Shown one piece after another: positions 1 to 64,000 of a stretch of DNA of 64,000 nt. Source of the DNA: Malaciobacter marinus (GTDB lineage: Bacteria; Campylobacterota; Campylobacteria; Campylobacterales; Arcobacteraceae); NCBI RefSeq assembly GCF_003544855.1, contig NZ_CP032101.1, positions 2,666,001 through 2,730,000 of the forward strand, written 5' to 3'. Within the stretch, counting starts at the first letter, position 1, and every line of letters starts with the position of its first letter. The notes under the pieces are model-generated. The model was not told the DNA's origin, did no database searches, and worked only from the letters and a program-made list of their open reading frames with translations. A program made the translations under genes and the position numbers.

Positions 1-587
1 ACAGTAAAATATTTTTGAAGATTTTGAGAGAATAATCTAAAATTTAATAATCTTGTTTTATCTTTATTAAATATAACTTTTAACTTTTTTTCAAAAACTT
101 TTGTTTCTGATAAAATAAAAGCAACTCCTATGAAAACCAATAAAGCTTTTGAAAAAATAGAGCCTATATTTCCAATTATATCTGTAGTAAATTTAAAAAA
201 ATAACTGAAATTTATAGCTTTTAAAATTTCATCTTTATTTACTGTAAAGCCAAACTCTTGAGCATAGTTTATCAGTAAAACAATTGAATCTTTTATTTTT
301 TGTTCATAATCGGGTAGATTGGTTGCAAAATTTGTTAAAGAAGAATTCAACATATAAGTTAAAAGTAATATTAATACTGCTAATACAGAGATCAAAATCA
401 TATATGCTAAAAGTTTTGGAATTTTTTTTGCAGTTAAAAAATTTAAAAAAGCTGATAAAATTGAAGCAATAAATATTGCTAATAAAAGTATAATAATAAC
501 TTCTGATGCAGCTTTAAATCCAGCTACTATAATAACCGAAGTTGCTATATAAAAAAAATAATATTTCAAATTTGTTTTTTCTAACAT
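1..587 (-). CDS. AI-2E family transporter (partial, C-terminus beyond left edge)
   Basis: The reading frame is open from an ATG at 587-585, preceded by an AGGA ribosome site, to the window edge: 195 codons, no stop. The translation starts MLEKTNLKYYFFYIATS and has hydrophobic segments around residues 10-30, 32-50 and 60-80, then a soluble stretch (NLPDYEQKIKDSIVLLINYAQ), then another membrane segment (IFSKALLVFIGVAFILSETK). This order, with a soluble domain between two pairs of helices, is that of the AI-2E/PerM family (PF01594), inner-membrane exporters of about 340-370 residues. The substrate cannot be told from sequence. It lies 12 bp upstream of the kinase gene that follows on the same strand (kinase stop at 600 precedes its start), so the two may be co-transcribed. 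Confidence 0.8.
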   Translation of the reverse strand, partial: MLEKTNLKYYFFYIATSVIIVAGFKAASEVIIILLLAIFIASILSAFLNFLTAKKIPKLLAYMILISVLAVLILLLTYMLNSSLTNFATNLPDYEQKIKDSIVLLINYAQEFGFTVNKDEILKAINFSYFFKFTTDIIGNIGSIFSKALLVFIGVAFILSETKVFEKKLKVIFNKDKTRLLNFRLFSQNLQKYFT

Positions 588-599
588 TTTTGTCCTAAA

Positions 600-2486
600 T
601 TAATAAATTGGTATTTGTATTGTAAACTTTGCACCTTTATACAGTTCATCTTTATACTCATACTTAGTATTTTCTGCTGTTAATGTACCATGTAAATGCT
701 TAGAAATTATTTCATGACTCATATAAAGACCTATTCCTGTTCCAATACTTTTATCTTTTGTTGAAAAATATGGTTCAAATACTTTTGAAATAAACTTTTT
801 ATTAATTCCACCAGCATTATCGTAAATTTCTATATTAAGATTTTCTTCTATTTTTTTTGCATTTATAAATATATATCTTTCATGCTCATATTTTATAAGT
901 TCATCTCTTGCATTATTTAAAATATTTATCAATACTTGTAAAAATTCGTTTTCTAAAGTTTTAAAATTTATATCTTCAATATCTTGTATTATATAAATAC
1001 TTTTTGTTTTAAACTGTGCTTCTAAAAGTTTAAAAGTTTTATTAAATAACTCTTTTATATTTGAATCTACTTCTGTTTTTGTAGGACTAAAAAAGTTTTT
1101 AAAATCATCAATTGTTTTAGATAGATATTGTGCTGAATCATTTATCTTTGCTGTTGCTTCATAAAACTCTTTATCCGTTAAATTATCTAATTCTTTTTGA
1201 AAACTAATTCCTGTTGCTGCTGTTGAAATAATAGATAAAGGTTGTCTCCATTGATGTGCTATATTAGCAATCATCTCTCCCATACTTGCCATTTTTGATT
1301 GTTGAGCTAAAACATTTTGTTGATTTTCAATCTCTTTTTTATATGATTTAAATTTATCTTCTAAAAGTTTAGATATATATATTGAAATTACTAAAAACAG
1401 TAAAGACAATGCACTTGAAACAATGATTACATTAGTAATATATGAAAAAAACTTCTCATTTAATTCTTCTTCTTTTTTCATTAAACTTTGTTCTATATCA
1501 TCTTGATAAAACCCTGTTCCAATCATCCAATCCCAATTATTCAAACCTTTAACAAAGCTAATTTTTCTAGTTGGTAGATTTGTTTTTGGCTTTTTATATT
1601 GAATATAAGAGTAATATCCCTCACCATTTTGAGCAATAATCTTCATATCTTTGAGTACTCTATGGATATTTTTTCCATCTTCAATATTTAATACATTTTC
1701 TCCTATGTTATCTTTTCTAATATGGCTCAAATAATTAAAATCATAATCAATTATAAATATATATCCAAAATCTGAATATCTTACTAAATTAACATACTCT
1801 AAAACTCTTTTTTTTACTTCTTTCTCAAAATCTTTTATATACTCACCTGTACCAATAACAACATCATAAGGTTCAAAATATTTATAAAAGCTTATTTTTT
1901 TGTATGGTTTTTTATCATTGGGTTTATACCAATAATATGTATCAAATCTTTCACTTTTTTCTTTTATTGTTTTTATTATTGTTTTTACAAACTTATAACC
2001 TTTTGCATCCTCAAAATTTGATAAGTTTTTTCCTTCATACTTCTTATTTAAAGATTGAAGCTTTTTTGTTCCTGTTTTATCATCTATAAAGTAATAACCT
2101 CTTCCATTATTAAAAACCATTGAGCCTAAAGTCTCTTTTATTATTTCAAAGATTTCATCTTTTGATTTTTTATCTTTGTATTTATTGTATAAATTAGTTG
2201 CAACAGCATGAGCTTCATAAACCCTTGATTTTATTGACTCTTTTAAATCTTTTTCTGTAGATCTTTGCATATGCGTAATATAATCATAAATTCTATGTAC
2301 TTCTTCTTGAATTAATTTTTTATTCTTTTTTATATATGTTCTATTTAATATATTTTTTTCTTTTTCATATGTTCTTTTATTTTCTAAGTATAAAAGCAAT
2401 GTAATTACTAATGACAAAACTATTGTCAATAAAGGTAAACTATATCTAATAATTTTTGTTAATATTTTTTCATTTTTATAATTCAC
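600..2486 (-). CDS. Sensor histidine kinase with double Cache sensor
   Basis: Membrane sensor kinase, 628 aa. A helix at about residues 15-34 and a second at about 352-374 bracket a periplasmic region with two Cache repeats, recognisable by GRGYYFIDD (about 128-136) and FGYIFIIDYD (about 240-249), each followed by an IGTG-containing strand (about 211 and 322), as in double Cache_2 sensors of small organic acids. The cytoplasmic half has the H-box IAHQWRQPL (His about 411), N-box ILNNARDEL (about 522), G1 DNAGG (about 556) and G2 GTGIGLYM (about 582). No HAMP domain is evident. The start is GTG with AAAGAG six bases upstream. No response regulator is adjacent, so it is an orphan kinase; its kinase half is a clear paralogue of the divergent gene at 2650-4773. 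The ligand is unknown. Confidence 0.9.
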   Translation of the reverse strand: MNYKNEKILTKIIRYSLPLLTIVLSLVITLLLYLENKRTYEKEKNILNRTYIKKNKKLIQEEVHRIYDYITHMQRSTEKDLKESIKSRVYEAHAVATNLYNKYKDKKSKDEIFEIIKETLGSMVFNNGRGYYFIDDKTGTKKLQSLNKKYEGKNLSNFEDAKGYKFVKTIIKTIKEKSERFDTYYWYKPNDKKPYKKISFYKYFEPYDVVIGTGEYIKDFEKEVKKRVLEYVNLVRYSDFGYIFIIDYDFNYLSHIRKDNIGENVLNIEDGKNIHRVLKDMKIIAQNGEGYYSYIQYKKPKTNLPTRKISFVKGLNNWDWMIGTGFYQDDIEQSLMKKEEELNEKFFSYITNVIIVSSALSLLFLVISIYISKLLEDKFKSYKKEIENQQNVLAQQSKMASMGEMIANIAHQWRQPLSIISTAATGISFQKELDNLTDKEFYEATAKINDSAQYLSKTIDDFKNFFSPTKTEVDSNIKELFNKTFKLLEAQFKTKSIYIIQDIEDINFKTLENEFLQVLINILNNARDELIKYEHERYIFINAKKIEENLNIEIYDNAGGINKKFISKVFEPYFSTKDKSIGTGIGLYMSHEIISKHLHGTLTAENTKYEYKDELYKGAKFTIQIPIY

Positions 2487-2649
2487 ATATAACTCTTTTT
2501 ATTTTATTTTTATTTTATCAAATTTTTACAAATTATCTATTAATTTAAAAAAATACAAACTTCAAATTATAGTTTAATAAAAATATTTTAATTTAATTTA
2601 ACTTTTATTTTTATAAGATGTTAGTAGTTTGGAATATAAAAGGCTAACC

Positions 2650-4773
2650 ATGTTAAAAAACAATTATTTTAAACATGTACTTACTTCAATGGCTGGCATC
2701 TTAATTATTGGTGCTATAATTTCATATTTTTTATATTTATTTTTAATTTCTTATCAAAAAGAAGAAATTTATAAAAAAAATCTACAATTTGCTAATTATG
2801 AGATAAAAGAAAATAAATTAACTATTGAAAAAACTATTCAAAGATATAAAAATACTCTAAGTGCACTAGTTGAGTCTATACAAGAACAAAATCAAAATAA
2901 AGATATAAAATCTTTAAAAAAACAAATGGATATTCTTATAAAAGCAAACCATTCAATTTTTCAAATAAGATACATAAATAGAATAGGTCAAGAGATTATT
3001 AGAATAGATAGAAATATTAATAATAAAATCATTGAACCTAAGAAATTACAAAATAAAAGTAATAGATATTATTTTCAAAAAACAAAAAATTTAAATCATA
3101 ATGAGTTTTATATTTCAAATTTAGACTTAAATATTGAAAATAAGAAAATAGAAAAACCTTTTAGACCAACAATAAGAGTTTCAACTCCTATAATATTGAA
3201 AAAAAGATTTGAAGGTATATTTATTATAAATTTTAATGCACAAGTTTTAATTGATAAAATCACAAAAAGTAAACTTTTCGATATTTATTATATGGATAAA
3301 GAAAAAAGATTTCTCATTCATCCAAATAGTCATAAATCATGGAGTACCCAATTAAGTACTAACTATAAAGTAGAAGATGAAATTAAAAATATTGACTCAT
3401 TGATTAAAAAAAATACACTTGATTTAGAAAATAACTATTATGTAGAAAAAATCAACTTAACAGATCATAATTTTTTTATTATATTATCAATAAAGAAAAA
3501 ATTTTATAATGCATCAATAAAAGAAACAAAAAAAGATATACTATCACTGTTTTTCTTAGTAGCATTAATAGGTTTTCCTTTTACTCTTATAATTGCATAT
3601 ATCCAATCAAGACATGTTATTTTACTTGATTATATAGTAAATTCTATTCCCCATCCATTCTTTATAAAAGATAATAATGGAAAGTTTATAATAGTAAATC
3701 AAGAGATGCTTAACCTTTATAATCTTAAAAGAAAAGAACAACTAATAGGAAAAGATTCATATAATATATTAAATCCTATCTCTTTAAACTCAAAAGACAA
3801 AGATGAACTTGCCTTAGAAAAAGGTAAATTAAAAACCATAGAGAAATTTTATATTGATACTGAAAAAAAGTACTATTTTGAAATGATAAGAGTTAAAATA
3901 CCATTTTACAATATTTTTAAACGAACTTATCTTTTATGTATAGCAATAGATATAACAGAAATTCAAGAATTAAATACTCAATTAAATAAAAAAGTTGAAG
4001 AAGAAGTAAATTCAAGAATTAAAACAGAACAAATTTTAGCGCAGCAATCAAAAATGGCTTTAATGGGAGAAATGATAGGAAATATTGCGCACCAATGGAG
4101 ACAACCATTATCAAATATTACAACAGCCTCAACAGGTATGAAAATTCAAAAAGAGATGCATATCCTAAAAGATGATGAGTTAATTAATGGATTAACTCAA
4201 ATTAATAATTCAGCACAATATTTATCTAAAACAATTGATGATTTTAGAAATTTTTTCAAACCATATAAAGTAAAAACAAATTTTACACTTGAATTTATAA
4301 TAAATAAAGCTTTAAAATTAGTAAGTGCACAATTTACAAATAAAAGTATTCAAATTGTAAAAGAGATAGAAGATACAACAATATTGAACTTGGAAAATGA
4401 ATTTACACAAGTTATTTTGAATATTTTAAATAATGCAAGAGATGAATTATTAAAACTAGAATCTAATGAGAAGTTTATATTTATTAATAGCAAAAAAGAT
4501 AAAGATAGTGTTATTATTCAAATTAAAGATAATGCTGGAGGGATAAGTAAAGAAATTGAAGAAAAGCTTTATGATGCTTATTTTACAACAAAAGATGAAG
4601 ATAAAGGAACGGGTATAGGTCTTTATATGTCTAAACAAATAATTGAAAAACATATGGGAGGTACATTAAGTCATAAAAATGAAACCTTTATATATAAAGA
4701 TAAAGAGTACAAAGGTGCAGTTTTTACAATTAAATTAAATTTAAATGAAGAATTAGAAAATACAAAACAATAA
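2650..4773 (+). CDS. Sensor histidine kinase, Cache-like sensor plus PAS domain
   Basis: Membrane kinase, 707 aa from the ATG at 2650, which has AAAAGG six bases upstream; an in-frame TTG at 2629 is rejected because it lies before this ribosome site. A helix at about residues 12-35 and another at about 298-318 enclose a periplasmic sensor of the long-helix Cache type (IRYINRIGQEIIRIDR at about 107-122). A PAS domain follows (about 327-437; IPHPFFIKDNNGKFIIVNQE), then a short coiled coil, the H-box IAHQWRQPL (His about 481), N-box ILNNARDEL, G1 DNAGG and G2 GTGIGLYM. It diverges from the kinase at 600-2486 and shares near-identical H, N and G boxes with it, including the run NSAQYLSKTIDDF/DSAQYLSKTIDDF. 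No regulator gene is adjacent. Confidence 0.9.
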   Translation: MLKNNYFKHVLTSMAGILIIGAIISYFLYLFLISYQKEEIYKKNLQFANYEIKENKLTIEKTIQRYKNTLSALVESIQEQNQNKDIKSLKKQMDILIKANHSIFQIRYINRIGQEIIRIDRNINNKIIEPKKLQNKSNRYYFQKTKNLNHNEFYISNLDLNIENKKIEKPFRPTIRVSTPIILKKRFEGIFIINFNAQVLIDKITKSKLFDIYYMDKEKRFLIHPNSHKSWSTQLSTNYKVEDEIKNIDSLIKKNTLDLENNYYVEKINLTDHNFFIILSIKKKFYNASIKETKKDILSLFFLVALIGFPFTLIIAYIQSRHVILLDYIVNSIPHPFFIKDNNGKFIIVNQEMLNLYNLKRKEQLIGKDSYNILNPISLNSKDKDELALEKGKLKTIEKFYIDTEKKYYFEMIRVKIPFYNIFKRTYLLCIAIDITEIQELNTQLNKKVEEEVNSRIKTEQILAQQSKMALMGEMIGNIAHQWRQPLSNITTASTGMKIQKEMHILKDDELINGLTQINNSAQYLSKTIDDFRNFFKPYKVKTNFTLEFIINKALKLVSAQFTNKSIQIVKEIEDTTILNLENEFTQVILNILNNARDELLKLESNEKFIFINSKKDKDSVIIQIKDNAGGISKEIEEKLYDAYFTTKDEDKGTGIGLYMSKQIIEKHMGGTLSHKNETFIYKDKEYKGAVFTIKLNLNEELENTKQ

Positions 4774-4801
4774 CTCTTTAATATTTTATAATTGAAGAGT
4801 T
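4772..4801. terminator. Bidirectional terminator between convergent kinases
   Basis: Arms AACTCTT (4772-4778) and AAGAGTT (4795-4801), extendable by a T-G wobble and three A/T pairs, close a short A/T loop between two convergent stop codons. A T-rich stretch follows on each strand. Position and symmetry suit a shared intrinsic terminator. Confidence 0.55.
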
Positions 4802-4804
4802 TAA

Positions 4805-6481
4805 CTACTCTTTATAATTGTCATTACTATTTTTCAATTTTATTGTAAAACAAGCTCCTTTTTTATTATTTCTTACTTTTAAAATTCCATCCATATTTCC
4901 TTCAATTATTTGTTTAGACATATAAAGACCTATACCCGTTCCTTGTTTAGCATGTTTTGTAGTAAAATAAGGTTCAAAAATTCTATCTAAATATTTTTCT
5001 TCTATTCCTCTTCCATTATCTTTTATATGAATCAAAGTATATTTTTTGCCAATAGTTACATCAATATGAATGTATGGGTTTTCAACATTTCTTTGAATTA
5101 ATACATCTTTTGCATTTGATAAAATATTTAAAATTGCTTGAGAAAATTCATTTGGATATCCATAAACTAATATATCTTGTTCACAACTACCTTTATATTT
5201 AATATTATGATGTTTTAATGATGATTGTAAAATACCAATTGCTTTATTGCATGCTTTTGTAATATTGAAGTTTACTTTTGTTTTTGAAGGTTTAAAGAAA
5301 TTTTGGAAATCACTTATGGTATTTGACATATAACTTGTAATCTCATTACACTCAAAAACACTATTTTCAATAAATTTATCATCAAAATCACCAAATTTAT
5401 ATCTTGTTTCAACATTCATTAATATAGCATTTAATTCACTTAAAGGTTGTCTCCACTGATGTGCAATATTTCCTATCATTTCTCCCATTGAAGCAAGCTT
5501 TGATTGTTGGGTCAATAATTTTTCTTGTTGCATTCTTTGGTTAATTTCTTGTTGTATTTTATTTTCTAAATTATCAACCATTTCATTTATTACTCTTTTT
5601 AATAAATTCAATTCTTTTGACTTTGCATTTGCAAAAATTCTTCTATTCAAATTACCTTGTTTTAACTCTTCTAACATTTTTGTTGCAGACTCGATTAATT
5701 CTAAATCTTTATGTAAAGCATCTTTTGCTTCTTCCATCTCTTTATTGATAATTCTAGCCATATCACCTAATTCATCATCACTATCTAAAATAATTCCGAT
5801 ATTATCTTCGCTATTTTTATCTTTTAAGAACTTGAAAAACTTAATATGACCTTTTTTTAATTGTTCTATTGATTTTGCAATTTTTACAATAACAAACCAT
5901 CCCCAAAAAAGAATAAAGATACCTAAAATTAAAGATACCAAAATAATGACAAACCTACTTGTTGTTATATTTTCTTTTGCTTGTTCAAAAGTACGAGATG
6001 ACTTTTGTAACTCTTTTGATTGTTTATTTAAAAGCTTTCTTATTAAAATAAAAAACTGTTTTCTTTCATCATCATTTACATTTATATAAGCTCCCTCTTC
6101 AAAACCTTTTTTTATATATCCTCTTGTAACTTCAAGTCTTTTTTTATAAGAAAACCACTCATTTTTTATTTGCTTATTTTCTAATTTAAATTTTTCATCT
6201 AATTTATTTAATACTTTTTCTAATTTTATATTGATATTATCTCGAATATTATCATTTGGAGCAATTACTAAAGATAAAGATAGTTCTCTTAAATAATACA
6301 TTGGAGCAATTAACTCTTGCTGTATTTTTTGAACTTCAGTTGAATCTTTAAATACATCATTAACACTTTTTAATCCTAACTTACTAATATCAATTGCCAT
6401 AAAAACATTGATAATCAAAGCTATCGTACCAACAATTCCTAAAAAAATGAATTTTGTTCTAATCTTTAGTTGTTTTTTCAT
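4805..6481 (-). CDS. Sensor histidine kinase of the reductase-linked three-component system
   Basis: Membrane kinase, 558 aa, ATG with AAAGG ribosome site. Helices at about residues 10-31 and 176-199 enclose an all-helical periplasmic domain of about 145 residues that looks like a four-helix bundle, not Cache. A HAMP-like linker (about 200-255) and a helical stretch precede the H-box IAHQWRQPL (His about 341), N-box ILNILSNAKDVL, G1 DNGRG and G2 GTGIGLYM. It overlaps the solute-binding protein gene by 23 bp, and that gene overlaps the regulator gene, so regulator, binding protein and kinase are translationally coupled. By analogy with TorS/TorT, a helical-bundle kinase would read the bound or free state of the periplasmic protein; this is inference. 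Family assignment is firm, ligand unknown. Confidence 0.88.
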   Translation of the reverse strand: MKKQLKIRTKFIFLGIVGTIALIINVFMAIDISKLGLKSVNDVFKDSTEVQKIQQELIAPMYYLRELSLSLVIAPNDNIRDNINIKLEKVLNKLDEKFKLENKQIKNEWFSYKKRLEVTRGYIKKGFEEGAYINVNDDERKQFFILIRKLLNKQSKELQKSSRTFEQAKENITTSRFVIILVSLILGIFILFWGWFVIVKIAKSIEQLKKGHIKFFKFLKDKNSEDNIGIILDSDDELGDMARIINKEMEEAKDALHKDLELIESATKMLEELKQGNLNRRIFANAKSKELNLLKRVINEMVDNLENKIQQEINQRMQQEKLLTQQSKLASMGEMIGNIAHQWRQPLSELNAILMNVETRYKFGDFDDKFIENSVFECNEITSYMSNTISDFQNFFKPSKTKVNFNITKACNKAIGILQSSLKHHNIKYKGSCEQDILVYGYPNEFSQAILNILSNAKDVLIQRNVENPYIHIDVTIGKKYTLIHIKDNGRGIEEKYLDRIFEPYFTTKHAKQGTGIGLYMSKQIIEGNMDGILKVRNNKKGACFTIKLKNSNDNYKE

Positions 6482-8126
6482 TTATAACCTTTGGTAAAAT
6501 TGGTAGCATCCTATCTTTACTATATTTAGTTTTTCTTATTGAATGATGAAAAGGTGTAATCTTAGTATTCCACAAAGGCATAATTAATACTTTAGGAGGA
6601 ACATAATCAACTTCTTTATTCACTGCCAAAACTATATTTGGAGAAGGTACAGCTAAGGTATATGCTTTTTCATAAACTCTATGTATTATATTATCAACAA
6701 CATCTAAAAACTCTTCACTGTTAAACTTAACTTCTGAGTATTTATTGATCAACTCTGATAAATATTCATCTTTATCAATTGCTGACCAAATATTGTTTAT
6801 TCTATAATGAAAAAAAACTGTCCAAGGATTATTACTTGACCAAGATTCTGTACCTAAAGTTATCATATCCCATTTTTTAGGATTTTTAATATTTGAAAAA
6901 AGTTGAGAGAATAACTCTTTTTCACTTTTTGTAATTATATAGTTTAATTTTACACCATATTGTAGCAGTTGGAACTCTATTCCTTTCCATAAAAACATAT
7001 ATCTATCCATAGTATAAACATTTAATTCTAAACCATTTAGTATTGATTTTAGATATTTTTTTGTTTCATTTTTTTCATTTATCATCTTTTCATGATGTGT
7101 AAGTAAATCTTTAGTAGCTAAATTAACAGAATAGTAATTTGTGTTTGCAGCAGTAGGAGATTTTTGTCCTTCTCCTTTGTAAACAAATTTCAATAACTTT
7201 TCTTGATCAATTGCTTCATTTAAAGCTATTCTAACTCTTTTATCTTTTAAAGATGTGTCTTTTTTTAGTAAGTTAAATAATATAGATATATTGTGTTTTG
7301 ATTTTGAGGTAACTAGTTTTGAATATGAAGAAAGAATTGTTTCAACTTTTTTATTAAAAGGTATTGGGGAAATATCTAATCCACCCTCTTCTTTTAATGC
7401 CATATTTAATACTTCTTCATTTGATAATTCCGTATATATAGTTATTTTTTCAATATAAGGTTTGTTTTTTTCATAATAATAAGGATTGGCTCTAATTTTA
7501 ATAATAGCAGTTTGCTCTCTTCCTGTAGCATATCCTTCTTCAAGGATGTATGGACCAAGACCATATTTCCCAGGTTCTAAAGTATTTACAGCAGTGTCAA
7601 TATTTCCAATACCCCATCCAAATTTCTTTAAATATACAGAAGAAAAAAAATTAAACCTAGTTAATCTATCTAAAAACAATTCGTAAGGCTTATTTAGAGT
7701 AAATTTTATTTTATTAGATGCTAATTTTTCAATTTTTTCCAATCTACTACGAAGAGGTTTATAAAGCATTGAACCTTTCATAAACTCTTCAAAATTATCA
7801 ATTACTGACTTTGCATCAAATTTTGTACCATCTTGAAACTTCACATCATCTCTTAAAGTAAATATATACTCTAAATCGCCAACTCTTTTTAAATTCGTTG
7901 CTAACATAAACTCCCACCCATTTTCATTATCAGCAGAACGGATTAGTGTTCCATTTATAAGTTTTGACAAATATAAATATGGCATAGTAGGTATAAAAAC
8001 TTTTATATGTGAACCTTTAATTTGTTTTGCTAGAGAGATTTTATGTGCATCATCTTCCCTATACCTTGTATCACTTAATAAAGCTATATTAATAAAAAAT
8101 AGATAAAATAAAATTTTATATATCAT
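6459..8126 (-). CDS. Family 5 solute-binding protein without transporter genes
   Basis: Periplasmic binding protein, 555 aa, with an N-terminal signal peptide (hydrophobic residues about 3-17). The body matches family-5 extracellular binding proteins (oligopeptide/nickel type, SBP_bac_5): FTLRDDVKFQDGTKFDAKSV early in the mature protein, then RVRIALNEAIDQEKLLKFVY, then YRINNIWSAIDKDEYL near the C-terminus. These proteins normally serve ABC importers, but no permease or ATPase gene is nearby. Instead the gene is sandwiched between, and overlaps, a response regulator (11 bp) and a kinase (23 bp). The context indicates a sensing role, comparable to TorT, though TorT belongs to a different binding-protein family. 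The ligand is not predictable. The start has only a weak ribosome site, consistent with coupling to the upstream gene. Confidence 0.85.
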   Translation of the reverse strand: MIYKILFYLFFINIALLSDTRYREDDAHKISLAKQIKGSHIKVFIPTMPYLYLSKLINGTLIRSADNENGWEFMLATNLKRVGDLEYIFTLRDDVKFQDGTKFDAKSVIDNFEEFMKGSMLYKPLRSRLEKIEKLASNKIKFTLNKPYELFLDRLTRFNFFSSVYLKKFGWGIGNIDTAVNTLEPGKYGLGPYILEEGYATGREQTAIIKIRANPYYYEKNKPYIEKITIYTELSNEEVLNMALKEEGGLDISPIPFNKKVETILSSYSKLVTSKSKHNISILFNLLKKDTSLKDKRVRIALNEAIDQEKLLKFVYKGEGQKSPTAANTNYYSVNLATKDLLTHHEKMINEKNETKKYLKSILNGLELNVYTMDRYMFLWKGIEFQLLQYGVKLNYIITKSEKELFSQLFSNIKNPKKWDMITLGTESWSSNNPWTVFFHYRINNIWSAIDKDEYLSELINKYSEVKFNSEEFLDVVDNIIHRVYEKAYTLAVPSPNIVLAVNKEVDYVPPKVLIMPLWNTKITPFHHSIRKTKYSKDRMLPILPKVINEKTTKD

Positions 8127-8832
8127 AATCTAGCCTATATCCAATACCAGAAAGATTTATAATAAGATTTTTAGGTAATTTTTTTCGTAAACTACTAACA
8201 ACTGAACGAATAGCATTGTCAGTCATAACACTATCACCCCACACATTTTCTTGAAGTTCTTCATAATATACAACCCTATGTCTATTTTTATATAAAAGCT
8301 CTAAAAACATATACTCTTTTTTATTTAGTTTTATAGACTCATCTTTATATGTTAATACTTTGTGGTCTAAGTCAAATCTATAGCCATTTAACAAAGAGTA
8401 TATTTCTGAATTCATTTGATGAATTTTATTTACACATAAAGATAAAGCATTTAACAAATCTTTTAGAGTGACTGGTTTTACAATATAATTTTCCAAATGG
8501 AGTTTAACAGCATCAAGAAGATACTTTTTATCTGTATGTGCAGTTATCATAACAACGGGAGTTTTAGAATCAATTTCTCTAATTCTTTTTATCATTTCAA
8601 TACCATTTGTAATAGGCATCATAATATCACAAAGAATTACATCAGGAGATTTTTCTTGATAAGTTTTATAGCCTTCTTGCCCATCTTTTGATACATATAT
8701 ATTTTTTACATAATACTTAAGAGTATCTGCTACTTTCTCTCTAATATATTTTTCATCCTCGACATAAAGAACGGATATTTTTTTTATTTTTTCTAATGCT
8801 ATTGTTTCTATAATCTCTCCTTTTTCAATCAA
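8116..8832 (-). CDS. OmpR-family response regulator (start codon uncertain)
   Basis: Two-domain regulator, up to 238 aa. The receiver has the acidic pair (VEDEKY), phospho-acceptor Asp in LCDIMMP, the switch Thr in MITAHTD and Lys in IVKP; the C-terminal winged helix (about 150-238) ends in IGYRL. It is first in a regulator, binding protein, kinase operon behind the TMAO/DMSO reductase-type gene, so a TorR-like role is plausible. The start is odd: the only canonical start in the frame is TTG at 8832-8830, but it lies just below a perfect TATAAT (8840-8835) and upstream of the strong ribosome site AAAAAGGAGAG (8825-8815). The codons at usable distance after that site are ATT (8814-8812) and ATA (8811-8809). 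True N-terminus unresolved. Confidence 0.87.
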   Translation of the reverse strand: MIEKGEIIETIALEKIKKISVLYVEDEKYIREKVADTLKYYVKNIYVSKDGQEGYKTYQEKSPDVILCDIMMPITNGIEMIKRIREIDSKTPVVMITAHTDKKYLLDAVKLHLENYIVKPVTLKDLLNALSLCVNKIHQMNSEIYSLLNGYRFDLDHKVLTYKDESIKLNKKEYMFLELLYKNRHRVVYYEELQENVWGDSVMTDNAIRSVVSSLRKKLPKNLIINLSGIGYRLDYDI

Positions 8833-8834
8833 CT

Positions 8835-8840
8835 ATTATA
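8835..8840 (-). promoter_or_regulatory. -10 element of the regulator/binding protein/kinase operon
   Basis: Perfect TATAAT on the minus strand, lying after the terminator of the upstream reductase operon and about 10 bases before the AAAAAGGAGAG ribosome site. No good -35 hexamer is visible, as is common for housekeeping promoters of Campylobacterota. Confidence 0.5.
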
Positions 8841-8865
8841 GACTATTGCATCAAAATATTAAATG

Positions 8866-8892
8866 AAAGACTCTAGTTAGACTAGAGTCTTT
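8866..8892 (-). terminator. Terminator after the reductase gene
   Basis: Perfect 12-base arms AAAGACTCTAGT / ACTAGAGTCTTT with a three-base loop (TAG), six bases after the reductase stop codon. On the minus strand the hairpin is followed by TTTCATTTAATATTTT. It separates the reductase genes from the regulatory operon. Confidence 0.75.
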
Positions 8893-8898
8893 TAAATT

Positions 8899-11343
8899 TT
8901 AAATAATCTCTGGTTTTGAAAATACTGTTACTGGAGGGATTTTTCCTGTATATTTTTCAAAAGTAACCAAAGTCGTATGTGCAATATTACCTTGCGCTAA
9001 TCTTGAAGTACCTTTATCTAAAGTTAATACATTTACATCACCATGAACACAAATAGTACCTAAACCTTCTATATACTTTGGATCATACCAAGCACCCTCA
9101 AAAATTAATACTGTTTTTTCTCGAATATCTTTTGTAATTATTGCTCCTGCTAATATTTTACCTCTTTTACTAGAAACTAAAACAATATCACCATCTTTTA
9201 TGCCTTTTTTCTTAGCATCTTTTGGATGAATATAAATAGGTTCTCTACCTTTAATTTCATAAACATTTCTCAATATTGTATTATTAAGTTGAGAATGAAG
9301 TCTAAATTTTGGGTGAGGAGATACTAAATGATAAGGATAATCTTTAGTACTATTTCCTAAATATTCTGCTGGTTCATACCAAGCAGGATGTCCTAAACAA
9401 TCATCATATTTGTATGATGCAATTTTTCTAGAGAATATTTCTATTCTTCCTGAAGGTGTACCTAAAGGGTTTTCTAAAGGATCTTCAATAAAATCTTCCA
9501 TATAATTAAAAGTATCTGCTTGAGATGTTTTTTCTTTAAATTCTACATAACCTTTTTCCCAGAATTCTTCAAATGATGGAAGTTTGATATTTCTTGCTTT
9601 TGCTTGTCTTATAGAACTTTCATAAAAATGTTTTACCCAACCTAATTGATCTCTTCCTTCAGTAAACTCTTTTTCTCTACCAAATTTTTTACAAATATCT
9701 CTAAAAATATCATAATCACTTTTAGATTCTTCAATTGGTTCTATTCCTTTTTTAATTGCAACAATTCCAGCCCCACTTTTACTTCCAATTGCTACAATAT
9801 CATCTCTTTCAATTTCTGTTGTAGCAGGAAGAATTATATCAGCCATTCTAGAACTTGCTGTCCAATATGGGTCTTGATTAATTATTACTTCAGGTTTTTG
9901 CCAAGCTTTTACCATTTTATTTCTATCTTGTTGATGATGCATTGGATTTCCACCTGCCCAATAAACTAATTTGATATCAGCAAATTCAACTTCTTCTCCA
10001 TTAAACTCAATCTTTTTCCCTGGATTTAATAGCATATCTGAAACTTTTGCAACAGGTATAGCTTTAGTAGAAAATGAAGTATTATAAGAACCAGTACCTA
10101 ATGACTTAGCTTTTCCAGCTGTAATACCTGGAACACCTGGTGAGTTATATAAAGTTGCTCCATTATTAGAATATTGATATGATGAACCAAATCCTCCTCC
10201 ATCTTTACCAAGTTGTCCTAACATTGCAGCTAAAGTATAAACAATCCAATGTGTTTGTTCCCCATGATCACCTCTTTGAAGTGCCCAACCAATCATTAAC
10301 ATTGTTCTTCCATTAACCATTGTTTCTGCAAGATTTATTATCTCATCTTCTTTTATACCAGTTATTTTAGATGCCCATTTAGGAGTTTTATCTATATTAT
10401 CTTTTTTCCCTACTATATATTCACTAAACTGATCAAAACCTACAGTATATCTTTTTAGAAAGGTTTTATCATGTAAATTATTTTTATATAAGTAGTTTGC
10501 AATACCAATAAATAAAGCAACATCAGTATTTGGAATAATTTGAATATTTTGTGCATTAAAATATTTTGAAGTATCTGTAATTTGTGGATCGATTGAAATA
10601 ATATTCATTTTTCTTTTTTTAGAAGCTTCTTTAATTTTTTCATATTTTAAATAAGCTTTATGTGCAGGAGCATTCCAATCAATTGCATTTGTATTAACCA
10701 TATCATTACCAATTAAGATAATATTATCAGTATGTTTTGCAACTAAATCTAAAGAAGTATGTCTGTGGTGGTGATTTGTTCCAATAACATAAGGTGCAAT
10801 TACATTAACAGCCCCAGTTGAATATGTTCCTTTTGAATCGACAAAGTTTACTCCACAAGTATTTAGCATTCTTTTAAGAAGTGTTTGAGGGTTATTTAAT
10901 TTCCCAACTCCAAACCAACCATAACTTCCTGCATAAATTGAATCTTTTCCATAATCTTTTTGAACTCGTAATAACTCTTCGTAAACAATTTGATTTGCTT
11001 CTTCCCATGAAACTCTTACAAATCTTTCTTTACCTCTTTTTGTCGTATCACTTTTATGTCTATTTTTTAAAAAACCTTCTCTTATATATGGATACTCAAC
11101 TCTTGTTTGATTATATGTTCTACTTTTTAATGCTTTTTCCATAATTGAAGGTTGTGCGTCTACATCTAAAGGTTTACTATCTGTAATTACACCATTTCTT
11201 ATAGTAACTAAACTAGTTCCCCAATGTGTAGCAGTTACAACTTTTTTACTTTTCTCAAGTAAAGACATGTTTGCTCCCATTAGTGGAGCTGAAAGTCCTA
11301 AAATACCAGTAGTTTTAATAAAATTTCTTCTTGAAGTTTTCAT
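8899..11343 (-). CDS. torA: TMAO/DMSO reductase-type molybdopterin oxidoreductase, Tat-exported
   Basis: Periplasmic molybdoenzyme of the TorA/DorA/BisC branch, 814 aa, using TMAO, DMSO or a related N- or S-oxide as terminal electron acceptor. A Tat signal is present (SRRNFIK at residues 4-10, then a hydrophobic stretch). There is no N-terminal 4Fe-4S Cys motif, as expected for this branch. GSYGWFGVGKLNNPQ (about 139-153) and the GTYSTGA segment with the presumed Mo-ligand Ser at about 175 match the family, as does the C-terminal dinucleotide-binding region (HSQLNNTILRNVYEIKGREP). It starts one base after the cytochrome c gene ends, so the two form one unit, the order known for Cj0265c-Cj0264c in Campylobacter jejuni. 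The substrate is inferred from family; the symbol is by similarity. Confidence 0.88.
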   Translation of the reverse strand: MKTSRRNFIKTTGILGLSAPLMGANMSLLEKSKKVVTATHWGTSLVTIRNGVITDSKPLDVDAQPSIMEKALKSRTYNQTRVEYPYIREGFLKNRHKSDTTKRGKERFVRVSWEEANQIVYEELLRVQKDYGKDSIYAGSYGWFGVGKLNNPQTLLKRMLNTCGVNFVDSKGTYSTGAVNVIAPYVIGTNHHHRHTSLDLVAKHTDNIILIGNDMVNTNAIDWNAPAHKAYLKYEKIKEASKKRKMNIISIDPQITDTSKYFNAQNIQIIPNTDVALFIGIANYLYKNNLHDKTFLKRYTVGFDQFSEYIVGKKDNIDKTPKWASKITGIKEDEIINLAETMVNGRTMLMIGWALQRGDHGEQTHWIVYTLAAMLGQLGKDGGGFGSSYQYSNNGATLYNSPGVPGITAGKAKSLGTGSYNTSFSTKAIPVAKVSDMLLNPGKKIEFNGEEVEFADIKLVYWAGGNPMHHQQDRNKMVKAWQKPEVIINQDPYWTASSRMADIILPATTEIERDDIVAIGSKSGAGIVAIKKGIEPIEESKSDYDIFRDICKKFGREKEFTEGRDQLGWVKHFYESSIRQAKARNIKLPSFEEFWEKGYVEFKEKTSQADTFNYMEDFIEDPLENPLGTPSGRIEIFSRKIASYKYDDCLGHPAWYEPAEYLGNSTKDYPYHLVSPHPKFRLHSQLNNTILRNVYEIKGREPIYIHPKDAKKKGIKDGDIVLVSSKRGKILAGAIITKDIREKTVLIFEGAWYDPKYIEGLGTICVHGDVNVLTLDKGTSRLAQGNIAHTTLVTFEKYTGKIPPVTVFSKPEII

Positions 11344-11344
11344 C

Positions 11345-11902
11345 TTATTTCCCCTTTAATGATTCGTATTGAAGATAAACACTAACAGCTTTTGTTTCTT
11401 TTTTCGAAAAGCCTGCATTAGTTTTCATTGTTTTCATGATTGATGGCCATTGATTTGGTGTGTATTCGTAAGCTTCAAATGTCTTATGGCAAGAACCACA
11501 TCTTTGGTATAATTCTTCCTCTTTATTCCATAGTTCATTTTCATTAGTAACTAATGCTTTTGAGTTTTTTAGTTTAAAATCAATATCAATTTTTTTCCAT
11601 TTTACACCATAAACATCTTCTTTTGTTTCACTAACTTTCATGTTTTTTGTAAACTCATCTTCAAGACGTGCCAATTTAATTCTATCTTTGCTTGAATAAA
11701 AAATAATATATTCATTTCCATCCATTACCCAGCCAGATAAAGTAAAATCACCTTTATTCTCATTAACTTTAGCACCTTTATAAAGTACTCCTACAGGTTC
11801 ATTCTTCATAGAAAGTATTTCTAAATTTTTAGAAGCATACTCCTTTGAAAAAAGCATAGTAGGTATGGCAAATAGTATTAACACAATACCTTTCTTAAAC
11901 AT
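11345..11902 (-). CDS. Monohaem cytochrome c, electron donor to the reductase
   Basis: Exported protein of 185 aa with a signal peptide (residues 1-19) and one haem-binding site CGSCH (about 135-139) in a C-terminal domain; a Met-rich stretch (SIMKTMKT, about 153-160) could supply the distal ligand. The N-terminal domain of about 100 residues has no haem motif and resembles the C-terminal region of TorC-type proteins. A ribosome site AAGGAGTGAGAA precedes the ATG. It is the first gene of a two-gene unit with the molybdoenzyme, one base apart. In C. jejuni the equivalent protein (Cj0265c) is needed for TMAO/DMSO reduction; the same role is inferred here. Confidence 0.82.
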   Translation of the reverse strand: MFKKGIVLILFAIPTMLFSKEYASKNLEILSMKNEPVGVLYKGAKVNENKGDFTLSGWVMDGNEYIIFYSSKDRIKLARLEDEFTKNMKVSETKEDVYGVKWKKIDIDFKLKNSKALVTNENELWNKEEELYQRCGSCHKTFEAYEYTPNQWPSIMKTMKTNAGFSKKETKAVSVYLQYESLKGK

Positions 11903-12121
11903 TTCTCACTCCTTTTTTGTGATAAAAAATGTTAACAAAAAAAGCTAGGATAAAAATTGGAAAACTTGTAAATTTAAATTTTTACTTAAATTTAATATAT
12001 AAAACTGAGAATTATAGTAAAATTTAAAATTATGTAGGATTAGGGAAGATATGTATATAAAATAATAATTTATTTTTTGATTTAATTGTAAAAAGTATTT
12101 TGGGATTTTTATTGAAATTAG

Positions 12122-12197
12122 TGGAGGAGGTAGCCGGACTCGAACCGACGCATACAGGATTTGCAATCCCGGGCATTACCAACTTTGCTATACCTCC
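12122..12197 (-). tRNA. tRNA-Cys (GCA)
   Basis: Cloverleaf on the minus strand: acceptor GGAGGTA pairs with TACCTCC, discriminator T, CCA encoded; anticodon stem CGGGA/TCCTG with loop TTGCAAA gives anticodon GCA; T-arm GGTTCGAGTCC. It lies 33 bp after the end of the EamA gene and may be read from that transcript. Confidence 0.95.
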
Positions 12198-12230
12198 AAA
12201 AAAGTGGAATAGAATTATAGCAAAGATTTC

Positions 12231-13151
12231 TTAATTTTGATTTAAATTTTGGGCTTTATTTGCCTTTCTTTCGTGTCTTACTAAATATATTCCAGCAAAA
12301 ATTACAATCATTGCTCCTAGAACTGTAAACCTATCAGGAATTTCATTAAACATCAGCCATCCTAAAATAGTAGCACTTATTATTTCTAAGTATTGAAATG
12401 ATGCAAGTGTTGAAGCTTTTGCATGAAAAAATGCACTTGAAACAAGAAGTTGTACTATTGTTGTTCCTATACCTAAAATTAGTAAAATCCACCAAATTGA
12501 ACTATCAATTTTATGAAAACTAAAAACTTCAATATTAAAGCTCTCACCAAATAATATTACAATTGATAAGAAAAAAGTAGCTACAACACCTACCCAAAAC
12601 TGTAAACTAATACTATTTCCTAAATTTGAAGCCATTCTAATAGACATTAGATACAAAGCATAACATATAGCAGAAGCAATAGGTAAAAATGAAGCTATCC
12701 CATATAAAGCAAAATTTGGTCTTATAATTATAAAAGTTCCAACTAGACCTATTAATACAGCAATTATATGATTATAAAAGATTTTCTCTTTTAAAAATAT
12801 TACTGATAAAATTGTAAGTACCATTGGTTCAATAAAAAATAAAGCTATATTATTTGCTAAGGGCAAATATCTAAGCCCCCAAAAAAGAAGTATTATAGTT
12901 AGTGAAACAAAAAGCCCTAAGAAAATATAAGAAAGTCTAAATTTTTCAATTTTTTGTTTTATAAAAAGGCTAATTAAAAAAATAAATACTACTTGCATAA
13001 AAAATCTAATCCATGCAATTTGAGTTGGGCTAAGTGATGTTGATAAGTATTTTGCGATTGCATCCGTAAAAGGAAGAAGCAAAACAGCTAATAGCATAAA
13101 TAACATACCTTTATTTACACTTTTTGATTGTTGTAATATATCTGTTTTCAT
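12231..13151 (-). CDS. EamA/DMT superfamily permease
   Basis: Inner-membrane protein of 306 aa with about ten predicted membrane helices arranged as two EamA repeats (about residues 13-143 and 153-292). Motifs typical of the drug/metabolite transporter superfamily are LSPTQIAWIRFFMQ in repeat 1 and ATILGWLMFNEIPD in repeat 2. Family members export amino acids or other small metabolites; the substrate cannot be inferred. The ATG at 13151 has no purine-rich ribosome site but sits seven bases after a perfect TATAAT, suggesting a leaderless transcript. It lies between tRNA genes. Confidence 0.85.
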   Translation of the reverse strand: MKTDILQQSKSVNKGMLFMLLAVLLLPFTDAIAKYLSTSLSPTQIAWIRFFMQVVFIFLISLFIKQKIEKFRLSYIFLGLFVSLTIILLFWGLRYLPLANNIALFFIEPMVLTILSVIFLKEKIFYNHIIAVLIGLVGTFIIIRPNFALYGIASFLPIASAICYALYLMSIRMASNLGNSISLQFWVGVVATFFLSIVILFGESFNIEVFSFHKIDSSIWWILLILGIGTTIVQLLVSSAFFHAKASTLASFQYLEIISATILGWLMFNEIPDRFTVLGAMIVIFAGIYLVRHERKANKAQNLNQN

Positions 13152-13158
13152 GAGGTGT

Positions 13159-13164
13159 ATTATA
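13159..13164 (-). promoter_or_regulatory. -10 element of the EamA gene, likely leaderless
   Basis: Perfect TATAAT on the minus strand, with seven bases (acacctc) between it and the ATG. Transcription would start at or within a base or two of the start codon. Confidence 0.45.
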
Positions 13165-13244
13165 ATTAAAGTAGCTTATTTTAAAATCAAAGTATAAATA
13201 ATATTTTATAAAGTAAAAAAAGGGGAGATCTTAAGTAATAAAAG

Positions 13245-13333
13245 TGGCAGAGAGTGGGGGATTCGAACCCCCGGAGGCGTTAACCTCGCCGGTTTTCAAA
13301 ACCGGTACATTCGACCAACTCTGTCAACTCTCT
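13245..13333 (-). tRNA. tRNA-Ser (TGA)
   Basis: Class II tRNA of 89 bases: acceptor AGAGAGT pairs with ACTCTCT, discriminator G, CCA encoded. Anticodon stem CCGGT/ACCGG with loop TTTGAAA gives anticodon TGA. The long variable arm (CGAGGTTAACGCCTC) and T-loop GGTTCGAATCC fit Ser. It lies 12 bp after tRNA-Leu on the same strand. Confidence 0.95.
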
Positions 13334-13345
13334 ACACTATTATAA

Positions 13346-13432
13346 TGGTGCGAATGGTGAGAATCGAACTCACACTCCGAAACCGGAATGGGATTTTAAG
13401 TCCCACGCGTCTACCTATTCCGCCACACTCGC
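13346..13432 (-). tRNA. tRNA-Leu (TAA)
   Basis: Class II tRNA of 87 bases: acceptor GCGAGTG pairs with CATTCGC, discriminator A, CCA encoded. Anticodon stem GGGA/TCCC with loop CTTAAAA gives anticodon TAA. A variable arm and T-loop GTTCGATTC are present. It is the first gene of a Leu-Ser tRNA unit. Confidence 0.95.
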
Positions 13433-13490
13433 ACATTTTAAACTTAAGTTTTAACATCTTTAAAAGTTGTTATTCTTAAATTGGACTGGA

Positions 13491-13519
13491 ATTATAATAG
13501 AAAATTTTTTATTTGTCAA
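13491..13519 (-). promoter_or_regulatory. Consensus sigma-70 promoter of the tRNA-Leu/tRNA-Ser unit
   Basis: On the minus strand, TTGACA (13519-13514) and TATAAT (13496-13491) are separated by exactly 17 bases, with the tRNA-Leu 5' end about 52 bases further on. Both hexamers are perfect, unusual for Campylobacterota promoters but common upstream of stable RNA genes. Confidence 0.8.
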
Positions 13520-13632
13520 GAGTTTTTTTAAAAAAATTAAAAAATTTCTTTTTTTTTATATTTTATCTAAATAAAACACCAAAATTAGTATAATCTCAAT
13601 TATAATAATTATAGTTACACTAAAGGATAAAT

Positions 13633-15321
13633 ATGAGAAGTGATGAAGTAAAAAAAGGATTTGAGAGAACTCCCCACAGATCACTATTAAGAGCTACAGG
13701 ATTAAAAGATGAAGATTTTGATAAACCATTTATTGGAGTTGCAAACTCATTTATTGAGATAATTCCAGGACATTTCTTTTTAAATAAAGTAGCAGAAATT
13801 ATAAAAAAAGAGATTAGAGCAAATGGCTGCATACCATTTGAATTTAATACAATTGGTGTTGATGATGGTATAGCAATGGGACATGATGGTATGCTATTTT
13901 CACTTCCATCAAGAGAATTAATTGCAAACTCAATTGAAACAGTTATGAATGCACACAAACTTGATGCAATGATTGCAATTCCAAACTGTGATAAGATTGT
14001 ACCAGGTATGATTATGGGTGCATTAAGAGTTGATGTTCCTACTGTATTTGTTTCTGGTGGTCCTATGGCAAAAGGTTACACAAAAGATGGAAACCCTATT
14101 GATTTAGCAACAGCATTTGAAGCAGTTGGTAAATATGAAAAAGGGGATATGAACGAGGAAGAGTTAAAAGATATTGAGTGCAATGCATGTCCAAGTGGTG
14201 GTTCATGTTCAGGTATGTTTACAGCTAACTCTATGAATACACTTATGGAAGCTATGGGTATTGCCTTACCTGGAAATGGAACTATTTTAGCTTTAACACC
14301 TCAAAGAGAAGAGCTGTATAAAAAAGCAGCAAGAAGAATTTGTGAAATAGCAAAAGATAAACAAAAAACAGAAAAATTTAAATTAAAAAATATTTTAAAT
14401 GAAAATGCTGTTAAAAATGCCTTTGCAGTTGATATGGCAATGGGTGGAAGTTCAAATACAGTTTTACACATGCTAGCAATTGCAAAAGAAGCAGATGTTA
14501 ATTTCAATCTTGAAAATATCAATGAAATTTCAAAAAGAGTTTCTCATATTGCAAAAATTTCTCCATCTTTAAGTACTGTTCATATGGAAGATATAAACAA
14601 AGCTGGTGGAGTAAATGCTGTTATGAAAGAGATGAGTAAAAGAGGTGACAATATCTTACTTGATAATCTTACAATCACAGGAGAATCAATACTAGAAAGA
14701 ATCTCTGATGCAGATATTAAAGATACAAATATCATTCACACAATTGATAACCCTTATAGCAAAGTTGGTGGACTTGCAATTTTATATGGTAACCTTGCAA
14801 AAGAAGGAGCTGTTATTAAAACTGCTGGAATTACAGGAGATAGAGCATTAACAGGAAAGGCTGTATGTTTTGATGGACAACCTGAAGCTATAAAAGGTAT
14901 TGTTGAGGGGAAAGTAAAAGCTGGAGATGTTGTTGTTATTAGATATGAAGGGCCAAAAGGTGGTCCAGGTATGCAAGAGATGCTTGCCCCTACTTCATTA
15001 ATAATGGGAATGGGACTTGGAGATAAAGTTGCACTTATTACTGATGGTAGATTTAGTGGTGCTACAAGAGGTGCTTCAATTGGTCACGTAAGTCCAGAAG
15101 CTGCTGAGGGTGGCATGATTGGATTATTAAAAGATGGTGATGAAATTCATATTGATGTTGATAAATATATCTTAGAAGTAAACTTATCAGATGAAGAGAT
15201 AGCAAAAAGAAAAGCTGAGTTTACTCCACTTAAAAAACCTCTTAACTCAAGATGGTTAGGACAATATAGAAGTTTAGTTACAAACGCAAGTTCTGGAGCA
15301 ATTTTAAAATCTGACTTATAA
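13633..15321 (+). CDS. ilvD: Dihydroxy-acid dehydratase
   Basis: Iron-sulfur enzyme, 562 aa (usual family length), converting 2,3-dihydroxy-3-methylbutanoate or -pentanoate to the 2-oxo acids in valine and isoleucine synthesis. Cluster ligands are seen in AIPNCDKI (Cys about 119) and [11 protein letters not shown] (Cys about 186 and 192); the family signature [18 protein letters not shown] lies near residue 480. ATG with AAAGGA upstream; -10-like TATAAT at 13589-13594. It is monocistronic: a strong hairpin follows the stop codon. Confidence 0.97.
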
Positions 15322-15326
15322 TTAAA

Positions 15327-15351
15327 AAAGAAAGGAAAACTTCCTTTCTTT
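15327..15351 (+). terminator. Terminator of ilvD
   Basis: Perfect 11-base arms AAAGAAAGGAA / TTCCTTTCTTT with loop AAC, followed by ACTTTTATT, starting six bases after the ilvD stop codon. Confidence 0.85.
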
Positions 15352-15441
15352 ACTTTTATTAACTCTTTGTTAACCTTTGATTGTAAATTAGTTTACACTA
15401 AAAGCTTATACTTTTACAATAAAATAAAAAAAGGAACAAAT

Positions 15442-16857
15442 ATGAAATCAAAACTATTTATAATTTCAACACTAATAGCTACTAATATATTTGCAAACTC
15501 TATTGATTTTAATATGGCTCAAAAAGATACTAAAAGAGTATCTCCTACTTCATCAACAGAGTTGTTATCTTTTAATTCAAGCGTTAAAGATGCAATGAAA
15601 TCAGTAGTTAATATCTCTGCAAAAAGACATGTAAATGCAATGGAAAACTTTCCATTACAAATGTTTAATGATCCTATTTTTAAAAGATTTTTTGGTGATC
15701 AATTTGGAAATCAATTCCAACAAAGTAGAATTCAAAGATCTCTTGGTTCTGGAGTAATATTATCAAAAGATGGTTATGTTGTTACAAACAATCATGTAAT
15801 AGAAAACGCAGAAGAGATTATAGTAACAATAGGTGATGATCCTACAGAATACAATGCAAAAGTAATTGGGAAAGATGCTGATAGCGATGTTGCTGTTATT
15901 AAAATAGAGGGTAACAACTTTCAACCAATAAAAATAGGCTACTCAAATAATCTAAAAATTGGTGATATAATTTTTGCTTTGGGTAATCCTTTTGGAATTG
16001 GAAGTACTGTAACTCAAGGTATAATCTCAGCATTAAATAAAAATAAAGTTGGAATCAATAGATATGAAAACTTTATTCAAACAGATGCTTCTATAAATCC
16101 TGGAAACTCAGGTGGGGCATTAATTGATAGCAGAGGTGCATTGATTGGTATAAATAGTGCTATTATTTCTAAAGGTGGAGGAAATGATGGTATTGGTTTT
16201 GCAATTCCTGTTGCAATGGTAAAAGATGTAGTTGAAAAACTAATAAAAGATGGAAAAGTTACAAGAGGTTACCTAGGTGTAGTTATTGGTGATTTAGATA
16301 AAAAACTAACAAGAATATATAATCACAAAAAAGGTGCATTAATTTTAGATATTTCACCTGATACACCAGCTGAAAAGTACGGATTAAAAAGAGGTGACTT
16401 AATTTATTCAATAGATAAAAAATCTGTAAAAGACAGAGCTGATTTACAAAATATAATTGCATCTTTTAAGCCAAATCAAAAAATAACTTTACAAATAGAA
16501 AGAGACAAGAAAAACTATACATTTAATATTGTTTTAGGAAATAGAGATGGGCTTATAGTATCAACTGCAAACAATGGTAAGTTCTTAGGTGGATTAAGAT
16601 TAGCAGAACTTGATACAAATATGATGGCAAAATTTAGAATCAACAGAAATATAAAAGGTGTACTAATCACAGAAGTTGAACCAAAATCAAGAGCTGAAAA
16701 AGTTGGTTTTCAACCAGGTGATGTAATTGTTCAAATAGAAGATATGGAAATTGAATCTTTTGTAAACATGCAACAAGCAATCAGAAAGTATAATAATAAA
16801 CATAAAAGAGTTTACGTAAATAGATACGGGCAAACTATTTTATTAGTTATAAAATAA
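15442..16857 (+). CDS. htrA: Periplasmic serine protease/chaperone of the HtrA/DegP family
   Basis: Exported protease, 471 aa from the ATG at 15442 (AAAAAGGAACAAAT upstream; an earlier in-frame start at 15367 would bury the signal peptide). Signal peptide residues 1-18. The trypsin-like domain has His about 118 (NNHVIEN), Asp about 149 (DSDVAVIKI) and Ser about 223 (NPGNSGGAL). Two PDZ domains follow (about 255-345 and 365-465). It degrades or refolds misfolded envelope proteins; in Campylobacter the secreted form also cleaves E-cadherin. The regulator and kinase genes directly downstream are ordered as htrA-cprR-cprS in C. jejuni, where htrA is linked to the CprRS regulon. Confidence 0.95.
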   Translation: MKSKLFIISTLIATNIFANSIDFNMAQKDTKRVSPTSSTELLSFNSSVKDAMKSVVNISAKRHVNAMENFPLQMFNDPIFKRFFGDQFGNQFQQSRIQRSLGSGVILSKDGYVVTNNHVIENAEEIIVTIGDDPTEYNAKVIGKDADSDVAVIKIEGNNFQPIKIGYSNNLKIGDIIFALGNPFGIGSTVTQGIISALNKNKVGINRYENFIQTDASINPGNSGGALIDSRGALIGINSAIISKGGGNDGIGFAIPVAMVKDVVEKLIKDGKVTRGYLGVVIGDLDKKLTRIYNHKKGALILDISPDTPAEKYGLKRGDLIYSIDKKSVKDRADLQNIIASFKPNQKITLQIERDKKNYTFNIVLGNRDGLIVSTANNGKFLGGLRLAELDTNMMAKFRINRNIKGVLITEVEPKSRAEKVGFQPGDVIVQIEDMEIESFVNMQQAIRKYNNKHKRVYVNRYGQTILLVIK

Positions 16858-16882
16858 AGGATATGTCATAATAAAAGTACTA

Positions 16883-17548
16883 ATGATTGAAGATGATTTA
16901 GAATTAGCTCAAATCATCAGTGATTACTTAAAATCATTTGATATTGAAGTAACAAATTTTGATAGCCCTTACCTTGGGCTATCAACACTAGAAATACAAA
17001 AAGATTTTGAACTATTAATTTTAGATTTAACACTTCCTGAAATAGATGGTCTTGAATTAATACCAAAAATCAGAAAGGTTTCTGATATTCCTATTATTAT
17101 CTCAAGTGCAAGGGATGATATACTAGATAAAGTTATGGGGCTTGAAAGAGGTGCCGATGATTATTTGCCAAAACCATATAATCCAAGAGAGCTTCAAGCA
17201 AGAATAAAAGCTATTTTGAAAAGAATCTCTACACAAAAAGAACCTGTTGAACAAACTACAAATAATACTGCATTTACGATAAAAAGTGATGATATGCAAA
17301 TTAGTTTAAAACAGCAAACACTTAGTTTAACACTAGCAGAGTTTGATATTTTAAAATTACTTATTCAAAGAAATGGTGCAGTTGTTGCAAGAGAAGATTT
17401 CATTTATGCAAGTGAACATATTGAAGATGATAGTAGTTTAAAAAATATTGATGTAATAATTTCAAGAATTAGAAATAAAATCTCTAAAATAGATGATTCT
17501 AAAACTTATATTAAAGCTGTTAGAGGAATTGGATATCAACTTATATGA
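16883..17548 (+). CDS. cprR: CprR-like OmpR-family response regulator
   Basis: Regulator of 221 aa from the ATG at 16883: receiver with MIEDD, phospho-Asp in LILDLTLPE, SSARDD and Lys in LPKPYN, then a winged helix (about 125-221) ending GIGYQL. The order htrA, this gene, kinase is that of cprR in C. jejuni, an envelope-stress and biofilm-related regulator. The annotated ATG removes part of the first receiver beta strand. The same frame continues upstream as ATA ATA AAA GTA CTA, which would supply the expected IKVL residues, and AAAGGA at 16856-16861 is well spaced for an ATA at 16868; the only nearby ATG (16863) opens a three-codon frame. The true start may therefore be non-canonical. Confidence 0.9.
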   Translation: MIEDDLELAQIISDYLKSFDIEVTNFDSPYLGLSTLEIQKDFELLILDLTLPEIDGLELIPKIRKVSDIPIIISSARDDILDKVMGLERGADDYLPKPYNPRELQARIKAILKRISTQKEPVEQTTNNTAFTIKSDDMQISLKQQTLSLTLAEFDILKLLIQRNGAVVAREDFIYASEHIEDDSSLKNIDVIISRIRNKISKIDDSKTYIKAVRGIGYQLI

Positions 17549-18765
17549 TTAAAAACATATCTATTTCTAGTTTTATTAATGCTATTTTTACAATTGCAGT
17601 TGTTGCTATTTTAATTACTTTTGCACTATTTATAAATCTTGATATGCAAAAACATCAAATAATGCAAAAAAATAGATATGAAATTATAGCAGAAAACTTT
17701 CTTTCCGTTTTCAATAAAAAACCCTCAAAAAGTCAATTAGATAAACTTTATGAACAATTTAAAGTAAAACAAGTAAAAAGTAGAGAAGAGAAGTTAAATA
17801 TACTAAATTATGGATATGCACTCTCAATAAAAAAAACTTATTTGGGAACTTACAGAATATATTTATATGATTCTGAATACTATTTATATGCACAACAACT
17901 TGGATATAATTTAATGTTAAAAGATTTACATTCAAATAAATATAATATTGCAGTAATTATTTTGATATTAGTTTTATCTTTATCAACTATTTTATTTTTA
18001 TATATCATTCTAAAAAGAAAACTAAAACCACTTAAAGAGTTAAATTGTGAGATAACAAAATTTTCAAAAGGTAACTTAGATATAAAAATTAAACCAAAAT
18101 CAAATGATGAAATTGGTGAAATTGCAAAAAACTTTGATGCGGCAATAACACTTATAAATAATCAAACAGAATCAAAAAATCTTTTTATGAGAAATATGAT
18201 GCATGAACTAAAAACTCCAATTACAAAGGCTATGTTCATTGCAGAAACTTTAGAAGATGAAAGAAGTAAAATGATGCTTCAAAAAGCTTTTAAAAGAATG
18301 GATGATATTATTAAAGAGCTTGCTACAGTTGAAAGAATCACGTCTAAAACATCTGTAATATATAAAGAAGTTACCTCTTTTTTTAATATTTATAAAAAAA
18401 CTCTTGAAATTATGATGATAGAATCATCAAATATCTCTTCAAAGATAAATGATTTTACTTTTGAAGTTGATATAAGTCTTTTTAGCGTAGCTCTTAAAAA
18501 TTTGATTGATAATGGGATTAAATTTTCAACAGATAAAAAAGTAAGTGTAATAGTAGATAAGAAAAGAATTGATGTAATCTCTAAAGGTTGCAAACTAAAA
18601 TATAAGCTTGATTATTATACTGAACCTTTTTCACAAGAAGAAAAAAGAGCAGATGGCTTTGGACTTGGCCTTTACATAGTAAAAACTATTGTAAATATGC
18701 ATAAATATAAACTAAACTACTCATATAAAGACGGTTATAATTACTTTTCAATCATAACAGCCTAA
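17545..18765 (+). CDS. cprS: CprS/ArsS-type sensor histidine kinase
   Basis: Membrane kinase, 406 aa, starting in the ATGA overlap with the regulator stop codon. Helices at about residues 10-31 and 134-155 flank a periplasmic domain of about 100 residues; HAMP follows (about 156-205), then H-box MMHELKTPITK (His about 220), N-box LKNLIDNGIKFS, and G2 GFGLGLYIVK. The G1 box is poor, as is usual in the short ArsS-type kinases of Campylobacterota. Unlike the six other kinases in this window it lacks the HQW motif. Synteny with htrA-cprRS supports assignment to CprS. Confidence 0.9.
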   Translation: MIKNISISSFINAIFTIAVVAILITFALFINLDMQKHQIMQKNRYEIIAENFLSVFNKKPSKSQLDKLYEQFKVKQVKSREEKLNILNYGYALSIKKTYLGTYRIYLYDSEYYLYAQQLGYNLMLKDLHSNKYNIAVIILILVLSLSTILFLYIILKRKLKPLKELNCEITKFSKGNLDIKIKPKSNDEIGEIAKNFDAAITLINNQTESKNLFMRNMMHELKTPITKAMFIAETLEDERSKMMLQKAFKRMDDIIKELATVERITSKTSVIYKEVTSFFNIYKKTLEIMMIESSNISSKINDFTFEVDISLFSVALKNLIDNGIKFSTDKKVSVIVDKKRIDVISKGCKLKYKLDYYTEPFSQEEKRADGFGLGLYIVKTIVNMHKYKLNYSYKDGYNYFSIITA

Positions 18766-18780
18766 ATTTCACAAAAGAAT

Positions 18781-18802
18781 AAAGAGAATAAGATTTCTCT
18801 TT
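18781..18802. terminator. Terminator between cprS and dcuB
   Basis: Perfect 8-base arms AAAGAGAA / TTCTCTTT with a six-base loop between convergent genes, flanked by A- and T-rich sequence on both sides. Confidence 0.6.
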
Positions 18803-18820
18803 AAACTTTTTAAGACTTTA

Positions 18821-20164
18821 TTAAATTAATCCATATATTTTTGCTAAAATAAATCCTACAGTTGATGCAGTACCTACTCCAAGTATCCCTGGAACAATAA
18901 AACTATGGTTTATTACATATTTACCAATTCTTGTAGTTCCTGATCTATCGAAACTAATTGCAGCTAAATCACTTGGGTATGTTGGTAAGATATAATATCC
19001 ATAACAAGCAGCAGCAAATGCAGCAATTACACCAGGATCAACACCTACAGATAGTGCAATTGGAACAATTGCAGCTAATGCAGCACCTTGTGAATTAACA
19101 AGTTTAGATACTAATATTAATACTATTGCATATGCCCATGGATATTGAGCAACAATTCCACCAAGTACTTCTTTGATATCACCAATATGTGCACCAAACA
19201 TTGTTTTAGTCATCCAAGCAACACCATAAACCGCAATAAGTGCAACCATACCTGATTTAAACACTTCATTACTAGAAATATCAGAAGGTTTAACTTTTGC
19301 TACAACAAATATTATAGCACCTGCTGATAACATGAACATTTGAATAACATAAACCATTGATAAAGGTTTTCCATTTATTATAGGTCTAAGCTCAGGGAAA
19401 GCACCTAAAATTGCCACAACTGCAATTGCACCTAAGAATATCCACATTGCATTCCATTGAGTTTGAGGCAATTTATTATTTAATAATGTTTTGTCCTCAC
19501 CATAAATGTATTTTTTCATTTCTGGATCTTTCAATTTTTCTTGGAACTCAGCATCATCTTCTAGATTTTTACCTCTAAACATACTCCAAAAACCAACAAC
19601 TAAAACACCACAAATTGCACCAGGAATAGTTATTGATAATAATTGAACTAAATCTAACTCTTTTCCATTGATCATAGCATGACCTGATAACATTGCTACT
19701 AATGAAACAACAGCAACTGATACAGGAGAAGTTACAATACCCATTTGTGCTGCAATTGTACTTGCTGCCATTGGTCTTTCAGGTCTAACACCTTTTCTAA
19801 CTGCAATGTCATAAATAATAGGTAACATTGTATATACAACATGTCCAGTACCACATAAAAATGTTAATGTTAATGTAGTCAATGGAGCTAAAAATGTAAT
19901 GTGTTTAGGATGTTTTCTTAACAACTTTTCTGCTAATTGAAGCATAACATCTAAACCTCCAGAAGCTTGAAGTGTTGCACCAGCAGTAATTACTGCTAAC
20001 ATAACAAGCATTACTTTAATTGGAGGATTCCCAGGTTCCATTCCAAATCCAAAGATTAATATAACAACACCAATACCACCGAATAATCCTAGTGCTAATC
20101 CACCTTTTCTAGCACCTAGAAATAATACAGCCAAAACAATGATTAATTGAATTGTAAATTCCAT
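18821..20164 (-). CDS. dcuB: Anaerobic C4-dicarboxylate transporter DcuB
   Basis: Inner-membrane carrier, 447 aa, about 11 hydrophobic helices, exchanging fumarate, malate or aspartate for succinate during fumarate respiration. The match is to DcuB rather than Dcu[33 protein letters not shown] and [17 protein letters not shown] are DcuB-like. ATG with AAAGGA ribosome site. It diverges from a kinase/regulator pair; in E. coli DcuB is itself a co-sensor of the DcuS kinase, so a regulatory link with the divergent pair is reasonable but unproven. Confidence 0.93.
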
Positions 20165-20193
20165 AATTTGTCCTTTTTTTCCATATATGAATG

Positions 20194-20241
20194 GTTATTC
20201 ATACTGGAATTGTAATAACTCAATATGTCATTAATATGACA
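20194..20241. promoter_or_regulatory. Candidate operators between dcuB and the divergent kinase
   Basis: Two inverted repeats lie in the 171-bp divergent region: GTTATT-N14-AATAAC (20194-20219) and TGTCAT-N4-ATGACA (20226-20241). Both lie on the dcuB side, 30-78 bases upstream of its start codon. They are plausible binding sites for the adjacent regulator, but each arm is only six bases. Confidence 0.4.
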
Positions 20242-20323
20242 AAGTAAAGAATATATAAAAATATATACTTAATTTAATTTTTAAATATATTTTAAGATTT
20301 GTGGTTATTAATATACAATTTAG

Positions 20324-20329
20324 TATAAT
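20324..20329 (+). promoter_or_regulatory. -10 element of the kinase gene, likely leaderless
   Basis: Perfect TATAAT (in TTTAGTATAATA) with only six bases between it and the ATG at 20336, so transcription should start at the A of the start codon. No ribosome site precedes the ATG. Confidence 0.5.
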
Positions 20330-20335
20330 AAATAT

Positions 20336-22489
20336 ATGAAAAAAGTATTTTTATTTTTAATATTTATCAATTTAGAAGTTTTTGCATATTCTGTTTTAAT
20401 TATCAATTCTTATCATAAAGGTTACCAATGGAGTGATCAAGTTATAAAAGGCTTAGAAGATGTTTTAATTAAAAAAGATAATGTTGATTTCAATATTTTG
20501 TATATGGATTCAAAAAGAGTATCCTCAAAAGAGTACTTTGATAGTTTAAAAAAGCTTTATAAAATACAATTAAAAAATAGAAAATATGATTTAATTATTC
20601 CTATTGATAGATTCGCTTATGATTTTGTAATAAATAACTATTCTGAACTGTTTACAAAAAAACGCGTTTTAGCTGTAGGTATTGAAAAATTTTCCCATGA
20701 AAAACTAAAAAAACTTTCCCTTGAAAATAGAGTCTCCGCAATTTTAGAAAAAAGAGACTTAAAGGGAAATGTAGAAATAATTGAAAAAAATTTCTATAAA
20801 ATTAAAAAACTTTATATAATAAATGACAAAAGTTTAAATGGACTTCACACAGAACCATTAATCTTCAATTTAATTCATAATTATAAAAGTCGTCTGGAAT
20901 TAATTTATCTAAAAGAAGATGATTTATCCTCTTTGCAAGTTTATCCTTTTGAAGATCATAGTGCTGCTTTATTTATTAGATTTTATAAAAATAAAAATGG
21001 TGATTTAAATAAAAATAGTGAAATTTCACATTTTGTAAAAAATGCAAAAATTCCAATATTTGTTACAGACTCTTTATTTATGGATAAAGGAGCAACTGGT
21101 GGTAAAATAGTTAACTTATACAAACTAGGTGAAAATGCTGGGGAGATGGCATTAGATATATTAAATCAAGAAAAAGCAAAAATTATTTTATATAAAGAGT
21201 TTGAATATTTTTTTGATTATCAAAAGTTAAATGAGTTTTTACTTACAATTGTTAATTTAGATGAACCCTATAAAATGATTCACAAGAAAAAAACTTTTTT
21301 TGATAATTATAGAAATTTTATTGATTTTGTATTTATCATTTCACCTTTCTTCATTTTTTTAATTTTGGGATTAATACATAATATTTATAAAAGAAAAATT
21401 TTAGAAAAAGATTTAAGAAAAAGAATTGAATTTGATGCAACTATGTTAAATGCCATTGATAGTCCAATTTTTTGGCAAGATGCAAATGGAAAGATTGTTG
21501 ATTCAAATAATAGATTTTGTAATCTACTAAAGTTACCATTTGATTCTTTATATGGTCAAAAACTAAGTGATTTAAATAAAAACAATAATGCAAAACAAAT
21601 TATAGAAATTATGAATAACTATAATCTTGACAAAGATAATAATGAATTTACATTTATAACTAGTAATTCAATAGAAAGAACATATTTAATAAAACAAGCA
21701 AAATTCAAAGAAGAAAAAATAAAATATGAAGGATATGTTACTATATTTACAGATATAACAAAAGAACGTGAAATTATTTTAGAAAAACAAAAAAATAGAC
21801 AATTTGTTATTCAACAAAGTAAACTAGCAGAAATTGGGGAAATATTTTCATCTATTGCACATCAATGGAAAACTCCTTTAATAGAAATTACAGCAATTGC
21901 ACAAGAACTTTTTTATACAAGAAGATCAAAAAATGTCAATGAAGACAGTAGTTTTGTAAAAGATATTATGCAACAAGTAACATATATGACAGATACCATA
22001 AATGAATTTCAAAAGTTCATTATGCCATCTAATGCAAAAGTTGATTTTAATATACAAGATGCAATAAAATCAATGCTTGAAATAGTTAATCATAATTTAA
22101 AATATAATAATATAAATATACATTTAAATATAGAAGAACAGACAAATTTAACGGTAAATGGCTATAAAAATGAAGTAATGCAATCAATTTTAAATATAAT
22201 TAATAATGCAAGAGATGCTTTATTAAATAATCATTACAAAAATAGGAATATAGAAATATCTATTTTTAATGAAAATTCAGATTTAATAATAAAAATAAAA
22301 GATAATGCACAAGGAATTAAAAATATAGATAAAATTTTTGAACCTTATTACACAACAAAAAAGAAAGGTCATGGAATAGGTTTATATATGACAAAAGTTA
22401 TAATAGAAGATAAAATGAAGGGGAAAATTTTGGTTGAAAATGTAGAAGGGGGAGCTATGTTTACTATAAGGTTGGTACAAAATAGATGA
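20336..22489 (+). CDS. Histidine kinase with fused ABC_sub_bind-type periplasmic sensor and PAS
   Basis: Membrane kinase, 717 aa. A signal peptide/anchor (1-17) is followed by about 300 periplasmic residues of the ABC_sub_bind (PF04392-like) periplasmic-binding fold: VLIINSYHKGYQWSDQ near the start, IIPIDRFAYDFV, then GATGGKIVNLYKLGENAGEMA near the end. A helix at about 331-351, a PAS domain (about 365-475), H-box IAHQWKTPL (His about 509), N-box IINNARDAL, G1 DNAQG and G2 GHGIGLYM follow. Its stop overlaps the regulator start by 4 bp. It is a full-length paralogue of the kinase at 32267-34432 with the same domain order and the same His position. Proximity to dcuB suggests a C4-dicarboxylate or related signal; the ligand is not established. 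Confidence 0.88.
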   Translation: MKKVFLFLIFINLEVFAYSVLIINSYHKGYQWSDQVIKGLEDVLIKKDNVDFNILYMDSKRVSSKEYFDSLKKLYKIQLKNRKYDLIIPIDRFAYDFVINNYSELFTKKRVLAVGIEKFSHEKLKKLSLENRVSAILEKRDLKGNVEIIEKNFYKIKKLYIINDKSLNGLHTEPLIFNLIHNYKSRLELIYLKEDDLSSLQVYPFEDHSAALFIRFYKNKNGDLNKNSEISHFVKNAKIPIFVTDSLFMDKGATGGKIVNLYKLGENAGEMALDILNQEKAKIILYKEFEYFFDYQKLNEFLLTIVNLDEPYKMIHKKKTFFDNYRNFIDFVFIISPFFIFLILGLIHNIYKRKILEKDLRKRIEFDATMLNAIDSPIFWQDANGKIVDSNNRFCNLLKLPFDSLYGQKLSDLNKNNNAKQIIEIMNNYNLDKDNNEFTFITSNSIERTYLIKQAKFKEEKIKYEGYVTIFTDITKEREIILEKQKNRQFVIQQSKLAEIGEIFSSIAHQWKTPLIEITAIAQELFYTRRSKNVNEDSSFVKDIMQQVTYMTDTINEFQKFIMPSNAKVDFNIQDAIKSMLEIVNHNLKYNNINIHLNIEEQTNLTVNGYKNEVMQSILNIINNARDALLNNHYKNRNIEISIFNENSDLIIKIKDNAQGIKNIDKIFEPYYTTKKKGHGIGLYMTKVIIEDKMKGKILVENVEGGAMFTIRLVQNR

Positions 22490-23142
22490 AAATACTATTG
22501 CTAGAAGATAATGAGAGATTATCAAATGTTATGAAATATGCATTACTAGATGAAGGGTATAGAGTCGATTGTTTCTCTGATGGTGATGATGCATTAGAGT
22601 TTATAGGAAATGGATATTCTTGTTTTATTTTAGATATTAATGTTCCAAATACCGATGGAATATCAATTTTAGAATATGTAAGATTAAATCATGCAAAAAC
22701 ACCTGTTTTAATAATAAGTTCAAATCATGAATTAGATAAAGTAAAAGAGTCTTATGAAAAGGGCTGTGACGATTATTTAAAAAAACCTTTTTATATTATT
22801 GAACTTTTACAAAAAGTAAAAAAATTGTGCGGAGATAAGGGAGAATATTTAATATTTGATGAGTCTTATCGATATAGTTTTATTGATCATAGACTCTATA
22901 AAGATGAAGAAGAGATAGAATTAACAAAAAAAGAGATTTTATTTTTAGAGTTTTTTTCTAGAAATATTCATTTTGTAGCTACTTATGAAAACATAGAAGA
23001 GTATGTATGGGAAGGTGAATATACAACCTTGGCAAATATTCGTTCTATGATAAAAAGACTAAGGAAAAAGCTTCCTAAAGATAGTATTACAATAATTAAA
23101 GGAATTGGTTACTCTTTAAATAAAAATGTTAAGTTTCTCTAA
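22486..23142 (+). CDS. OmpR-family response regulator partner of the 20336 kinase
   Basis: Regulator, 218 aa. Receiver with LLEDNERLS, phospho-Asp in CFILDINVPN, ISSNHE and Lys in LKKPFY; winged helix about 130-218 (ELTKKEILFLEFF ... GIGYSL). It starts in an ATGA overlap with the kinase stop. It is closely similar to the regulator at 31599-32246 (shared MKILLLEDN, CFILDINVP, KGCDxYxKKPFYI). The stop codon overlaps that of the convergent Cys-rich gene in the tetramer CTAA. Confidence 0.92.
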   Translation: MKILLLEDNERLSNVMKYALLDEGYRVDCFSDGDDALEFIGNGYSCFILDINVPNTDGISILEYVRLNHAKTPVLIISSNHELDKVKESYEKGCDDYLKKPFYIIELLQKVKKLCGDKGEYLIFDESYRYSFIDHRLYKDEEEIELTKKEILFLEFFSRNIHFVATYENIEEYVWEGEYTTLANIRSMIKRLRKKLPKDSITIIKGIGYSLNKNVKFL

Positions 23143-23564
23143 ATTTTAGGCTTAACTTTATTCATTATTTCAAACCAATTTCTTGAAAAGTTCTTTTTAA
23201 TATATTTTTCTTTGTGAGGCACTATACAGCCTGCACAATTTTGATGAATATAAGTATCTCCAATAAATTGACTTCCATCTTTTGAATCAATCCCACAATA
23301 TGAGTATAAAGTTTTATTTTCTTGTTTTTCAAAGCCATCATCATTAAATCTAAAATTAGGACAAGCACATAAATAACAGTTTAGTTTTTCATAATCATGG
23401 CACTTTTTATTATCTTTATACAAAGGACAGAAATCTGGCTCATTTTTTACCATATTTTCAAATCTAAAATACTCTATAACCTCATCATCACTTTTATGCT
23501 TTAATTTTTCCATAATCTTTGCATGTTTTTCTCCATGGGCTTCAAACCAATCAATATAAGACAT
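23139..23564 (-). CDS. Cysteine-rich small-domain protein linked to cobalamin genes
   Basis: Cytoplasmic protein of 141 aa with ten Cys, mostly in FCPLYKDNKKCHDYEKLNC (about residues 45-63), YLCACPNF directly after it and HQNCAGCIVPH further on. This resembles the Cys-rich small domain (PF04071 type) often found beside cobalamin genes. It overlaps the start of cbiB by 14 bp, so it is the last gene of the cobalamin cluster. A metal- or cluster-binding role is likely from the Cys spacing; the precise function is unknown. Start ATG with GGGAG ribosome site. Confidence 0.7.
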   Translation of the reverse strand: MSYIDWFEAHGEKHAKIMEKLKHKSDDEVIEYFRFENMVKNEPDFCPLYKDNKKCHDYEKLNCYLCACPNFRFNDDGFEKQENKTLYSYCGIDSKDGSQFIGDTYIHQNCAGCIVPHKEKYIKKNFSRNWFEIMNKVKPKI

Positions 23565-24441
23565 ATAATACTCCCAATACTATAATTATAAACATATCAA
23601 GTGATGTTTTTATACTAAGTGCTTTATGTACATCACTATCTTCAATTATCTCTTTTTCTCCACCAAAATATGGTTTTTGCTTAACTTTGCCAAAATATGA
23701 AGTATCTCCACCTAGTTTTAAATTAGTTGCTAAAGCCATTGAGGCTATTGGAAGACCTGCATTTATACTTTCATGTTTACTTCCATATTTGTTAAATTCT
23801 TTAAATGCTTTTTTACTTTTAAATAATAAAGCTATTAAAATTGCTGTAATTCTACTTGGTATAAAATTAGCAATATCATCTAATCTAGCGCTTACTTTAC
23901 CAAACTTTTCATATTTTTTATTTCTATATGCAACCATAGAATCAAGTGTATTAATAGCTTTATATAAATATGCTCCAATAAGCCCAAAACATATCAAATA
24001 AAAAAGTGGAGCTATTACTCCATCACTTAAGTTCTCAGCATAAGTTTCAATACTTGCTTTATTTATATCACTACTTGTCATATCTTTTGTATCTCTACTT
24101 ACAAGCATTGATATCTTTTCTCTTTTATCTTCAATATTTTTACTTTCAACTACATCTTTTACACAATCATATAACATCTTTGAAGAAAGAGTAAATGAAG
24201 CTAAAAAGCCTTGAAAAAAAATATTTTCAATAAAACTTATACAATAAACAACAATAAAAACTATACTTAAAGTAAAGATAACTAATAAAAATCCTCGTAA
24301 AATTGTATCTTTATAAAATTTATTCTCAAAAAATTTTATCACATCACCAATATAAATAATAGGATGTTTAATTTTTAGTTTAGCAAACTCTCCAAAAAAT
24401 TTATCTATTATAAATGCAATTAATGCAAGACTATAAAACAC
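23551..24441 (-). CDS. cbiB: Adenosylcobinamide-phosphate synthase
   Basis: Membrane enzyme of 296 aa (family usually about 300-320) that attaches the aminopropanol arm (or its phosphate) to adenosylcobyric acid. Family features seen: HPIIYIGDVIKFFE near the N-terminus, the SIETYAENLSDGVIAPLFYL segment (about 128-147) and NAGLPIASMALATNLKLGG. About five hydrophobic helices. Start GTG with AAAAGGATACTTAAAA upstream, overlapping the end of cbiP by 11 bp; coupled translation likely. Confidence 0.92.
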   Translation of the reverse strand: MFYSLALIAFIIDKFFGEFAKLKIKHPIIYIGDVIKFFENKFYKDTILRGFLLVIFTLSIVFIVVYCISFIENIFFQGFLASFTLSSKMLYDCVKDVVESKNIEDKREKISMLVSRDTKDMTSSDINKASIETYAENLSDGVIAPLFYLICFGLIGAYLYKAINTLDSMVAYRNKKYEKFGKVSARLDDIANFIPSRITAILIALLFKSKKAFKEFNKYGSKHESINAGLPIASMALATNLKLGGDTSYFGKVKQKPYFGGEKEIIEDSDVHKALSIKTSLDMFIIIVLGVLYVLY

Positions 24442-25822
24442 TTTTAAGTATCCTTTTTACATCAAGTTTACTTTTCATCTTATTTACAAATTCATCAACT
24501 TTACTTTTCTTATACTCTTTAAAGCTAAAACCTTCATAATCATGACAAATAGATTTAAAATAGCTTGTTCTAAACTCATCATTGTCAAAAATACCATGAA
24601 TAAATGTCCCTTTTAGATTTTTATTTTCATACTCTAAAGGATATTTTTTTGAGACTCCATGGTGTATTTCAAATCCACTTACATCAAAGCCAAATAGTTT
24701 ATAACTACTCTTTTTTAGTATTTTCTCTTTTTCAAAGATAATATTATCATCGATAAAAGCAAGTCCTTTTTCTATTGTTTCACTTTCATTTTCTAAAGCG
24801 TATTTATCATTTAAGCTTTCAAACATCATCTCATAGCCACCACAAATTGTAAAAATATTTTTTTTGAACCCTTTAATATTTCCAAAAAGTCCTGTATCTC
24901 TTAGCCATTTTAAATCTTTTATTACAAGCTTAGAACCAGGAAGTATTATCAAATCAAACTTATCTAAAGAGATATTTGAACTTATAAACTCTACAAAAAC
25001 CTCTTCATCAGCAATTAGTGGTTCTATATCATTGTAGTTACTCATAGTAGGATATGAAATCACACCTACATTTACTTTATAGTTTTTCTTTATTTGAATA
25101 AAATTTTGTAAACTTTCGCTATCTTCAAATCCTAAATTAAATGCACTATAAGGCAATACTCCCAATACTGGAATTTTAAAATCTTCTTCTATGATTCTTA
25201 TACCCTCATCAAATAAAGAGATATCTCCTCTAAATTTGTTTATAATTACTCCAATTACATTCTGCCTTAACTTCTTAGGTAACAAGTGATAGCACCCATA
25301 AATTGAAGCAAAAACACCACCTTTTTCAATATTAGCTACTAATATAATTTTTGTATTATAATAATCTGCAATAAAAATATTTGATAAATCTTTATCCATC
25401 AAGTTAAGTTCAACAGGACTTCCAGCACCCTCACTTACTATACAATCATACTTTTCATCTAAATACTCATAACATCTTTTTACAGCTGGTTTTAAAAGGT
25501 CTAAATCCCTATAGTATTCTCTCACATCTTTGTTTGTAACTACTTTTCCCTCAACTATAAGTGAAGCACTACTTCCCCTTCCTGATTTTAAAAGTATTGG
25601 ATTTAGGTGATATGAAGTAGGAACACCTAAAACCTCACTTTGAAAATATTGAGCAATTGCAATCTCACTTCCATCATCACAAACTTTTGAATTATTTGAT
25701 ACATTTTGTGCTTTAAATGCTGCAACACTAAAGCCCTCTTCTTGTAAAATTTTTCCTATTACAAAAGTTAAAGTAGATTTTCCAGCATCACTACTTGTAC
25801 CAAAGATTGAGATATTTTTCAT
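24431..25822 (-). CDS. cbiP: Cobyric acid synthase
   Basis: Glutamine-dependent amidase of 463 aa (CobQ/CbiP, usually about 480-510) that amidates four side chains of adenosylcobyrinic acid a,c-diamide. The N-terminal P-loop-like GTSSDAGKST (about residues 8-17) and SEGAGSPVELNL belong to the synthetase domain; the C-terminal glutaminase domain has TICGGYEMMFE with the nucleophilic Cys (LILPGSK... ICGGYEM) and the His in FIHGIFDN. Somewhat short but all key motifs present. ATG with AGGAATAAG upstream. Confidence 0.93.
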   Translation of the reverse strand: MKNISIFGTSSDAGKSTLTFVIGKILQEEGFSVAAFKAQNVSNNSKVCDDGSEIAIAQYFQSEVLGVPTSYHLNPILLKSGRGSSASLIVEGKVVTNKDVREYYRDLDLLKPAVKRCYEYLDEKYDCIVSEGAGSPVELNLMDKDLSNIFIADYYNTKIILVANIEKGGVFASIYGCYHLLPKKLRQNVIGVIINKFRGDISLFDEGIRIIEEDFKIPVLGVLPYSAFNLGFEDSESLQNFIQIKKNYKVNVGVISYPTMSNYNDIEPLIADEEVFVEFISSNISLDKFDLIILPGSKLVIKDLKWLRDTGLFGNIKGFKKNIFTICGGYEMMFESLNDKYALENESETIEKGLAFIDDNIIFEKEKILKKSSYKLFGFDVSGFEIHHGVSKKYPLEYENKNLKGTFIHGIFDNDEFRTSYFKSICHDYEGFSFKEYKKSKVDEFVNKMKSKLDVKRILKSVL

Positions 25823-25843
25823 CTTATTCCTAAATTTTTTTAT

Positions 25844-26293
25844 TTAATTTAATTCATTACTATCAACAATAAAAGTAACTGGTCCATCATTTTGAATATT
25901 TACATCCATATGTGCTCCAAAAATACCTGTTTGAGTATGAACTCCTAAGAACTCAAACTCTTTTACAAACTGTTCATACATCTCTTTTGCTATGTCAGGC
26001 TTTTCACTACTATCAAAACTTGGGCGTCTTCCTTTTTTTACATTTGCTGCTAGGGTAAATTGAGAGATAATCAAAGCCTCACCTTTAATATCTAAAAGTG
26101 ATAGGTTCATTTTGTCATTTTCATCTTGGAAAATTCTTAGGTTTACTATTTTGTTTACAAGTTTAGTTATATCTTCTTTTTTATCACCTTTTTTAACACC
26201 AAGTAATATATTAAGTCCATTGCTTATCTTACCTACAACTTCATTATCAACTGTAACACTTGAAGAATTAACTCTTTGAACTACTGCTATCAT
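25844..26293 (-). CDS. dtd: D-aminoacyl-tRNA deacylase
   Basis: Editing enzyme of 149 aa, standard length, that hydrolyses D-amino acids and glycine mischarged on tRNA. The N-terminal MIAVVQRVNSSSVTVD, the SQFTLAA motif (about residue 77) and the NDGPVTF motif near the C-terminus are the two conserved catalytic/selectivity segments of Dtd. ATG with AGGAAG upstream. It lies within the cobalamin run without a functional connection that I can see. Confidence 0.95.
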   Translation of the reverse strand: MIAVVQRVNSSSVTVDNEVVGKISNGLNILLGVKKGDKKEDITKLVNKIVNLRIFQDENDKMNLSLLDIKGEALIISQFTLAANVKKGRRPSFDSSEKPDIAKEMYEQFVKEFEFLGVHTQTGIFGAHMDVNIQNDGPVTFIVDSNELN

Positions 26294-26321
26294 TTTACTT
26301 CCTTCCTAAAATTATTAAAGT

Positions 26322-26987
26322 TTAATCTTCTATACAACGAATTGATAATCCAAGAGCTCTGTCGTTATCATACAATGCTACTTTTGAACTATCAAAATCA
26401 ATATAATATGCATCAAAGTCTTTAGCTGAGCTTGACCATAAATATCCATGTGAACCTTGATTATTAAAAGAGCCTAAGTGACTACTACGATAACCTGCTA
26501 ATGGAAGTTTTAACTTATTATAAGCATCATCTTTATTATATATGCCATACCTTTCAGCTATTAATTCACCTGATGTTGGTACTTTATACCCTTTGGGGCA
26601 TGGATTCCAGTTTGCTTCTCTAATAGAGCCATCCTTATCCACCTCGTATGCCCAGTCATATCTTTCACCACTAAAAGGTGACTTTATAAAGTCTCCATGA
26701 CCTACATTTGATGAGGATTTTGCTTGAGTAGAAACTACTTTACTATTTGTTTTTTCATGACCATCTGCTGCTCTTCCCCACTGATAATAGTCTCCATAAC
26801 AAGCCTTATCATCAAAAGATGTACAAGCTTGTGAAGCACCTAAGTTTCTATCAAGCCAAACTTTTCCTGTAATAGGTGATTTTATAGTACCGTATGTAAG
26901 TCCATTGTGCTTAATCTCTGCATATAGTAAGCCTGCAAATAAATATAAAGGTATAATCAAAACAGCTAATTTTTTTATACTTTTCAT
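26322..26987 (-). CDS. Secreted FISUMP-domain protein
   Basis: Exported protein of 221 aa with a signal peptide (residues about 5-24). The body has the pattern of the 'Fibrobacter succinogenes major paralogous domain' (TIGR02145): SPITGKVWLDRNLGASQAC, YGDYYQWGRAADGHE, NPCPKGYKVPTSGEL, LPLAGYRSS, YLWSSSAKD and LSIRCIED. Four Cys (two plausible disulfides) are kept. The family is common in Bacteroidota and Fibrobacterota and of unknown function, probably surface-associated. Here it is embedded in the cobalamin run, which suggests acquisition rather than a B12 role. Confidence 0.82.
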   Translation of the reverse strand: MKSIKKLAVLIIPLYLFAGLLYAEIKHNGLTYGTIKSPITGKVWLDRNLGASQACTSFDDKACYGDYYQWGRAADGHEKTNSKVVSTQAKSSSNVGHGDFIKSPFSGERYDWAYEVDKDGSIREANWNPCPKGYKVPTSGELIAERYGIYNKDDAYNKLKLPLAGYRSSHLGSFNNQGSHGYLWSSSAKDFDAYYIDFDSSKVALYDNDRALGLSIRCIED

Positions 26988-27039
26988 ATGTTCTTTCCTT
27001 ATTTTTATAATATTAAAATAGAGATATCATATACTCATT

Positions 27040-27648
27040 TCACTTATAAGTTAAAGAGTTTACTACTAATTTTTTATTTTCAAAAGGATCTATTATTGCT
27101 TCTATTTGCTCAAAGCTATACTTTAAAGGAAAGCCTATTTTTGAATTAGTTGCAGTTGTTTCAAGTTTATAAAAAGCTTTACCATTTACATATAAAGCTT
27201 TTTTATTCAAACTTTGATTTACATCTAAATGCACTATTACAAAAATATGCTTAGGCACAAGGACAAAATATGCTTCATAACCTTTTACATGAAGTAATGA
27301 AATAAGAAGATTTGATTTATCATCACAATCTCCAAAGTTTTGGCTTACTACTTTTCTTGCACTTCTTGCAATACTTTCATTTACTTTATAAGGAATATTT
27401 GTAGTAAAATCAAGCATACTTTGAACTTCACAAATTTTATCATTTTTACAATGTAGTGTTAATTTTTTTGCTAAAGAGTGAGTAAACTCATCAATTTTCA
27501 CTTGATTTACATATGTTTTATCATCTATATCTAAAAACTGTCTATCAACAATCTTAAAAGATGTAAATATCATATAAAATACAACTATTATAAATACTAT
27601 TGATATAATCAAAGAGATATAGTAAATAAACTTATTTTGAAATAGCAT
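27040..27648 (-). CDS. Transglutaminase-like membrane-anchored protein
   Basis: Protein of 202 aa with one N-terminal membrane helix (about residues 7-29) and a periplasmic domain. NFGDCDDKSNLLISLL (Cys about 108) followed by PKHIFVIVHLD (His about 134) has the Cys-His spacing of the transglutaminase-like fold. The third catalytic residue is not clear. Such proteins act as peptidases or transferases on envelope substrates, or are inactive folds; function unknown. It overlaps the start-proximal end of the upstream aminotransferase gene by 17 bp, and ATG follows an AAAGG site. Confidence 0.6.
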   Translation of the reverse strand: MLFQNKFIYYISLIISIVFIIVVFYMIFTSFKIVDRQFLDIDDKTYVNQVKIDEFTHSLAKKLTLHCKNDKICEVQSMLDFTTNIPYKVNESIARSARKVVSQNFGDCDDKSNLLISLLHVKGYEAYFVLVPKHIFVIVHLDVNQSLNKKALYVNGKAFYKLETTATNSKIGFPLKYSFEQIEAIIDPFENKKLVVNSLTYK

Positions 27649-28648
27649 CTAAAGCCTTTTTAAAAGCATCTAAATCATTTTGAGACTTTACAGCAACTCG
27701 TATAAATTTCTCATCTAAAAAATCAAAATTACTACAATCTCGTATCATTATTTTATACTCTTTTAACTTTTCTTGTAACTGTTTTGCTGTATGATTTTTA
27801 AGTCTTGCTAAAACAAAATTTGCACTACTATTAAATATAAACTCGACTAAATTACTATTTTGTAAGATTTTTTCTAAGTAGATTTTATTTTTTACATTTA
27901 TTGCTTTTGCTACTTTTTTAAATTTTTCATCTTCTAAGGCTTTTTGTAAATATTCACTATCAAAAGCAGAAAGCTTCCACATAGGTTCAAATTTCTTTAA
28001 CTCATCAATATTTAATTTATTAGAAATAATAGAACCTACTCTAACTCCTGCACTGCTATAAAACTTTGTCATTGATTTTAATACATATAATTTTTCATAT
28101 CTATGTATATATTTTACAGCAGAGTTTTTATCTGTAAAATCTAAAAAACTCTCATCAATTAAAACTGTTGCATTTTGTTTTTGCCAATAGTTTAAAAACT
28201 TTTCAAGTTCATAATATGTCCCATCAGGAGTTGATGGGTTTACAAAGACTACAAGAGTGTTTTTTTCAATTGGTACATCAACTCTTTCAAGTCTATTTAT
28301 AAGATTATAATCATACTTATAAATATGACAAGCTTTTTTATACTCTAAATAAGCAGGCGAATAAATAGTACAGTGATTTAAATCTAAGTGCCTAAAAAGT
28401 GTAAAAATAGCACTACTTCCACCATTATATAGTTCTAATTCAAACTCTTTTACTTTGTAATTTTTTGCTATTTTACTATATAATTTTTCATATTTTGGAT
28501 ATGCAGATATTTCTAGACTATTGAAATCACAAGCTATTTCTGGCTTTACAAAGTTTATATTTGAAGATAAATCTATAACTTCTTCAAGCTTACAATTTAT
28601 ACTTTTTGCAAAACTTTGCACATCACCTCCATGCTCAAAAGTTTTCAA
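27632..28648 (-). CDS. cobC: Threonine-phosphate decarboxylase-like PLP enzyme
   Basis: Class I/II aminotransferase-fold protein of 338 aa, usual length for CobC/CobD-type L-threonine-O-3-phosphate decarboxylase, which makes aminopropanol phosphate for the cobalamin side chain. FEHGGDVQSFAKSIN at the N-terminus is the typical start of this subfamily; the PLP Lys is in LKSMTKFYSSAGVRVG. SSNINFVKP and NPSTPDGTYY are also seen. The start is TTG, overlapping the cobS stop as TTGA, with AGGA upstream. Nomenclature varies (CobC or CobD); Salmonella CobC is a different enzyme, a phosphatase. Confidence 0.88.
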   Translation of the reverse strand: MKTFEHGGDVQSFAKSINCKLEEVIDLSSNINFVKPEIACDFNSLEISAYPKYEKLYSKIAKNYKVKEFELELYNGGSSAIFTLFRHLDLNHCTIYSPAYLEYKKACHIYKYDYNLINRLERVDVPIEKNTLVVFVNPSTPDGTYYELEKFLNYWQKQNATVLIDESFLDFTDKNSAVKYIHRYEKLYVLKSMTKFYSSAGVRVGSIISNKLNIDELKKFEPMWKLSAFDSEYLQKALEDEKFKKVAKAINVKNKIYLEKILQNSNLVEFIFNSSANFVLARLKNHTAKQLQEKLKEYKIMIRDCSNFDFLDEKFIRVAVKSQNDLDAFKKALDAISK

Positions 28649-29385
28649 AGAAAAAATCCTATATTTAAAAGAAGTAACTCTGTTATTTCAATAGAACATC
28701 CTAAGCAATCTCCATTTACAAAACCAAATCTTTTATTTAAAATCTTTAAATTTAAATATAAAAACAGTAATGCCAAAATAAAAAGTAAAAATGCACTTAT
28801 TTTTAAATATATTGCAAAAACTAAAAAAATTAAAACAGCAAATCTAACTTTATTAACTCCATTTGCTTCAAAAGCTTGACTCATAAAGCTGTCTTTATTG
28901 AATTTAAAAAATGGTAAAATATATGTTAAACTAAGTCTTGAAAACATAAAAACTATTAAGATAATTTCATACTTTTTTTCATAAAGTAAATAAGCAATAA
29001 TTGATACTTTTAAAAGTACAAAACTAAAAGTAGCAATTGCACCAATTGCACCAATAGTTGACTCTTTCATAATCTTATAAGCATCTTTTCCAGAATAACT
29101 TGCAAACCAAGCATCAACAACATCAGTAATTGCTTCTGTATGTAAATAACCATATAAAACAAAAGATATTACAGCACTTACAACACTTGCATACAAAGGA
29201 TGAAAAAAACTACTTAAAAACATAAATACCAAGATAGTAACAATTGCTATTAAACTTCCAATTAATGGTAAAAAAAACAAACTATATTTAAAAGTATTTT
29301 TATCAATTGTCATCTCTTTTACAAATACGGGAAAAACTGTAAAATATGATAGACTAAAAGCAAAAGCATTAAAAATCTCTCTCAT
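28645..29385 (-). CDS. cobS: Adenosylcobinamide-GDP ribazoletransferase
   Basis: Membrane enzyme of 246 aa joining the lower ligand nucleoside to adenosylcobinamide-GDP. Multiple helices; family features FSLSYFTVFPV near the N-terminus, HTEAITDVVDAWFASYSGKDAYKIMKES split by a conserved acidic stretch (about 80-108), and GDCLGCSIEITEL near the C-terminus. It overlaps cobU by 4 bp and cobC by 4 bp, so the three are translationally coupled. Confidence 0.93.
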   Translation of the reverse strand: MREIFNAFAFSLSYFTVFPVFVKEMTIDKNTFKYSLFFLPLIGSLIAIVTILVFMFLSSFFHPLYASVVSAVISFVLYGYLHTEAITDVVDAWFASYSGKDAYKIMKESTIGAIGAIATFSFVLLKVSIIAYLLYEKKYEIILIVFMFSRLSLTYILPFFKFNKDSFMSQAFEANGVNKVRFAVLIFLVFAIYLKISAFLLFILALLFLYLNLKILNKRFGFVNGDCLGCSIEITELLLLNIGFFL

Positions 29386-29873
29386 TTTAATCTTCTTTCT
29401 AATGAATATTTCACTTCTATAACTTCATCACAATTTTTTGCTAAAAACTGCCCAATTAAACCTGAAATATCTACGAACTCTCTACTATATTTATCAATAG
29501 GAATTACTCCATTGTTTATGTCATTTAAAATAAAAATAATATTACAATCAATTTTAAAAAGCTTTTCAAGCTGTTTTTCCATAAACTCATAACCATTTTC
29601 AAGATTATTTAGTATATACATAGTCATACAATCTATTAAATAAGTCTGCTTTTCTTTTATTACTTTAGTTAAATCTTTTGGCTCTTCAATAGTAATAAAC
29701 TCTTCAGCTCTTTGTTTTATATGCCTATTAACTCTATCTTGCATAGCTTTATCTTCATATGAATTATCATAAGTTGCAATATAGTATGGTTTTGAACTAG
29801 CAAGCATAAGTGCTTTTTTGCTAGCGCATGAACTCTTTCCTGATTTTTGTCCACCAAAGTAAAATGATTTCAT
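29382..29873 (-). CDS. cobU: Adenosylcobinamide kinase/guanylyltransferase
   Basis: Enzyme of 163 aa that phosphorylates adenosylcobinamide and transfers GMP to it. P-loop GGQKSGKSS near the N-terminus (consensus GGARSGKS), YIATYDNSYEDKAMQDRVNRH-type guanylylation region, and the conserved LIDCMTMYILNNL segment. Slightly shorter than the 180-residue norm. ATG two bases after the marC stop region; part of the tight cobU-cobS-cobC unit. Confidence 0.92.
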   Translation of the reverse strand: MKSFYFGGQKSGKSSCASKKALMLASSKPYYIATYDNSYEDKAMQDRVNRHIKQRAEEFITIEEPKDLTKVIKEKQTYLIDCMTMYILNNLENGYEFMEKQLEKLFKIDCNIIFILNDINNGVIPIDKYSREFVDISGLIGQFLAKNCDEVIEVKYSLERRLK

Positions 29874-29875
29874 TC

Positions 29876-30487
29876 TTATCCTAAATTTAAAAAGCTTTTA
29901 ATTCCACTAAAAATAATTTGTGCAGATAAAGCAGCAAGAAAAAGTCCTGTAATTTTAGAAATGACCATAAGTCCTTGTTTTCCAACAATTTTTTCAATAT
30001 GGCTTGATAAATATAACATCACACCAATTGTAAAAATAGCCATAACTAAAGCTAAACTTCCAATCATTAATTTTGCAAAAGTATTAAACTCAGCACCCAT
30101 TACAAGTAAAACCCCTATTGTTCCAGGCCCCATAGTCACAGGAATCGCCAAAGGAACAACTGCTAAATCTAAAACCGACTTATTGTTTATTTCTTGCCTA
30201 TCTTTGTTTCCATTTATAAGTTCAACAGCTGTTAAAAAAAGTAAGGCACCTGCTCCTATTTTAAAAGCATCTAAAGTAATTCCAAATACTGCAAAAATAT
30301 GTTGACCAAAAAATAGTAAAACTAAAGACATAATAATAACTGAAATTGTAATTTTAATAGCAAGTGCATGTCTTTGTTTTATTGTACTTTCATTTGTAAC
30401 TGTTAAAAAAACAGACAAAACAAAAAATGGTGTCATAATAAAAAACATTTTTAAATATATTGATATAAAATACGAACTAAACTCCAA
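29876..30487 (-). CDS. MarC family integral membrane protein
   Basis: Protein of 203 aa with six hydrophobic helices; motifs VPLAIPVTMGPGTIGVLLV and KITGLFLAALSAQIIFSGI mark the MarC/UPF0056 family, whose function is unknown (not multiple antibiotic resistance as once thought). The start is TTG, seven bases after AGGAG, overlapping the cobT tail region by no bases (gap 1 bp). It is co-directional with and packed between cobT and cobU. Confidence 0.9.
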   Translation of the reverse strand: MEFSSYFISIYLKMFFIMTPFFVLSVFLTVTNESTIKQRHALAIKITISVIIMSLVLLFFGQHIFAVFGITLDAFKIGAGALLFLTAVELINGNKDRQEINNKSVLDLAVVPLAIPVTMGPGTIGVLLVMGAEFNTFAKLMIGSLALVMAIFTIGVMLYLSSHIEKIVGKQGLMVISKITGLFLAALSAQIIFSGIKSFLNLG

Positions 30488-30488
30488 T

Positions 30489-31556
30489 TTACTCTCCTAA
30501 AAACTCTTCTACTTTATTAATAATATCTTCTTTTTTTATACCATTTATACTTGCATAGACAAGTGCTGCTCCTGCCCCTACACCCTCTTTTGCTTCACCT
30601 TTATCATAAAGTTTTAAGACTTTACTTTTACTAGTTGAGAAATCAAATTGCGAATTATATGCATTTATTTTAAAATCCAATAACTCTAAAAGTGCTTTTA
30701 TATCTGAACTTTCATCTTCAAAAAGCCATTTTGTTGTACAAAGTGCAAGTTTTGAACTATCAATTTCTCCACCCATTGTTTTAAGTATTGAATTAACAGT
30801 CAATAAAACTGCTGCCATTTGAGTTCCACCTGCAAGTATTAACTTATGTTTTGTTGCTTGAATACCTAAAATAAACCCAGCATTAAAAATTATCATATTA
30901 TCACTTACACATGATAATCTTTCAAAAATATCCATATTAGGTTTTATATTTTCAAGTGCTTTTTTTAACACCTCATCTTTTATACTATTTGGGCTATTTT
31001 TAAAAGAGCTTGAGAATAACTCTTTACAATCATATCCTAATGCAAGCGCTGTTGCCATTGCTGTTGTAGTTCCAGCAGGAATAGTTTCAGCTAAGATTGT
31101 ATACTCACTAGAAGTCTTATAATTTTGTCCAAACTCAACTCCTTTTTCAAAAACTTCCATTGCATCAATATTTGCACCTGTTTTTATATTTTCACTTGCG
31201 GTTATATCAAAATCATGAATTTTAAAGTACTCAAATTTAGGCAAAATTTCAAAACCTAAATTTAAAAACTCTAAGTTTGAGAAAGCTTTTAATTCGTGAA
31301 CTGCTCTTGTAATAAGTGCAGGTGTTGGAATACCTTTAGTAGTTGTAGCAATATTATCTAAAGAACGTACTTCTTTTGTAGCTAGAAACTCTGCATCTAA
31401 AGTAGGAGTTAAATACATTTTTCCTGGAATACCAGCTTGTGAAATACCCTTGATTTGAGCTGTATTTGTAACAGAACATGCTAGTAAAAAAGAGGCTTGT
31501 TTACCTCTTAAATACTCTAAAAAATCTTTTGTACCTAAAATAGTATTAAAGTTCAT
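30489..31556 (-). CDS. cobT: Nicotinate mononucleotide-dependent phosphoribosyltransferase, archaeal/cyanobacterial CobT type
   Basis: Protein of 355 aa predicted to activate the lower-ligand base of cobalamin by transfer of ribose phosphate from nicotinate mononucleotide. It is not the classical CobT: the GEMGIGNTT motif is absent and the corresponding segment reads AETIPAGTTTAMATA (about residue 150). Together with LAGGTQMAAVLLTV and NAGFILGIQATKHKLI this is the TIGR00303/UPF0284 family of archaea and cyanobacteria. Placement beside cobU and cobS supports the function. ATG with AAAGG; it follows the response regulator gene by 42 bp on the same strand. Confidence 0.85.
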   Translation of the reverse strand: MNFNTILGTKDFLEYLRGKQASFLLACSVTNTAQIKGISQAGIPGKMYLTPTLDAEFLATKEVRSLDNIATTTKGIPTPALITRAVHELKAFSNLEFLNLGFEILPKFEYFKIHDFDITASENIKTGANIDAMEVFEKGVEFGQNYKTSSEYTILAETIPAGTTTAMATALALGYDCKELFSSSFKNSPNSIKDEVLKKALENIKPNMDIFERLSCVSDNMIIFNAGFILGIQATKHKLILAGGTQMAAVLLTVNSILKTMGGEIDSSKLALCTTKWLFEDESSDIKALLELLDFKINAYNSQFDFSTSKSKVLKLYDKGEAKEGVGAGAALVYASINGIKKEDIINKVEEFLGE

Positions 31557-31598
31557 ATAGAACCTTTCTTATAAAGTTTGCAAAAGTATAACAAATAT

Positions 31599-32246
31599 TT
31601 AATTGATATTTAGTTTATAACCCATGCCACCTTGAGAAACAATTGTATTTTTAGGAAGTTTTTTTCTAAGTCTTTTTACTAAAGCTCTTATATTTTCATT
31701 TGTAGTTAAATCACCTTGCCAAACATACTGTTCTATATGATCAAAGGTAACTACTTTATCTAAATTTTTAACAAATAAAGTCATAAGAAGAATCTCTTTT
31801 TTTGCTAATTTTATAAATTGATTTTTATCATCATATAAAGTTTCATTTATTATATTATAAGTATAATTTTCAGGTAAAGAGATATCTGATTTATCCTGCA
31901 CACATAATTTCTTTAATTTTGTTTCTAATTCATATATGTAAAAAGGTTTTTTAATATACTCATCACAACCTTTAGAGTATGCATTTTTAATAGTGTCCAA
32001 TTCAACATTTGCACTAATAATAATAGCAGGTGTATTTTCATCCATACTTCTAATATCTTTTAATAAAGTAAGTCCATCAATTCCTGGAACATTTATATCT
32101 AAAATAAAACAATCATACCCATCATAGATTGCATTTATTGCATCTTTACCATTTTCGAACCAATCTACCTTATAATTTTTTTGCTCTAATGCTTCAATAA
32201 TAAGTTCTGATAACCTCTTGTTATCTTCTAGTAGTAATATTTTCAA
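31599..32246 (-). CDS. OmpR-family response regulator partner of the 32267 kinase
   Basis: Regulator of 215 aa. Receiver: LLEDNKRLS, phospho-Asp in CFILDINVPG, ISANVE and Lys in IKKPFY; winged helix about 128-215 (KLAKKEILLMTLF ... GMGYKL). Start TTG preceded by AAAGGGAG at six bases. It follows the kinase by 20 bp and precedes cobT by 42 bp on the same strand, with no terminator seen, so cobalamin genes may be on the same transcript. Close paralogue of the regulator at 22486-23142. Confidence 0.92.
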   Translation of the reverse strand: MKILLLEDNKRLSELIIEALEQKNYKVDWFENGKDAINAIYDGYDCFILDINVPGIDGLTLLKDIRSMDENTPAIIISANVELDTIKNAYSKGCDEYIKKPFYIYELETKLKKLCVQDKSDISLPENYTYNIINETLYDDKNQFIKLAKKEILLMTLFVKNLDKVVTFDHIEQYVWQGDLTTNENIRALVKRLRKKLPKNTIVSQGGMGYKLNIN

Positions 32247-32266
32247 ATAATCTCCCTTTACAAATT

Positions 32267-34432
32267 TTACTTGTTTATACTAATTTTTATTTTTGCTCCC
32301 TCTTGAGATTTCAATGCTTCTATTTTTCCATCCATTTTATCCTCTATTATTAATTTAACCATATAAAGTCCAAAACCATCACCTTCTTTTTTGCTTGTAA
32401 AAAAAGGTTCAAAAATCCTTTCTAAATTCTTTTCTTTTATTCCAATGCCATTATCTTTTATATAAATACAAGTATAATTATCTTCATCAACAACATCAAT
32501 ATTTATCACTGCTTCTAAATCTTCTTCTACTTTTTTTCTTTTTAATATACTATCTCTTGAATTGTTTATCACACTTAAGATACACTGCTTAAACTCATTT
32601 GGATAACCATAAACTTTAAATGATTTATTATTAAAATTTAAATTAACATCTATGTAGTTATATTTTATATTATGCTCTACAACTTTTAAAAGTTCAAAAA
32701 TTGCTGCATTTATTTCAAATTTACTTTTTTTTGCAGATGGTTTTACAAAGTCTCTAAAATCATCAATTGTTTCTGTCATATATCTAACTTGTGTCATTAT
32801 ATCATCAACTGTTTGCTTAGTATCTTCAATTGTTGAAATTTTTTTTCTTTTATATAAAAGTTCTTGAGCTATTGTTGAAATTTCTATTAAAGGAGTTTTC
32901 CATTGGTGTGCTATTGATGTTATCATCTCACCCATTTCAGATAGTTTTGAACGATGAATTAAGAACTGTTCGTTCTTTTTTCTTTGATTTTCCAATTTTT
33001 TAATTTTTGTAACATCACTTATAATTGTTACAACCCCTGCTTCTATATTATCTTTATTAAAATACTTCTTTCTTCTTATTAAAGCATCAAACTCTTTTGT
33101 TCCTAATTTTATTTGAGTTTCAAGTTCTTCTATAAAGTCTTCATTTTTATAAAACAAATCATTTACCTCAGGAAGAATATATCCTATTTCTTTTTCAATT
33201 ATTTCATTTTTTTTGAAATCTAAAAAAGTACATAAAGCATCATTACAACCTAAAAGCTTGCTATCTGTACTCTCCCAATACACAATACTTTGGATATTAT
33301 TTAATAATACTTTATCTAGCTTACTTTGTTCTAATAATCTATTTTCTAATTTTATCTTTTTTATTATATTTACAATAAGTCCCATAATCAAAAATACAAA
33401 TATTGGCATAAGTAAAAAAGTATTATCAATAATTTTTCTATGCTTTTCAAAAAAAGTTTTTGGTATATTTATAATATTTGAATTTTCAGGCAAAGAAGAA
33501 GAATCAATATTAAATTTTTCTAATATATTGTAATCAAAATAGTACTTTGATGAAGGTATATCTATTGGAATGTTTTGAATCTCTTTTCCTTTTACTAGTT
33601 CAAAGGCTTTTTGTGCTGCTAGTTTGCCTTGTTCTTCTGGATCAACAACAACACCTCCGATTATTCCCTCACCTAAATGAATTTTATTTATTGCAAAAAC
33701 TGGATATTTTGATTTGTTAAATAACTCTCTTAATTTGTTATAAGTTACATATTTTCCTTTTATATCCCTATATAAACTTGTAAATAAAACTGCACTATTA
33801 TCTGGTAGTTTGTTAACTTTATTAACTATTGTTTTTATATCTATTTTATTATCGTATATTATATTAAATCTATCTGCAAACTTTTTTGACTCTTGAATAA
33901 TTTGATTCTTTATTGCCAAAGAGGATAAGGTGTCATCACTTATAATATATAGTGTATCTAGGTTTGGTATTATTTTTGAGACAACTTGTATATTTTTTGT
34001 TATTTGTTTATATTCAATTATTCCTGTCATTTTCTCTTTTATTTTTTTAGGAATTTTTATATCTTCAAAGTTTTCAACTCCACAAAATACAATTGGAGAA
34101 TTATTAAATATTTTTTCATGATTATTTATTACGAAGTTTAATGCATAATTATCTGCTACAAGTATTACTTCATAGTGTCTTGATGAGAATTTTTCTTCAT
34201 ATAATTTTGTGAGCGTTTCAAAATATTTTTTTGAGGTTGTTTTTTTACTATCCATACACTCAATAGTAAGTTCATACTTAGGATGGTTTTCAAAAACACC
34301 TTTTACACCTTTTGTTATATTATCAGTCCATTTTAAACCAATATTATAAGAGTGTAAAAGCAAAATATCTTTTTGTGAATTTGCAAATATAAAAACAGGA
34401 AATAGTAATAATAAAATCAATTTATATAACAT
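32267..34432 (-). CDS. Histidine kinase with fused ABC_sub_bind-type periplasmic sensor and PAS
   Basis: Membrane kinase, 721 aa, paralogue of the product of 20336-22489. Signal peptide 1-17; periplasmic binding-protein fold about 20-320 (ILLLHSYNIGLKWTDN, FTSLYRDIKGKYV, GGVVVDPEEQGKLAAQKA); helix about 338-358; PAS about 372-478 (SIVYWESTDSKLLGCND); H-box IAHQWKTPL (His about 509), N-box VINNSRDSI, G1 DNGIG, F-box FEPFFTSKK and G2 GDGFGLYM. Class I fumarase lies immediately upstream on the same strand but behind a strong terminator. The pairing of one paralogue with dcuB and the other with fumarase argues for a C4-dicarboxylate-related signal; inference only. Confidence 0.88.
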   Translation of the reverse strand: MLYKLILLLLFPVFIFANSQKDILLLHSYNIGLKWTDNITKGVKGVFENHPKYELTIECMDSKKTTSKKYFETLTKLYEEKFSSRHYEVILVADNYALNFVINNHEKIFNNSPIVFCGVENFEDIKIPKKIKEKMTGIIEYKQITKNIQVVSKIIPNLDTLYIISDDTLSSLAIKNQIIQESKKFADRFNIIYDNKIDIKTIVNKVNKLPDNSAVLFTSLYRDIKGKYVTYNKLRELFNKSKYPVFAINKIHLGEGIIGGVVVDPEEQGKLAAQKAFELVKGKEIQNIPIDIPSSKYYFDYNILEKFNIDSSSLPENSNIINIPKTFFEKHRKIIDNTFLLMPIFVFLIMGLIVNIIKKIKLENRLLEQSKLDKVLLNNIQSIVYWESTDSKLLGCNDALCTFLDFKKNEIIEKEIGYILPEVNDLFYKNEDFIEELETQIKLGTKEFDALIRRKKYFNKDNIEAGVVTIISDVTKIKKLENQRKKNEQFLIHRSKLSEMGEMITSIAHQWKTPLIEISTIAQELLYKRKKISTIEDTKQTVDDIMTQVRYMTETIDDFRDFVKPSAKKSKFEINAAIFELLKVVEHNIKYNYIDVNLNFNNKSFKVYGYPNEFKQCILSVINNSRDSILKRKKVEEDLEAVINIDVVDEDNYTCIYIKDNGIGIKEKNLERIFEPFFTSKKEGDGFGLYMVKLIIEDKMDGKIEALKSQEGAKIKISINK

Positions 34433-34497
34433 ATATTATCTTTTTTCTTTTTTTTATTTTATCCTCTTTTAGATTTAAAAGCATATAAACTTAATTA

Positions 34498-34528
34498 TTG
34501 AAGACTTTTTTATAAAAAAAGTCTTCAA
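34498..34528 (-). terminator. Terminator of the fumarase gene
   Basis: Perfect 14-base arms, TTGAAGACTTTTTT (34498-34511) and AAAAAAGTCTTCAA (34515-34528), with a three-base loop, located just after the fumarase stop codon. The A/T run inside the stem gives T-rich sequence on both strands. Confidence 0.85.
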
Positions 34529-34534
34529 GAAAAA

Positions 34535-36025
34535 CTAAATACTATTCCATTTTTGTGGTCCAGTTGTATGAATAGATACACCCTCAGTGTCAACAGCGAC
34601 TGTTACTGGCATATCTTTGACTTCAAACTCATATATTGCTTCCATACCCATCTCTTCAAATGCTACTACTTTCGCATCTTTTATTGATTGTGATATTAAA
34701 TATGCAGCTCCACCTGTTGCTATTAGGTATGTTGATTTATACTCTTTTATTAAATCTATTGTTGGTTGCTTTCTTTCAGCTTTCCCTATCATCCCTAATA
34801 TTCCTATTTCCATCATCTCTTTTGTGAATTTATCCATTCTTGTTGATGTTGTTGGTCCTGCTGGTCCTACTTTCTCATCTCTTACTGGATCTACTGGTCC
34901 TACATAATATATAAATCTATCTTTTAAATCTAAATTATTTGGTAATGCTTTCCCTGCTGCTTTATACTCTACAATTTTTTTATGTGCTGCATCTCTTGCT
35001 GTTAAAATCTTCCCTGACAATAGTAATGTATCCCCTGATTTAAACTGTGACAAATTCTCTTTTGTTAAATCTTCTATATTTACTCTTTTTACACTATCCA
35101 TTGGTATCTCTAAATCTGGCCATATATCCAAATCTGGTTTCTCGAATTTTGCTGCACCTTTTCCATCTAGTTCAAAATGTATATGTCTTGTTGCTGCACA
35201 GTTTGGTATCATTGCTACGGGTTTTGAAGCTGCATGACATGGATAATCTAATATCTTTACATCTAATACTGTTGTTAAGCCTCCAAGTCCTTGTGCTCCT
35301 ATACCTATTTTATTGATATCTTCATACAGTCTTAATCTTAACTCTTCAACTGCATTCTTTGCTCCTCTTTTCTTTAATTCATGTATATCTACATGATCCA
35401 TTAAAGACTCTTTTGCTAGTAGCATTGATTTCTCTGGGTTTCCTCCAATTCCTATTCCTAGTATTCCTGGTGGACACCATCCTGCTCCCATTTGTCTTAC
35501 ATTCTCCATTACCCAATCATATATTGAATCTGATGGATTTAGCACTGTAAACTTAGATTTATTCTCACTTCCTCCACCTTTTGCTGCAACTGTTATCTCT
35601 ACTTTATCTGAGTTATCTACACTATAATGTATTACTGCTGGAGTATTATTTTTTGTATTCTTTCTCTCTCCTGCTGGGTCACTTACTACTGAGTATCTTA
35701 ATGTATTATCTGGGTCTGTATATCCTTTTGCTACTCCCTCATTTAATACTTCTTCTAGCTCTTTTGACAACTCTAGTTTTGCATTTAAACCTACTTTGAT
35801 AAAAATATTTACTGACCCTGTATCTTGGCACAATGGTCTATGTCCCATTGCACACATCTTTGAATTAATTAGAATCTGTGCTATCGCATTTTTTGCTGCT
35901 TCTGACTCCTCTTTTTCATATGCTTCTACCATTCCTTTTACAAAATCTTCTGGATGATAATATGATATATATTGACAGGCTCCGGCGATACTGTCTATTA
36001 TATCTTGCTCTTTTATAGTATTCAT
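34535..36025 (-). CDS. fumA: Fumarate hydratase, class I (iron-sulfur type)
   Basis: Single-chain class I fumarase, 496 aa (E. coli FumA is about 548), interconverting fumarate and malate with an oxygen-sensitive 4Fe-4S cluster. Cluster Cys candidates are in LCQDTGS (about 66), GWCPPG (about 184) and PNCAATRH (about 276). The C-terminal beta domain (DRFIYYVGPVDPV, GPAGPTTSTRMDKFT) is fused, whereas some relatives have two subunits. ATG with AAAAAGG upstream. Its antisense frames are long and Leu-rich only because of codon bias. A monocistronic unit ended by the hairpin at 34498. Confidence 0.95.
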   Translation of the reverse strand: MNTIKEQDIIDSIAGACQYISYYHPEDFVKGMVEAYEKEESEAAKNAIAQILINSKMCAMGHRPLCQDTGSVNIFIKVGLNAKLELSKELEEVLNEGVAKGYTDPDNTLRYSVVSDPAGERKNTKNNTPAVIHYSVDNSDKVEITVAAKGGGSENKSKFTVLNPSDSIYDWVMENVRQMGAGWCPPGILGIGIGGNPEKSMLLAKESLMDHVDIHELKKRGAKNAVEELRLRLYEDINKIGIGAQGLGGLTTVLDVKILDYPCHAASKPVAMIPNCAATRHIHFELDGKGAAKFEKPDLDIWPDLEIPMDSVKRVNIEDLTKENLSQFKSGDTLLLSGKILTARDAAHKKIVEYKAAGKALPNNLDLKDRFIYYVGPVDPVRDEKVGPAGPTTSTRMDKFTKEMMEIGILGMIGKAERKQPTIDLIKEYKSTYLIATGGAAYLISQSIKDAKVVAFEEMGMEAIYEFEVKDMPVTVAVDTEGVSIHTTGPQKWNSI

Positions 36026-36241
36026 ATTAAACCTTTTTATTTATATATTAGATGATTGACTTTTTAAAAGCGACAATTATTAGATTAATATATCTATAAA
36101 AAATTATAACAATAAATATGGGATAAAAATAGGATTTTAATATATTTTTCTTTGCTTATTTTAAGATTGTAAAATTGATATATTAAGAATAGTATTAGAA
36201 AAAGTTCCGTAAAATCTCAAAGATTTACAAAAAGGTTACTT

Positions 36242-37291
36242 ATGAAGATTCTTACTATAATAGCTTTATTACTAATATTAAATGAAACAAACTATGGTTT
36301 TTCTAGCTTTATAAATAAAAATAAAATAAAAAATATTCTTAAAAAAGAGTTTGCTAATAAAATAGATTTAATCTCATACAAAACAGTGTATGCTCCATCA
36401 ATTGTTCCTTTACCTCAAGATTTTAAATTTGTAATATTATATGATAAAAAAGAGGATTTTTATTTTACAATTGCACATGACTTTAGAGGCAAAAAAAAAG
36501 ATTCAAGAGAAGATATCATAGAGAAAATAAAAAAGAGTATAGAAGATCAAATCAAGTATATAGACAATCTCAAAGAAAAAGCAAAAGTTTTTAAAAAATA
36601 TTATAATAAAGAGTTTTTTATTATTTATGATGAAACTTATAGTAAAAATGTATTTATTACTTTTTTAGATATTAAAGATTTTGATAATACATATGCAATA
36701 AAAGAGTTTAACAAAATACAAAATTATTTAAAAGATAATCAAAAAGATATTATAGAAATAATGCCCAAAAAATATACAAAATATTTTAAAGAACAAATAT
36801 CAAAAAACTATTACTCACAACATGAAAAAACAGACCTTATAAAAGATTTAGATAAATCAAAAAAAGAAGAAGTTATCTATTCATCTGATACTTTAAACTC
36901 AATACTTTTTAGAACTTATTTTAAAATCTCTTATGAAACTTATGAAGATATGGAACATAGAGTAGTAAATAGTTATTTAATACATAAAGATAATCAAATG
37001 TCACAAGCAAGAGGTTATGCATTAGGTGCTCATGTTGAAAATCTTTATAAAAGATCTCAAAATATAGATATTGATTTAGGTGTAAAAATGAGAGATCTAA
37101 TCAAAGATAAATATTTTAAAGAGTTTAATAAAGAGTTAAAGATTGATTTTTTAGACTCTCATTTAAATTGGGAAAAAAATATACTTAACATAGAAGTATA
37201 TGATTTTTCAATAGATGAAAAAGAAGTCTTAAAAACTCACTATTTAAAATATGATTTTTTAACAAATCAATTTATTGAGCATAAAGATTAA
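36242..37291 (+). CDS. Exported hypothetical protein
   Basis: Unrecognised protein of 349 aa. A cleavable-looking signal peptide occupies residues 1-19 (KILTIIALLLILNETNYGF). The rest is Lys-rich and mixed alpha/beta, with YKTVYAPSIVPLPQDFKFVILYD (about 47-69) reading like a beta-rich start, then charged helices (about 90-125 and 195-215). No Cys clusters, metal motifs or membrane helices are seen. ATG with AAAAAGG upstream. It stands alone between fumarase (divergent) and dsbD (convergent); upstream there is a small palindrome AAATCT-CAA-AGATTT (36211-36225). Base composition is like its neighbours. Function unknown. Confidence 0.7.
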   Translation: MKILTIIALLLILNETNYGFSSFINKNKIKNILKKEFANKIDLISYKTVYAPSIVPLPQDFKFVILYDKKEDFYFTIAHDFRGKKKDSREDIIEKIKKSIEDQIKYIDNLKEKAKVFKKYYNKEFFIIYDETYSKNVFITFLDIKDFDNTYAIKEFNKIQNYLKDNQKDIIEIMPKKYTKYFKEQISKNYYSQHEKTDLIKDLDKSKKEEVIYSSDTLNSILFRTYFKISYETYEDMEHRVVNSYLIHKDNQMSQARGYALGAHVENLYKRSQNIDIDLGVKMRDLIKDKYFKEFNKELKIDFLDSHLNWEKNILNIEVYDFSIDEKEVLKTHYLKYDFLTNQFIEHKD

Positions 37292-37312
37292 ATAAAAGGG
37301 ATAAAATCCTTT

Positions 37313-39046
37313 TTAAAAACTTCTGTTTACAATTTCTAAAAACTCTTTAGCAGTTTTAAATCCAACGATTTTAGCCTCTTTAATCTCTTTATTATTTTCA
37401 TCCCAAAAGATTAATCCAGGAGGTCCAAAAATACCATATTTTTTTTGCATCAATTTATCATCAGCACTATTTTTAGTAACATCTGCTTTTAAAAGAGTAA
37501 ACTCTTGAAGTTTTTGCTTTACTTTTTCATCTGTAAAAGTTATCTCTTCTAACTCTTTACAAGCCACACACCAATCAGCGTAAAAATCAAGCATAACAGG
37601 TTTTGAAGACTCTTTTATAGCCATATCTAATTCATCTAAATTTTTAACATATTTCCATTTGATATCATTTTCACTACTTACTTTTGAAGTTGATAAACTA
37701 AGTTTATTAAGAGGTTTTAATATATCATTTGCACCACTTATTGCCCCAACAAAAGCAATAACACCATAAACTAATAAAACAATTGTAAATGTTCTTATTA
37801 AGATATGTTTATATATTTGTAAATATAAAGATGCCCCAATTAGTAAAAATGCCCATAAATACATAGTATATTGTGGTATTACTCGCTCTAACATCCAAAT
37901 TGCAATACCAAGCATTACAATACCAAAGATTTTAGAAACACTATCCATCCAACCACCTGGTTTTGGCATAAACTTACCAGCACCTACACCTATTAATAAT
38001 AAAGGAAGTCCCATTCCAAAGCTAAGTACAAATAAAGCTAAACCACCAAGAAGTGCATCTCCTGTTTGACCTATATAAACTAAAGCACCTGCTAATGGTG
38101 GAGCAACACAAGGACCTACTATTAAAGCAGATAAAAATCCCATAATAGCAATTCCTAATACTCCTTGTTTCTCTTTTCCCTCTGTTGTTTTGTTGATTCT
38201 GTTTTGAATAGATTGAGGCAATTCTAATTTAAAGTATCCAAACATAGAAAAAGCTAAAGCTACAAATATTAATGCAAAAACAACTAAAACATAAGGATTT
38301 TGAAGTGCTACTTGTAAGTTTGCACCAAACAAGCCTGCAACTACTCCTGCAATAGTATATGCAATTGCCATAAAGAAAACATATACAAAAGATAAGAAGA
38401 AACCTTTAAGTGGTGTTAATCTTTCATTGTTACTAGCTTTTACAATTATTGATGAAAGGATAGGAATCATTGGAAAAACACAAGGTGTTAATGAAAGCAG
38501 TAATCCAAAACCAAAAAATGTTGCTAATACTAAAAGAAAATTTCCACTTGCTAGGGTATTTGCAATAGAATCAGTCTCACTTAGAGCTTGTTTATTTTCT
38601 AAAGGTTTTACTTCTTGAGCTTTTGAAACTGTTTTTGAATAAGTATATGTTTCACTCATAGGAGCATAACAAAGGCCAGCTTTTGAACAACCTTGAAATT
38701 GAACTTCAACTTCATAGCTATCTGCTTTTAATTTAGACTCTAAAAGATTCAAAGGGATTTCTATATTTTGATTTCCAAAATGAACTATAAATCCATCATA
38801 TTCAACAGGTTTAGGAATATTCAATTCTTTTGTAATCTCTATTTTTTCAGGTTTATTTATAAAAACCTTTAACATATTATCATATAAATATATATCTTTT
38901 CCAAGCTCTATTTTAAAAGATATATTTTCATTATTTACATCAAATTTTGTTTGAAAAGCTTCTTCAGGAGTTAAAAAATCATCATTTGAAATTGCAAATA
39001 AAAAGTTAAAAGTTAAAAAAAATATTAAAAGAACTCTTTTTATCAT
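37313..39046 (-). CDS. dsbD: Thiol:disulfide interchange protein DsbD
   Basis: Membrane electron carrier, 577 aa from the ATG at 39046 (AGGA seven bases upstream; a TTG directly before it is less well spaced). Signal peptide 1-17; an N-terminal periplasmic alpha domain with CSKAGLCYAP (about residue 125); eight membrane helices (about 165-435) containing PCVFPMIPI and the second membrane Cys in GPCVAPPLAG; and a C-terminal thioredoxin domain with WCVACKELE (about 490). It moves electrons from cytoplasmic thioredoxin to periplasmic thiols. The gene for an exported thioredoxin lies 9 bp upstream on the same strand and is a likely partner. Confidence 0.94.
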   Translation of the reverse strand: MIKRVLLIFFLTFNFLFAISNDDFLTPEEAFQTKFDVNNENISFKIELGKDIYLYDNMLKVFINKPEKIEITKELNIPKPVEYDGFIVHFGNQNIEIPLNLLESKLKADSYEVEVQFQGCSKAGLCYAPMSETYTYSKTVSKAQEVKPLENKQALSETDSIANTLASGNFLLVLATFFGFGLLLSLTPCVFPMIPILSSIIVKASNNERLTPLKGFFLSFVYVFFMAIAYTIAGVVAGLFGANLQVALQNPYVLVVFALIFVALAFSMFGYFKLELPQSIQNRINKTTEGKEKQGVLGIAIMGFLSALIVGPCVAPPLAGALVYIGQTGDALLGGLALFVLSFGMGLPLLLIGVGAGKFMPKPGGWMDSVSKIFGIVMLGIAIWMLERVIPQYTMYLWAFLLIGASLYLQIYKHILIRTFTIVLLVYGVIAFVGAISGANDILKPLNKLSLSTSKVSSENDIKWKYVKNLDELDMAIKESSKPVMLDFYADWCVACKELEEITFTDEKVKQKLQEFTLLKADVTKNSADDKLMQKKYGIFGPPGLIFWDENNKEIKEAKIVGFKTAKEFLEIVNRSF

Positions 39047-39055
39047 CAACTTTTC

Positions 39056-39415
39056 CTAAAAATAGTTTTTAACATTTAAGTGTAGTTGAGATACTGTTTT
39101 TACACCAACTTCTTTTTTTAAAAATACTCCATTTTTAAAATAAACAGTAGTAGGAATTGTTCTTACTCCAAATTTTTGTGCTAATTGTGGTTGTTTATCT
39201 ACATCAACTTTATAAATTACTACATCACTATTGTTTGAATTTTCAAACTCTTTCAAATTTTTAGACATTATCTTACATGGAGGACACCAAGTGGCATAAA
39301 AGTCAACAATTGCATTCTTATTTTGAAGTTTTTCATCCATATTTTGAGCTGTTAAATGTTCCGCTGCAAACGATGAAATAAAACTAAACAATAGAATTAA
39401 AACTACTCTTTTCAT
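39056..39415 (-). CDS. Exported thioredoxin-family protein
   Basis: Protein of 119 aa: signal peptide (residues 1-17) and a thioredoxin fold with active site WCPPCK (about 44-49) and the cis-Pro in RTIPTTVYF (about 88-96). As a periplasmic thioredoxin placed nine bp before dsbD it probably receives electrons from DsbD and reduces periplasmic disulfides, for example in cytochrome c maturation. ATG with AAAGG upstream; a -10-like TATAAT lies at 39445-39440. Confidence 0.88.
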   Translation of the reverse strand: MKRVVLILLFSFISSFAAEHLTAQNMDEKLQNKNAIVDFYATWCPPCKIMSKNLKEFENSNNSDVVIYKVDVDKQPQLAQKFGVRTIPTTVYFKNGVFLKKEVGVKTVSQLHLNVKNYF

Positions 39416-39560
39416 ACATTAACCTTTAAATTTTTTAGTATTATAGTAAATAATTGTAAAGAGTTTGTTAATAAAAACTTGTATTTATAAAACTAACTTT
39501 TAATTTATAAGATTTATTAATATTTTCTTGTTAAAATTTTCTTTTTTAAAAGGCTAAAAT

Positions 39561-39917
39561 ATGCAAGATGAAGTAATAGATTTAATTCCTAGAAAAGTTG
39601 ATTTAATGAATAAAGACAATATAGTTTTAATTGATATTAGAACTGATATTGAGTTTAAACAAACAGGCATTATAAAAAACTCACATAAACTTACATTTTT
39701 TGATATTTATGGAAATTATGATTTAGATAACTGGATGAAAAAATTTGAAGAATTAGTTACAAATAAAAACCAAACTTTTATTCTTATTTGTGCCCATGCA
39801 AATAGAACAAGAACCGTAGGTAATTATCTTATTAGTTTAGGATATAAAAATTGTGCTCATTTACATGGAGGTATTGCTCAATGGATTGATGAGAGAAGAG
39901 AAACAGTTTTTAATTAA
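39561..39917 (+). CDS. Cytoplasmic rhodanese-like sulfurtransferase
   Basis: Single-domain rhodanese of 118 aa without signal peptide. LIDIRTDIEFKQTGIIKNS is the typical N-terminal substrate loop, and the active-site loop is CAHANRT (Cys about 73), followed by GGIAQWIDE. It should transfer sulfane sulfur or act on thiols or oxyanions; the specific acceptor is unknown. ATG with AAAAGG upstream. It is convergent with, and overlaps by 4 bp, a periplasmic homologue. Confidence 0.9.
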   Translation: MQDEVIDLIPRKVDLMNKDNIVLIDIRTDIEFKQTGIIKNSHKLTFFDIYGNYDLDNWMKKFEELVTNKNQTFILICAHANRTRTVGNYLISLGYKNCAHLHGGIAQWIDERRETVFN

Positions 39918-40303
39918 TTTATTACTCTTTTTTCTTCTTTTACCCAAGCATTAAAACCACCTTCTAAATAAAATACTTTTTTAAAGCCTGCTTTTTTAAG
40001 CTTGTTTGCTAAATTTTTTGATTTTTTACCATCTTTATCTATAAGAGCAAAACTTTGATTTGGACTTTTTATAACTTTTAAAAGTTTAAATTTCCATCTT
40101 TTCATTTCTAAATCACTGCTATTTTTATAAGTAATCGTATATGAACTAGGAATTGTACCTTCTTGATTTTGTTCTGTTTTTGTTCTTATATCTATAATAA
40201 TCGCTCTTTTAGAAATATATTTTTCTAAAGTAGTAGCATCAATTGATTTTGCACTATTTGCAAAAAGAGGAATAAAAGTAAGTAGTAAAATAAGTAATTT
40301 CAT
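39914..40303 (-). CDS. Exported rhodanese-like protein lacking the active-site Cys
   Basis: Protein of 129 aa with a signal peptide (residues 1-16) and a rhodanese fold: IIDIRTKTEQNQEGTIPSS, then LEGGFNAWVKEE. At the active-site loop, where the convergent neighbour has ICAHANRT, this protein has IDKDGKKS: the catalytic Cys is replaced by Asp. It is therefore likely a non-catalytic rhodanese, perhaps a binding or regulatory domain in the periplasm. ATG with AAAGGA upstream and a TATAAT at 40329-40324. Confidence 0.82.
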   Translation of the reverse strand: MKLLILLLTFIPLFANSAKSIDATTLEKYISKRAIIIDIRTKTEQNQEGTIPSSYTITYKNSSDLEMKRWKFKLLKVIKSPNQSFALIDKDGKKSKNLANKLKKAGFKKVFYLEGGFNAWVKEEKRVIN

Positions 40304-40346
40304 TGTATATCCTTTGTTGTTAAATTATAACAAAAAATATTATAAA

Positions 40347-40374
40347 TAAGAGATAATATTTTTATTATCTCTTA
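40347..40374 (-). terminator. Terminator of the 75-aa gene
   Basis: Perfect 12-base arms TAAGAGATAATA / TATTATCTCTTA with a four-base loop, followed on the minus strand by TTTATAATATTTTTT. It lies after the stop of the 75-residue gene and before the exported rhodanese gene. Confidence 0.8.
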
Positions 40375-40387
40375 AAACTTAAGCGTT

Positions 40388-40615
40388 TTATGCTTTTTTC
40401 TCTTGACTTACTTTTTGTAATACTTCAATTACTTCATCAAGACTTCCATAAGGAATATGAGATTTCCATTCAATATCTTTGCCATTTAAAGCAATACCAA
40501 TACTTACCACATCTGAAGTCTCTTTTCCATATGGCTCAGTAATATTTGAAATAATTATCTTACCTTTTTTTGTTCCTGATAATTGAAGTGTTGCAATTTC
40601 CGTAGTTGTTGACAT
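40388..40615 (-). CDS. Small conserved-looking hypothetical protein
   Basis: Protein of 75 aa, no signal peptide or membrane helix, no Cys. The sequence (ATLQLSGTKKGKIIISNI early, IPYGSLDEVIEVLQKVSQ late) suggests a short beta sheet plus a C-terminal helix. It has its own strong terminator and an ATG preceded by an AGGAATAG-type site (AAAAAGGAATAGAT), so it is likely a real gene. Not recognised. Confidence 0.65.
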   Translation of the reverse strand: MSTTTEIATLQLSGTKKGKIIISNITEPYGKETSDVVSIGIALNGKDIEWKSHIPYGSLDEVIEVLQKVSQEKKA

Positions 40616-40716
40616 ATCTATTCCTTTTTGTTTTCTTCATTTTGACAAAACTTAACTTTTAATTAAATTAAATTTCTTTAGGCTTAAATACTTCAAAGGT
40701 ATTTATTAAAGTATTT

Positions 40717-41523
40717 TTATTTTAGTGTTCCTATTTTTTGTCCATATTTTACTTTTTGATTTAGTAATTCTTCTAATTCAACACTATCTTTTTCCCAAAC
40801 CATAACAACAGTTGATCCCATTTTAAAGTAACCCAATGTTTGACCTTTTTTTACTTTTAAATCGTCATATTTAATTACTTTTATATCTTTTGCATTAGTA
40901 TTTGTTTCTACACTTGGTTCAAAATCAAATACCATTTGCCCTACATTTAAAGCTCCAACAAAAACCATATAAAAAATTTTATTATCTGAAAAACACTCTA
41001 AAATCACTCTTTCATTTTGAACAAATAAATCAAGTTCTTTATTTAAGTATTTTAAATTAACAGGATAAAGCTTTCCTGGAACATGAATAAGTTTTTTAAT
41101 TTCACAATCAATAGGTGCATGATACCTATGATAATCACTTGGAGCAAGATAAAAATTCATATATTTTCCATCTTTTACCATAGGGAAAGTATCAGTACAA
41201 TAATAAGTAAGTAAATCTTCAACAGAATATTCCATACCTTTTATTTGAAAAAGAGTCTCTTTATGTAAACTCCCTGATTGTGTAATAAAACTATCAGAAG
41301 GAGAGATAAAACTATTTTCATCTTCATTAATTTCTCTTGGGATTGCCAATTCTCTTGTAAATAAATCAGTTAAAGACTTATAATACTTAGCATTTCTAAA
41401 TTCGCTCATATCAATTTTAAAAATTTTAACATATGTATTGTTAATAAATTTTTGAAAAAATGAGGGGAACTCTTTCTTGGCAAACTTTCCAAAATATTGC
41501 GAGATCAAGTTTGTAATGTGCAT
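40717..41523 (-). CDS. psd: Phosphatidylserine decarboxylase
   Basis: Proenzyme of 268 aa making phosphatidylethanolamine at the inner membrane. The self-cleavage site is FKMGSTVVMVW (Gly-Ser at about 236-237), a variant of the LGST consensus with Met for Leu, which yields the pyruvoyl cofactor on the short alpha chain. Also seen: SDSFITQSGSL, and LAPSDYHRYHAPIDCEI (about 125-141) with the conserved His residues. Standard length; ATG at 41523. Confidence 0.95.
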   Translation of the reverse strand: MHITNLISQYFGKFAKKEFPSFFQKFINNTYVKIFKIDMSEFRNAKYYKSLTDLFTRELAIPREINEDENSFISPSDSFITQSGSLHKETLFQIKGMEYSVEDLLTYYCTDTFPMVKDGKYMNFYLAPSDYHRYHAPIDCEIKKLIHVPGKLYPVNLKYLNKELDLFVQNERVILECFSDNKIFYMVFVGALNVGQMVFDFEPSVETNTNAKDIKVIKYDDLKVKKGQTLGYFKMGSTVVMVWEKDSVELEELLNQKVKYGQKIGTLK

Positions 41524-41680
41524 TATTTTCCTTAATAATTCATTTTAATTAACTATTCTATCAAAATATCACTTGATTTTTAAAATATTAATATAAATTT
41601 CTAATGTAAGATAATTTAGTGTATCTTTAAGTTAATATTGCATTACTTAAATAAACAAATTATATATAAGGAAAAGTTAT

Positions 41681-41920
41681 ATGCATAAAATCGTAGTAGC
41701 AAATCAATGTGGTTGTTTTAAAAGAAGTGACCTTGAGAATAATATCAGTTTTACTTCAAAAGATGATGCTCTTTTAAAAGCAATACAAATGAAAGAAAAA
41801 ATGAATGAAGAGTTCTGTGGAAAACATGAGTTTCAAGTTGAAGAGATGCAAAATAATTTTGTTATTTCATTTTTTACTCCTAAAAAATCTTCATGTTGCG
41901 GAGATGGATGTTGTAGCTAA
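41681..41920 (+). CDS. Small Cys-rich protein upstream of a Gate-domain permease
   Basis: Protein of 79 aa, soluble, with NQCGCFKRSDL at residues 8-18, a single Cys at about 47, and the tail KKSSCCGDGCCS, giving seven Cys in all. The paired Cys motifs suggest binding of a soft metal or an iron-sulfur cluster. ATG with AAGGAAAAG upstream. The permease gene begins 72 bp downstream on the same strand, separated by a strong hairpin, so the pair may form an operon with unequal expression. Not recognised as a known family; function unknown. Confidence 0.7.
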   Translation: MHKIVVANQCGCFKRSDLENNISFTSKDDALLKAIQMKEKMNEEFCGKHEFQVEEMQNNFVISFFTPKKSSCCGDGCCS

Positions 41921-41933
41921 CAACTTCCATCTC
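41901..41933 (+). terminator. Hairpin over the end of the Cys-rich gene
   Basis: Arms GAGATGGA (41901-41908) and TCCATCTC (41926-41933), continued after one T-T mismatch by five further pairs, loop AGCTA. The stem includes the last codons and stop of the 79-aa gene. No T-run follows, so it may stabilise the upstream message or act as a partial terminator before the permease. Confidence 0.5.
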
Positions 41934-41992
41934 AACTTTGTATAAAATCTTACAAATTTAGATAAAATTATAAAAATCAAAAAAGAGTCTTT

Positions 41993-42886
41993 ATGAATTT
42001 AAAAAAAACTTTAAACTCCTCAATAAAAAGTATTTGGATTATACTAAAACTTGTTATACCAATTTATATACTTGCTGAAATACTGTTTTATTATAATACT
42101 TTAGCATATGTATCATTTTTAGTTGAACCATTTACTTCTATATTAGGTTTACCAAAAGAAGCAGCATTATCAATAATTAGTGGAATGTTTTTGAATCTTT
42201 ACGCAGCAGTTGCTTTTGCAGCTCCACTTGATATGAGCCCACAACAATGGACTGTTCTAGCAGTGTTTTTAGGTATTTGTCACTCTTTAGTAGTTGAAAG
42301 TGTGATTATGAAAAAAATTGGTTTATCAAACACTTACTCTTATCTTTTAAGATTTTTTGCAGGATTAATAGTTGCATATCTAACTACCTTTATTCCTGCT
42401 AGTTATTTTATGTCAAATATAAATATTGAAGCTTTTGAAGAAAAAAGTTATGATAGTTTAATATCTTTACTTCAAATTTCAGCATATAATGCCTTTATTT
42501 TGTCATTGAAAATTATTGCTTTAATTACTGCTTTAATTTTTATAATGGATTTTATAAAAACAAGAGATTTTATACAAAAAAGTGGGAAAAATATTAGTAA
42601 AAGTTTTTCAATCTTAGTTGGTGTATTTTTAGGAATAACATATGGAGCAGGTATATTAATAGAAGAAGCAAAAGGTACAAGTTTAAGTAAAAAAGACATC
42701 TTCTTTATTGGTACTTTTTTAATGATTTGTCATGCTATTATTGAAGATACTTTATTGTTTGTAATTTTTGGAGCTGATTTTACTATTATAATTGCTATTA
42801 GAACAGTAGCTGCAATAATTATTTCTTATGCAATGTTATATTTCTTTGATAAAAAATATTCTAAAACTACAAAGCAAAGTATTTAA
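41993..42886 (+). CDS. Nucleoside-recognition (Gate) domain permease
   Basis: Inner-membrane protein of 297 aa with eight or so hydrophobic helices, in two similar halves: KLVIPIYILAEILFYYNT with GISGMFLN-type segment ISGMFLNLYAAVAFAAP in the first, and GVFLGITYGAGILIEEAKG with GTFLMICHAIIEDTLLF in the second. This is the pattern of Gate/nucleoside-recognition proteins (PF07670), which include SpmA/B-like proteins and the core of FeoB. Despite the name, metals or other ions are possible substrates. It follows a Cys-rich small protein. It overlaps the mltA stop by 4 bp (convergent). Confidence 0.8.
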   Translation: MNLKKTLNSSIKSIWIILKLVIPIYILAEILFYYNTLAYVSFLVEPFTSILGLPKEAALSIISGMFLNLYAAVAFAAPLDMSPQQWTVLAVFLGICHSLVVESVIMKKIGLSNTYSYLLRFFAGLIVAYLTTFIPASYFMSNINIEAFEEKSYDSLISLLQISAYNAFILSLKIIALITALIFIMDFIKTRDFIQKSGKNISKSFSILVGVFLGITYGAGILIEEAKGTSLSKKDIFFIGTFLMICHAIIEDTLLFVIFGADFTIIIAIRTVAAIIISYAMLYFFDKKYSKTTKQSI

Positions 42887-43986
42887 TTTAATACTTGCTT
42901 TGGAATAAGAATATATAGTTTACCCTTTTCTTTCATTTTACCTGCATATTCAAATGCTTTATCACCAAATCCCCAAAAAAAGTCAGCTCTAATTTCCCCT
43001 TTAATTGCTCCACCAACATCAGCAGCAACCATTAATTTGTTTATATCCTCTTTTGTAACAGGGTTTGAAGTTGAAATGAATACTGGCATACCTAAAGGAA
43101 TATAACTTCTATCAACAGCAAGATTTCTTTTTGAAGTAAGTTCAACACCTAATGCTCCTGTTGCACCTTGTTTTGACTCTCTAAAAAATACATAACTTTC
43201 ATTATGATTTAAAATTTCATCTATTTTGTCTGGGTTTTTATCAAAATATGCTTTCATTCCTTGAATAGAAGCACTATTTCTATCAATAAATCCATTTTTT
43301 AACATATACTTTCCAACAGATTTATATCTTCTTCCATTTTGGTTTGCATAACCTACATTTAAAATTGTGCCATCTGTTAATTTTACTTTGCCAGAACCTT
43401 GTATATGAAGTAAAAAAAGTGCAAATTTATCATCAACATAACAAATAGGTTCTAAGTTCTCATTTGCATGCTTTTCAAGTTGGGCTCTATCTTCATATGG
43501 AACTAATTTATTTCCTTTTAATTTACCTCTTAATCTATACTTTTTAAGTTCTGGGTAAACATTACTTAAATCAACTGTGATCATATCTTTTGGAGTTTTA
43601 TAAATTGGATATTTATAAGTATCATCTTTTGTTAAACTTCCATGAAGTAATGGCTCATAATAACCAGTTATTACACCCTCATCACTTCCTTTATTATCTA
43701 TTAGTTTATAAGCTTCAAAATTTGAGATAAAAAAGTCTCTTGCATTATTTTCATCATCTGCTTTTAAACAAACTTCTTTAAACATTTCATATCTTTTTGA
43801 ACGTGTACAAGCTTTTTTAAATACTTCAAATGCATAATCTAAATCATCATTATAAAAGTCTTCAATATCATAAAAATTGACTTTTTCTAAAGATGCCTTT
43901 GAGATATCATCATACTTTTGATACTCTTTTACAGAACACCCAGTAAATATATAAATAGTAATTATAAAAATTAGTAGTTGTCTCAA
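42883..43986 (-). CDS. mltA: Membrane-bound lytic murein transglycosylase A
   Basis: Lipoprotein of 367 aa from a TTG at 43986, which has AAAGGAG six bases upstream and opens directly into a lipoprotein signal (RQLLIFIITIYIFTGCS); an in-frame ATG at 44019 lies before that ribosome site and is rejected. The MltA domain is seen in VITGYYEPLLHGS (about 107-119), and the 3D domain with its catalytic Asp in LMVAADVGGAIKGEIRADFFWG near the C-terminus (split here: LMVAADVGGAI, RADFFWGFG). It cleaves peptidoglycan glycan strands to 1,6-anhydro ends. Confidence 0.93.
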   Translation of the reverse strand: MRQLLIFIITIYIFTGCSVKEYQKYDDISKASLEKVNFYDIEDFYNDDLDYAFEVFKKACTRSKRYEMFKEVCLKADDENNARDFFISNFEAYKLIDNKGSDEGVITGYYEPLLHGSLTKDDTYKYPIYKTPKDMITVDLSNVYPELKKYRLRGKLKGNKLVPYEDRAQLEKHANENLEPICYVDDKFALFLLHIQGSGKVKLTDGTILNVGYANQNGRRYKSVGKYMLKNGFIDRNSASIQGMKAYFDKNPDKIDEILNHNESYVFFRESKQGATGALGVELTSKRNLAVDRSYIPLGMPVFISTSNPVTKEDINKLMVAADVGGAIKGEIRADFFWGFGDKAFEYAGKMKEKGKLYILIPKQVLN

Positions 43987-44047
43987 AACTGCTCCTTTAA
44001 TTTTGCAGTATTTTAACATCTTAAAGTAAATGTTTTATTACAAAGAA

Positions 44048-44332
44048 TTATTGACCTTGAGGATGAACTTCTTTTAAGCCACAGTGTTTGCATCTATATT
44101 CAAACTCTATAACTCCTTGGCAGCCATGATTTTTCAAAACTCTTTTTGTAATAGCTTCATTTTTAAAAGTAGTATTAGTTTTCTCATCAAAGAATGTTCT
44201 TGATTTTTCCCCACAATTTGGGCACTCACCTGAGTTTAACTTTGATACTCGTTTATGTTTAGTTTTAAAGTAAAGTAATACAGAGAATATTACTAATAAA
44301 AAAGTAAGTAGTAGGAATATTAGTGTTTGCAT
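44048..44332 (-). CDS. Membrane-anchored zinc-ribbon protein
   Basis: Protein of 94 aa: one N-terminal membrane helix (about residues 3-22), then a Cys-rich domain with CPNCGEKS (about 38), a single Cys in NHGCQG and CKHCG (about 82), i.e. a rubredoxin-like or zinc-ribbon arrangement. The function is unknown. The ATG at 44332 abuts a perfect hairpin that contains the only ribosome-site-like sequence (AAGGGAAGG). It lies 46 bp behind dnaK on the same strand. Confidence 0.72.
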   Translation of the reverse strand: MQTLIFLLLTFLLVIFSVLLYFKTKHKRVSKLNSGECPNCGEKSRTFFDEKTNTTFKNEAITKRVLKNHGCQGVIEFEYRCKHCGLKEVHPQGQ

Positions 44333-44352
44333 AAGGGAAGTTACCTTCCCTT
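44333..44352 (-). promoter_or_regulatory. Ribosome-site-sequestering hairpin between dnaK and the zinc-ribbon gene
   Basis: On the minus strand, AAGGGAAG-GTAA-CTTCCCTT forms a perfect 8-bp stem with a four-base loop, ending directly at the ATG of the next gene. The 5' arm holds the purine-rich ribosome site. No T-run follows, so it does not look like an intrinsic terminator of dnaK. It could control translation, for instance by temperature. Confidence 0.5.
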
Positions 44353-44378
44353 TGCAAATGTAAAATTAAAATGCAAGA

Positions 44379-46277
44379 TTATTCAACCTCAGCATCAATT
44401 ACATCATCGTCATCTTTTTTAGCTTTTTTATTTGCTTGTGCGCCACCTGCTTGTCCACCTTGAGCTTGTTGCTCTTTAGCATACATAGCTTCTGCTAATT
44501 TATGACTAACTTCAGTTAAAGCTTTAACTTTCTCTTCAATTTGCTCTTTTGTTGCATTTTCATCTTTTAAAACTTCTTCTAAAGCTGCTGCTGCATCTAC
44601 GATTTTTTGTTTTTCTTCTTCTGATACTGCACTTTCATTCTCTTCTAAAGTTTTTTTAGTTGAATGTAATAAAGAGTCAGCTTGATTTCTAACTTCAATT
44701 ACTTCTTTTCTTTTTGCATCAGCTTCTTTATTTGATTCTGCTTCTTGTACCATTTTTTCAATTTCTTCATCACTTAATCCAGATGAACCAGAGATTGTAA
44801 TTTTATTCTCTTTTCCAGTACCTTTATCTTTAGCACTTACATTTAATACACCATTTGCATCAATGTCAAATGTTACTTCAATTTGAGGCACACCTCTTGG
44901 AGCTGCTGGAATATCTGAAAGTTCAAACATACCTAAAGATTTGTTATCTTTTGCAAACTCTCTTTCACCTTGAGTTACATGAATTGATACTGCTGGTTGG
45001 TTATCTTCTGCTGTACTAAATACTTGAGATTTTTTAACAGGAATAGTTGTACCTTTCTCAATTAATTTAGTCATAACTCCACCTAAAGTTTCAATACCTA
45101 ATGATAAAGGAGTTACATCTAATAATAATACATCTTTTACATCTCCTTTTAATACACCAGCTTGAACAGCAGCACCTTTTGCAACTACTTCATCAGGGTT
45201 AACACCTTTGTTTAAATCTTTTTCAAAGTAATTTTTAACAATTTCATTTGCTTTTGGTAATCTTGTAGAACCACCAACCATGATAATTTCTTGAATTTCA
45301 TTTTTATTTAATCCTGCATCATCTAAAGCAGTTTTAATATGAGATAAAGTTTCATTAATTAAATCTTCTGTCATAGACTCAAATTTAGCTCTTGTTAAAG
45401 ATTTTACTAAGTGAACTGGTCCTGCATTACCCATTGAAATAAATGGTAAGTTAATTTCTGTTGATTCTGCTGAACTTAACTCTTTTTTAGCATTTTCAGC
45501 TGCATCTTTTAATCTTTGTAATGCCATTTTGTCATTTTTAATGTCAAAACCATTTTCATCTTTAAACTCTTTTGCTAACCAATCTATAATTCTATTATCA
45601 AAGTCATCTCCACCTAAGAATGCATTACCATCAGTTGAAAGTACTTCAAATGTTCCATCACCAATTTCAAGAACTGTAACATCAAATGTACCACCACCTA
45701 AATCATATACAAGAACTTTTTCTTCACCTTTTTTATCTAAACCATAAGCTAATGATGCAGCTGTTGGCTCATTGATAATTCTTAGTACATTAAGACCTGC
45801 AATTGTTCCTGCTTCTTGAGTTGCTTTTCTTTGTGCATCATTAAAGTATGCTGGTACTGTAATAACTGCATCAGTTACAGTCGTTCCTAAATACTCTTCT
45901 GCATCAGCTTTTAATTTTCCTAAAATTTTTGCAGAAATTTCTTGAGGAGTATATACTTTATCTCCAATCTCAACTGCTGTTGCGCCATTTCTATTTACAA
46001 TTTTATATCCAACTTTTTCTTGTGCTTCTTTAGCATTTTCTTCTTCCATCATAAGGCCCATGATTCTTTTGATAGAATAAATTGTTTTTTCAGGGTTTGT
46101 AATAGCTTGTCTTTTTGCAGGATCTCCTACTAAAACCTCTCCTTTATCTGTAAATGCTACAATTGATGGTGTTGTATTTTTACCTTCTTTATTTGCAATT
46201 ACTTTCGCTTCTCCACCTTCGTAAACTGCCATACAAGAGTTTGTTGTACCTAAGTCAATTCCAATTACTTTACTCAT
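44379..46277 (-). CDS. dnaK: Molecular chaperone DnaK (Hsp70)
   Basis: ATP-dependent chaperone, 632 aa. Nucleotide-binding domain with [14 protein letters not shown] at the N-terminus, [13 protein letters not shown] and [12 protein letters not shown]; substrate domain with [20 protein letters not shown]-type linker ([13 protein letters not shown]); acidic tail with [11 protein letters not shown]. It is last in hrcA-grpE-dnaK, each gene separated by short gaps; dnaJ is not adjacent, as in other Campylobacterota. Regulated by the CIRCE-type element upstream of hrcA. Confidence 0.98.
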
Positions 46278-46358
46278 TTTATTTCCTTATCAAGTTTAAT
46301 TTTATTTTTAATAATTTTTCTAATTTATTTAGTTTTATGACATTTCGGTCAAACTTAT

Positions 46359-46931
46359 CTATTTTTTACAAATAGAAACCATTGAAGGTCTTAGTAATCT
46401 CTCTTTATACTTATAACCTTTTTGTAGTTGTTGAACTATTTGTCCATCTTCATGTTCAGAACTATCAACTTGCATTACTGCATCATGGAAATTTGGATCA
46501 AACTCTCCACTTGTATCAATAACACTAATTTCATGTTTTTCAAAAACTGTATAGAAGTTTTTGATTGTTAATTCAACACCTTCTTTTAATTTTTTAAGTA
46601 ACTCTTCTGCTTTTAAATCACTTGCAGACTCTTCTGCTGCTAATGCCATTTCTAAAGTATCAATTGGTGTTAATAAATCTTTTGCAAATTTTTCACTTGC
46701 ATAATCAATTGCTTGATACTTCTCTTTTTCTAATCGTTTTTTTATATTTTCAAAATCTGCATGAACTCTTAAGTACTTATCTTCTGCTTCTTTTAACTTC
46801 TCTTCAAGTTCAGCTTTTACACTTTCTACAGTCTCTTCTTTAACCTCACTAGTAGCATTGTCTTCACAAGTTTGTTCTTCTTGATTCTCTACCACTTCTT
46901 GTTGTATTTCTTCTTTTTTTTCTTCGCTCAA
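46359..46931 (-). CDS. grpE: Nucleotide exchange factor GrpE
   Basis: DnaK co-chaperone of 190 aa. Acidic N-terminal region (about 1-40), long coiled coil (about 30-75; [18 protein letters not shown]), then the C-terminal beta domain with [14 protein letters not shown] and [16 protein letters not shown]. Start TTG, six bases after AGGAG. Second gene of the hrcA operon, nine bp after hrcA. Confidence 0.97.
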
Positions 46932-46940
46932 TTTTTACTC

Positions 46941-47732
46941 CTAAGACATACTAATTTGATTATAAAAATATTCATAATCTTTTGATAATTCGCCAACTAT
47001 TAGCATTTTAGAATTATATCCTTTGATATTACACTCATGACAAATTGCAGTGTAACCAATTGGCAACAACTCTTCAAAATATAATCCTTCTTCACATCTA
47101 TCTATAACTTCTCCATTTAAAAATGAATTAATAATAGTCTCATCAAAGTCATAACTAAGAGCTAATCTTAAAAACTCTTTTGTATTGTAAATTGAAAGAT
47201 CTCTTTTTTTCACAAATTGTGAAATTTGTTCATAAAGTTCATAAGCACCTACATCTTTTGAAATTTTTATTATATGATTGATTTCTAAACCAATCATATC
47301 TTGTAAAAATCTGTAAAGTGCTGATGAGAACTTAATTGTAATTGGAAAATTATCAAATTCTAAAATCATATATTTATCTTGAATATTAATAATATTTACC
47401 AATTTATCATTTTTAAGTTCTTTTATAAACACAGTAATACCAATATTTTGAGCCAAATACTCAATAGTTCTTAAATCAACAAAAGATAGTTTAAAATTTA
47501 ATTTGCTATACCAATATTGCTTTAAAGCTTCTGTAGTTGGAGTTCTTCCACTACTTGCATGTGCTTGAGCTAAATAACCCTCATCACCTAACTTTTTAAA
47601 GTAACCTCTAATAGTAGCAGGTGAGTAAGCAATATCATACATTGATTTTAACTGACTAGAACCAATAGGTTCACAGTGTTCAATATATGCTTTGATAATA
47701 GACTGTAATAAAAACTCTTTTTTATCAATCAT
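46941..47732 (-). CDS. hrcA: Heat-shock repressor HrcA
   Basis: Repressor of 263 aa; bacterial HrcA is usually about 340, but Campylobacterota forms are shorter. The N-terminal winged helix is clear: LLQSIIKAYIEHCEPIGSSQ (about 7-26) and SPATIRGYFKKLGDEGYL (about 36-53), followed by HASSGRTPT. The C-terminal part is divergent and holds a CHEC pair. It should bind the CIRCE element just upstream of its own gene and depend on chaperones for activity. ATG without a strong ribosome site. Confidence 0.93.
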   Translation of the reverse strand: MIDKKEFLLQSIIKAYIEHCEPIGSSQLKSMYDIAYSPATIRGYFKKLGDEGYLAQAHASSGRTPTTEALKQYWYSKLNFKLSFVDLRTIEYLAQNIGITVFIKELKNDKLVNIINIQDKYMILEFDNFPITIKFSSALYRFLQDMIGLEINHIIKISKDVGAYELYEQISQFVKKRDLSIYNTKEFLRLALSYDFDETIINSFLNGEVIDRCEEGLYFEELLPIGYTAICHECNIKGYNSKMLIVGELSKDYEYFYNQISMS

Positions 47733-47753
47733 TAAAAACCAATCTTTTGAATT

Positions 47754-47780
47754 TTAGCACTCATTATCTTGAACTGCTAA
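47754..47780. promoter_or_regulatory. CIRCE-like operator, degenerate right arm
   Basis: TTAGCACTC-N9-AACTGCTAA; the consensus is TTAGCACTC-N9-GAGTGCTAA, so one arm is perfect and the other has two mismatches. It overlaps the expected transcription start of the hrcA promoter, 22 bases or more before the hrcA ATG. Confidence 0.8.
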
Positions 47781-47783
47781 AGT

Positions 47784-47813
47784 ATTATAACTTATTGAGT
47801 GTATATTTGTCAA
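47784..47813 (-). promoter_or_regulatory. Consensus promoter of hrcA-grpE-dnaK
   Basis: Minus strand: TTGACA (47813-47808), 18-base spacer, TATAAT (47789-47784). The start point would fall within the CIRCE-like element, which explains repression by HrcA. Confidence 0.8.
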
Positions 47814-48026
47814 GTACTTTTTGAGTCTTTTTTTATAAAAGTTTTTAAATACCTATTTTTACCTTTTATACAAAATATATTTCATCTTTTCTTTTCTATT
47901 TATATAATATTTACTTATATATTTTTATAAATAATTACTTATATTTATTAATTAAAATATCTTTCAAAACCTTTATATAATAATAGTTTTGATAAAATTC
48001 TTAAAAATTAATTATAAGGAAAATTT

Positions 48027-48404
48027 ATGAAATACCAAGTTAGCACTTCTAAGACTTTAGAAGAGACTTATGATGCACTTCAAAAATCTATCAGTGAAAA
48101 TAAATTTGGACTTCAACATACTCATAATGTACATGAAAAACTTAAAGCCAAAGAGGTTGAACTTGGAAGAAGATGTCTTATTTTAGATATTTGCCAACCA
48201 CATATTGCTAAAGAAATTTTAGATATTGATCCAAGTGTTAGTTCAATCTTACCATGTAGCATCTCTATATATGAAGATGAAGGGAAAACAAATATATGTG
48301 TTGTTAAGCCATCATTCATATTTCCTCAACTAAATAAAGATTTAAAAGAAGTAATGCAAAGAGTAGAAAAAACTATTTTCAAAATAATAGATGAAGCTGC
48401 TTAA
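48027..48404 (+). CDS. DUF302 domain protein
   Basis: Cytoplasmic protein of 125 aa. The pattern SKTLEETYDALQKSISENKFGLQHTHN at the N-terminus (residues about 7-33), LDICQPHIAKEIL (about 53-65) and LPCSISIYEDEGKTNICVV (about 75-93) matches DUF302 (PF03625), a small fold of unknown function often linked to redox or sulfur metabolism. ATG with AAGGAAAA upstream. The stop overlaps the convergent helicase stop by 4 bp. The 294-bp gap upstream holds the hrcA promoter and otherwise only A/T-rich sequence. Confidence 0.85.
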   Translation: MKYQVSTSKTLEETYDALQKSISENKFGLQHTHNVHEKLKAKEVELGRRCLILDICQPHIAKEILDIDPSVSSILPCSISIYEDEGKTNICVVKPSFIFPQLNKDLKEVMQRVEKTIFKIIDEAA

Positions 48405-51160
48405 ACACTTAGTGTAAACTCATCATATAAATACTTAGGAAGTTTCTTTTCTAACTTTAAAGTTAAGTTGATGGGTTTTTCACCCTCAAATTTAATAGTA
48501 TTTGCTAAGCCTAAATATATAAAGTTTTGAGTCTTCTTATCAACTGTTATATATTTTCTTACAAAAATATGAAGTTTAACTTTATGCTTGATATTTTCTA
48601 TTAATTTTTCTCCATCACCTTTGTTAATAGTTGCATTTGGTTTTGTTTGCCAAGAAAAAGTATCATTTGTAAAAAATACATTACTATACCTTCTACTTTT
48701 TATTGCATTTTGTTTATCTAAGTTTATAAATAAAAAATAATCATTCTTATGCTTTAACTGACCACTTCCTCTAAAAGAGCTATGAATCTTATCTAAGCTA
48801 CAAAGTAATGCTATATTTTTCATATTATACTTTTCATATAGTTTTAAAAATGGTAAACCATAATAAACTCTTTCAAACTCTTTTTCATACAATAAAACTC
48901 CATACTCTAAACTACTTTTTATAAGCTCTTTTTGCTTTTTTATTTCTAAGCATTTTTTAAAAACTTGAGTAACTTTTAAAACTTCATCTTCTAAATATAC
49001 AACTTTTTCATATCTTTTTATTTGTGCGCTATCAAAAAACTCTTGATTTAAATATCTAAAACTATGTTTTACTGTTTGTAAATCAACTTTTTCTTGATAC
49101 TTTAAAACTTCATTTTGTGCAGTTTTTAAATCAATATAATCATGATTTAAAAGATACTTTAATATTGCAAACTCATGAACTCTTTTTAGTTTTATATGAG
49201 AATCAATAAATCTAATAATCTTTAAAAAACTCAATGAAAATTCATTTTCTTGTTTTTGTACTTTTAATACAAATTCAATATAAGATTTACTCTCATCAAT
49301 AAAATCTTTAGGATTAAGTGTTGTTTCATAAGCTATAAAATCAATAAGAGTTGGAACTTTTTTAATATCATTTTTAAACTCAATAAACTGCTGTTTTAAA
49401 TATCTAAAACTATTAAAGTTCTCTTCATCAAGTTGTTTTAAAACTCTTTTTTTTGAGATTTCATCCATATATATAAATGTATTATTAGATATTGTTGCAA
49501 AGCTATTATTTAAAGCAAGTTTTATACTATCTTTATCAATTGCTTTATTTCCTAAAAGTGCAAAGGCTATTAAATAAGCTCTATTGTGATTTCCAATAAA
49601 ATCTAATACTGTTAAATACTCTTTATCTTGTGTTTTTCTAAGACCACGTCCAAGTTGTTGAATAAATACTGTTGATGAGCTTGTAGGTCTTAACATCAAA
49701 ATAGTATTAACTTTTGGTATATCAACTCCTTCATTAAAAATGTCTACACTAAAAATAACTTCTAAACTCTCATCTTCATTTTCAAGTTGTTCAATGGTTA
49801 ATTCTCTTTTTTCAACACAATCGCTTCCAAAAAGAGTAGTTGAATATATACCTGCTTTATTAAACTCATCATTCATATATTTTGCATGCTCTTTATTTAC
49901 ACAAAAAGCTAAAGCTTTTCTTTTTTTATTATCATGAGCATAAAATTTCATTTTTTCAATTATAAATTCAACTCTTTTATTTACACTTAATAGTTTTGCT
50001 AACTTTGAAAGATCATCTAAGTTTGTATTTTCATAATCTATTACAATATCACTTATTCCAAAATAGTGAAAAGGTGCAATTAGTTTCTGTTCTAATGCCT
50101 CATTTAATCTTAAATCAATTGCAACATTATCATCAAAAACTTCATAAATATTTTGTTTATCACTTCTATTTGGAGTTGCCGTTAAGCCTAAAGTAAATTT
50201 AGAATTAAAATATAAAAAAACTTTTTGAAAAGATTCACTTGCTATATGATGAGCTTCATCATAAATAATATAATCAAACTCATCTTTTTTAAAAAGTTTT
50301 AAATTTTTACTTATTGTTTGAATAGTAGCAAAAATATAATCATTATCAAGCTCTTTTTTATTTCCTGTAAAAAATCCAAAACTTTTTGATTTTATAATTT
50401 TTTCAAAACTAAATTTTGATGAAATCAAAATATTTTCCCTATGAGCTAAAAATAAAACCTTTTTAGCTTCAAACTCTTTTACATCAAAAGCACTAAGATA
50501 TGTTTTGCCTGTTCCTGTTGCACAAATTGCTATTGCTTTTTTTTGATTGTTTTTTCTTAAATCTTTTAAGTTTTTAAGAGCATGAATTTGCATACTATTG
50601 GCTTTTATCTTTTTTTCAAAAATAAATTTTTTATCTACTTTTACAAATTTCTGCTTTAAAAATTTTTCATATGAATTTAAAAAATCTTCATCTACATAAT
50701 ATGCTTGCTTAAATAAAGAATCAAACTCATTTAAAACATCAAGAGTAAAACTATCTTGTTTTTTACTTCCTATTTTTAAATTCCACTCTACATTTGATTT
50801 AAATGCACTTGCAGTTATATTTGAAGAGCCTACAACTATTTTATAATCTTCTTCATACTCAAAAATATAAGCTTTACTATGAAACCCCACATCACTACTA
50901 TCAAAGACTTTTAATTGTATATTAGTAAACTCTTGAAGTTTTTTAAGTGCTTTTACTTCTGTAAAATTTAAATATGTTGATGTTAAAACTTTTCCTTTAA
51001 CTGCTTTTTGTTCACACTTTTTTAAACTATCAAGTAAAAGTTGTAATCCACTATAATTTATAAAAGCTACATTAATATAAAAACTTTTACAAGAGTTAAA
51101 AAGAGTTGTTAAACAGTTATAAAAATTATCTGTTTTATTATTTACAATAAGTTTATTCAT
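48401..51160 (-). CDS. PLD-domain superfamily II helicase (DUF3427-type C-terminus)
   Basis: Protein of 919 aa. The N-terminal phospholipase-D-like domain has one HxK motif (FHSKAYIF, His about 94) with GSSN (about 111). A helicase core follows: ATGTGKT (about 214-220), DEAHH (about 301), TATP (about 328) and QLGRGLRK (motif VI, about 499-506). The long C-terminal part contains RGSGQLKHKNDYFLFINL, similar to DUF3427 proteins. Such proteins occur as stand-alone genes and in restriction or phage-defence contexts; here the neighbours are a DUF302 gene and an MFS gene, so no system is implied. The second PLD motif is not evident, so the domain may dimerise or be inactive. Confidence 0.85.
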   Translation of the reverse strand: MNKLIVNNKTDNFYNCLTTLFNSCKSFYINVAFINYSGLQLLLDSLKKCEQKAVKGKVLTSTYLNFTEVKALKKLQEFTNIQLKVFDSSDVGFHSKAYIFEYEEDYKIVVGSSNITASAFKSNVEWNLKIGSKKQDSFTLDVLNEFDSLFKQAYYVDEDFLNSYEKFLKQKFVKVDKKFIFEKKIKANSMQIHALKNLKDLRKNNQKKAIAICATGTGKTYLSAFDVKEFEAKKVLFLAHRENILISSKFSFEKIIKSKSFGFFTGNKKELDNDYIFATIQTISKNLKLFKKDEFDYIIYDEAHHIASESFQKVFLYFNSKFTLGLTATPNRSDKQNIYEVFDDNVAIDLRLNEALEQKLIAPFHYFGISDIVIDYENTNLDDLSKLAKLLSVNKRVEFIIEKMKFYAHDNKKRKALAFCVNKEHAKYMNDEFNKAGIYSTTLFGSDCVEKRELTIEQLENEDESLEVIFSVDIFNEGVDIPKVNTILMLRPTSSSTVFIQQLGRGLRKTQDKEYLTVLDFIGNHNRAYLIAFALLGNKAIDKDSIKLALNNSFATISNNTFIYMDEISKKRVLKQLDEENFNSFRYLKQQFIEFKNDIKKVPTLIDFIAYETTLNPKDFIDESKSYIEFVLKVQKQENEFSLSFLKIIRFIDSHIKLKRVHEFAILKYLLNHDYIDLKTAQNEVLKYQEKVDLQTVKHSFRYLNQEFFDSAQIKRYEKVVYLEDEVLKVTQVFKKCLEIKKQKELIKSSLEYGVLLYEKEFERVYYGLPFLKLYEKYNMKNIALLCSLDKIHSSFRGSGQLKHKNDYFLFINLDKQNAIKSRRYSNVFFTNDTFSWQTKPNATINKGDGEKLIENIKHKVKLHIFVRKYITVDKKTQNFIYLGLANTIKFEGEKPINLTLKLEKKLPKYLYDEFTLSV

Positions 51161-51164
51161 CTAT

Positions 51165-52301
51165 TTAAAAATCATCTTTATAAATAAAAAACAGACTATA
51201 AATAAGAATTAGTACACTAATAAATAAAATAATTGTAAAATTCCATCCAACTAATTGATAAAACATTGCAGGAACTACAGAACCCACTGCTCCACCAATA
51301 TAATAAAAAGTCAAGTACATACCAGAAGTTAAAGATTTTTGTGACTCTTTTATTGAGTTTGCAATTCCTGTGCTTACACTATGAATAGTAAACATTCCTA
51401 TACAAAAAATAAATAACATAAAAAAGACAAAAATCATATTATCACTAAAAAAAGAAAAGTTAACTAATGTAAAAATTAAAGCTCCAACAAGTATGGTATT
51501 TGATTCATTTTTTAAAATTTTGATAATTTTTTTTGATAATAATGAGACAACAATACCCATTCCATAACCTAAATAGAGTAATCCAATTTGAGATTCTGTT
51601 GCATTTGGAATTAACTCTTTCATTCTAAATGGCAAAATATTAAGTAGTCCTGCAAATACAAAAAAAGTTGTAAACATCAAGGAATAAATTAAAACGAACC
51701 TTCTATCTTTTAAAATTTCTACTACATCACTTAATTTTGCTTTAGTAAGATTAGTATCTCCTTCAAAAGATAATTTTCTTATAAAAAATAGTGCAAAAAA
51801 TAGTGCAATAGATAAAGACATAAATACAGCTCTCCATCCAAACTCTGTTGCAATAAATCCTGATACTACACGCCCTACCATTCCACCAAATACAGTTGCT
51901 GCAACATAAATTGCCATATTATACTTCACATTTTTTTTATCACTATTTGCTAAAATACTCATACAAGAAGTTATTATAGCTGGAATTACAAGTGATTCTA
52001 TAACTCTAATTGTCAAAAACATTTCATAACTATTTGAGTAAGATAAAATAAAATTTGTTACAAGTAGTATCACTGAAGCAATAAAAAGCATTTTTTTAGG
52101 ACATATTGATTCTAAAACATATCCATAAATAATAGGTGCAATTGCAAGTGAGAACATAATTACAGCAGTAAATTGTGATGCTTGTATCATATTAATATCA
52201 AACTCTTTAGCTAGCAAAGGCTGTAATGGCTGGGTTGCATACATAATGGAGAATACTACTAAAATTACATATATAATTATCATAAGTTGTTGATTTTTCA
52301 T
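51165..52301 (-). CDS. Major facilitator superfamily transporter
   Basis: Membrane carrier of 378 aa with 12 predicted helices. MYATQPLQPLLAKEFDIN near the N-terminus and YVAATVFGGMVGRVVSGFIA are like the YnfM/arabinose-efflux group of MFS proteins. The substrate is unknown. It precedes the helicase gene by four bases on the same strand, so the two may be co-transcribed. ATG at 52301. Confidence 0.88.
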   Translation of the reverse strand: MKNQQLMIIIYVILVVFSIMYATQPLQPLLAKEFDINMIQASQFTAVIMFSLAIAPIIYGYVLESICPKKMLFIASVILLVTNFILSYSNSYEMFLTIRVIESLVIPAIITSCMSILANSDKKNVKYNMAIYVAATVFGGMVGRVVSGFIATEFGWRAVFMSLSIALFFALFFIRKLSFEGDTNLTKAKLSDVVEILKDRRFVLIYSLMFTTFFVFAGLLNILPFRMKELIPNATESQIGLLYLGYGMGIVVSLLSKKIIKILKNESNTILVGALIFTLVNFSFFSDNMIFVFFMLFIFCIGMFTIHSVSTGIANSIKESQKSLTSGMYLTFYYIGGAVGSVVPAMFYQLVGWNFTIILFISVLILIYSLFFIYKDDF

Positions 52302-52374
52302 TTTTAGATTATACCATAAGTAAAAATTTTATTTAAGTTTGCATAAATTTTACATATGTTACATTTTTATAATT

Positions 52375-52455
52375 ATTGCAACTATTGTGCAATTAATATA
52401 CAATTTTAATACTATTATTTATCATAAATATATTATAATACATTTATGATATAAT
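52375..52455 (+). promoter_or_regulatory. Promoter and candidate operators of the TAXI-TRAP genes
   Basis: Two inverted repeats: ATTGCA-N7-TGCAAT (52375-52393) and ATCATAAAT-N12-ATTTATGAT (52421-52450). The second ends on the first base of a perfect -10 TATAAT (52450-52455), a position from which a bound protein would block RNA polymerase. The transcript would begin near 52462, about 48 bases before the start codon. Confidence 0.55.
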
Positions 52456-52509
52456 AATTGTGTTGTGATTATGTCATTGCAAACATACAAAAATCAAAAA
52501 GGAGAACAT

Positions 52510-53457
52510 ATGAAGAAGCTTGCTACAGCTGCTTTAGTAGGAGCATTAACTCTTCCAGCATTTGCTGCTGAGTTTATTACAATTGGTACAGGTGGAGTTA
52601 CTGGAACTTATTACCCAACAGGTGGTGCTATTTGTAGACTTGTAAATCAATACAAAAAAGAGACTAAAATTAGATGTTCAGTAGAATCAACAGGTGGTTC
52701 AGTTTACAATGTAAACACTATTAAAAATGGTGAACTAGATTTTGGTATTGTGCAATCTGACGTTGTTTATCAAGCATCAAAAGGTACAGGAAGATATCAA
52801 GGTGATGCAGTTAAAAAATTAAAGTCAGTAATGGCAATTTATCCTGAATTATTAACTTTAGTATCAAGAAAAGATGCAAACATAAACTCTTTAGCAGATG
52901 TTAAAGGAAAAAGAATTAACTTAGGTAATCCAGGTTCTGGAAATGAAGCTACTGCTTTAAACTTATTTAAAGTAAGTGGAATCAAAAAATCTGATTTAGC
53001 GTTTGCTGGTGCTTTAAAAGCTTCTGAAATGCCTGATGCATTAAGAGATAACAAAATTGATGGTTATTTTTATATGGTTGGACATCCAACAGCTAATATT
53101 AAAGATGCTTCAAATTCTGTTGATGTAAAAATTGTTCCTTTAGAGGGAAATAATGTTGATAAATTAATCAAAGAAAATCCTTATTTTGCAAAAGCAGATG
53201 TTCCTGGTGGAATTTATAAGGGTAACCCAGATGGGACTCCTACATTTGGTGTAAAAGCGGTACTTGTAACTAGTGATGACGTAAGTGAAAAAGCTGTATA
53301 TACAGTAGTTAAAGCAATTTTAGAAAATTTCGAAAAATTCAAAAAACTACATCCTGCATATGCAAATATTACAAAAAAATCATTACTTGATGGTTTAAGT
53401 GCTCCTTTACATGAAGGTGCTAAAAAATACTTCAAAGAAGCAGGTATTTTACAATAA
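52510..53457 (+). CDS. TAXI-family TRAP transporter substrate-binding protein
   Basis: Periplasmic protein of 315 aa from the ATG at 52510 (AAAAAGGAGAACAT upstream); an earlier in-frame ATG at 52465 lies before this ribosome site and is rejected. Signal peptide 1-19 (ATAALVGALTLPAFAAE). ITIGTGGVTGTYYPTGGAICRL-type N-terminus (GTGGVTGTYYPTGGAIC) and VKGKRINLGNPGSGNEATA are hallmarks of TAXI binding proteins. It delivers a substrate, often a dicarboxylate or glutamate-like acid, to the fused permease downstream. The substrate is not known. Confidence 0.94.
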   Translation: MKKLATAALVGALTLPAFAAEFITIGTGGVTGTYYPTGGAICRLVNQYKKETKIRCSVESTGGSVYNVNTIKNGELDFGIVQSDVVYQASKGTGRYQGDAVKKLKSVMAIYPELLTLVSRKDANINSLADVKGKRINLGNPGSGNEATALNLFKVSGIKKSDLAFAGALKASEMPDALRDNKIDGYFYMVGHPTANIKDASNSVDVKIVPLEGNNVDKLIKENPYFAKADVPGGIYKGNPDGTPTFGVKAVLVTSDDVSEKAVYTVVKAILENFEKFKKLHPAYANITKKSLLDGLSAPLHEGAKKYFKEAGILQ

Positions 53458-53460
53458 AGT

Positions 53461-53485
53461 TTTCGAAAGCATTATGCTTTCGAAA
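53461..53485 (+). terminator. Intercistronic hairpin between binding protein and permease
   Basis: Perfect 11-base arms TTTCGAAAGCA / TGCTTTCGAAA with loop TTA, three bases after the stop codon and 87 bp before the permease. There is no following T-run. It probably stabilises the abundant binding-protein message or attenuates read-through, as expected when binding protein is needed in excess. Confidence 0.65.
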
Positions 53486-53572
53486 CAATATTGTCATATT
53501 TCATTTAATTCACATTTTTGTTTATTTTTACATGAAGTATGGCAATAACTCTAATTTACTTAAGGTATTACT

Positions 53573-55693
53573 ATGATAGAACGAGACAAACATCACACTC
53601 TTGATGAGCTTGAAGTCGAACAGGCAAAAGAAACGGAGAATATAGTTAATGATTTAGAAGGACAAAGAGTGTTTGGAACACAACACTTTGAGTTTTGGCT
53701 AATTTCTGCAATAGCTTTAGGATGGACACTATTTCAACTTTATATTGTAATAGAACCACTAAACTCTACAATTGCAAGATCAATACATTTAACATTTGCA
53801 TTGGTATTATCATTTTTAATCTATCCTATGTTTAGAAAAGAGTATTTTCTAAAAAAAGTTAGATGGTTTGGTTACACATTTGCAACATTAGGACTTTGTA
53901 CAGCTGGATATATAGCATTTTTTTACAATGATTTAGCATTAAGACCAGGTGATTATACAATGGTTGATATTTCTGTTGCTCTTTTAGGTATTGTAATTTT
54001 AATAGAAGCAGGAAGAAGAGTATTAGGATTTGCATTAAGTTTAATAGCAATTATTTTCTTAGCTTATGATGTACTTGGGCCTTATATGCCTGAGCTGATT
54101 ATTCATAAAGGTGCTAGTTTTAATAAACTTGCAGGACATATGTTTTTAACAACAGAGGGTATTTTTGGTGTTCCTTTAGGTGTTTCAACTGGTTTTGTAT
54201 TTCTATTTGTACTTTTTGGTTCACTTTTAGATAAAGCAGGTGCAGGTGAATATTTTATTAATTTAGCATTTGCATTACTAGGAAGATTTAGAGGTGGTCC
54301 AGCTAAAGCATCAGTTGTGGCATCTGGATTTACAGGTATTATGAGTGGTTCATCAATAGCAAATACAGTAACAACTGGTACATTTACAATTCCATTGATG
54401 AAAAAAACAGGATTTAGGCCAGAACAAGCTGGTGCGGTTGAAGTTGCAGCATCTACAAATGGTCAACTTATGCCTCCTGTTATGGGTGCAGCTGCTTTTA
54501 TTATTGCAGAGTTTTTAGCATTAAGTTATACTGATGTAATTTATGCTGCTTTTATTCCTGCTTTTGTTTCTTATTTTGCACTATTTTATATAGTTCATTT
54601 AGAAGCATTAAAATTAGGTTTAAAAGGTGCAAATCCAGAAGATTTACCTCCAAAACTACAAACATTTTTAAGAGGTATTCACTATTTAGTTCCAATTTTC
54701 TTTTTACTTTATACTTTAATGATTTTAAGAGAGAGTGCTGCAAGTGCTGCTTTTAATGCAATTTCTCTTTTAATGCTACTAATGGTTGTTCAACATCCAT
54801 TTAGAGCAATTCTTTATAAACAAAAAATTACTAAAGAAGTTTGGGTTAGTGGTTTTATTGATATTTTAGCTGGATTTATAAGTGGAGCTAAAAATATGGT
54901 TCCAATTGCTGTTGCAACTGCGCTTGCTGGTATTGTAGTAGGTTCTATTACACTAACAGGTCTTGGACAAGTATTACTAGAAGTTATTGAAACAATTTCA
55001 GGTGGAAATATATTTATTATTCTTATTTTAGCAGCTATCGTATCACTTATTTTAGGTATGGGTTTACCAACAACTGCTAATTATATTGTTATGGCATCAT
55101 TAACTGCACCAGTTATTTTAACACTTGCACAAGATAATGGATACTTAATTCCTGCAATTGCTGCGCATTTATTTGTATTTTACTTTGGTATCCTAGCAGA
55201 TGATACACCTCCTGTTGGTCTTGCAGCATATGCAGCTGCAGGTATTGCAAAATCTGATCCAATTAAAACAGGTATTCAAGGGTTCAAATATGATATTAGA
55301 ACAGCAATTTTACCTTTTATGTTCTTTTTTAATCCAGAGTTATTATTAATTTCAGGAGTTGATTCATTTAACCCATCAGATCCAAGTGGATGGATTTGGA
55401 TAACAGACCCACTACAAGTAGTAATTATATTTGTAACAGCACTTATTGGTATGTTAGCATTCTCTTGTTTTACTCAAGGATATTTTTTAACATGGACAAA
55501 TGTTATAGAAAGATTTATATTTTTAGGTATTGTTCCATTTATGTTTTTACCAAAAATAGTAGAAGCAAAACTTGCCTTACCAAGTCACTATATTTCATAT
55601 TTAATTGGTTTAGCAATTTTTGTATTATTGTATCTTTTCCAAAAAGCAAAATTAAAAGCAAATAATACATCAAAATATGAAGTAGAATTATAA
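53573..55693 (+). CDS. TRAP transporter permease, fused 4TM/12TM (TAXI type)
   Basis: Inner-membrane protein of 706 aa combining the small (DctQ-like, about residues 40-180) and large (DctM-like, about 190-690) subunits, as is typical for TAXI systems. Motifs: FTGIMSGSSIANTVTTGTFTIP (about 257-278), STNGQLMPPVMGAAAFI, LGMGLPTTANYIVMA and ILADDTPPVGLAAYAAAGI. Ion-driven, usually Na+. ATG with TAAGG upstream. Confidence 0.95.
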   Translation: MIERDKHHTLDELEVEQAKETENIVNDLEGQRVFGTQHFEFWLISAIALGWTLFQLYIVIEPLNSTIARSIHLTFALVLSFLIYPMFRKEYFLKKVRWFGYTFATLGLCTAGYIAFFYNDLALRPGDYTMVDISVALLGIVILIEAGRRVLGFALSLIAIIFLAYDVLGPYMPELIIHKGASFNKLAGHMFLTTEGIFGVPLGVSTGFVFLFVLFGSLLDKAGAGEYFINLAFALLGRFRGGPAKASVVASGFTGIMSGSSIANTVTTGTFTIPLMKKTGFRPEQAGAVEVAASTNGQLMPPVMGAAAFIIAEFLALSYTDVIYAAFIPAFVSYFALFYIVHLEALKLGLKGANPEDLPPKLQTFLRGIHYLVPIFFLLYTLMILRESAASAAFNAISLLMLLMVVQHPFRAILYKQKITKEVWVSGFIDILAGFISGAKNMVPIAVATALAGIVVGSITLTGLGQVLLEVIETISGGNIFIILILAAIVSLILGMGLPTTANYIVMASLTAPVILTLAQDNGYLIPAIAAHLFVFYFGILADDTPPVGLAAYAAAGIAKSDPIKTGIQGFKYDIRTAILPFMFFFNPELLLISGVDSFNPSDPSGWIWITDPLQVVIIFVTALIGMLAFSCFTQGYFLTWTNVIERFIFLGIVPFMFLPKIVEAKLALPSHYISYLIGLAIFVLLYLFQKAKLKANNTSKYEVEL

Positions 55694-55694
55694 A

Positions 55695-55719
55695 TAAAGT
55701 ATCCATTTAGGATACTTTA
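55695..55719 (+). terminator. Terminator of the TRAP operon
   Basis: Perfect 10-base arms TAAAGTATCC / GGATACTTTA with a five-base loop, one base after the permease stop codon, followed by TTATAATTA. Confidence 0.75.
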
Positions 55720-55769
55720 TTATAATTAACTATTAATTATCTCTTTATCTAAAAAAAGGAGTACTTCTT

Positions 55770-56501
55770 ATGAATATATTAATAGTTCACTCTCATCCAG
55801 AAAAAAAATCTTTTAACGCATCTTTAACAAATAAAGCAAAAGATACATTAACAAAACAAGGTCATAGTGTAGAAATATCAGATTTGTATGCAATAAATTT
55901 TGATCCTGTTGAAAAAGCTGAACACTATAAAAATAGAGTTAATAGTTCTAGATTTGATGTGTTATCAGAACAAAGAAATGCATACAAAACAGATACTTTA
56001 GCAAAAGATGTAAAAGAAGAGATAGAGAAAATAAAAAAGTGCGATTTACTTATTTTACAATTTCCTTTATGGTGGCATCAACAACCAGCAATGCTTAAAG
56101 GATGGTTTGATAGAGTTTTTGTTGCTGGTGGTCTTTATACTAGTAAAATGAGATATGATCAAGGATACTTCAAAGGGAAAAAAGCAATCTGTTCTGTTAC
56201 TTCAGGAGCCCCTTTATCTACTTTTACACAAAATGGAAGAGGTGGAGGTGAAATAGAGTCTATTCTTAGGTCTATTACTTTCTCTTTACACTATATGGGA
56301 TTTACCGTTTATCCAACTTTTTTGTCAACAGAGATTCAAAATAAAGATTTCACATATAAAAGTGAAGAACAGTTCAAAATAGATTTAGAAAAAAATTTAA
56401 AAGATTGGTCTTCACATCTTAAAAATTTACATAAAGTTGAACCTTTAAAATTTTATGGTTGGAAAGATTGGGATGAAAAAGGAAATGAAAAAAGAGATTG
56501 A
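55770..56501 (+). CDS. Flavodoxin-fold NAD(P)H oxidoreductase
   Basis: Soluble flavoprotein of 243 aa (Flavodoxin_2/NQO family). ILIVHSHPEKKSFNASL is the FMN/FAD phosphate-binding start; LILQFPLWWHQQPAMLKGWFDRVF (about 92-115, here FPLWWHQQPAMLKGWFDRV) is the family signature; SVTSGAPLSTFTQNGRGGG forms the flavin-site loop. It probably reduces quinones or electrophiles with NAD(P)H, two electrons at a time. AAAAAAAGGAG precedes the ATG. Monocistronic between two terminators. Confidence 0.9.
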   Translation: MNILIVHSHPEKKSFNASLTNKAKDTLTKQGHSVEISDLYAINFDPVEKAEHYKNRVNSSRFDVLSEQRNAYKTDTLAKDVKEEIEKIKKCDLLILQFPLWWHQQPAMLKGWFDRVFVAGGLYTSKMRYDQGYFKGKKAICSVTSGAPLSTFTQNGRGGGEIESILRSITFSLHYMGFTVYPTFLSTEIQNKDFTYKSEEQFKIDLEKNLKDWSSHLKNLHKVEPLKFYGWKDWDEKGNEKRD

Positions 56502-56511
56502 ACTCTTTTTT
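56488..56511. terminator. Terminator shared by convergent genes
   Basis: Arms AAAAAAGAG (56488-56496) and CTCTTTTTT (56503-56511) with a six-base loop; the stem includes the oxidoreductase stop codon. A/T runs at both ends suit termination from either side. Confidence 0.75.
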
Positions 56512-57228
56512 CTATTTTATAAAAGGCTTTTCAATTATGTATCCATAACCTTTATGAGATATAATAAAATCATCATTTTTAACTTTATCTTTCAATCTTT
56601 TCATTACTGTTCTAAAAGCTGAATCATTTGTATTAATATCATTCCAAACATGCTTTTTAAATGTTTCAACAGATACAACTTCGCCAAAATTATTAATAAG
56701 CACACTTAAAATTTCTGCTTCTTTTTTTGATAGCTTAACTATTGTTTCTTGGTTATATAGTTTATTTGTTGATTTATTATAAGTATAAGTTTTATTAATT
56801 GTTATAAGTTCTTCATTTACTTCTATTTTTCTATCTGCAAGTACTTCATCTTTTGCTTTTTGAAGCATTTCCATCATATTATCAATATTTAATGGTTTTA
56901 CAAAATATCCTAAAACTCTTAAGTTAATAAGTTTTAATAAATCATCTTCATTCTTATGGGCACTTACTATAATAAACCTTTGATCATTAACTAATTTCAA
57001 TATATCATCAATCATTTCAATACCATTTTTATTTGGCATTTTTATATCTGTTAGTACTAAATCAAAAGATTTATTTAATGCATAGTTTTCTTGAAACTTT
57101 TGACTACCATCTTCCCCATCACAAGCAACAACTACCTCATCAAATATCGTATTTAAATAAAAAGACAAAGTCTTTCTAGCTAACTCTTCATCTTCTACTA
57201 ATAAAACTCTTGTATTAAAAGCTTCCAT
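56512..57228 (-). CDS. OmpR-family response regulator
   Basis: Regulator of 238 aa. Receiver: LVEDEELARKT, phospho-Asp in LVLTDIKMPN, VSAHKNE and Lys in YFVKPLN; winged helix about 150-238 (VKLSKKEAEILSVL ... GYGYII). It follows the kinase gene by 47 bp on the same strand and is surely its partner. Its layout and length resemble the regulator at 8116-8832. Targets are unknown; the TAXI-TRAP genes are nearby and carry a palindromic operator. Confidence 0.92.
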   Translation of the reverse strand: MEAFNTRVLLVEDEELARKTLSFYLNTIFDEVVVACDGEDGSQKFQENYALNKSFDLVLTDIKMPNKNGIEMIDDILKLVNDQRFIIVSAHKNEDDLLKLINLRVLGYFVKPLNIDNMMEMLQKAKDEVLADRKIEVNEELITINKTYTYNKSTNKLYNQETIVKLSKKEAEILSVLINNFGEVVSVETFKKHVWNDINTNDSAFRTVMKRLKDKVKNDDFIISHKGYGYIIEKPFIK

Positions 57229-57275
57229 TTTCTATTCCTATTTATAGTTAAACTTTATAATAACAAATTTGCTCT

Positions 57276-59852
57276 TTAAATTGGTAAAATTATTCTAAAT
57301 TTTACCCCTTTATCTATATTTGTCACCTCAATTTTCCCATTCATATTCTTTTCTATAATTGTTTTTGCCATATAAAGTCCAATACCTGTTCCTTGGTCTT
57401 CAAACTTTGTTGTAAAATATGGCTCAAACATTCTTTCTAATATCTCTTGTTCAACTTCTCCACAATTATTTTTTAAAGTGACTTTTACATTATTCTCTAT
57501 TTTTGTTACTCTTACTTGTATTATTGGATTAAATTTCTCTTGTTCAAGTTTTATAATTGCTGCTTCACTTGCATTATTTAATATATTTACTACAACTTGT
57601 TGAAATTCACTTTGATAACCATGTATTTTTACATCATCACCAATTAATTCAATAGTTGCATTTGCTTTTTCAAGTTGCCCTTTAACTATTTTGATACAAG
57701 CTTCTATTGATTTTTTAATATCAAAAATTTCTTTATCTTTTGTGGGTTTATAAAAATTTCTAAAATCGTCAATTGTTTGTGACATATAATCAATTTGAAC
57801 CTTTGCACTTTTAATTGAATCATTTAATTCATCTTTAGTAAAGTTTCCATAATTATCTCTAATAAAATGAACTAAAAGATTGATATTATTTAAAGGTTGC
57901 CTCCATTGATGTGCAATACTTCCAAGAACTTCACCCATAGAAGCTAGTTTACTTTGATGTGCTAAAAGTCTATCTTTTTCAACATTCTTTTCAACCTCAT
58001 CTTCAATTTTTTGTTTAAGCTCTTCTTCTGTCATCTTCATTTTTGTAATATCATTAATATATCCATAAAGATGAGTTACTTTTCCAAAATGATCTTTTAA
58101 TAAAATTGTTCTATTAAATACCCATTTTGTATTACCTTTTTTATCTTTTACTCTATAAATAATTGTAAAAAAGTAATCATCTTTTTCAATTGCTTTTTTT
58201 ATTCTTTGTTTTAAAGGTTTTATATCATCTTCATGAATTACATCGATATAATTAATACTATAATTAAACTCTTGTGTTTCATAGCCATAAGAGTTAATAC
58301 TTTTAGAAACATAATCAACACTTAAATTGTCATCATTATTCCATTTAAAAATAACTATTTTTCCCATCTCAACAAGTAGTTCAACATTTTGTAATTCATT
58401 AGTTAATTTCTTGCTTTGATCTATATCCATAGACATCATAAGCATTCGATTTGATTTTTTTGTACTTGTATTAAAAGCTTTTCCTCTTACAAAAACCCAC
58501 TTATAATTATTATCAAAAGTCCTTAGTCTATATTCACATAAAAAATGTTCTGTTCTACCTATTAGATGTTCATTAAAACGATAGTTTACTTTTGGTCTAT
58601 CATCAACATGAATCAACTCTAACCACTCATCAAAGTTTTCAACTCTTCCTCTTTTATAACCAAACATTTCAAGCCATCTATTTGAAAAGAATATCTCTTT
58701 TGTATCAAGGTTTATATCCCATAAACCATCATTTGATGCAATAATTGCTAATTCATATCTTTCTTTCCATTTTTTATACAAAGAGTTTTTAGTTTCTAAT
58801 CTTTTGTTATATCTATTAAATAGTGTATTTACAAACTTTGCAAAAGCAACAGATAAAAAGACCATAAATAATGCAATTAGAATTATAACTGTAATAGAAA
58901 CTGCAAGTTTTGTATGATATTGCTTATTTATCTGTTTTATTTGTTTATATATTTCAAAACTTTTCACTGTTACTAAAAACTGATATTTTCTAAAATTATA
59001 AATTTCATCTTCTAATTGCTCAAAATCTTTTTTAATATACTTTGTAAAATTAACTCTATCTTCTTCTAAAAGATTTTCTTCATCAATTTTATGAGCTTTA
59101 TTATAATAATTATAAGTATATCCATTTTCATAATCATAAAACCATAAATAAGTATTTTCATATGCTTTACTTTTAGAGACAATAGAGTTTTCAATTGTTT
59201 TTCTAGTTAATGCTTGCATATCATCAATCTTTGAAAATGCCCCAATTATCCAGTTTTTAGATTCAATTTTTTGAAAATAACTAAGTCTTATATCTCGTTT
59301 TTGATTATCTAACCAATAAATTAGGTTTTCATCTCCCATATAAATAATATTTCTTAACATCTGTTTTTTAAAATAGTCTGTTTTCATTTTTGAATTTGTT
59401 AAAGTTTGCAAATATGAAATTAAATCTGCACCCTTTAATATCTCAAAACTATTTGAATTAAATACAACAAAATCAATTTCCCTTTGTATTTCTAAACTAT
59501 TTAATGCATTTTTAATATCATCAAATTTTACTTCATGGTTATTTGATTGTAAAGCTTTTATATGTCCATTTATTTCAAAAACACTTCTATTTAACTTATC
59601 TTCAATATCATCAAAACTTGCACTTGAGTTATACTTCACATCGCTAATATATGATTTTAAAATATTTCTTTTTTTATATTTGTCTTTTTGTATTAATAAT
59701 TCAATTTGATTACTTTTTTTATAATCTAATACAAGTGTGACTACCACTATTGATAAGGTTGCGATTATTAAAACGAAAGCTAAAGGTGTTAATATAATAT
59801 GCTTTTTTATATCGCTTAAAGTATTAAATCTTTTCTTTTTTAAAAACATCAA
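57276..59852 (-). CDS. Sensor histidine kinase with two PAS domains
   Basis: Membrane kinase of 858 aa. Helices at about residues 20-42 and 315-339; periplasmic region about 43-314 with a Cache-like character. Two PAS_3-type domains: about 365-482 (SNDGLWDINLDTKEIFFSNRW) and about 495-607 (YIDVIHEDDIKPLK), each with a C-terminal PAC. H-box IAHQWRQPL (His about 648), N-box ILNNASEAA, G1 degenerate (KNNCGE), G2 GTGIGLYM. The start is TTG (59852) or the directly following ATG (59849) that overlaps the truA stop as TGATG. It is therefore coupled to a housekeeping operon. Confidence 0.9.
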   Translation of the reverse strand: MMFLKKKRFNTLSDIKKHIILTPLAFVLIIATLSIVVVTLVLDYKKSNQIELLIQKDKYKKRNILKSYISDVKYNSSASFDDIEDKLNRSVFEINGHIKALQSNNHEVKFDDIKNALNSLEIQREIDFVVFNSNSFEILKGADLISYLQTLTNSKMKTDYFKKQMLRNIIYMGDENLIYWLDNQKRDIRLSYFQKIESKNWIIGAFSKIDDMQALTRKTIENSIVSKSKAYENTYLWFYDYENGYTYNYYNKAHKIDEENLLEEDRVNFTKYIKKDFEQLEDEIYNFRKYQFLVTVKSFEIYKQIKQINKQYHTKLAVSITVIILIALFMVFLSVAFAKFVNTLFNRYNKRLETKNSLYKKWKERYELAIIASNDGLWDINLDTKEIFFSNRWLEMFGYKRGRVENFDEWLELIHVDDRPKVNYRFNEHLIGRTEHFLCEYRLRTFDNNYKWVFVRGKAFNTSTKKSNRMLMMSMDIDQSKKLTNELQNVELLVEMGKIVIFKWNNDDNLSVDYVSKSINSYGYETQEFNYSINYIDVIHEDDIKPLKQRIKKAIEKDDYFFTIIYRVKDKKGNTKWVFNRTILLKDHFGKVTHLYGYINDITKMKMTEEELKQKIEDEVEKNVEKDRLLAHQSKLASMGEVLGSIAHQWRQPLNNINLLVHFIRDNYGNFTKDELNDSIKSAKVQIDYMSQTIDDFRNFYKPTKDKEIFDIKKSIEACIKIVKGQLEKANATIELIGDDVKIHGYQSEFQQVVVNILNNASEAAIIKLEQEKFNPIIQVRVTKIENNVKVTLKNNCGEVEQEILERMFEPYFTTKFEDQGTGIGLYMAKTIIEKNMNGKIEVTNIDKGVKFRIILPI

Positions 59853-60571
59853 TAAAATACCTTTGCTAAATAGAGTCCATAAGGACTAGCTGGAGTTTTA
59901 TAGATATGCTTTTGTTTATTTAGTTGTAAAAGTAAATCTTCTTTTGTTAACTTACCCTCATTAATTTTAATTAAAAATCCCACCATAAGTCTAATTTGTG
60001 AACGCAAATATGAATTTGCTATAAATTTAAATACATATATATCTTTATATTTATAAAAACAAGTATCAAAAATCTCTTTTATAAATTTTTCTTTATCACT
60101 ACCTTTTTTATGAAAGTACTCAAAATCATGAACTCCAATATATAGTTTAATTGCTTCTTTAATCTTTTGTTCATCTATATTTGGGACATGTAATATATAT
60201 TTTGAATTAAAAGCTGTAAGTGGTTTTGGTGTAATAAGATATCGATAAACTCTTTTTTTTGCATGGAATCTTGAATGAAATTCATCACTTACAAAACTAA
60301 TTTTGTTAACTCGAATTGATAATGGTAAGTGCCTATTTAAAATATCTTTTAATCTCTTTAAATCTTCCCAATAAGAAGGTAAAATACAATTAAAAACTTG
60401 TCCCGTAGCATGTACATTCTTATCTGTTCGTCCACTTAAAATTATTTTTGTTTTTATATTTAAAGATAAAAAAGCCTCTTGTAATTTGTTCTCAACACTC
60501 TTACCATTTGGCTGAATTTGAGAACCTTGATATAGTGTGCCATCATATGAAATAGTAAATTTAGTATTCAT
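59849..60571 (-). CDS. truA: tRNA pseudouridine(38-40) synthase
   Basis: Enzyme of 240 aa (usual length) modifying the anticodon arm of tRNAs. Catalytic Asp in LSGRTDKNVHATGQV (about residue 50); the RSQIRLMVGFLIKI segment near the C-terminus is conserved. The gene order truA, lptF-like, prepilin peptidase, uppS, coaBC is as in C. jejuni. ATG one base after the upstream gene. Confidence 0.95.
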   Translation of the reverse strand: MNTKFTISYDGTLYQGSQIQPNGKSVENKLQEAFLSLNIKTKIILSGRTDKNVHATGQVFNCILPSYWEDLKRLKDILNRHLPLSIRVNKISFVSDEFHSRFHAKKRVYRYLITPKPLTAFNSKYILHVPNIDEQKIKEAIKLYIGVHDFEYFHKKGSDKEKFIKEIFDTCFYKYKDIYVFKFIANSYLRSQIRLMVGFLIKINEGKLTKEDLLLQLNKQKHIYKTPASPYGLYLAKVFY

Positions 60572-60572
60572 C

Positions 60573-61589
60573 TTAATAGAGTTTTTTTGTTGTTTTTATA
60601 TATAAATAATAAGTTCCCATAATCCAAATACTTGGAGCTACATATAAAGAGTGCAATTCAATATTTTTTGTAAGATATTTTGTAATTACATAATAAATAA
60701 CAACTGCAATCAAAGATAAACCAATAGCTCTATTTTTTTCATATCTTGGATTATAGTACCCAAAAGTAATAACTAAGAAAAGAGAAATTAAAGGAAAAAG
60801 TGACGTTAAAATAAAAAAAGTAAAATCATCTATGTCTGAATTATTTTGTAAAGAGTATTTCCAATAATTATACGAGTCTGTAAAAATAAAATCTTTTTTA
60901 TTTACAATAGAATCATTTATATCCATAGTTCTATAATCAATCTGATTTAACTCTTCATCTCCTATATAAAATGCTTTCCCATCAATTAATGTAAAATTCA
61001 ATTCTCCATCTTTATTATTTAAAACTGCTTTATTTGCTAAAATAAACTGATCTAAGCCCTCTTGTGTTTTAAATAATCTAACATTTTCATAATTTTTTCC
61101 ATCTTTTTTATCAATATATATTAACCAATCACCAAACTTTTGACCAAACTCAGATGCTTTAATATTGAAATTTGCTTCTTTTTTCTTTTTATCTAAAAAG
61201 GTACTCATCAAATAATCAGTTTTCGGAATTAAACCAACAGAGATTATTAATAAAGCAATAGATAATAAAAAAGTACTTGGAAAAAATATTTTTAAAATCT
61301 TCATAGGATTAAATCCAAAAGAAGTAATTACTATAAGCTCATATTCACTTGATAGCTTTGCTAATGTTATAACAAGTGAAATAAAAAATGAAATAGGAAC
61401 AGTAAAAAATATTATTTTTGGAACTGAATATCCATACAATTTAAATAACTCAAATGCATCAATTGTGATAACTGATGTCAAGGAAGCAATCTTTACTAAA
61501 AATATAATAGAAGTAATAAAATATAATCCTAAAAAAATAGGAAGAAATGAGATTGAAAGTTGTGAATAAAGATAACTTTTTATTTTCAA
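60573..61589 (-). CDS. lptF: LptF/LptG family lipopolysaccharide export permease
   Basis: Membrane protein of 338 aa (YjgP/YjgQ family) with three helices before and three after a periplasmic beta-jellyroll domain (about 125-250). ELIVITSFGFNPMKIL is the coupling-helix region that contacts the LptB ATPase, and VISVGLIPKTDYL precedes the periplasmic part. It extracts LPS or LOS from the inner membrane with LptB. LptF and LptG are not easily distinguished by eye. Start TTG with AAAGG seven bases upstream, overlapping the peptidase gene by 4 bp. Confidence 0.88.
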   Translation of the reverse strand: MKIKSYLYSQLSISFLPIFLGLYFITSIIFLVKIASLTSVITIDAFELFKLYGYSVPKIIFFTVPISFFISLVITLAKLSSEYELIVITSFGFNPMKILKIFFPSTFLLSIALLIISVGLIPKTDYLMSTFLDKKKKEANFNIKASEFGQKFGDWLIYIDKKDGKNYENVRLFKTQEGLDQFILANKAVLNNKDGELNFTLIDGKAFYIGDEELNQIDYRTMDINDSIVNKKDFIFTDSYNYWKYSLQNNSDIDDFTFFILTSLFPLISLFLVITFGYYNPRYEKNRAIGLSLIAVVIYYVITKYLTKNIELHSLYVAPSIWIMGTYYLYIKTTKKLY

Positions 61590-62347
61590 GTAAAAACCTT
61601 TGATGATATATTTATAAAAAATTCAAATAAAAATCCCATTACTAAAAATGGAATAAAGGGAATTTGACTATCTTTTTTTAAAAGAGTATTCAAAATAGAT
61701 GGTATTATAGCAAAAATTCCTGCTAAAAATATAGCTATAACTCCTGCTTTTATTCCTAAAACTGCTCCAATTATTGCAATTATTGGAATATCGCCCTCCC
61801 CTAAAGCTTTTGTATTACGTAAAGTATCATCTTTTATTAGTTTAGATTTTATATTTTGAATATAAAATGTAATAATAAACTCTAATAAAACAAAAAAACC
61901 TGCAAAAATACAAGCATTTTCTAAACTTACCAAAAATTCATCTTTTGTTGCAAAAAAGGCAATAATTAATGCAATTAAAATTAAATAATCAGGTACAGCT
62001 TTATATTTTATATCAATAAAAGATAATACTATTAGTGTATAAAAAAGTATTATCAAATAAAAAAATTCAAAACTTAATGATACTTGTAAAAATAAAAAAA
62101 GAGTCAAAAAACCCGTTATTAACTCAACAAGAAAATACCTAAAAGGAATTTTATCTTTACAAGAACCACATTTAGCTTTTAAAAATATATATGAAATTAA
62201 AGGAATATTTTCAAAATATTTTATTTTGCTTCCGCAATTTGGACAAAAAGATGGCTTTAAAATGGATATTTGTTTAGGCAGTCTATAAATTAGTACATTT
62301 AAAAATGAACCAAATAGCACTCCAAAAACAAAACTAAATACCTCCAA
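61586..62347 (-). CDS. Type IV prepilin peptidase (A24)
   Basis: Membrane protease of 253 aa. The start chosen is TTG at 62347, giving MEVFSFVFGVLFGSFLNV, the usual N-terminus of the family; the longer frame from a GTG at 62374 adds nine charged residues and overlaps uppS more. CPNCGSKIKY and CGSCKDKIPF form the N-terminal zinc site; catalytic Asps are in SFIDIKYKAVPD and the GxGD motif ALGEGDIPIIA. It cleaves and N-methylates type IV pilin or pseudopilin leaders. No pilin genes lie in the window. Confidence 0.92.
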   Translation of the reverse strand: MEVFSFVFGVLFGSFLNVLIYRLPKQISILKPSFCPNCGSKIKYFENIPLISYIFLKAKCGSCKDKIPFRYFLVELITGFLTLFLFLQVSLSFEFFYLIILFYTLIVLSFIDIKYKAVPDYLILIALIIAFFATKDEFLVSLENACIFAGFFVLLEFIITFYIQNIKSKLIKDDTLRNTKALGEGDIPIIAIIGAVLGIKAGVIAIFLAGIFAIIPSILNTLLKKDSQIPFIPFLVMGFLFEFFINISSKVFT

Positions 62348-63029
62348 ATCTTCTCTCTCTATTTTGATAATCACTTATAATATCATCAAGCTCATTTGTT
62401 GTAAATTCTGGCCAAAATGTATTTACAAAAAACATCTCTGCATATGCATTTTGCCAAAGTAAATAGTTTGATAATCTTATCTCTCCACTTGTTCTTATAA
62501 GAACATCAACATCAACTATTCCAGAAGTATCTAAACAGTTTTCAAAGTTTTGTTTTGTTACTTCTAAGTTTTGCTCATTTAATCTTTTTATAGCTCTTAA
62601 AATTTCATCTTGAGAACCATAATTTAATGCTAAAATTTGAGTTAATCCACTTGCATTTTTAGTTGCATTCTCAGTTTTTTTTATAATCTCTTGTAGTGAT
62701 TTTGAAAATCTTGAGATATCACCAATTGCTTTAAATCTTACATTATTATCTAAATATATATGAAGTTCATTTTTTAAATACTTTTCCAAAAGCTTCATTA
62801 AAAACTCGATTTCAAGTTTTGGTCTACTCCAATTTTCAGTTGAAAAAGCATATAAAGTAAGATATTTTATACCTATATTGTTACAATGATTTGTAATTTT
62901 TCTTACAACTTTAGCACCTTCTTCGTGTCCAGCAGTTCTTTTTAAACCTCTTTCACTAGCCCATCTTCCATTGCCATCCATTATTATAGCAATATGCTTT
63001 GGTAACTCTTTTTTATTACTTGTATTCAT
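62334..63029 (-). CDS. uppS: Undecaprenyl diphosphate synthase
   Basis: cis-Prenyltransferase of 231 aa making the C55 lipid carrier for peptidoglycan and glycan synthesis. IIMDGNGRWA (catalytic Asp about 18), TLYAFSTENWSRP and LIRTSGEIRLSNYLLWQ are family signatures. ATG at 63029 preferred over the TTG directly before it. It overlaps the end of coaBC by 14 bp and the peptidase by 14 bp. Confidence 0.96.
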   Translation of the reverse strand: MNTSNKKELPKHIAIIMDGNGRWASERGLKRTAGHEEGAKVVRKITNHCNNIGIKYLTLYAFSTENWSRPKLEIEFLMKLLEKYLKNELHIYLDNNVRFKAIGDISRFSKSLQEIIKKTENATKNASGLTQILALNYGSQDEILRAIKRLNEQNLEVTKQNFENCLDTSGIVDVDVLIRTSGEIRLSNYLLWQNAYAEMFFVNTFWPEFTTNELDDIISDYQNRERRFGGI

Positions 63030-64000
63030 CAAACTCTTTTTCTAGACAATTTAAAAGCTTCATTGATACATCAAATTTAGAAGCAGAAAATGAGTATGAT
63101 TTCTCTTTTAAAATAAGTTCAATACTATTATTGTTTGAACCAAACATATTATCACTACTTAAAACATTTAAGCAAACACCATCAAGAGATTTATTATGTA
63201 ACATGTTTTTTGCATTTTCATTTGCTACAGTTTCATCCATTTCTGCTTTAAATCCAATTGACACAATATCATTTTTATTTAATGAACTTAAAATATCCAT
63301 ATTTTGCTTTAATTTCAAATCCCAAGTAGTTCCAAGTAACTCTTTTTTTAATTTTCCCTCTTGGAAAGAGTTTGGTACATAATCACTAACAGCAGCAGCC
63401 ATAAATAAAAAAGGCTTTTTAAAAACTTTTTTTTCTTCACCACTATTTAATAAACTTGATTTTAAAACTTTGCCTTTTTTTGCACTATTTATACAATCAA
63501 CTAAATTTTCATACATTTCAAAACTACTTTTAACTTCAATTACTTCAATTGCATTTGGTAAAGCTTCATGTCCTCTTGTACTTACTAAAGACACATCCGC
63601 ACCTTTTAAATATAAAGCAAGAGCTAAAGATGATGCCATTTTCCCAGAAGAAAAATTTGAAATATATCTTACATCATCAATTTTTTCAATAGTTCCACCA
63701 CCACTTAAAATAACTTTTCTATTATTCCAATATTCATCTTTTAAAATCAATCGTGAAGTTGCATAAAAAATCTCTTCTGGATCAGCCATAGCACCATCGC
63801 CTACATCCTTGCATGCTAACTCTTTAGTTTGTGTTTGAATCACTTCATAATTACAAAGTTTTAATTTTCTAATACTTTCTATAGTAATAGGATTTTGTAC
63901 CATATTTGTATTTGCAGCGGGACACAAAATCTTATCTTTAGTATATGCAATTGCTGTTTGAGTTAATAAATTATCAGCAATTCCATTACTTAATTTATTG
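63016..64000 (-). CDS. coaBC: Phosphopantothenoylcysteine decarboxylase/synthetase (partial)
   Basis: Bifunctional coenzyme A biosynthesis enzyme; about 328 C-terminal residues are inside the window and the N-terminus lies beyond 64000. The frame is open through the right edge (NGIADNLLTQTAIAY is coded at 63970-63940 and upward), so the TTG at 63927 is not a start. The CoaC part has LCPAANTNMVQNP (the PAMN-type loop as PAAN); the CoaB part starts near KVILSGGGTIEKIDDVRYI with SNFSSGKMASSLA, and ends in FGSNNNSIELI. The PAMN motif reads PAAN here, a small departure at the decarboxylase active site. Confidence 0.92.
   Translation of the reverse strand, partial: NKLSNGIADNLLTQTAIAYTKDKILCPAANTNMVQNPITIESIRKLKLCNYEVIQTQTKELACKDVGDGAMADPEEIFYATSRLILKDEYWNNRKVILSGGGTIEKIDDVRYISNFSSGKMASSLALALYLKGADVSLVSTRGHEALPNAIEVIEVKSSFEMYENLVDCINSAKKGKVLKSSLLNSGEEKKVFKKPFLFMAAAVSDYVPNSFQEGKLKKELLGTTWDLKLKQNMDILSSLNKNDIVSIGFKAEMDETVANENAKNMLHNKSLDGVCLNVLSSDNMFGSNNNSIELILKEKSYSFSASKFDVSMKLLNCLEKEFDEYK

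Follow-up and report, generated by a model that had tools for sequence, protein, structure and literature searches.

We consider it likely that the gene cluster described here, which lies in a window of 64 kb (the whole stretch of DNA that was analysed), encodes a three-component signaling system controlling the adjacent S/N-oxide reductase, and that the family-5 periplasmic binding protein (SBP) of this system serves signaling only and feeds no ABC importer. The model is supported by sequence evidence of several kinds, namely the gene organization, the conservation of the regulator-SBP-kinase trio, its linkage to molybdoenzymes, a shared sensor domain, and direct repeats upstream of the reductase operons.

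Gene organization

All five cluster genes were confirmed on the minus strand of the 64-kb window from its list of open reading frames (ORFs), in the order cytochrome c, reductase, response regulator (RR), SBP, and histidine kinase (HK):

11345..11902, minus strand: cytochrome c, first gene of the reductase operon, TorC C-terminal-like (TIGR02162 63.1 bits over torC 244-379; DHC 0.0016)
8899..11343, minus strand: S/N-oxide reductase of the TorA/BisC/DMSO-reductase group (bisC_fam 1003 bits, TorA 897 bits)
8866..8892, minus strand: terminator-like 12-bp hairpin between reductase and regulator, present also in the nearest relative (L054)
8835..8862, minus strand: promoter-like TTAATA-16-TATAAT for the trio, a consensus match only, with the -10 element kept in L054
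8116..8832, minus strand: OmpR/PhoB-type RR (Response_reg 4.9e-26, Trans_reg_C 9.9e-16)
6459..8126, minus strand: SBP_bac_5 periplasmic protein with an N-terminal signal segment, the proposed ligand receptor (PF00496 2.5e-35)
4805..6481, minus strand: HK (HAMP and HATPase_c, Pfam)

Coordinates and Pfam matches agree with the preliminary description, in which the RR and SBP genes overlap by 11 bp and the SBP and HK genes by 23 bp behind the reductase and cytochrome c. The absence of an ABC permease or ATPase from the cluster, which had also been claimed, holds for its ORFs and for a Pfam search of its genes. This arrangement is more than chance: all 24 SBP homologues in close relatives sit in an RR-SBP-HK trio, with overlapping genes in nearly all. 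Because the hairpin and the promoter-like element lie between reductase and regulator, the trio is probably transcribed from a promoter of its own. In addition, the Shine-Dalgarno sequence of the RR lies downstream of the TTG at 8832 with which its ORF opens, so that the true RR start is probably ATT 8814 or ATA 8811.

The reductase matches the Pfam Molybdopterin family, bears a Tat-type signal (SRRNFIK), and is 41% identical to E. coli TorA, which is without the Tyr that the window enzyme has in its GSYGW motif. Sequence comparison relates the enzyme to the TorA/BisC group, an assignment that is not formal, with NCBIfam scores just under both cut-offs (bisC_fam, 1003.3 bits vs 1017.6; TorA, 897 vs 909). 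Two related enzymes (L034 and L037) score above the bisC_fam cut-off. The cytochrome matches the TorC C-terminus weakly in NCBIfam.

Linkage of the trio to reductases

Every one of the 24 SBPs in close relatives adjoins a molybdoenzyme, which is of the TorA/BisC type in 22 cases (one of these reductases being cut by a contig end) and DmsA-like, accompanied by a DmsB-like subunit, in the other two. Moreover, the SBP is present in 19 of 30 reductase-positive genomes vs 1 of 70 others, and the reductase of that single genome is cut by a contig end. The expectation that the trio tracks the reductase was therefore borne out. The window genome contains a second paralogous set, and over 21 loci the SBP, kinase sensor, RR, and reductase show correlated distances (0.90-0.96).

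Direct repeats of 11 bp upstream of the reductase operons have a mean score of 13.5 vs 7.0 in 100 control upstream regions, and in orthologous promoters they are enriched at lag 11 (p 7.6e-7). Repeats of this kind are what a PhoB/OmpR-type regulator would be expected to use. The window has this copy:

11939..11960, minus strand: weak 11-bp direct repeat, CCAATTTTTAT followed by CCTAGCTTTTT, upstream of the cytochrome gene; candidate RR binding site, degenerate copy, score 7.1

The binding protein and its receptors

The SBP scores 122.7 bits against the Pfam gathering threshold of 32.4 for SBP_bac_5 (PF00496), and its AF2 model (pLDDT 92.2) has AapF (Z 33) and H. pylori DppA (Z 31.8) as its best fold matches, with family-5 structures at Z 28-33. 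TorT is not among the family matches listed for the SBP, and BLASTP of torT against the SBP gives E 6.9, in agreement with the earlier placement of this protein outside the TorT family; elsewhere in the genome the TorT profile has a sub-threshold match only (28.8 bits vs a cut-off of 310). A comparison of the SBP pocket with those of DppA and NikA proved too divergent for inference of the ligand.

The SBP belongs to a subfamily spread over several phyla. At about 69 of 71 loci the next gene specifies a membrane receptor, which may be a kinase, a hybrid kinase, or a chemotaxis protein; at two loci (L084 and L095) no receptor gene adjoins that of the SBP. Most of these receptors share one homologous four-helix sensor domain. 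An apparent SBP-kinase fusion of 1512 aa (L096) was set aside as evidence, since it keeps both receptor transmembrane helices, so that the kinase of a fused protein would end up on the wrong side of the membrane; this ORF likely reflects a sequencing error or a lost stop.

Outside Campylobacterota the same SBP/sensor pair is found in combination with chemotaxis receptors or hybrid kinases, and no reductase was detected in the vicinity; within Campylobacterales, one locus (L104) combines the SBP with a hybrid kinase but lacks a reductase. By these comparisons the SBP/sensor module is wider than the reductase. Such occurrences, together with the weakness of the window's own repeat, would fit an alternative in which the trio is a genuine SBP-kinase-regulator system sensing, for example, a general nutrient or chemoattractant, its main target lies elsewhere, and its place beside the reductase is historical. 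The fact that all 24 trios adjoin a molybdoenzyme, beside either of two enzyme types, and the enrichment of direct repeats upstream of the reductase operons make this alternative improbable relative to control of the adjacent reductase.

The kinase sensor and a candidate docking site

The kinase consists of a transmembrane helix (residues 12-30), a periplasmic four-helix sensor (about 31-176), a second transmembrane helix (177-195), HAMP, an H-box, and HATPase_c. No receiver or Hpt domain is found in it by Pfam, and its match to the TorS family (TIGR02956) covers the kinase core only, at 53.6 bits vs a cut-off of 676.5. The sensor model matches TorS of the TorS-TorT complex (Z 15.1) and LytS of the XylFII-LytS complex (Z 13.0). 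Its Z score to TorS is, however, similar to that for ligand-binding chemoreceptors, and helical-bundle fold matches are common, so that a value of 15 shows little; the likeness to TorS appeared only with a second-look aligner. A PDB sequence search with the sensor profile gave nothing significant, and Foldseek gave no match for the sensor at E 0.001 or better (NarQ, 0.027). The preliminary description had proposed that an SBP_bac_5 protein was recruited as the dedicated receptor of a TorS-like kinase. Recruitment is supported by the 24 trios, the lack of an importer in the cluster, and the receptor neighbors; as for the kinase, only its sensor fold resembles that of TorS, a likeness shared by other four-helix sensors, and its TIGR02956 score and missing receiver and Hpt domains place it outside the TorS family.

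Two segments of the sensor are of interest for docking:

6071..6109, minus strand: kinase residues 125-137, loop FEEGAYINV linking sensor helices 3 and 4, proposed SBP docking site (from conservation; helix boundaries from the model)
6254..6262, minus strand: kinase residues 74-76 (A-P-N), turn linking sensor helices 1 and 2, predicted to lie at the same membrane-distal tip (P75 and N76 conserved)

F127 and E129 are invariant in the 56 SBP-paired kinases, as are P75 and N76 (56/56), and the loop F127-E-E-G-A at the predicted membrane-distal tip is nearly invariant otherwise, with a mean of 0.05 changes in 4 loop positions. Five reductase-linked kinases of this family have no adjacent SBP gene and have kept the sensor, and in all five the tip loop is altered: changes occupy 12 of 20 conserved cells of the loop vs 17 of 105 elsewhere (p 1e-4, or 0.0025 with only one of two sister genomes included), in a test that was devised after four of the five cases had been seen. 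In the fifth kinase just 1 of the 4 loop positions is changed, together with P75K. Decay of the loop in the SBP-less kinases suggests that it marks where the SBP docks, making FEEGA a candidate docking site, while the persistence of these kinases implies that retention of the kinase does not strictly require the SBP.

The SBP might instead be an ordinary importer component with a permease encoded elsewhere, the kinase sensing its own signal directly and the adjacency arising from co-regulation. The predicted transport ligands of SBP_bac_5 proteins are mostly di-, tri-, and oligopeptides (PMC9602780), and the five SBP-less kinases still lie beside reductases. A matching permease elsewhere had been named as evidence against recruitment; an orphan OppB-like gene lies ~90 kb from the cluster, whereas the sole complete Opp-type importer in the genome carries its own SBP. 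OppB/OppC-like permease genes were seen near an SBP homologue at L095 alone, ~5 kb off and on the opposite strand. Given also that the constant SBP partner is a receptor, kinase or chemotaxis protein, and that kinases lacking the SBP have a decayed sensor tip, we doubt strongly that the protein serves an importer. Least probable by far is a periplasmic accessory of the reductase that delivers substrate or cofactor while the two-component system works independently of it: although in Campylobacterota the SBP gene neighbors those of periplasmic oxide reductases, and another SBP_bac_5 protein of this genome (L006:8094-9605) adjoins a different molybdoenzyme and a putative chaperone, the SBP occurs with chemotaxis receptors and no reductase nearby, its gene in Campylobacterota lies between regulator and kinase and usually overlaps both, and reductases persist in the absence of the SBP.

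Proposed mechanism and significance

For the preferred reading, a signaling system that controls the reductase, we infer the docking site, the direction of the signal, and activation of the reductase as follows. The exported SBP would bind a small periplasmic ligand and, loaded (or empty), would dock on the membrane-distal sensor tip via the FEEGA loop and the APN turn; the transmembrane helices and HAMP would then relay a change in activity to the kinase. The kinase would phosphorylate the OmpR-type regulator, which would switch on the cytochrome-reductase operon by binding the 11-bp direct repeats that precede it; the SBP would be dedicated to this signaling and would supply no ABC importer. 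Reductase substrates are the most likely class of ligand (S- or N-oxides, for example DMSO, TMAO, methionine sulfoxide, or a peptide with methionine sulfoxide in it), and an S-oxide is as plausible as TMAO.

More tentatively, we propose an undescribed module in which a signaling-only SBP_bac_5 subfamily and its cognate four-helix sensor, engaged by the tip loop, may be interchangeable, in several phyla, among hybrid kinases, chemotaxis receptors, and kinases coupled to OmpR-type regulators, may sense an oxidised S or N compound (methionine sulfoxide or its peptides), and may control a periplasmic S/N-oxide reductase in Campylobacterota. No description of the RR-SBP-HK trio was found in our literature search, and control of oxide respiration in Campylobacterota is little described in the literature found. 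If the three-component model is right, a further binding-protein family would have been independently recruited for sensing respiratory substrates, after TorT (TMAO) and the AioX group (arsenic). In other phyla the SBP/sensor pair is coupled to outputs unrelated to this one, so identifying a single ligand could allow many receptors to be annotated. Moreover, the SBP-less kinases point to a concrete, mutable candidate docking site (F127, E129, G130, P75) for communication between SBPs and four-helix receptors.

Comparison with known systems

TorT-TorS-TorR governs TMAO respiration in E. coli. Both systems have a binding protein, a kinase, and an OmpR-type regulator beside a TorA-type reductase and TorC-like cytochrome, and the sensor model of the window kinase superposes on the TorS sensor. 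TorT, however, is from another binding-protein family, to which the SBP has no significant similarity, and TorS is a hybrid kinase whereas the window kinase is not and falls far under the TorS cut-off. The best reading is that the system works like TorT-TorS-TorR yet stands outside its family. In E. coli chemotaxis, the family-5 binding proteins of the DppA-Tap and NikA-Tar pairs dock on four-helix periplasmic receptor domains; DppA and NikA also feed ABC importers, whereas no importer is encoded beside the window SBP.

The AioX/ArxX/ArrX-S-R systems are binding protein-kinase-regulator modules that sense the substrate of a DMSO reductase family molybdoenzyme, and ArrXSR is found in Epsilonproteobacteria (PMC5908839). 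They resemble the window trio in being placed with such an enzyme, but they concern arsenic oxyanions as substrates, and their binding proteins are PhnD-like rather than family 5 (PMC5908839). In Vibrio, the family-5 SBP CBP controls the membrane histidine kinase ChiS (PMC7564644), and the CBP structure 1zty is matched by the SBP profile (E 9.4e-17); unlike the SBP of the proposed system, CBP has chitin oligosaccharides as ligands, and its regulatory targets are chitin genes rather than an oxide reductase (PMC7564644). Finally, CuaD-CuaS-CuaR and XylFII-LytS have a dedicated signaling SBP that docks on a helical sensor domain (PMC10384115), although these are family-1-type sugar SBPs of Firmicutes and CuaDSR controls a sugar importer (PMC10384115). 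The bare two-component form, CuaSR, still perceives the signal (PMC10384115), and by analogy the SBP-less kinases described here may do so as well.

Results

The preliminary description had placed five genes here, with overlaps of 11 and 23 bp within the response regulator, binding protein and histidine kinase (RR-SBP-HK) trio; all five placements and both overlaps proved correct, and all five genes are on the minus strand.

Genes of the reductase cluster, with domain support
11902-11345, minus strand, cytochrome c (Pfam and NCBIfam, weak support)
11343-8899, minus strand, reductase (Pfam and NCBIfam)
8832-8116, minus strand, OmpR-type response regulator (Pfam and NCBIfam)
8126-6459, minus strand, SBP_bac_5 (family-5) binding protein (Pfam and NCBIfam)
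6481-4805, minus strand, histidine kinase (Pfam and NCBIfam)

Because the stretch between the reductase and regulator genes holds both a perfect hairpin and a TATAAT box, each kept in the nearest relative, the trio is probably transcribed from a promoter of its own. The regulator ORF as called contains its own Shine-Dalgarno sequence, with the TTG at 8832 lying upstream of it, just past the -10 box. Since the locus of the nearest relative (L054, 3630-3690) offers only ATT or ATA codons after an in-frame stop, with no ATG, GTG or TTG near the Shine-Dalgarno sequence, a non-canonical start at ATT (8814) or ATA (8811) appears likely. A tRNA-Cys (GCA) gene (12122-12197, minus strand) lies immediately upstream of the reductase operon. 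Directly beyond the trio are two more, divergent histidine kinase genes at 600-2486 (minus) and 2629-4773 (plus), with no regulator gene between them; their sensor domains are dCache_2 and HK_sensor_dom_bact plus PAS.

The trio arrangement is real and conserved. Among 100 relatives, counting the window's own genome, the SBP is present in 20 and the reductase in 30; the SBP occurs in 19 of the 30 reductase-bearing genomes versus 1 of the 70 others (Fisher p 7e-12), and the trio does track the reductase, as the preliminary description had proposed checking. In the lone SBP genome counted as reductase-negative (G023), a contig end truncates a reductase gene next to the SBP gene. Gene order is RR-SBP-HK in 24/24 SBP loci of these relatives, and a TorA/BisC-type enzyme adjoins 22; a second enzyme type is possible beside the trio, the remaining two loci (L035, L044) having an adjoining DmsA-like enzyme with a DmsB-like iron-sulfur subunit. 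The pairwise distances of SBP, sensor, regulator and reductase agree closely, with correlations of 0.90 to 0.96. Tandem 11-bp repeats lie upstream of reductase operons (for example, TTCGATTTTTT twice and CCCACTTTTTT twice). At lag 11 the mean score is 13.5, 100 control upstream regions average 7.0 (p 7.6e-7), and the remaining lags between 6 and 20 all fall well short. PhoB/OmpR regulators use an 11-bp period. Such repeats are also found upstream of operons whose kinase lacks an adjacent SBP gene and of one DmsA-type operon. In the window itself the repeat is degenerate.

The closed 2.917-Mb genome encodes four SBP_bac_5 genes, the window's own and three others.

Other SBP_bac_5 genes of the genome
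L007: part of a complete Opp operon with SBP, OppB, OppC and two ATPases
L006, 8094-14030 region: adjoins a different, Fe4S4-type molybdoenzyme
L005: paralogue of the window SBP, within a second full set of TorA-like reductase, cytochrome, regulator, SBP and kinase genes

Genes for iron-sulfur and membrane subunits and for a putative chaperone also lie in the L006 region, and neither permease nor kinase was seen beside its SBP_bac_5 gene. An isolated OppB-like permease gene occurs at L180:4831-5805, with no OppC, ATPase or SBP adjoining. Because three of the five paralogous TorA-like reductases adjoin kinases of other sensor types (dCache in L176 and L177; an unrecognised sensor in the 725-aa kinase of L175), the five are served by at least three sensor architectures.

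A contig scan found 71 SBP loci spanning Campylobacterota, Gammaproteobacteria, Planctomycetota, Verrucomicrobiota, SAR324 and others, and a membrane receptor is the next gene in about 69 of them (exceptions, L084 and L095). Ten receptors, or receptor-containing proteins, were scanned outside the reductase-linked sets: five carry an MCP signalling domain and five carry kinase domains. Most have a 4HB_MCP-type sensor alignable with that of the window kinase, P75, W109 and Y112 being invariant, and no TorA/BisC- or DmsA-type reductase was detected within about 9 kb of the SBP outside Campylobacterota. SBP and sensor thus form a unit with variable output. In four Grimontia/Enterovibrio loci (L086, L087, L088, L119) the same SBP type is followed by a chemotaxis receptor, that of L086 (Grimontia) having dCache in place of the four-helix sensor. 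In a Verrucomicrobiales MAG, an SBP of this type and a 4HB-HAMP-kinase-receiver-Hpt protein are encoded as a single 1512-aa ORF (L096:4145-8683), whose topology points to misassembly or the loss of a stop codon rather than to a genuine fusion.

The SBP model (pLDDT 92.2) is a family-5 protein, nearest to AapF (Z 33) and H. pylori DppA (Z 31.8). The periplasmic sensor of the kinase (residues about 31-176) is modelled as a four-helix bundle (pLDDT 89.3), whose structural matches include the sensor of TorS in complex with TorT (second, Z 15.1), LytS of the XylFII-LytS complex (Z 13.0) and many other four-helix sensors. Helix lengths and secondary structure in this model would place turn 74-76 and loop 125-137 at the membrane-distal tip.

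A sensor-profile search located five kinases of this family beside reductases with no adjacent SBP gene (G004, G005, G009, a second locus of G095, and G111), although G095 and G111 keep an SBP elsewhere in the genome. All 56 paired kinases have F127, E129, P75 and N76, and 54 of them have G130. At the proposed docking loop FEEGA (residues 127-131), the SBP-less kinases have QNEDA, DNKDA, DRLAN, YKKGA and FEEEA; R65, N76, W109, Y112 and Q154 are retained in all five. Changes affect 12/20 loop cells versus 17/105 in the rest of the sensor (p 1e-4, or 0.0025 with one sister genome dropped). The loop first drew attention in the other four of these kinases, before G111 was added; in G111 the effect is weaker, with G130E and P75K. 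These sequence changes would be most simply explained if a docking surface had been freed from constraint once the SBP had gone.

Discussion

The trio most likely provides SBP-based three-component control of S/N-oxide respiration. A GSYGW motif in the window reductase aligns to a gap in E. coli TorA; DMSO and biotin sulfoxide reductases typically have its tyrosine. The related BisA of Campylobacter concisus is a respiratory reductase of several S- and N-oxides, and its substrates include methionine sulfoxide, both free and protein-bound (PMC10653797). Because a peptide-type SBP occurs with an S-oxide reductase, methionine sulfoxide or a MetO peptide is an attractive, if speculative, guess for the ligand.

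The preliminary description had envisaged a TorS-like, analogous system with a binding protein outside the TorT family. The trio would indeed work in the manner of TorT-TorS-TorR and of the AioX/ArrX systems (PMC5908839), but neither its SBP nor its kinase passes the Tor family tests: the SBP is no TorT-type protein, and the kinase is not of the TorS family. A family-5 protein acting on a kinase is already known from CBP-ChiS (PMC7564644). As far as we found in the literature searched, what appears to be new is the use of a family-5 SBP with oxide reductases, an SBP_bac_5 subfamily dedicated to signalling, and the pairing of that subfamily with one sensor type across outputs.

Follow-up and report, generated by a model that had tools for sequence, protein, structure and literature searches.

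The 64,000-nucleotide stretch of DNA analyzed here (hereafter the window) comes from Malaciobacter marinus, whose genome is a single 2.92-Mb contig. In it, the gene of a 79-aa Cys-rich protein with NQCGCF and CCGDGCC motifs (hereafter SMALL) lies ahead of a collinear gene for a Gate-domain membrane protein (hereafter the permease), with 72 bp from the stop codon of the former to the start codon of the latter, exactly as the initial annotation of this locus had described. No promoter-like site was found in this gap in the window. The features discussed below are the following:

40,717–41,523, minus strand: phosphatidylserine decarboxylase gene (psd; PF02666), the conserved divergent neighbor of SMALL
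41,681–41,920, plus strand: SMALL, a separate gene flanked by the divergent psd and the mltA–dnaK side, in a conserved locus
41,708–41,716, plus strand: CxC motif of SMALL (C10, C12), putative metal ligands
41,816–41,827, plus strand: CxKH motif of SMALL (C46, H49), putative metal ligands
41,894–41,914, plus strand: CCGDGCC C-terminal tail of SMALL, optional in the family
41,901–41,933, plus strand: hairpin that includes the final codons of SMALL, interpreted as a degenerate terminator of that gene
41,993–42,886, plus strand: permease, a 297-aa Gate-domain (PF07670) membrane protein with a likely CNT-like elevator fold, read as an unrelated neighbor of SMALL
42,281–42,298, plus strand: HSLVVE, first-half motif of the permease (H97 and E102 invariant in 42/42 homologues)
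42,731–42,748, plus strand: HAIIED, second-half motif of the permease (H247, E251, and D252 invariant in 42/42 homologues)
42,883–44,019, minus strand: MltA-type lytic transglycosylase gene (mltA; PF03562, PF06725), sharing 4 bp with the 3′ end of the permease in the window

In relatives without the permease, mltA directly follows SMALL. Between mltA and dnaK, a 94-aa protein that begins with a hydrophobic stretch and weakly matches Zn_Ribbon_TF (44,048–44,332 in the window) recurs in Arcobacteraceae loci.

The SMALL protein family

SMALL returned no match in Pfam (E up to 1), NCBIfam, or PHROGs, and literature searches on the SMALL and permease families listed no paper on either. A search with the single small-protein sequence retrieved two relatives plus one sequence matching at the tail only. 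Of the relatives found, the closest with a species name came from Malaciobacter halophilus (L003; 87% identity for the small protein), and a Planctomycetaceae locus (L005) was dropped as a relative because its Cys tail alone matched. SMALL is near-universal in an Arcobacteraceae family sample (91 of 104 genomes), and it was matched in 113 of 397 genomes of a phylum sample, with 1–5 copies per genome where matched.

Residues C10, C12, C46, H49, and F51 are invariant in 91/91 distinct homologues, an invariance that is partly built in since these homologues were picked by a profile itself weighting invariant columns. All four putative ligands (C10, C12, C46, and H49) persist in homologues that share as little as 35% identity with the window protein. 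FCGKH (residues 45–49) constitutes a third motif, overlooked in the initial annotation and better conserved than the Cys tail, of which a CCG-like version occurs in 62 of the 91 homologues. In the AlphaFold2 model (pLDDT 81.6), the chain forms a strand, a short helix, a strand, a long helix, and two strands, followed by a low-confidence tail (pLDDT < 50 at residues 70–72 and 74–79). C10/C12 are located between the first two strands of the model and C46/H49 just past the long helix, a topology from which we infer that the two pairs share one end of the domain. We claim no fold relative for SMALL: structural matches were weak (best Foldseek E 0.29, best Z 5.1; protein L/G-like folds and EEHEE mini-proteins), and no credible relative emerged from a PDB sequence search (best E 0.68).

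The invariant CxC…CxKH set suggests a zinc or Fe–S site, and its conservation makes metal binding by SMALL plausible and a small zinc-binding (or Fe–S) domain protein the most likely identity. Specifically, the product would be a soluble domain of beta-beta-alpha-beta-beta topology in which C10, C12, C46, and H49 hold a single metal, most likely zinc, and the flexible Cys tail provides a second thiol or metal site. The protein would then serve intracellular metal binding or redox housekeeping, with no delivery to the permease.

Copies of SMALL occur in a variety of gene neighborhoods. Beside psd/mltA in Arcobacteraceae, the recurrent contexts were serS, nitrogenase, DabA, molybdopterin oxidoreductase, and QueH, the last four identified by Pfam on one member each and the remaining loci assigned by script clusters or resemblance. 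Two copies lie directly downstream of dabA, encoding an inorganic carbon transporter subunit (L159:5419–6171), and paired copies adjoining nitrogenase genes (L152, L157, and L232) have a counterpart in L235, where the gene set is similar and includes an alanine-dehydrogenase-like gene. A CDF cation exporter gene is found upstream of the serS-linked copy in L104, L107, L108, and L112, preceded by a CsoR-like metal repressor gene in L104 and L107; other copies sit near znuABC-like genes (L148) or two genes away from a CDF gene (L217). Overall, the 79 loci resolved into 41 distinct contexts in which a common partner was absent, and a shared function read from the neighbors of SMALL was rejected.

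These contexts also bear on whether SMALL might be an Fe–S protein (2Fe–2S, CDGSH-like) or a redox thiol protein in place of a zinc protein, an alternative that we consider rather unlikely. CDGSH-type proteins bind a 2Fe–2S cluster through three Cys and one His, and SMALL resembles them both in this ligand set (CxC…CxxH) and in its CxC start. Copies beside genes of nitrogenase (L152, L157, and L232), molybdopterin oxidoreductase (L143, L145, L146, and L149), and QueH (L155, L156, and L158) point in the same direction. However, the ligand spacing of SMALL (CxC, 33 residues, CxxH) is unlike that of CDGSH proteins, neither the zf-CDGSH motif nor any other Pfam family was matched by SMALL at E up to 1, and with 41 contexts among 79 loci the metalloenzyme neighbors may be due to chance. 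A broader proposal, possible although we would not bet on it, is that SMALL represents an undescribed 3Cys-1His metal or Fe–S family, seen so far in Campylobacterota only and reaching up to five paralogues per genome. Its subfamilies would serve metalloenzyme or carbon/nitrogen fixation loci (nitrogenase, DabA, and molybdopterin oxidoreductase), and some members would carry a Cys tail whose codons double as a terminator.

The hairpin at the end of SMALL

The initial annotation had placed a strong hairpin, with no T-run, between the two genes. Folding against shuffled sequences bore this out: the 100-nt hairpin segment reached −24.4 kcal/mol (z −5.1), 0/200 shuffles were as good, and no terminator-like T-run was found 3′ of the stem in the window. 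The codons for GDGCCS in the tail supply the 5′ arm, and the 3′ arm is found downstream of the stop.

The same arrangement is present in loci that do not include the permease, among them L083, L084, L085, L087, and L088, with z-scores of −3.6 to −6.5. Across loci with a CCG-like tail, 41 of 61 formed 8 or more pairs joining the end of the coding sequence to the sequence downstream. Of the 31 distinct loci whose tail reads GNGCC or GDGCC, 28 have a stem covering 9 or more of the 15 positions, counted from the minimum-energy fold and weak in some of them, and 21 of these reach −15 kcal/mol or stronger. Third-codon stem positions covary with their partners (A-T/T-A/G-C and T-A/C-G), and in some relatives (e.g., L033 and L092) the stem runs straight into a T-run. 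The hairpin is placed differently in L089, L094, L095, and L004, and L097 has none of note.

Since tail codons form the 5′ arm and compensatory changes are observed where no permease follows, the hairpin can be assigned to SMALL. We infer that it is SMALL’s own terminator, whose T-run decayed or was lost in the window; SMALL would be transcribed alone, its transcript ending at a hairpin built from its own tail codons. Given the collinear genes, the 72-bp gap, and the lack of a promoter-like site in this gap, transcription of SMALL in the window may continue into the permease.

Fold and neighbors of the permease

The permease had been described as a two-half Gate protein. Pfam recognized a single Gate domain (PF07670) at residues 15–109 (E 4.8 × 10−7, 30.6 bits for a cut-off of 29.6), and the second half was not seen by Pfam. 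When the halves were compared as profiles with hhalign, 84 columns aligned at 25% identity (E 8.2 × 10−4), with ICHSLVVES opposite ICHAIIEDT. This alignment supports an internal repeat, in line with a two-half protein, at a probability of only 24%. Beyond the His and acidic residues listed above, R120 and R270 are likewise invariant in 42/42 homologues, and position 246 is Cys in 35 of 42. The invariant H and E/D residues of both halves could also hold a metal.

A structural model of the permease (pLDDT 79.2, pTM 0.81) best matched the concentrative nucleoside transporter CNTnw (5l2a_C; Foldseek E 2.8 × 10−3, prob 1.00; Z 16.6, rmsd 4.4, 264 residues, 12% identity), followed by Pho90 (Z 14.9, where unrelated helical models can reach Z 13–14 according to the tool’s own warning), and TRAP and INDY carriers also matched. 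A PDB sequence search returned no relative. We consider a CNT-like elevator fold likely on the basis of this model, and any specificity read from it tentative. CNT transporters carry the Nucleos_tra2_N and Nucleos_tra2_C domains beside Gate. The permease resembles members of this family (CNTnw and vcCNT) in its elevator fold and Gate domain, but is shorter (297 aa compared to ~400 aa) and, in a Pfam scan up to E 1, matched only Gate and one chance family, i.e., neither of these CNT domains and no FeoB_N (PF02421). Among other Gate proteins, YjiH/YjiG and SpmA/SpmB are likewise small Gate-only membrane proteins, but they are separate half proteins, whereas the permease holds both halves in one chain. 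A yjiH mutation is listed in gallium-evolved cells (PMC13160365), an entry that is uninformative for the permease.

The initial annotation had further pointed to FeoB, a ferrous iron importer with a Gate-domain core and small accessory proteins, and proposed an uncharacterized metal (iron, copper, or zinc) transport or export unit with SMALL as metal donor or sensor. FeoB carries an N-terminal G domain and two Gate domains. The permease shares the Gate domain, but its chain lacks the G domain, CNT nucleoside transporters match it best in structure, and the genes around its relatives point to organic solutes, which speaks against the proposed unit. We also reject membership in the FeoB family: FeoB G domains were matched elsewhere in the genome, in two ORFs that also include Gate domains (C1:1935742, an 829-aa open frame, and C1:2270332, a 710-aa open frame), so that ferrous iron import need not rest on the permease.

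Candidate substrates come from the genes found next to permease homologues. An AraC gene lies beside the permease in 8 of the 42 loci with a permease called (L062, L065, L067, L068, L070, L071, L072, and L199). A further AraC gene is present in L200, for which our simple ORF-calling script gave no permease row, just as it gave no SMALL row for L086, L118, L119, and L153. Genes for a D-2-hydroxyacid dehydrogenase and for an FAA hydrolase each adjoin the permease in 4 loci. All six loci of family f5 (L202–L207) have ilvD within three genes of the permease, adjoining it in L206 and L207 and separated from it by one or two genes in the rest, a linkage that provides a lead to the substrate. Further neighbors include EamA, LysE, prephenate dehydratase, and an amino-acid type ABC transporter (SBP_bac_3). 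In a scan of 30 of the 43 permease loci (the 13 dropped being near-duplicates, members of the window genus, or L200, and neighbors <80 aa being set aside), the commonest Pfam families among 116 neighbor proteins were AraC HTH (7), thioredoxin-like (7), GGDEF (5), and FliP, transpeptidase, 2-Hacid_dh_C, and FAA_hydrolase (4 each), with the FliP and transpeptidase counts stemming from one shared site. The 25 commonest of the 102 neighbor families included no metal-transport family and no nucleoside gene.

Taken together, these neighbors favor an amino, keto, or hydroxy acid carrier, a substrate guessed with modest confidence from neighbors that vary. The permease would accordingly be an elevator-type secondary carrier with a CNT fold, transporting an organic solute, most likely one of these acids. 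That it carries a nucleoside or nucleobase has, in our view, a small chance of being right: concentrative nucleoside transporters are the best structural matches, and the Pfam name points the same way, yet the fold is common to other elevator carriers (Pho90, TRAP, and INDY), the CNT domains beyond Gate are unmatched, and nucleoside genes are absent from the 25 commonest neighbor families. The permease family would represent a compact two-half carrier with a CNT fold, for which recurring neighbors offer testable substrates.

Linkage and history of the pair

The permease was detected in 27 of the 104 family genomes (including one fragment, G098), and a hand tally of both match lists yielded 21 genomes with both genes. 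The two are adjacent in 3 of these 21, i.e., the window genome (G000), G078, and G080; all three belong to one genus, and their intergenic gaps measure 72, 92, and 82 bp, respectively. In three other genomes of the same genus (G079, G081, and G082), SMALL lies directly before a convergent mltA and a permease match is absent. Across the 397 genomes of the phylum sample, SMALL was found in 113, the permease in 38, and both in 15; in 18 genomes of family f10, the permease is present and SMALL not detectable. Fisher tests, run on hand tallies of match lists and ignoring the relatedness of genomes, indicated no co-occurrence either in the family (odds ratio 0.35, p 0.09) or in the phylum (odds ratio 1.74, p 0.13).

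Divergent psd adjoins 16 of the 20 SMALL loci fetched (L081–L085, L087–L096, and L100), and the locus differs from this arrangement in L097, L098, and L099. Within Arcobacteraceae, SMALL is an old member of the psd/mltA–dnaK–grpE–hrcA region, and a permease gene separating it from mltA is confined to part of one genus. A tree built from psd, DnaK, GrpE, and HrcA places G080 as the first branch in this genus, with the three permease-less genomes grouped inside (support 0.955 and 1.0). This topology is explained either by a permease in the genus ancestor followed by one loss, or by two gains at one site.

The conserved linkage in relatives that would accompany the metal-transport unit proposed by the initial annotation is thus absent: with adjacency confined to 3 of 21 co-occurring genomes in one genus and no co-occurrence, there is no general coupling of SMALL and the permease. 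On synteny, co-occurrence, and the hairpin, we reject a functional coupling of the two, and the neighbors of the permease likewise lend no support to a unit formed by both genes. Most likely, SMALL and the permease are chance neighbors.

Overall, we judge it probable that two independent genes have been juxtaposed, SMALL encoding a soluble metal protein and ending at its own terminator, and the permease being an organic-solute carrier of CNT fold. Some observations run counter to independence. The tree, as it reads, suggests that the genus ancestor already had the pair and that three species retained it, while the SMALL copies near metal genes (L104, L107, L108, L112, L148, and L217), the possible read-through, and the H and E/D residues of the permease could also reflect a connection. 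A lineage-specific metal-transport unit, in which the permease would have been recruited beside SMALL and SMALL would bind a metal and hand it to or from the permease, can draw on this persistence in three species with the gaps given above, on the invariant SMALL ligands, on the His and acidic residues of the permease core, and on a gap without an obvious promoter, but we regard it as very improbable given that SMALL is kept in three sister species from which the permease was lost or always absent, that the genes do not co-occur, that a hairpin stands between them, that permease neighbors elsewhere are organic-solute genes, and that the genome holds two FeoB-type ORFs. Reading the pair as independent genes removes an attractive but unsupported functional link, and the uncharacterized SMALL family is the interesting remainder once the unit falls.

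A phage or plasmid origin was also considered and rejected, with no PHROGs match for the window proteins, no phage match, one Sulfurovum plasmid match, and no viral contig relative. Finally, a 75–77-aa protein, with no Pfam match for its window copy, is encoded within a few genes of SMALL family members in two families of the phylum (40,388–40,615 in the window, L156:7205–7438, and L158:7238–7468).
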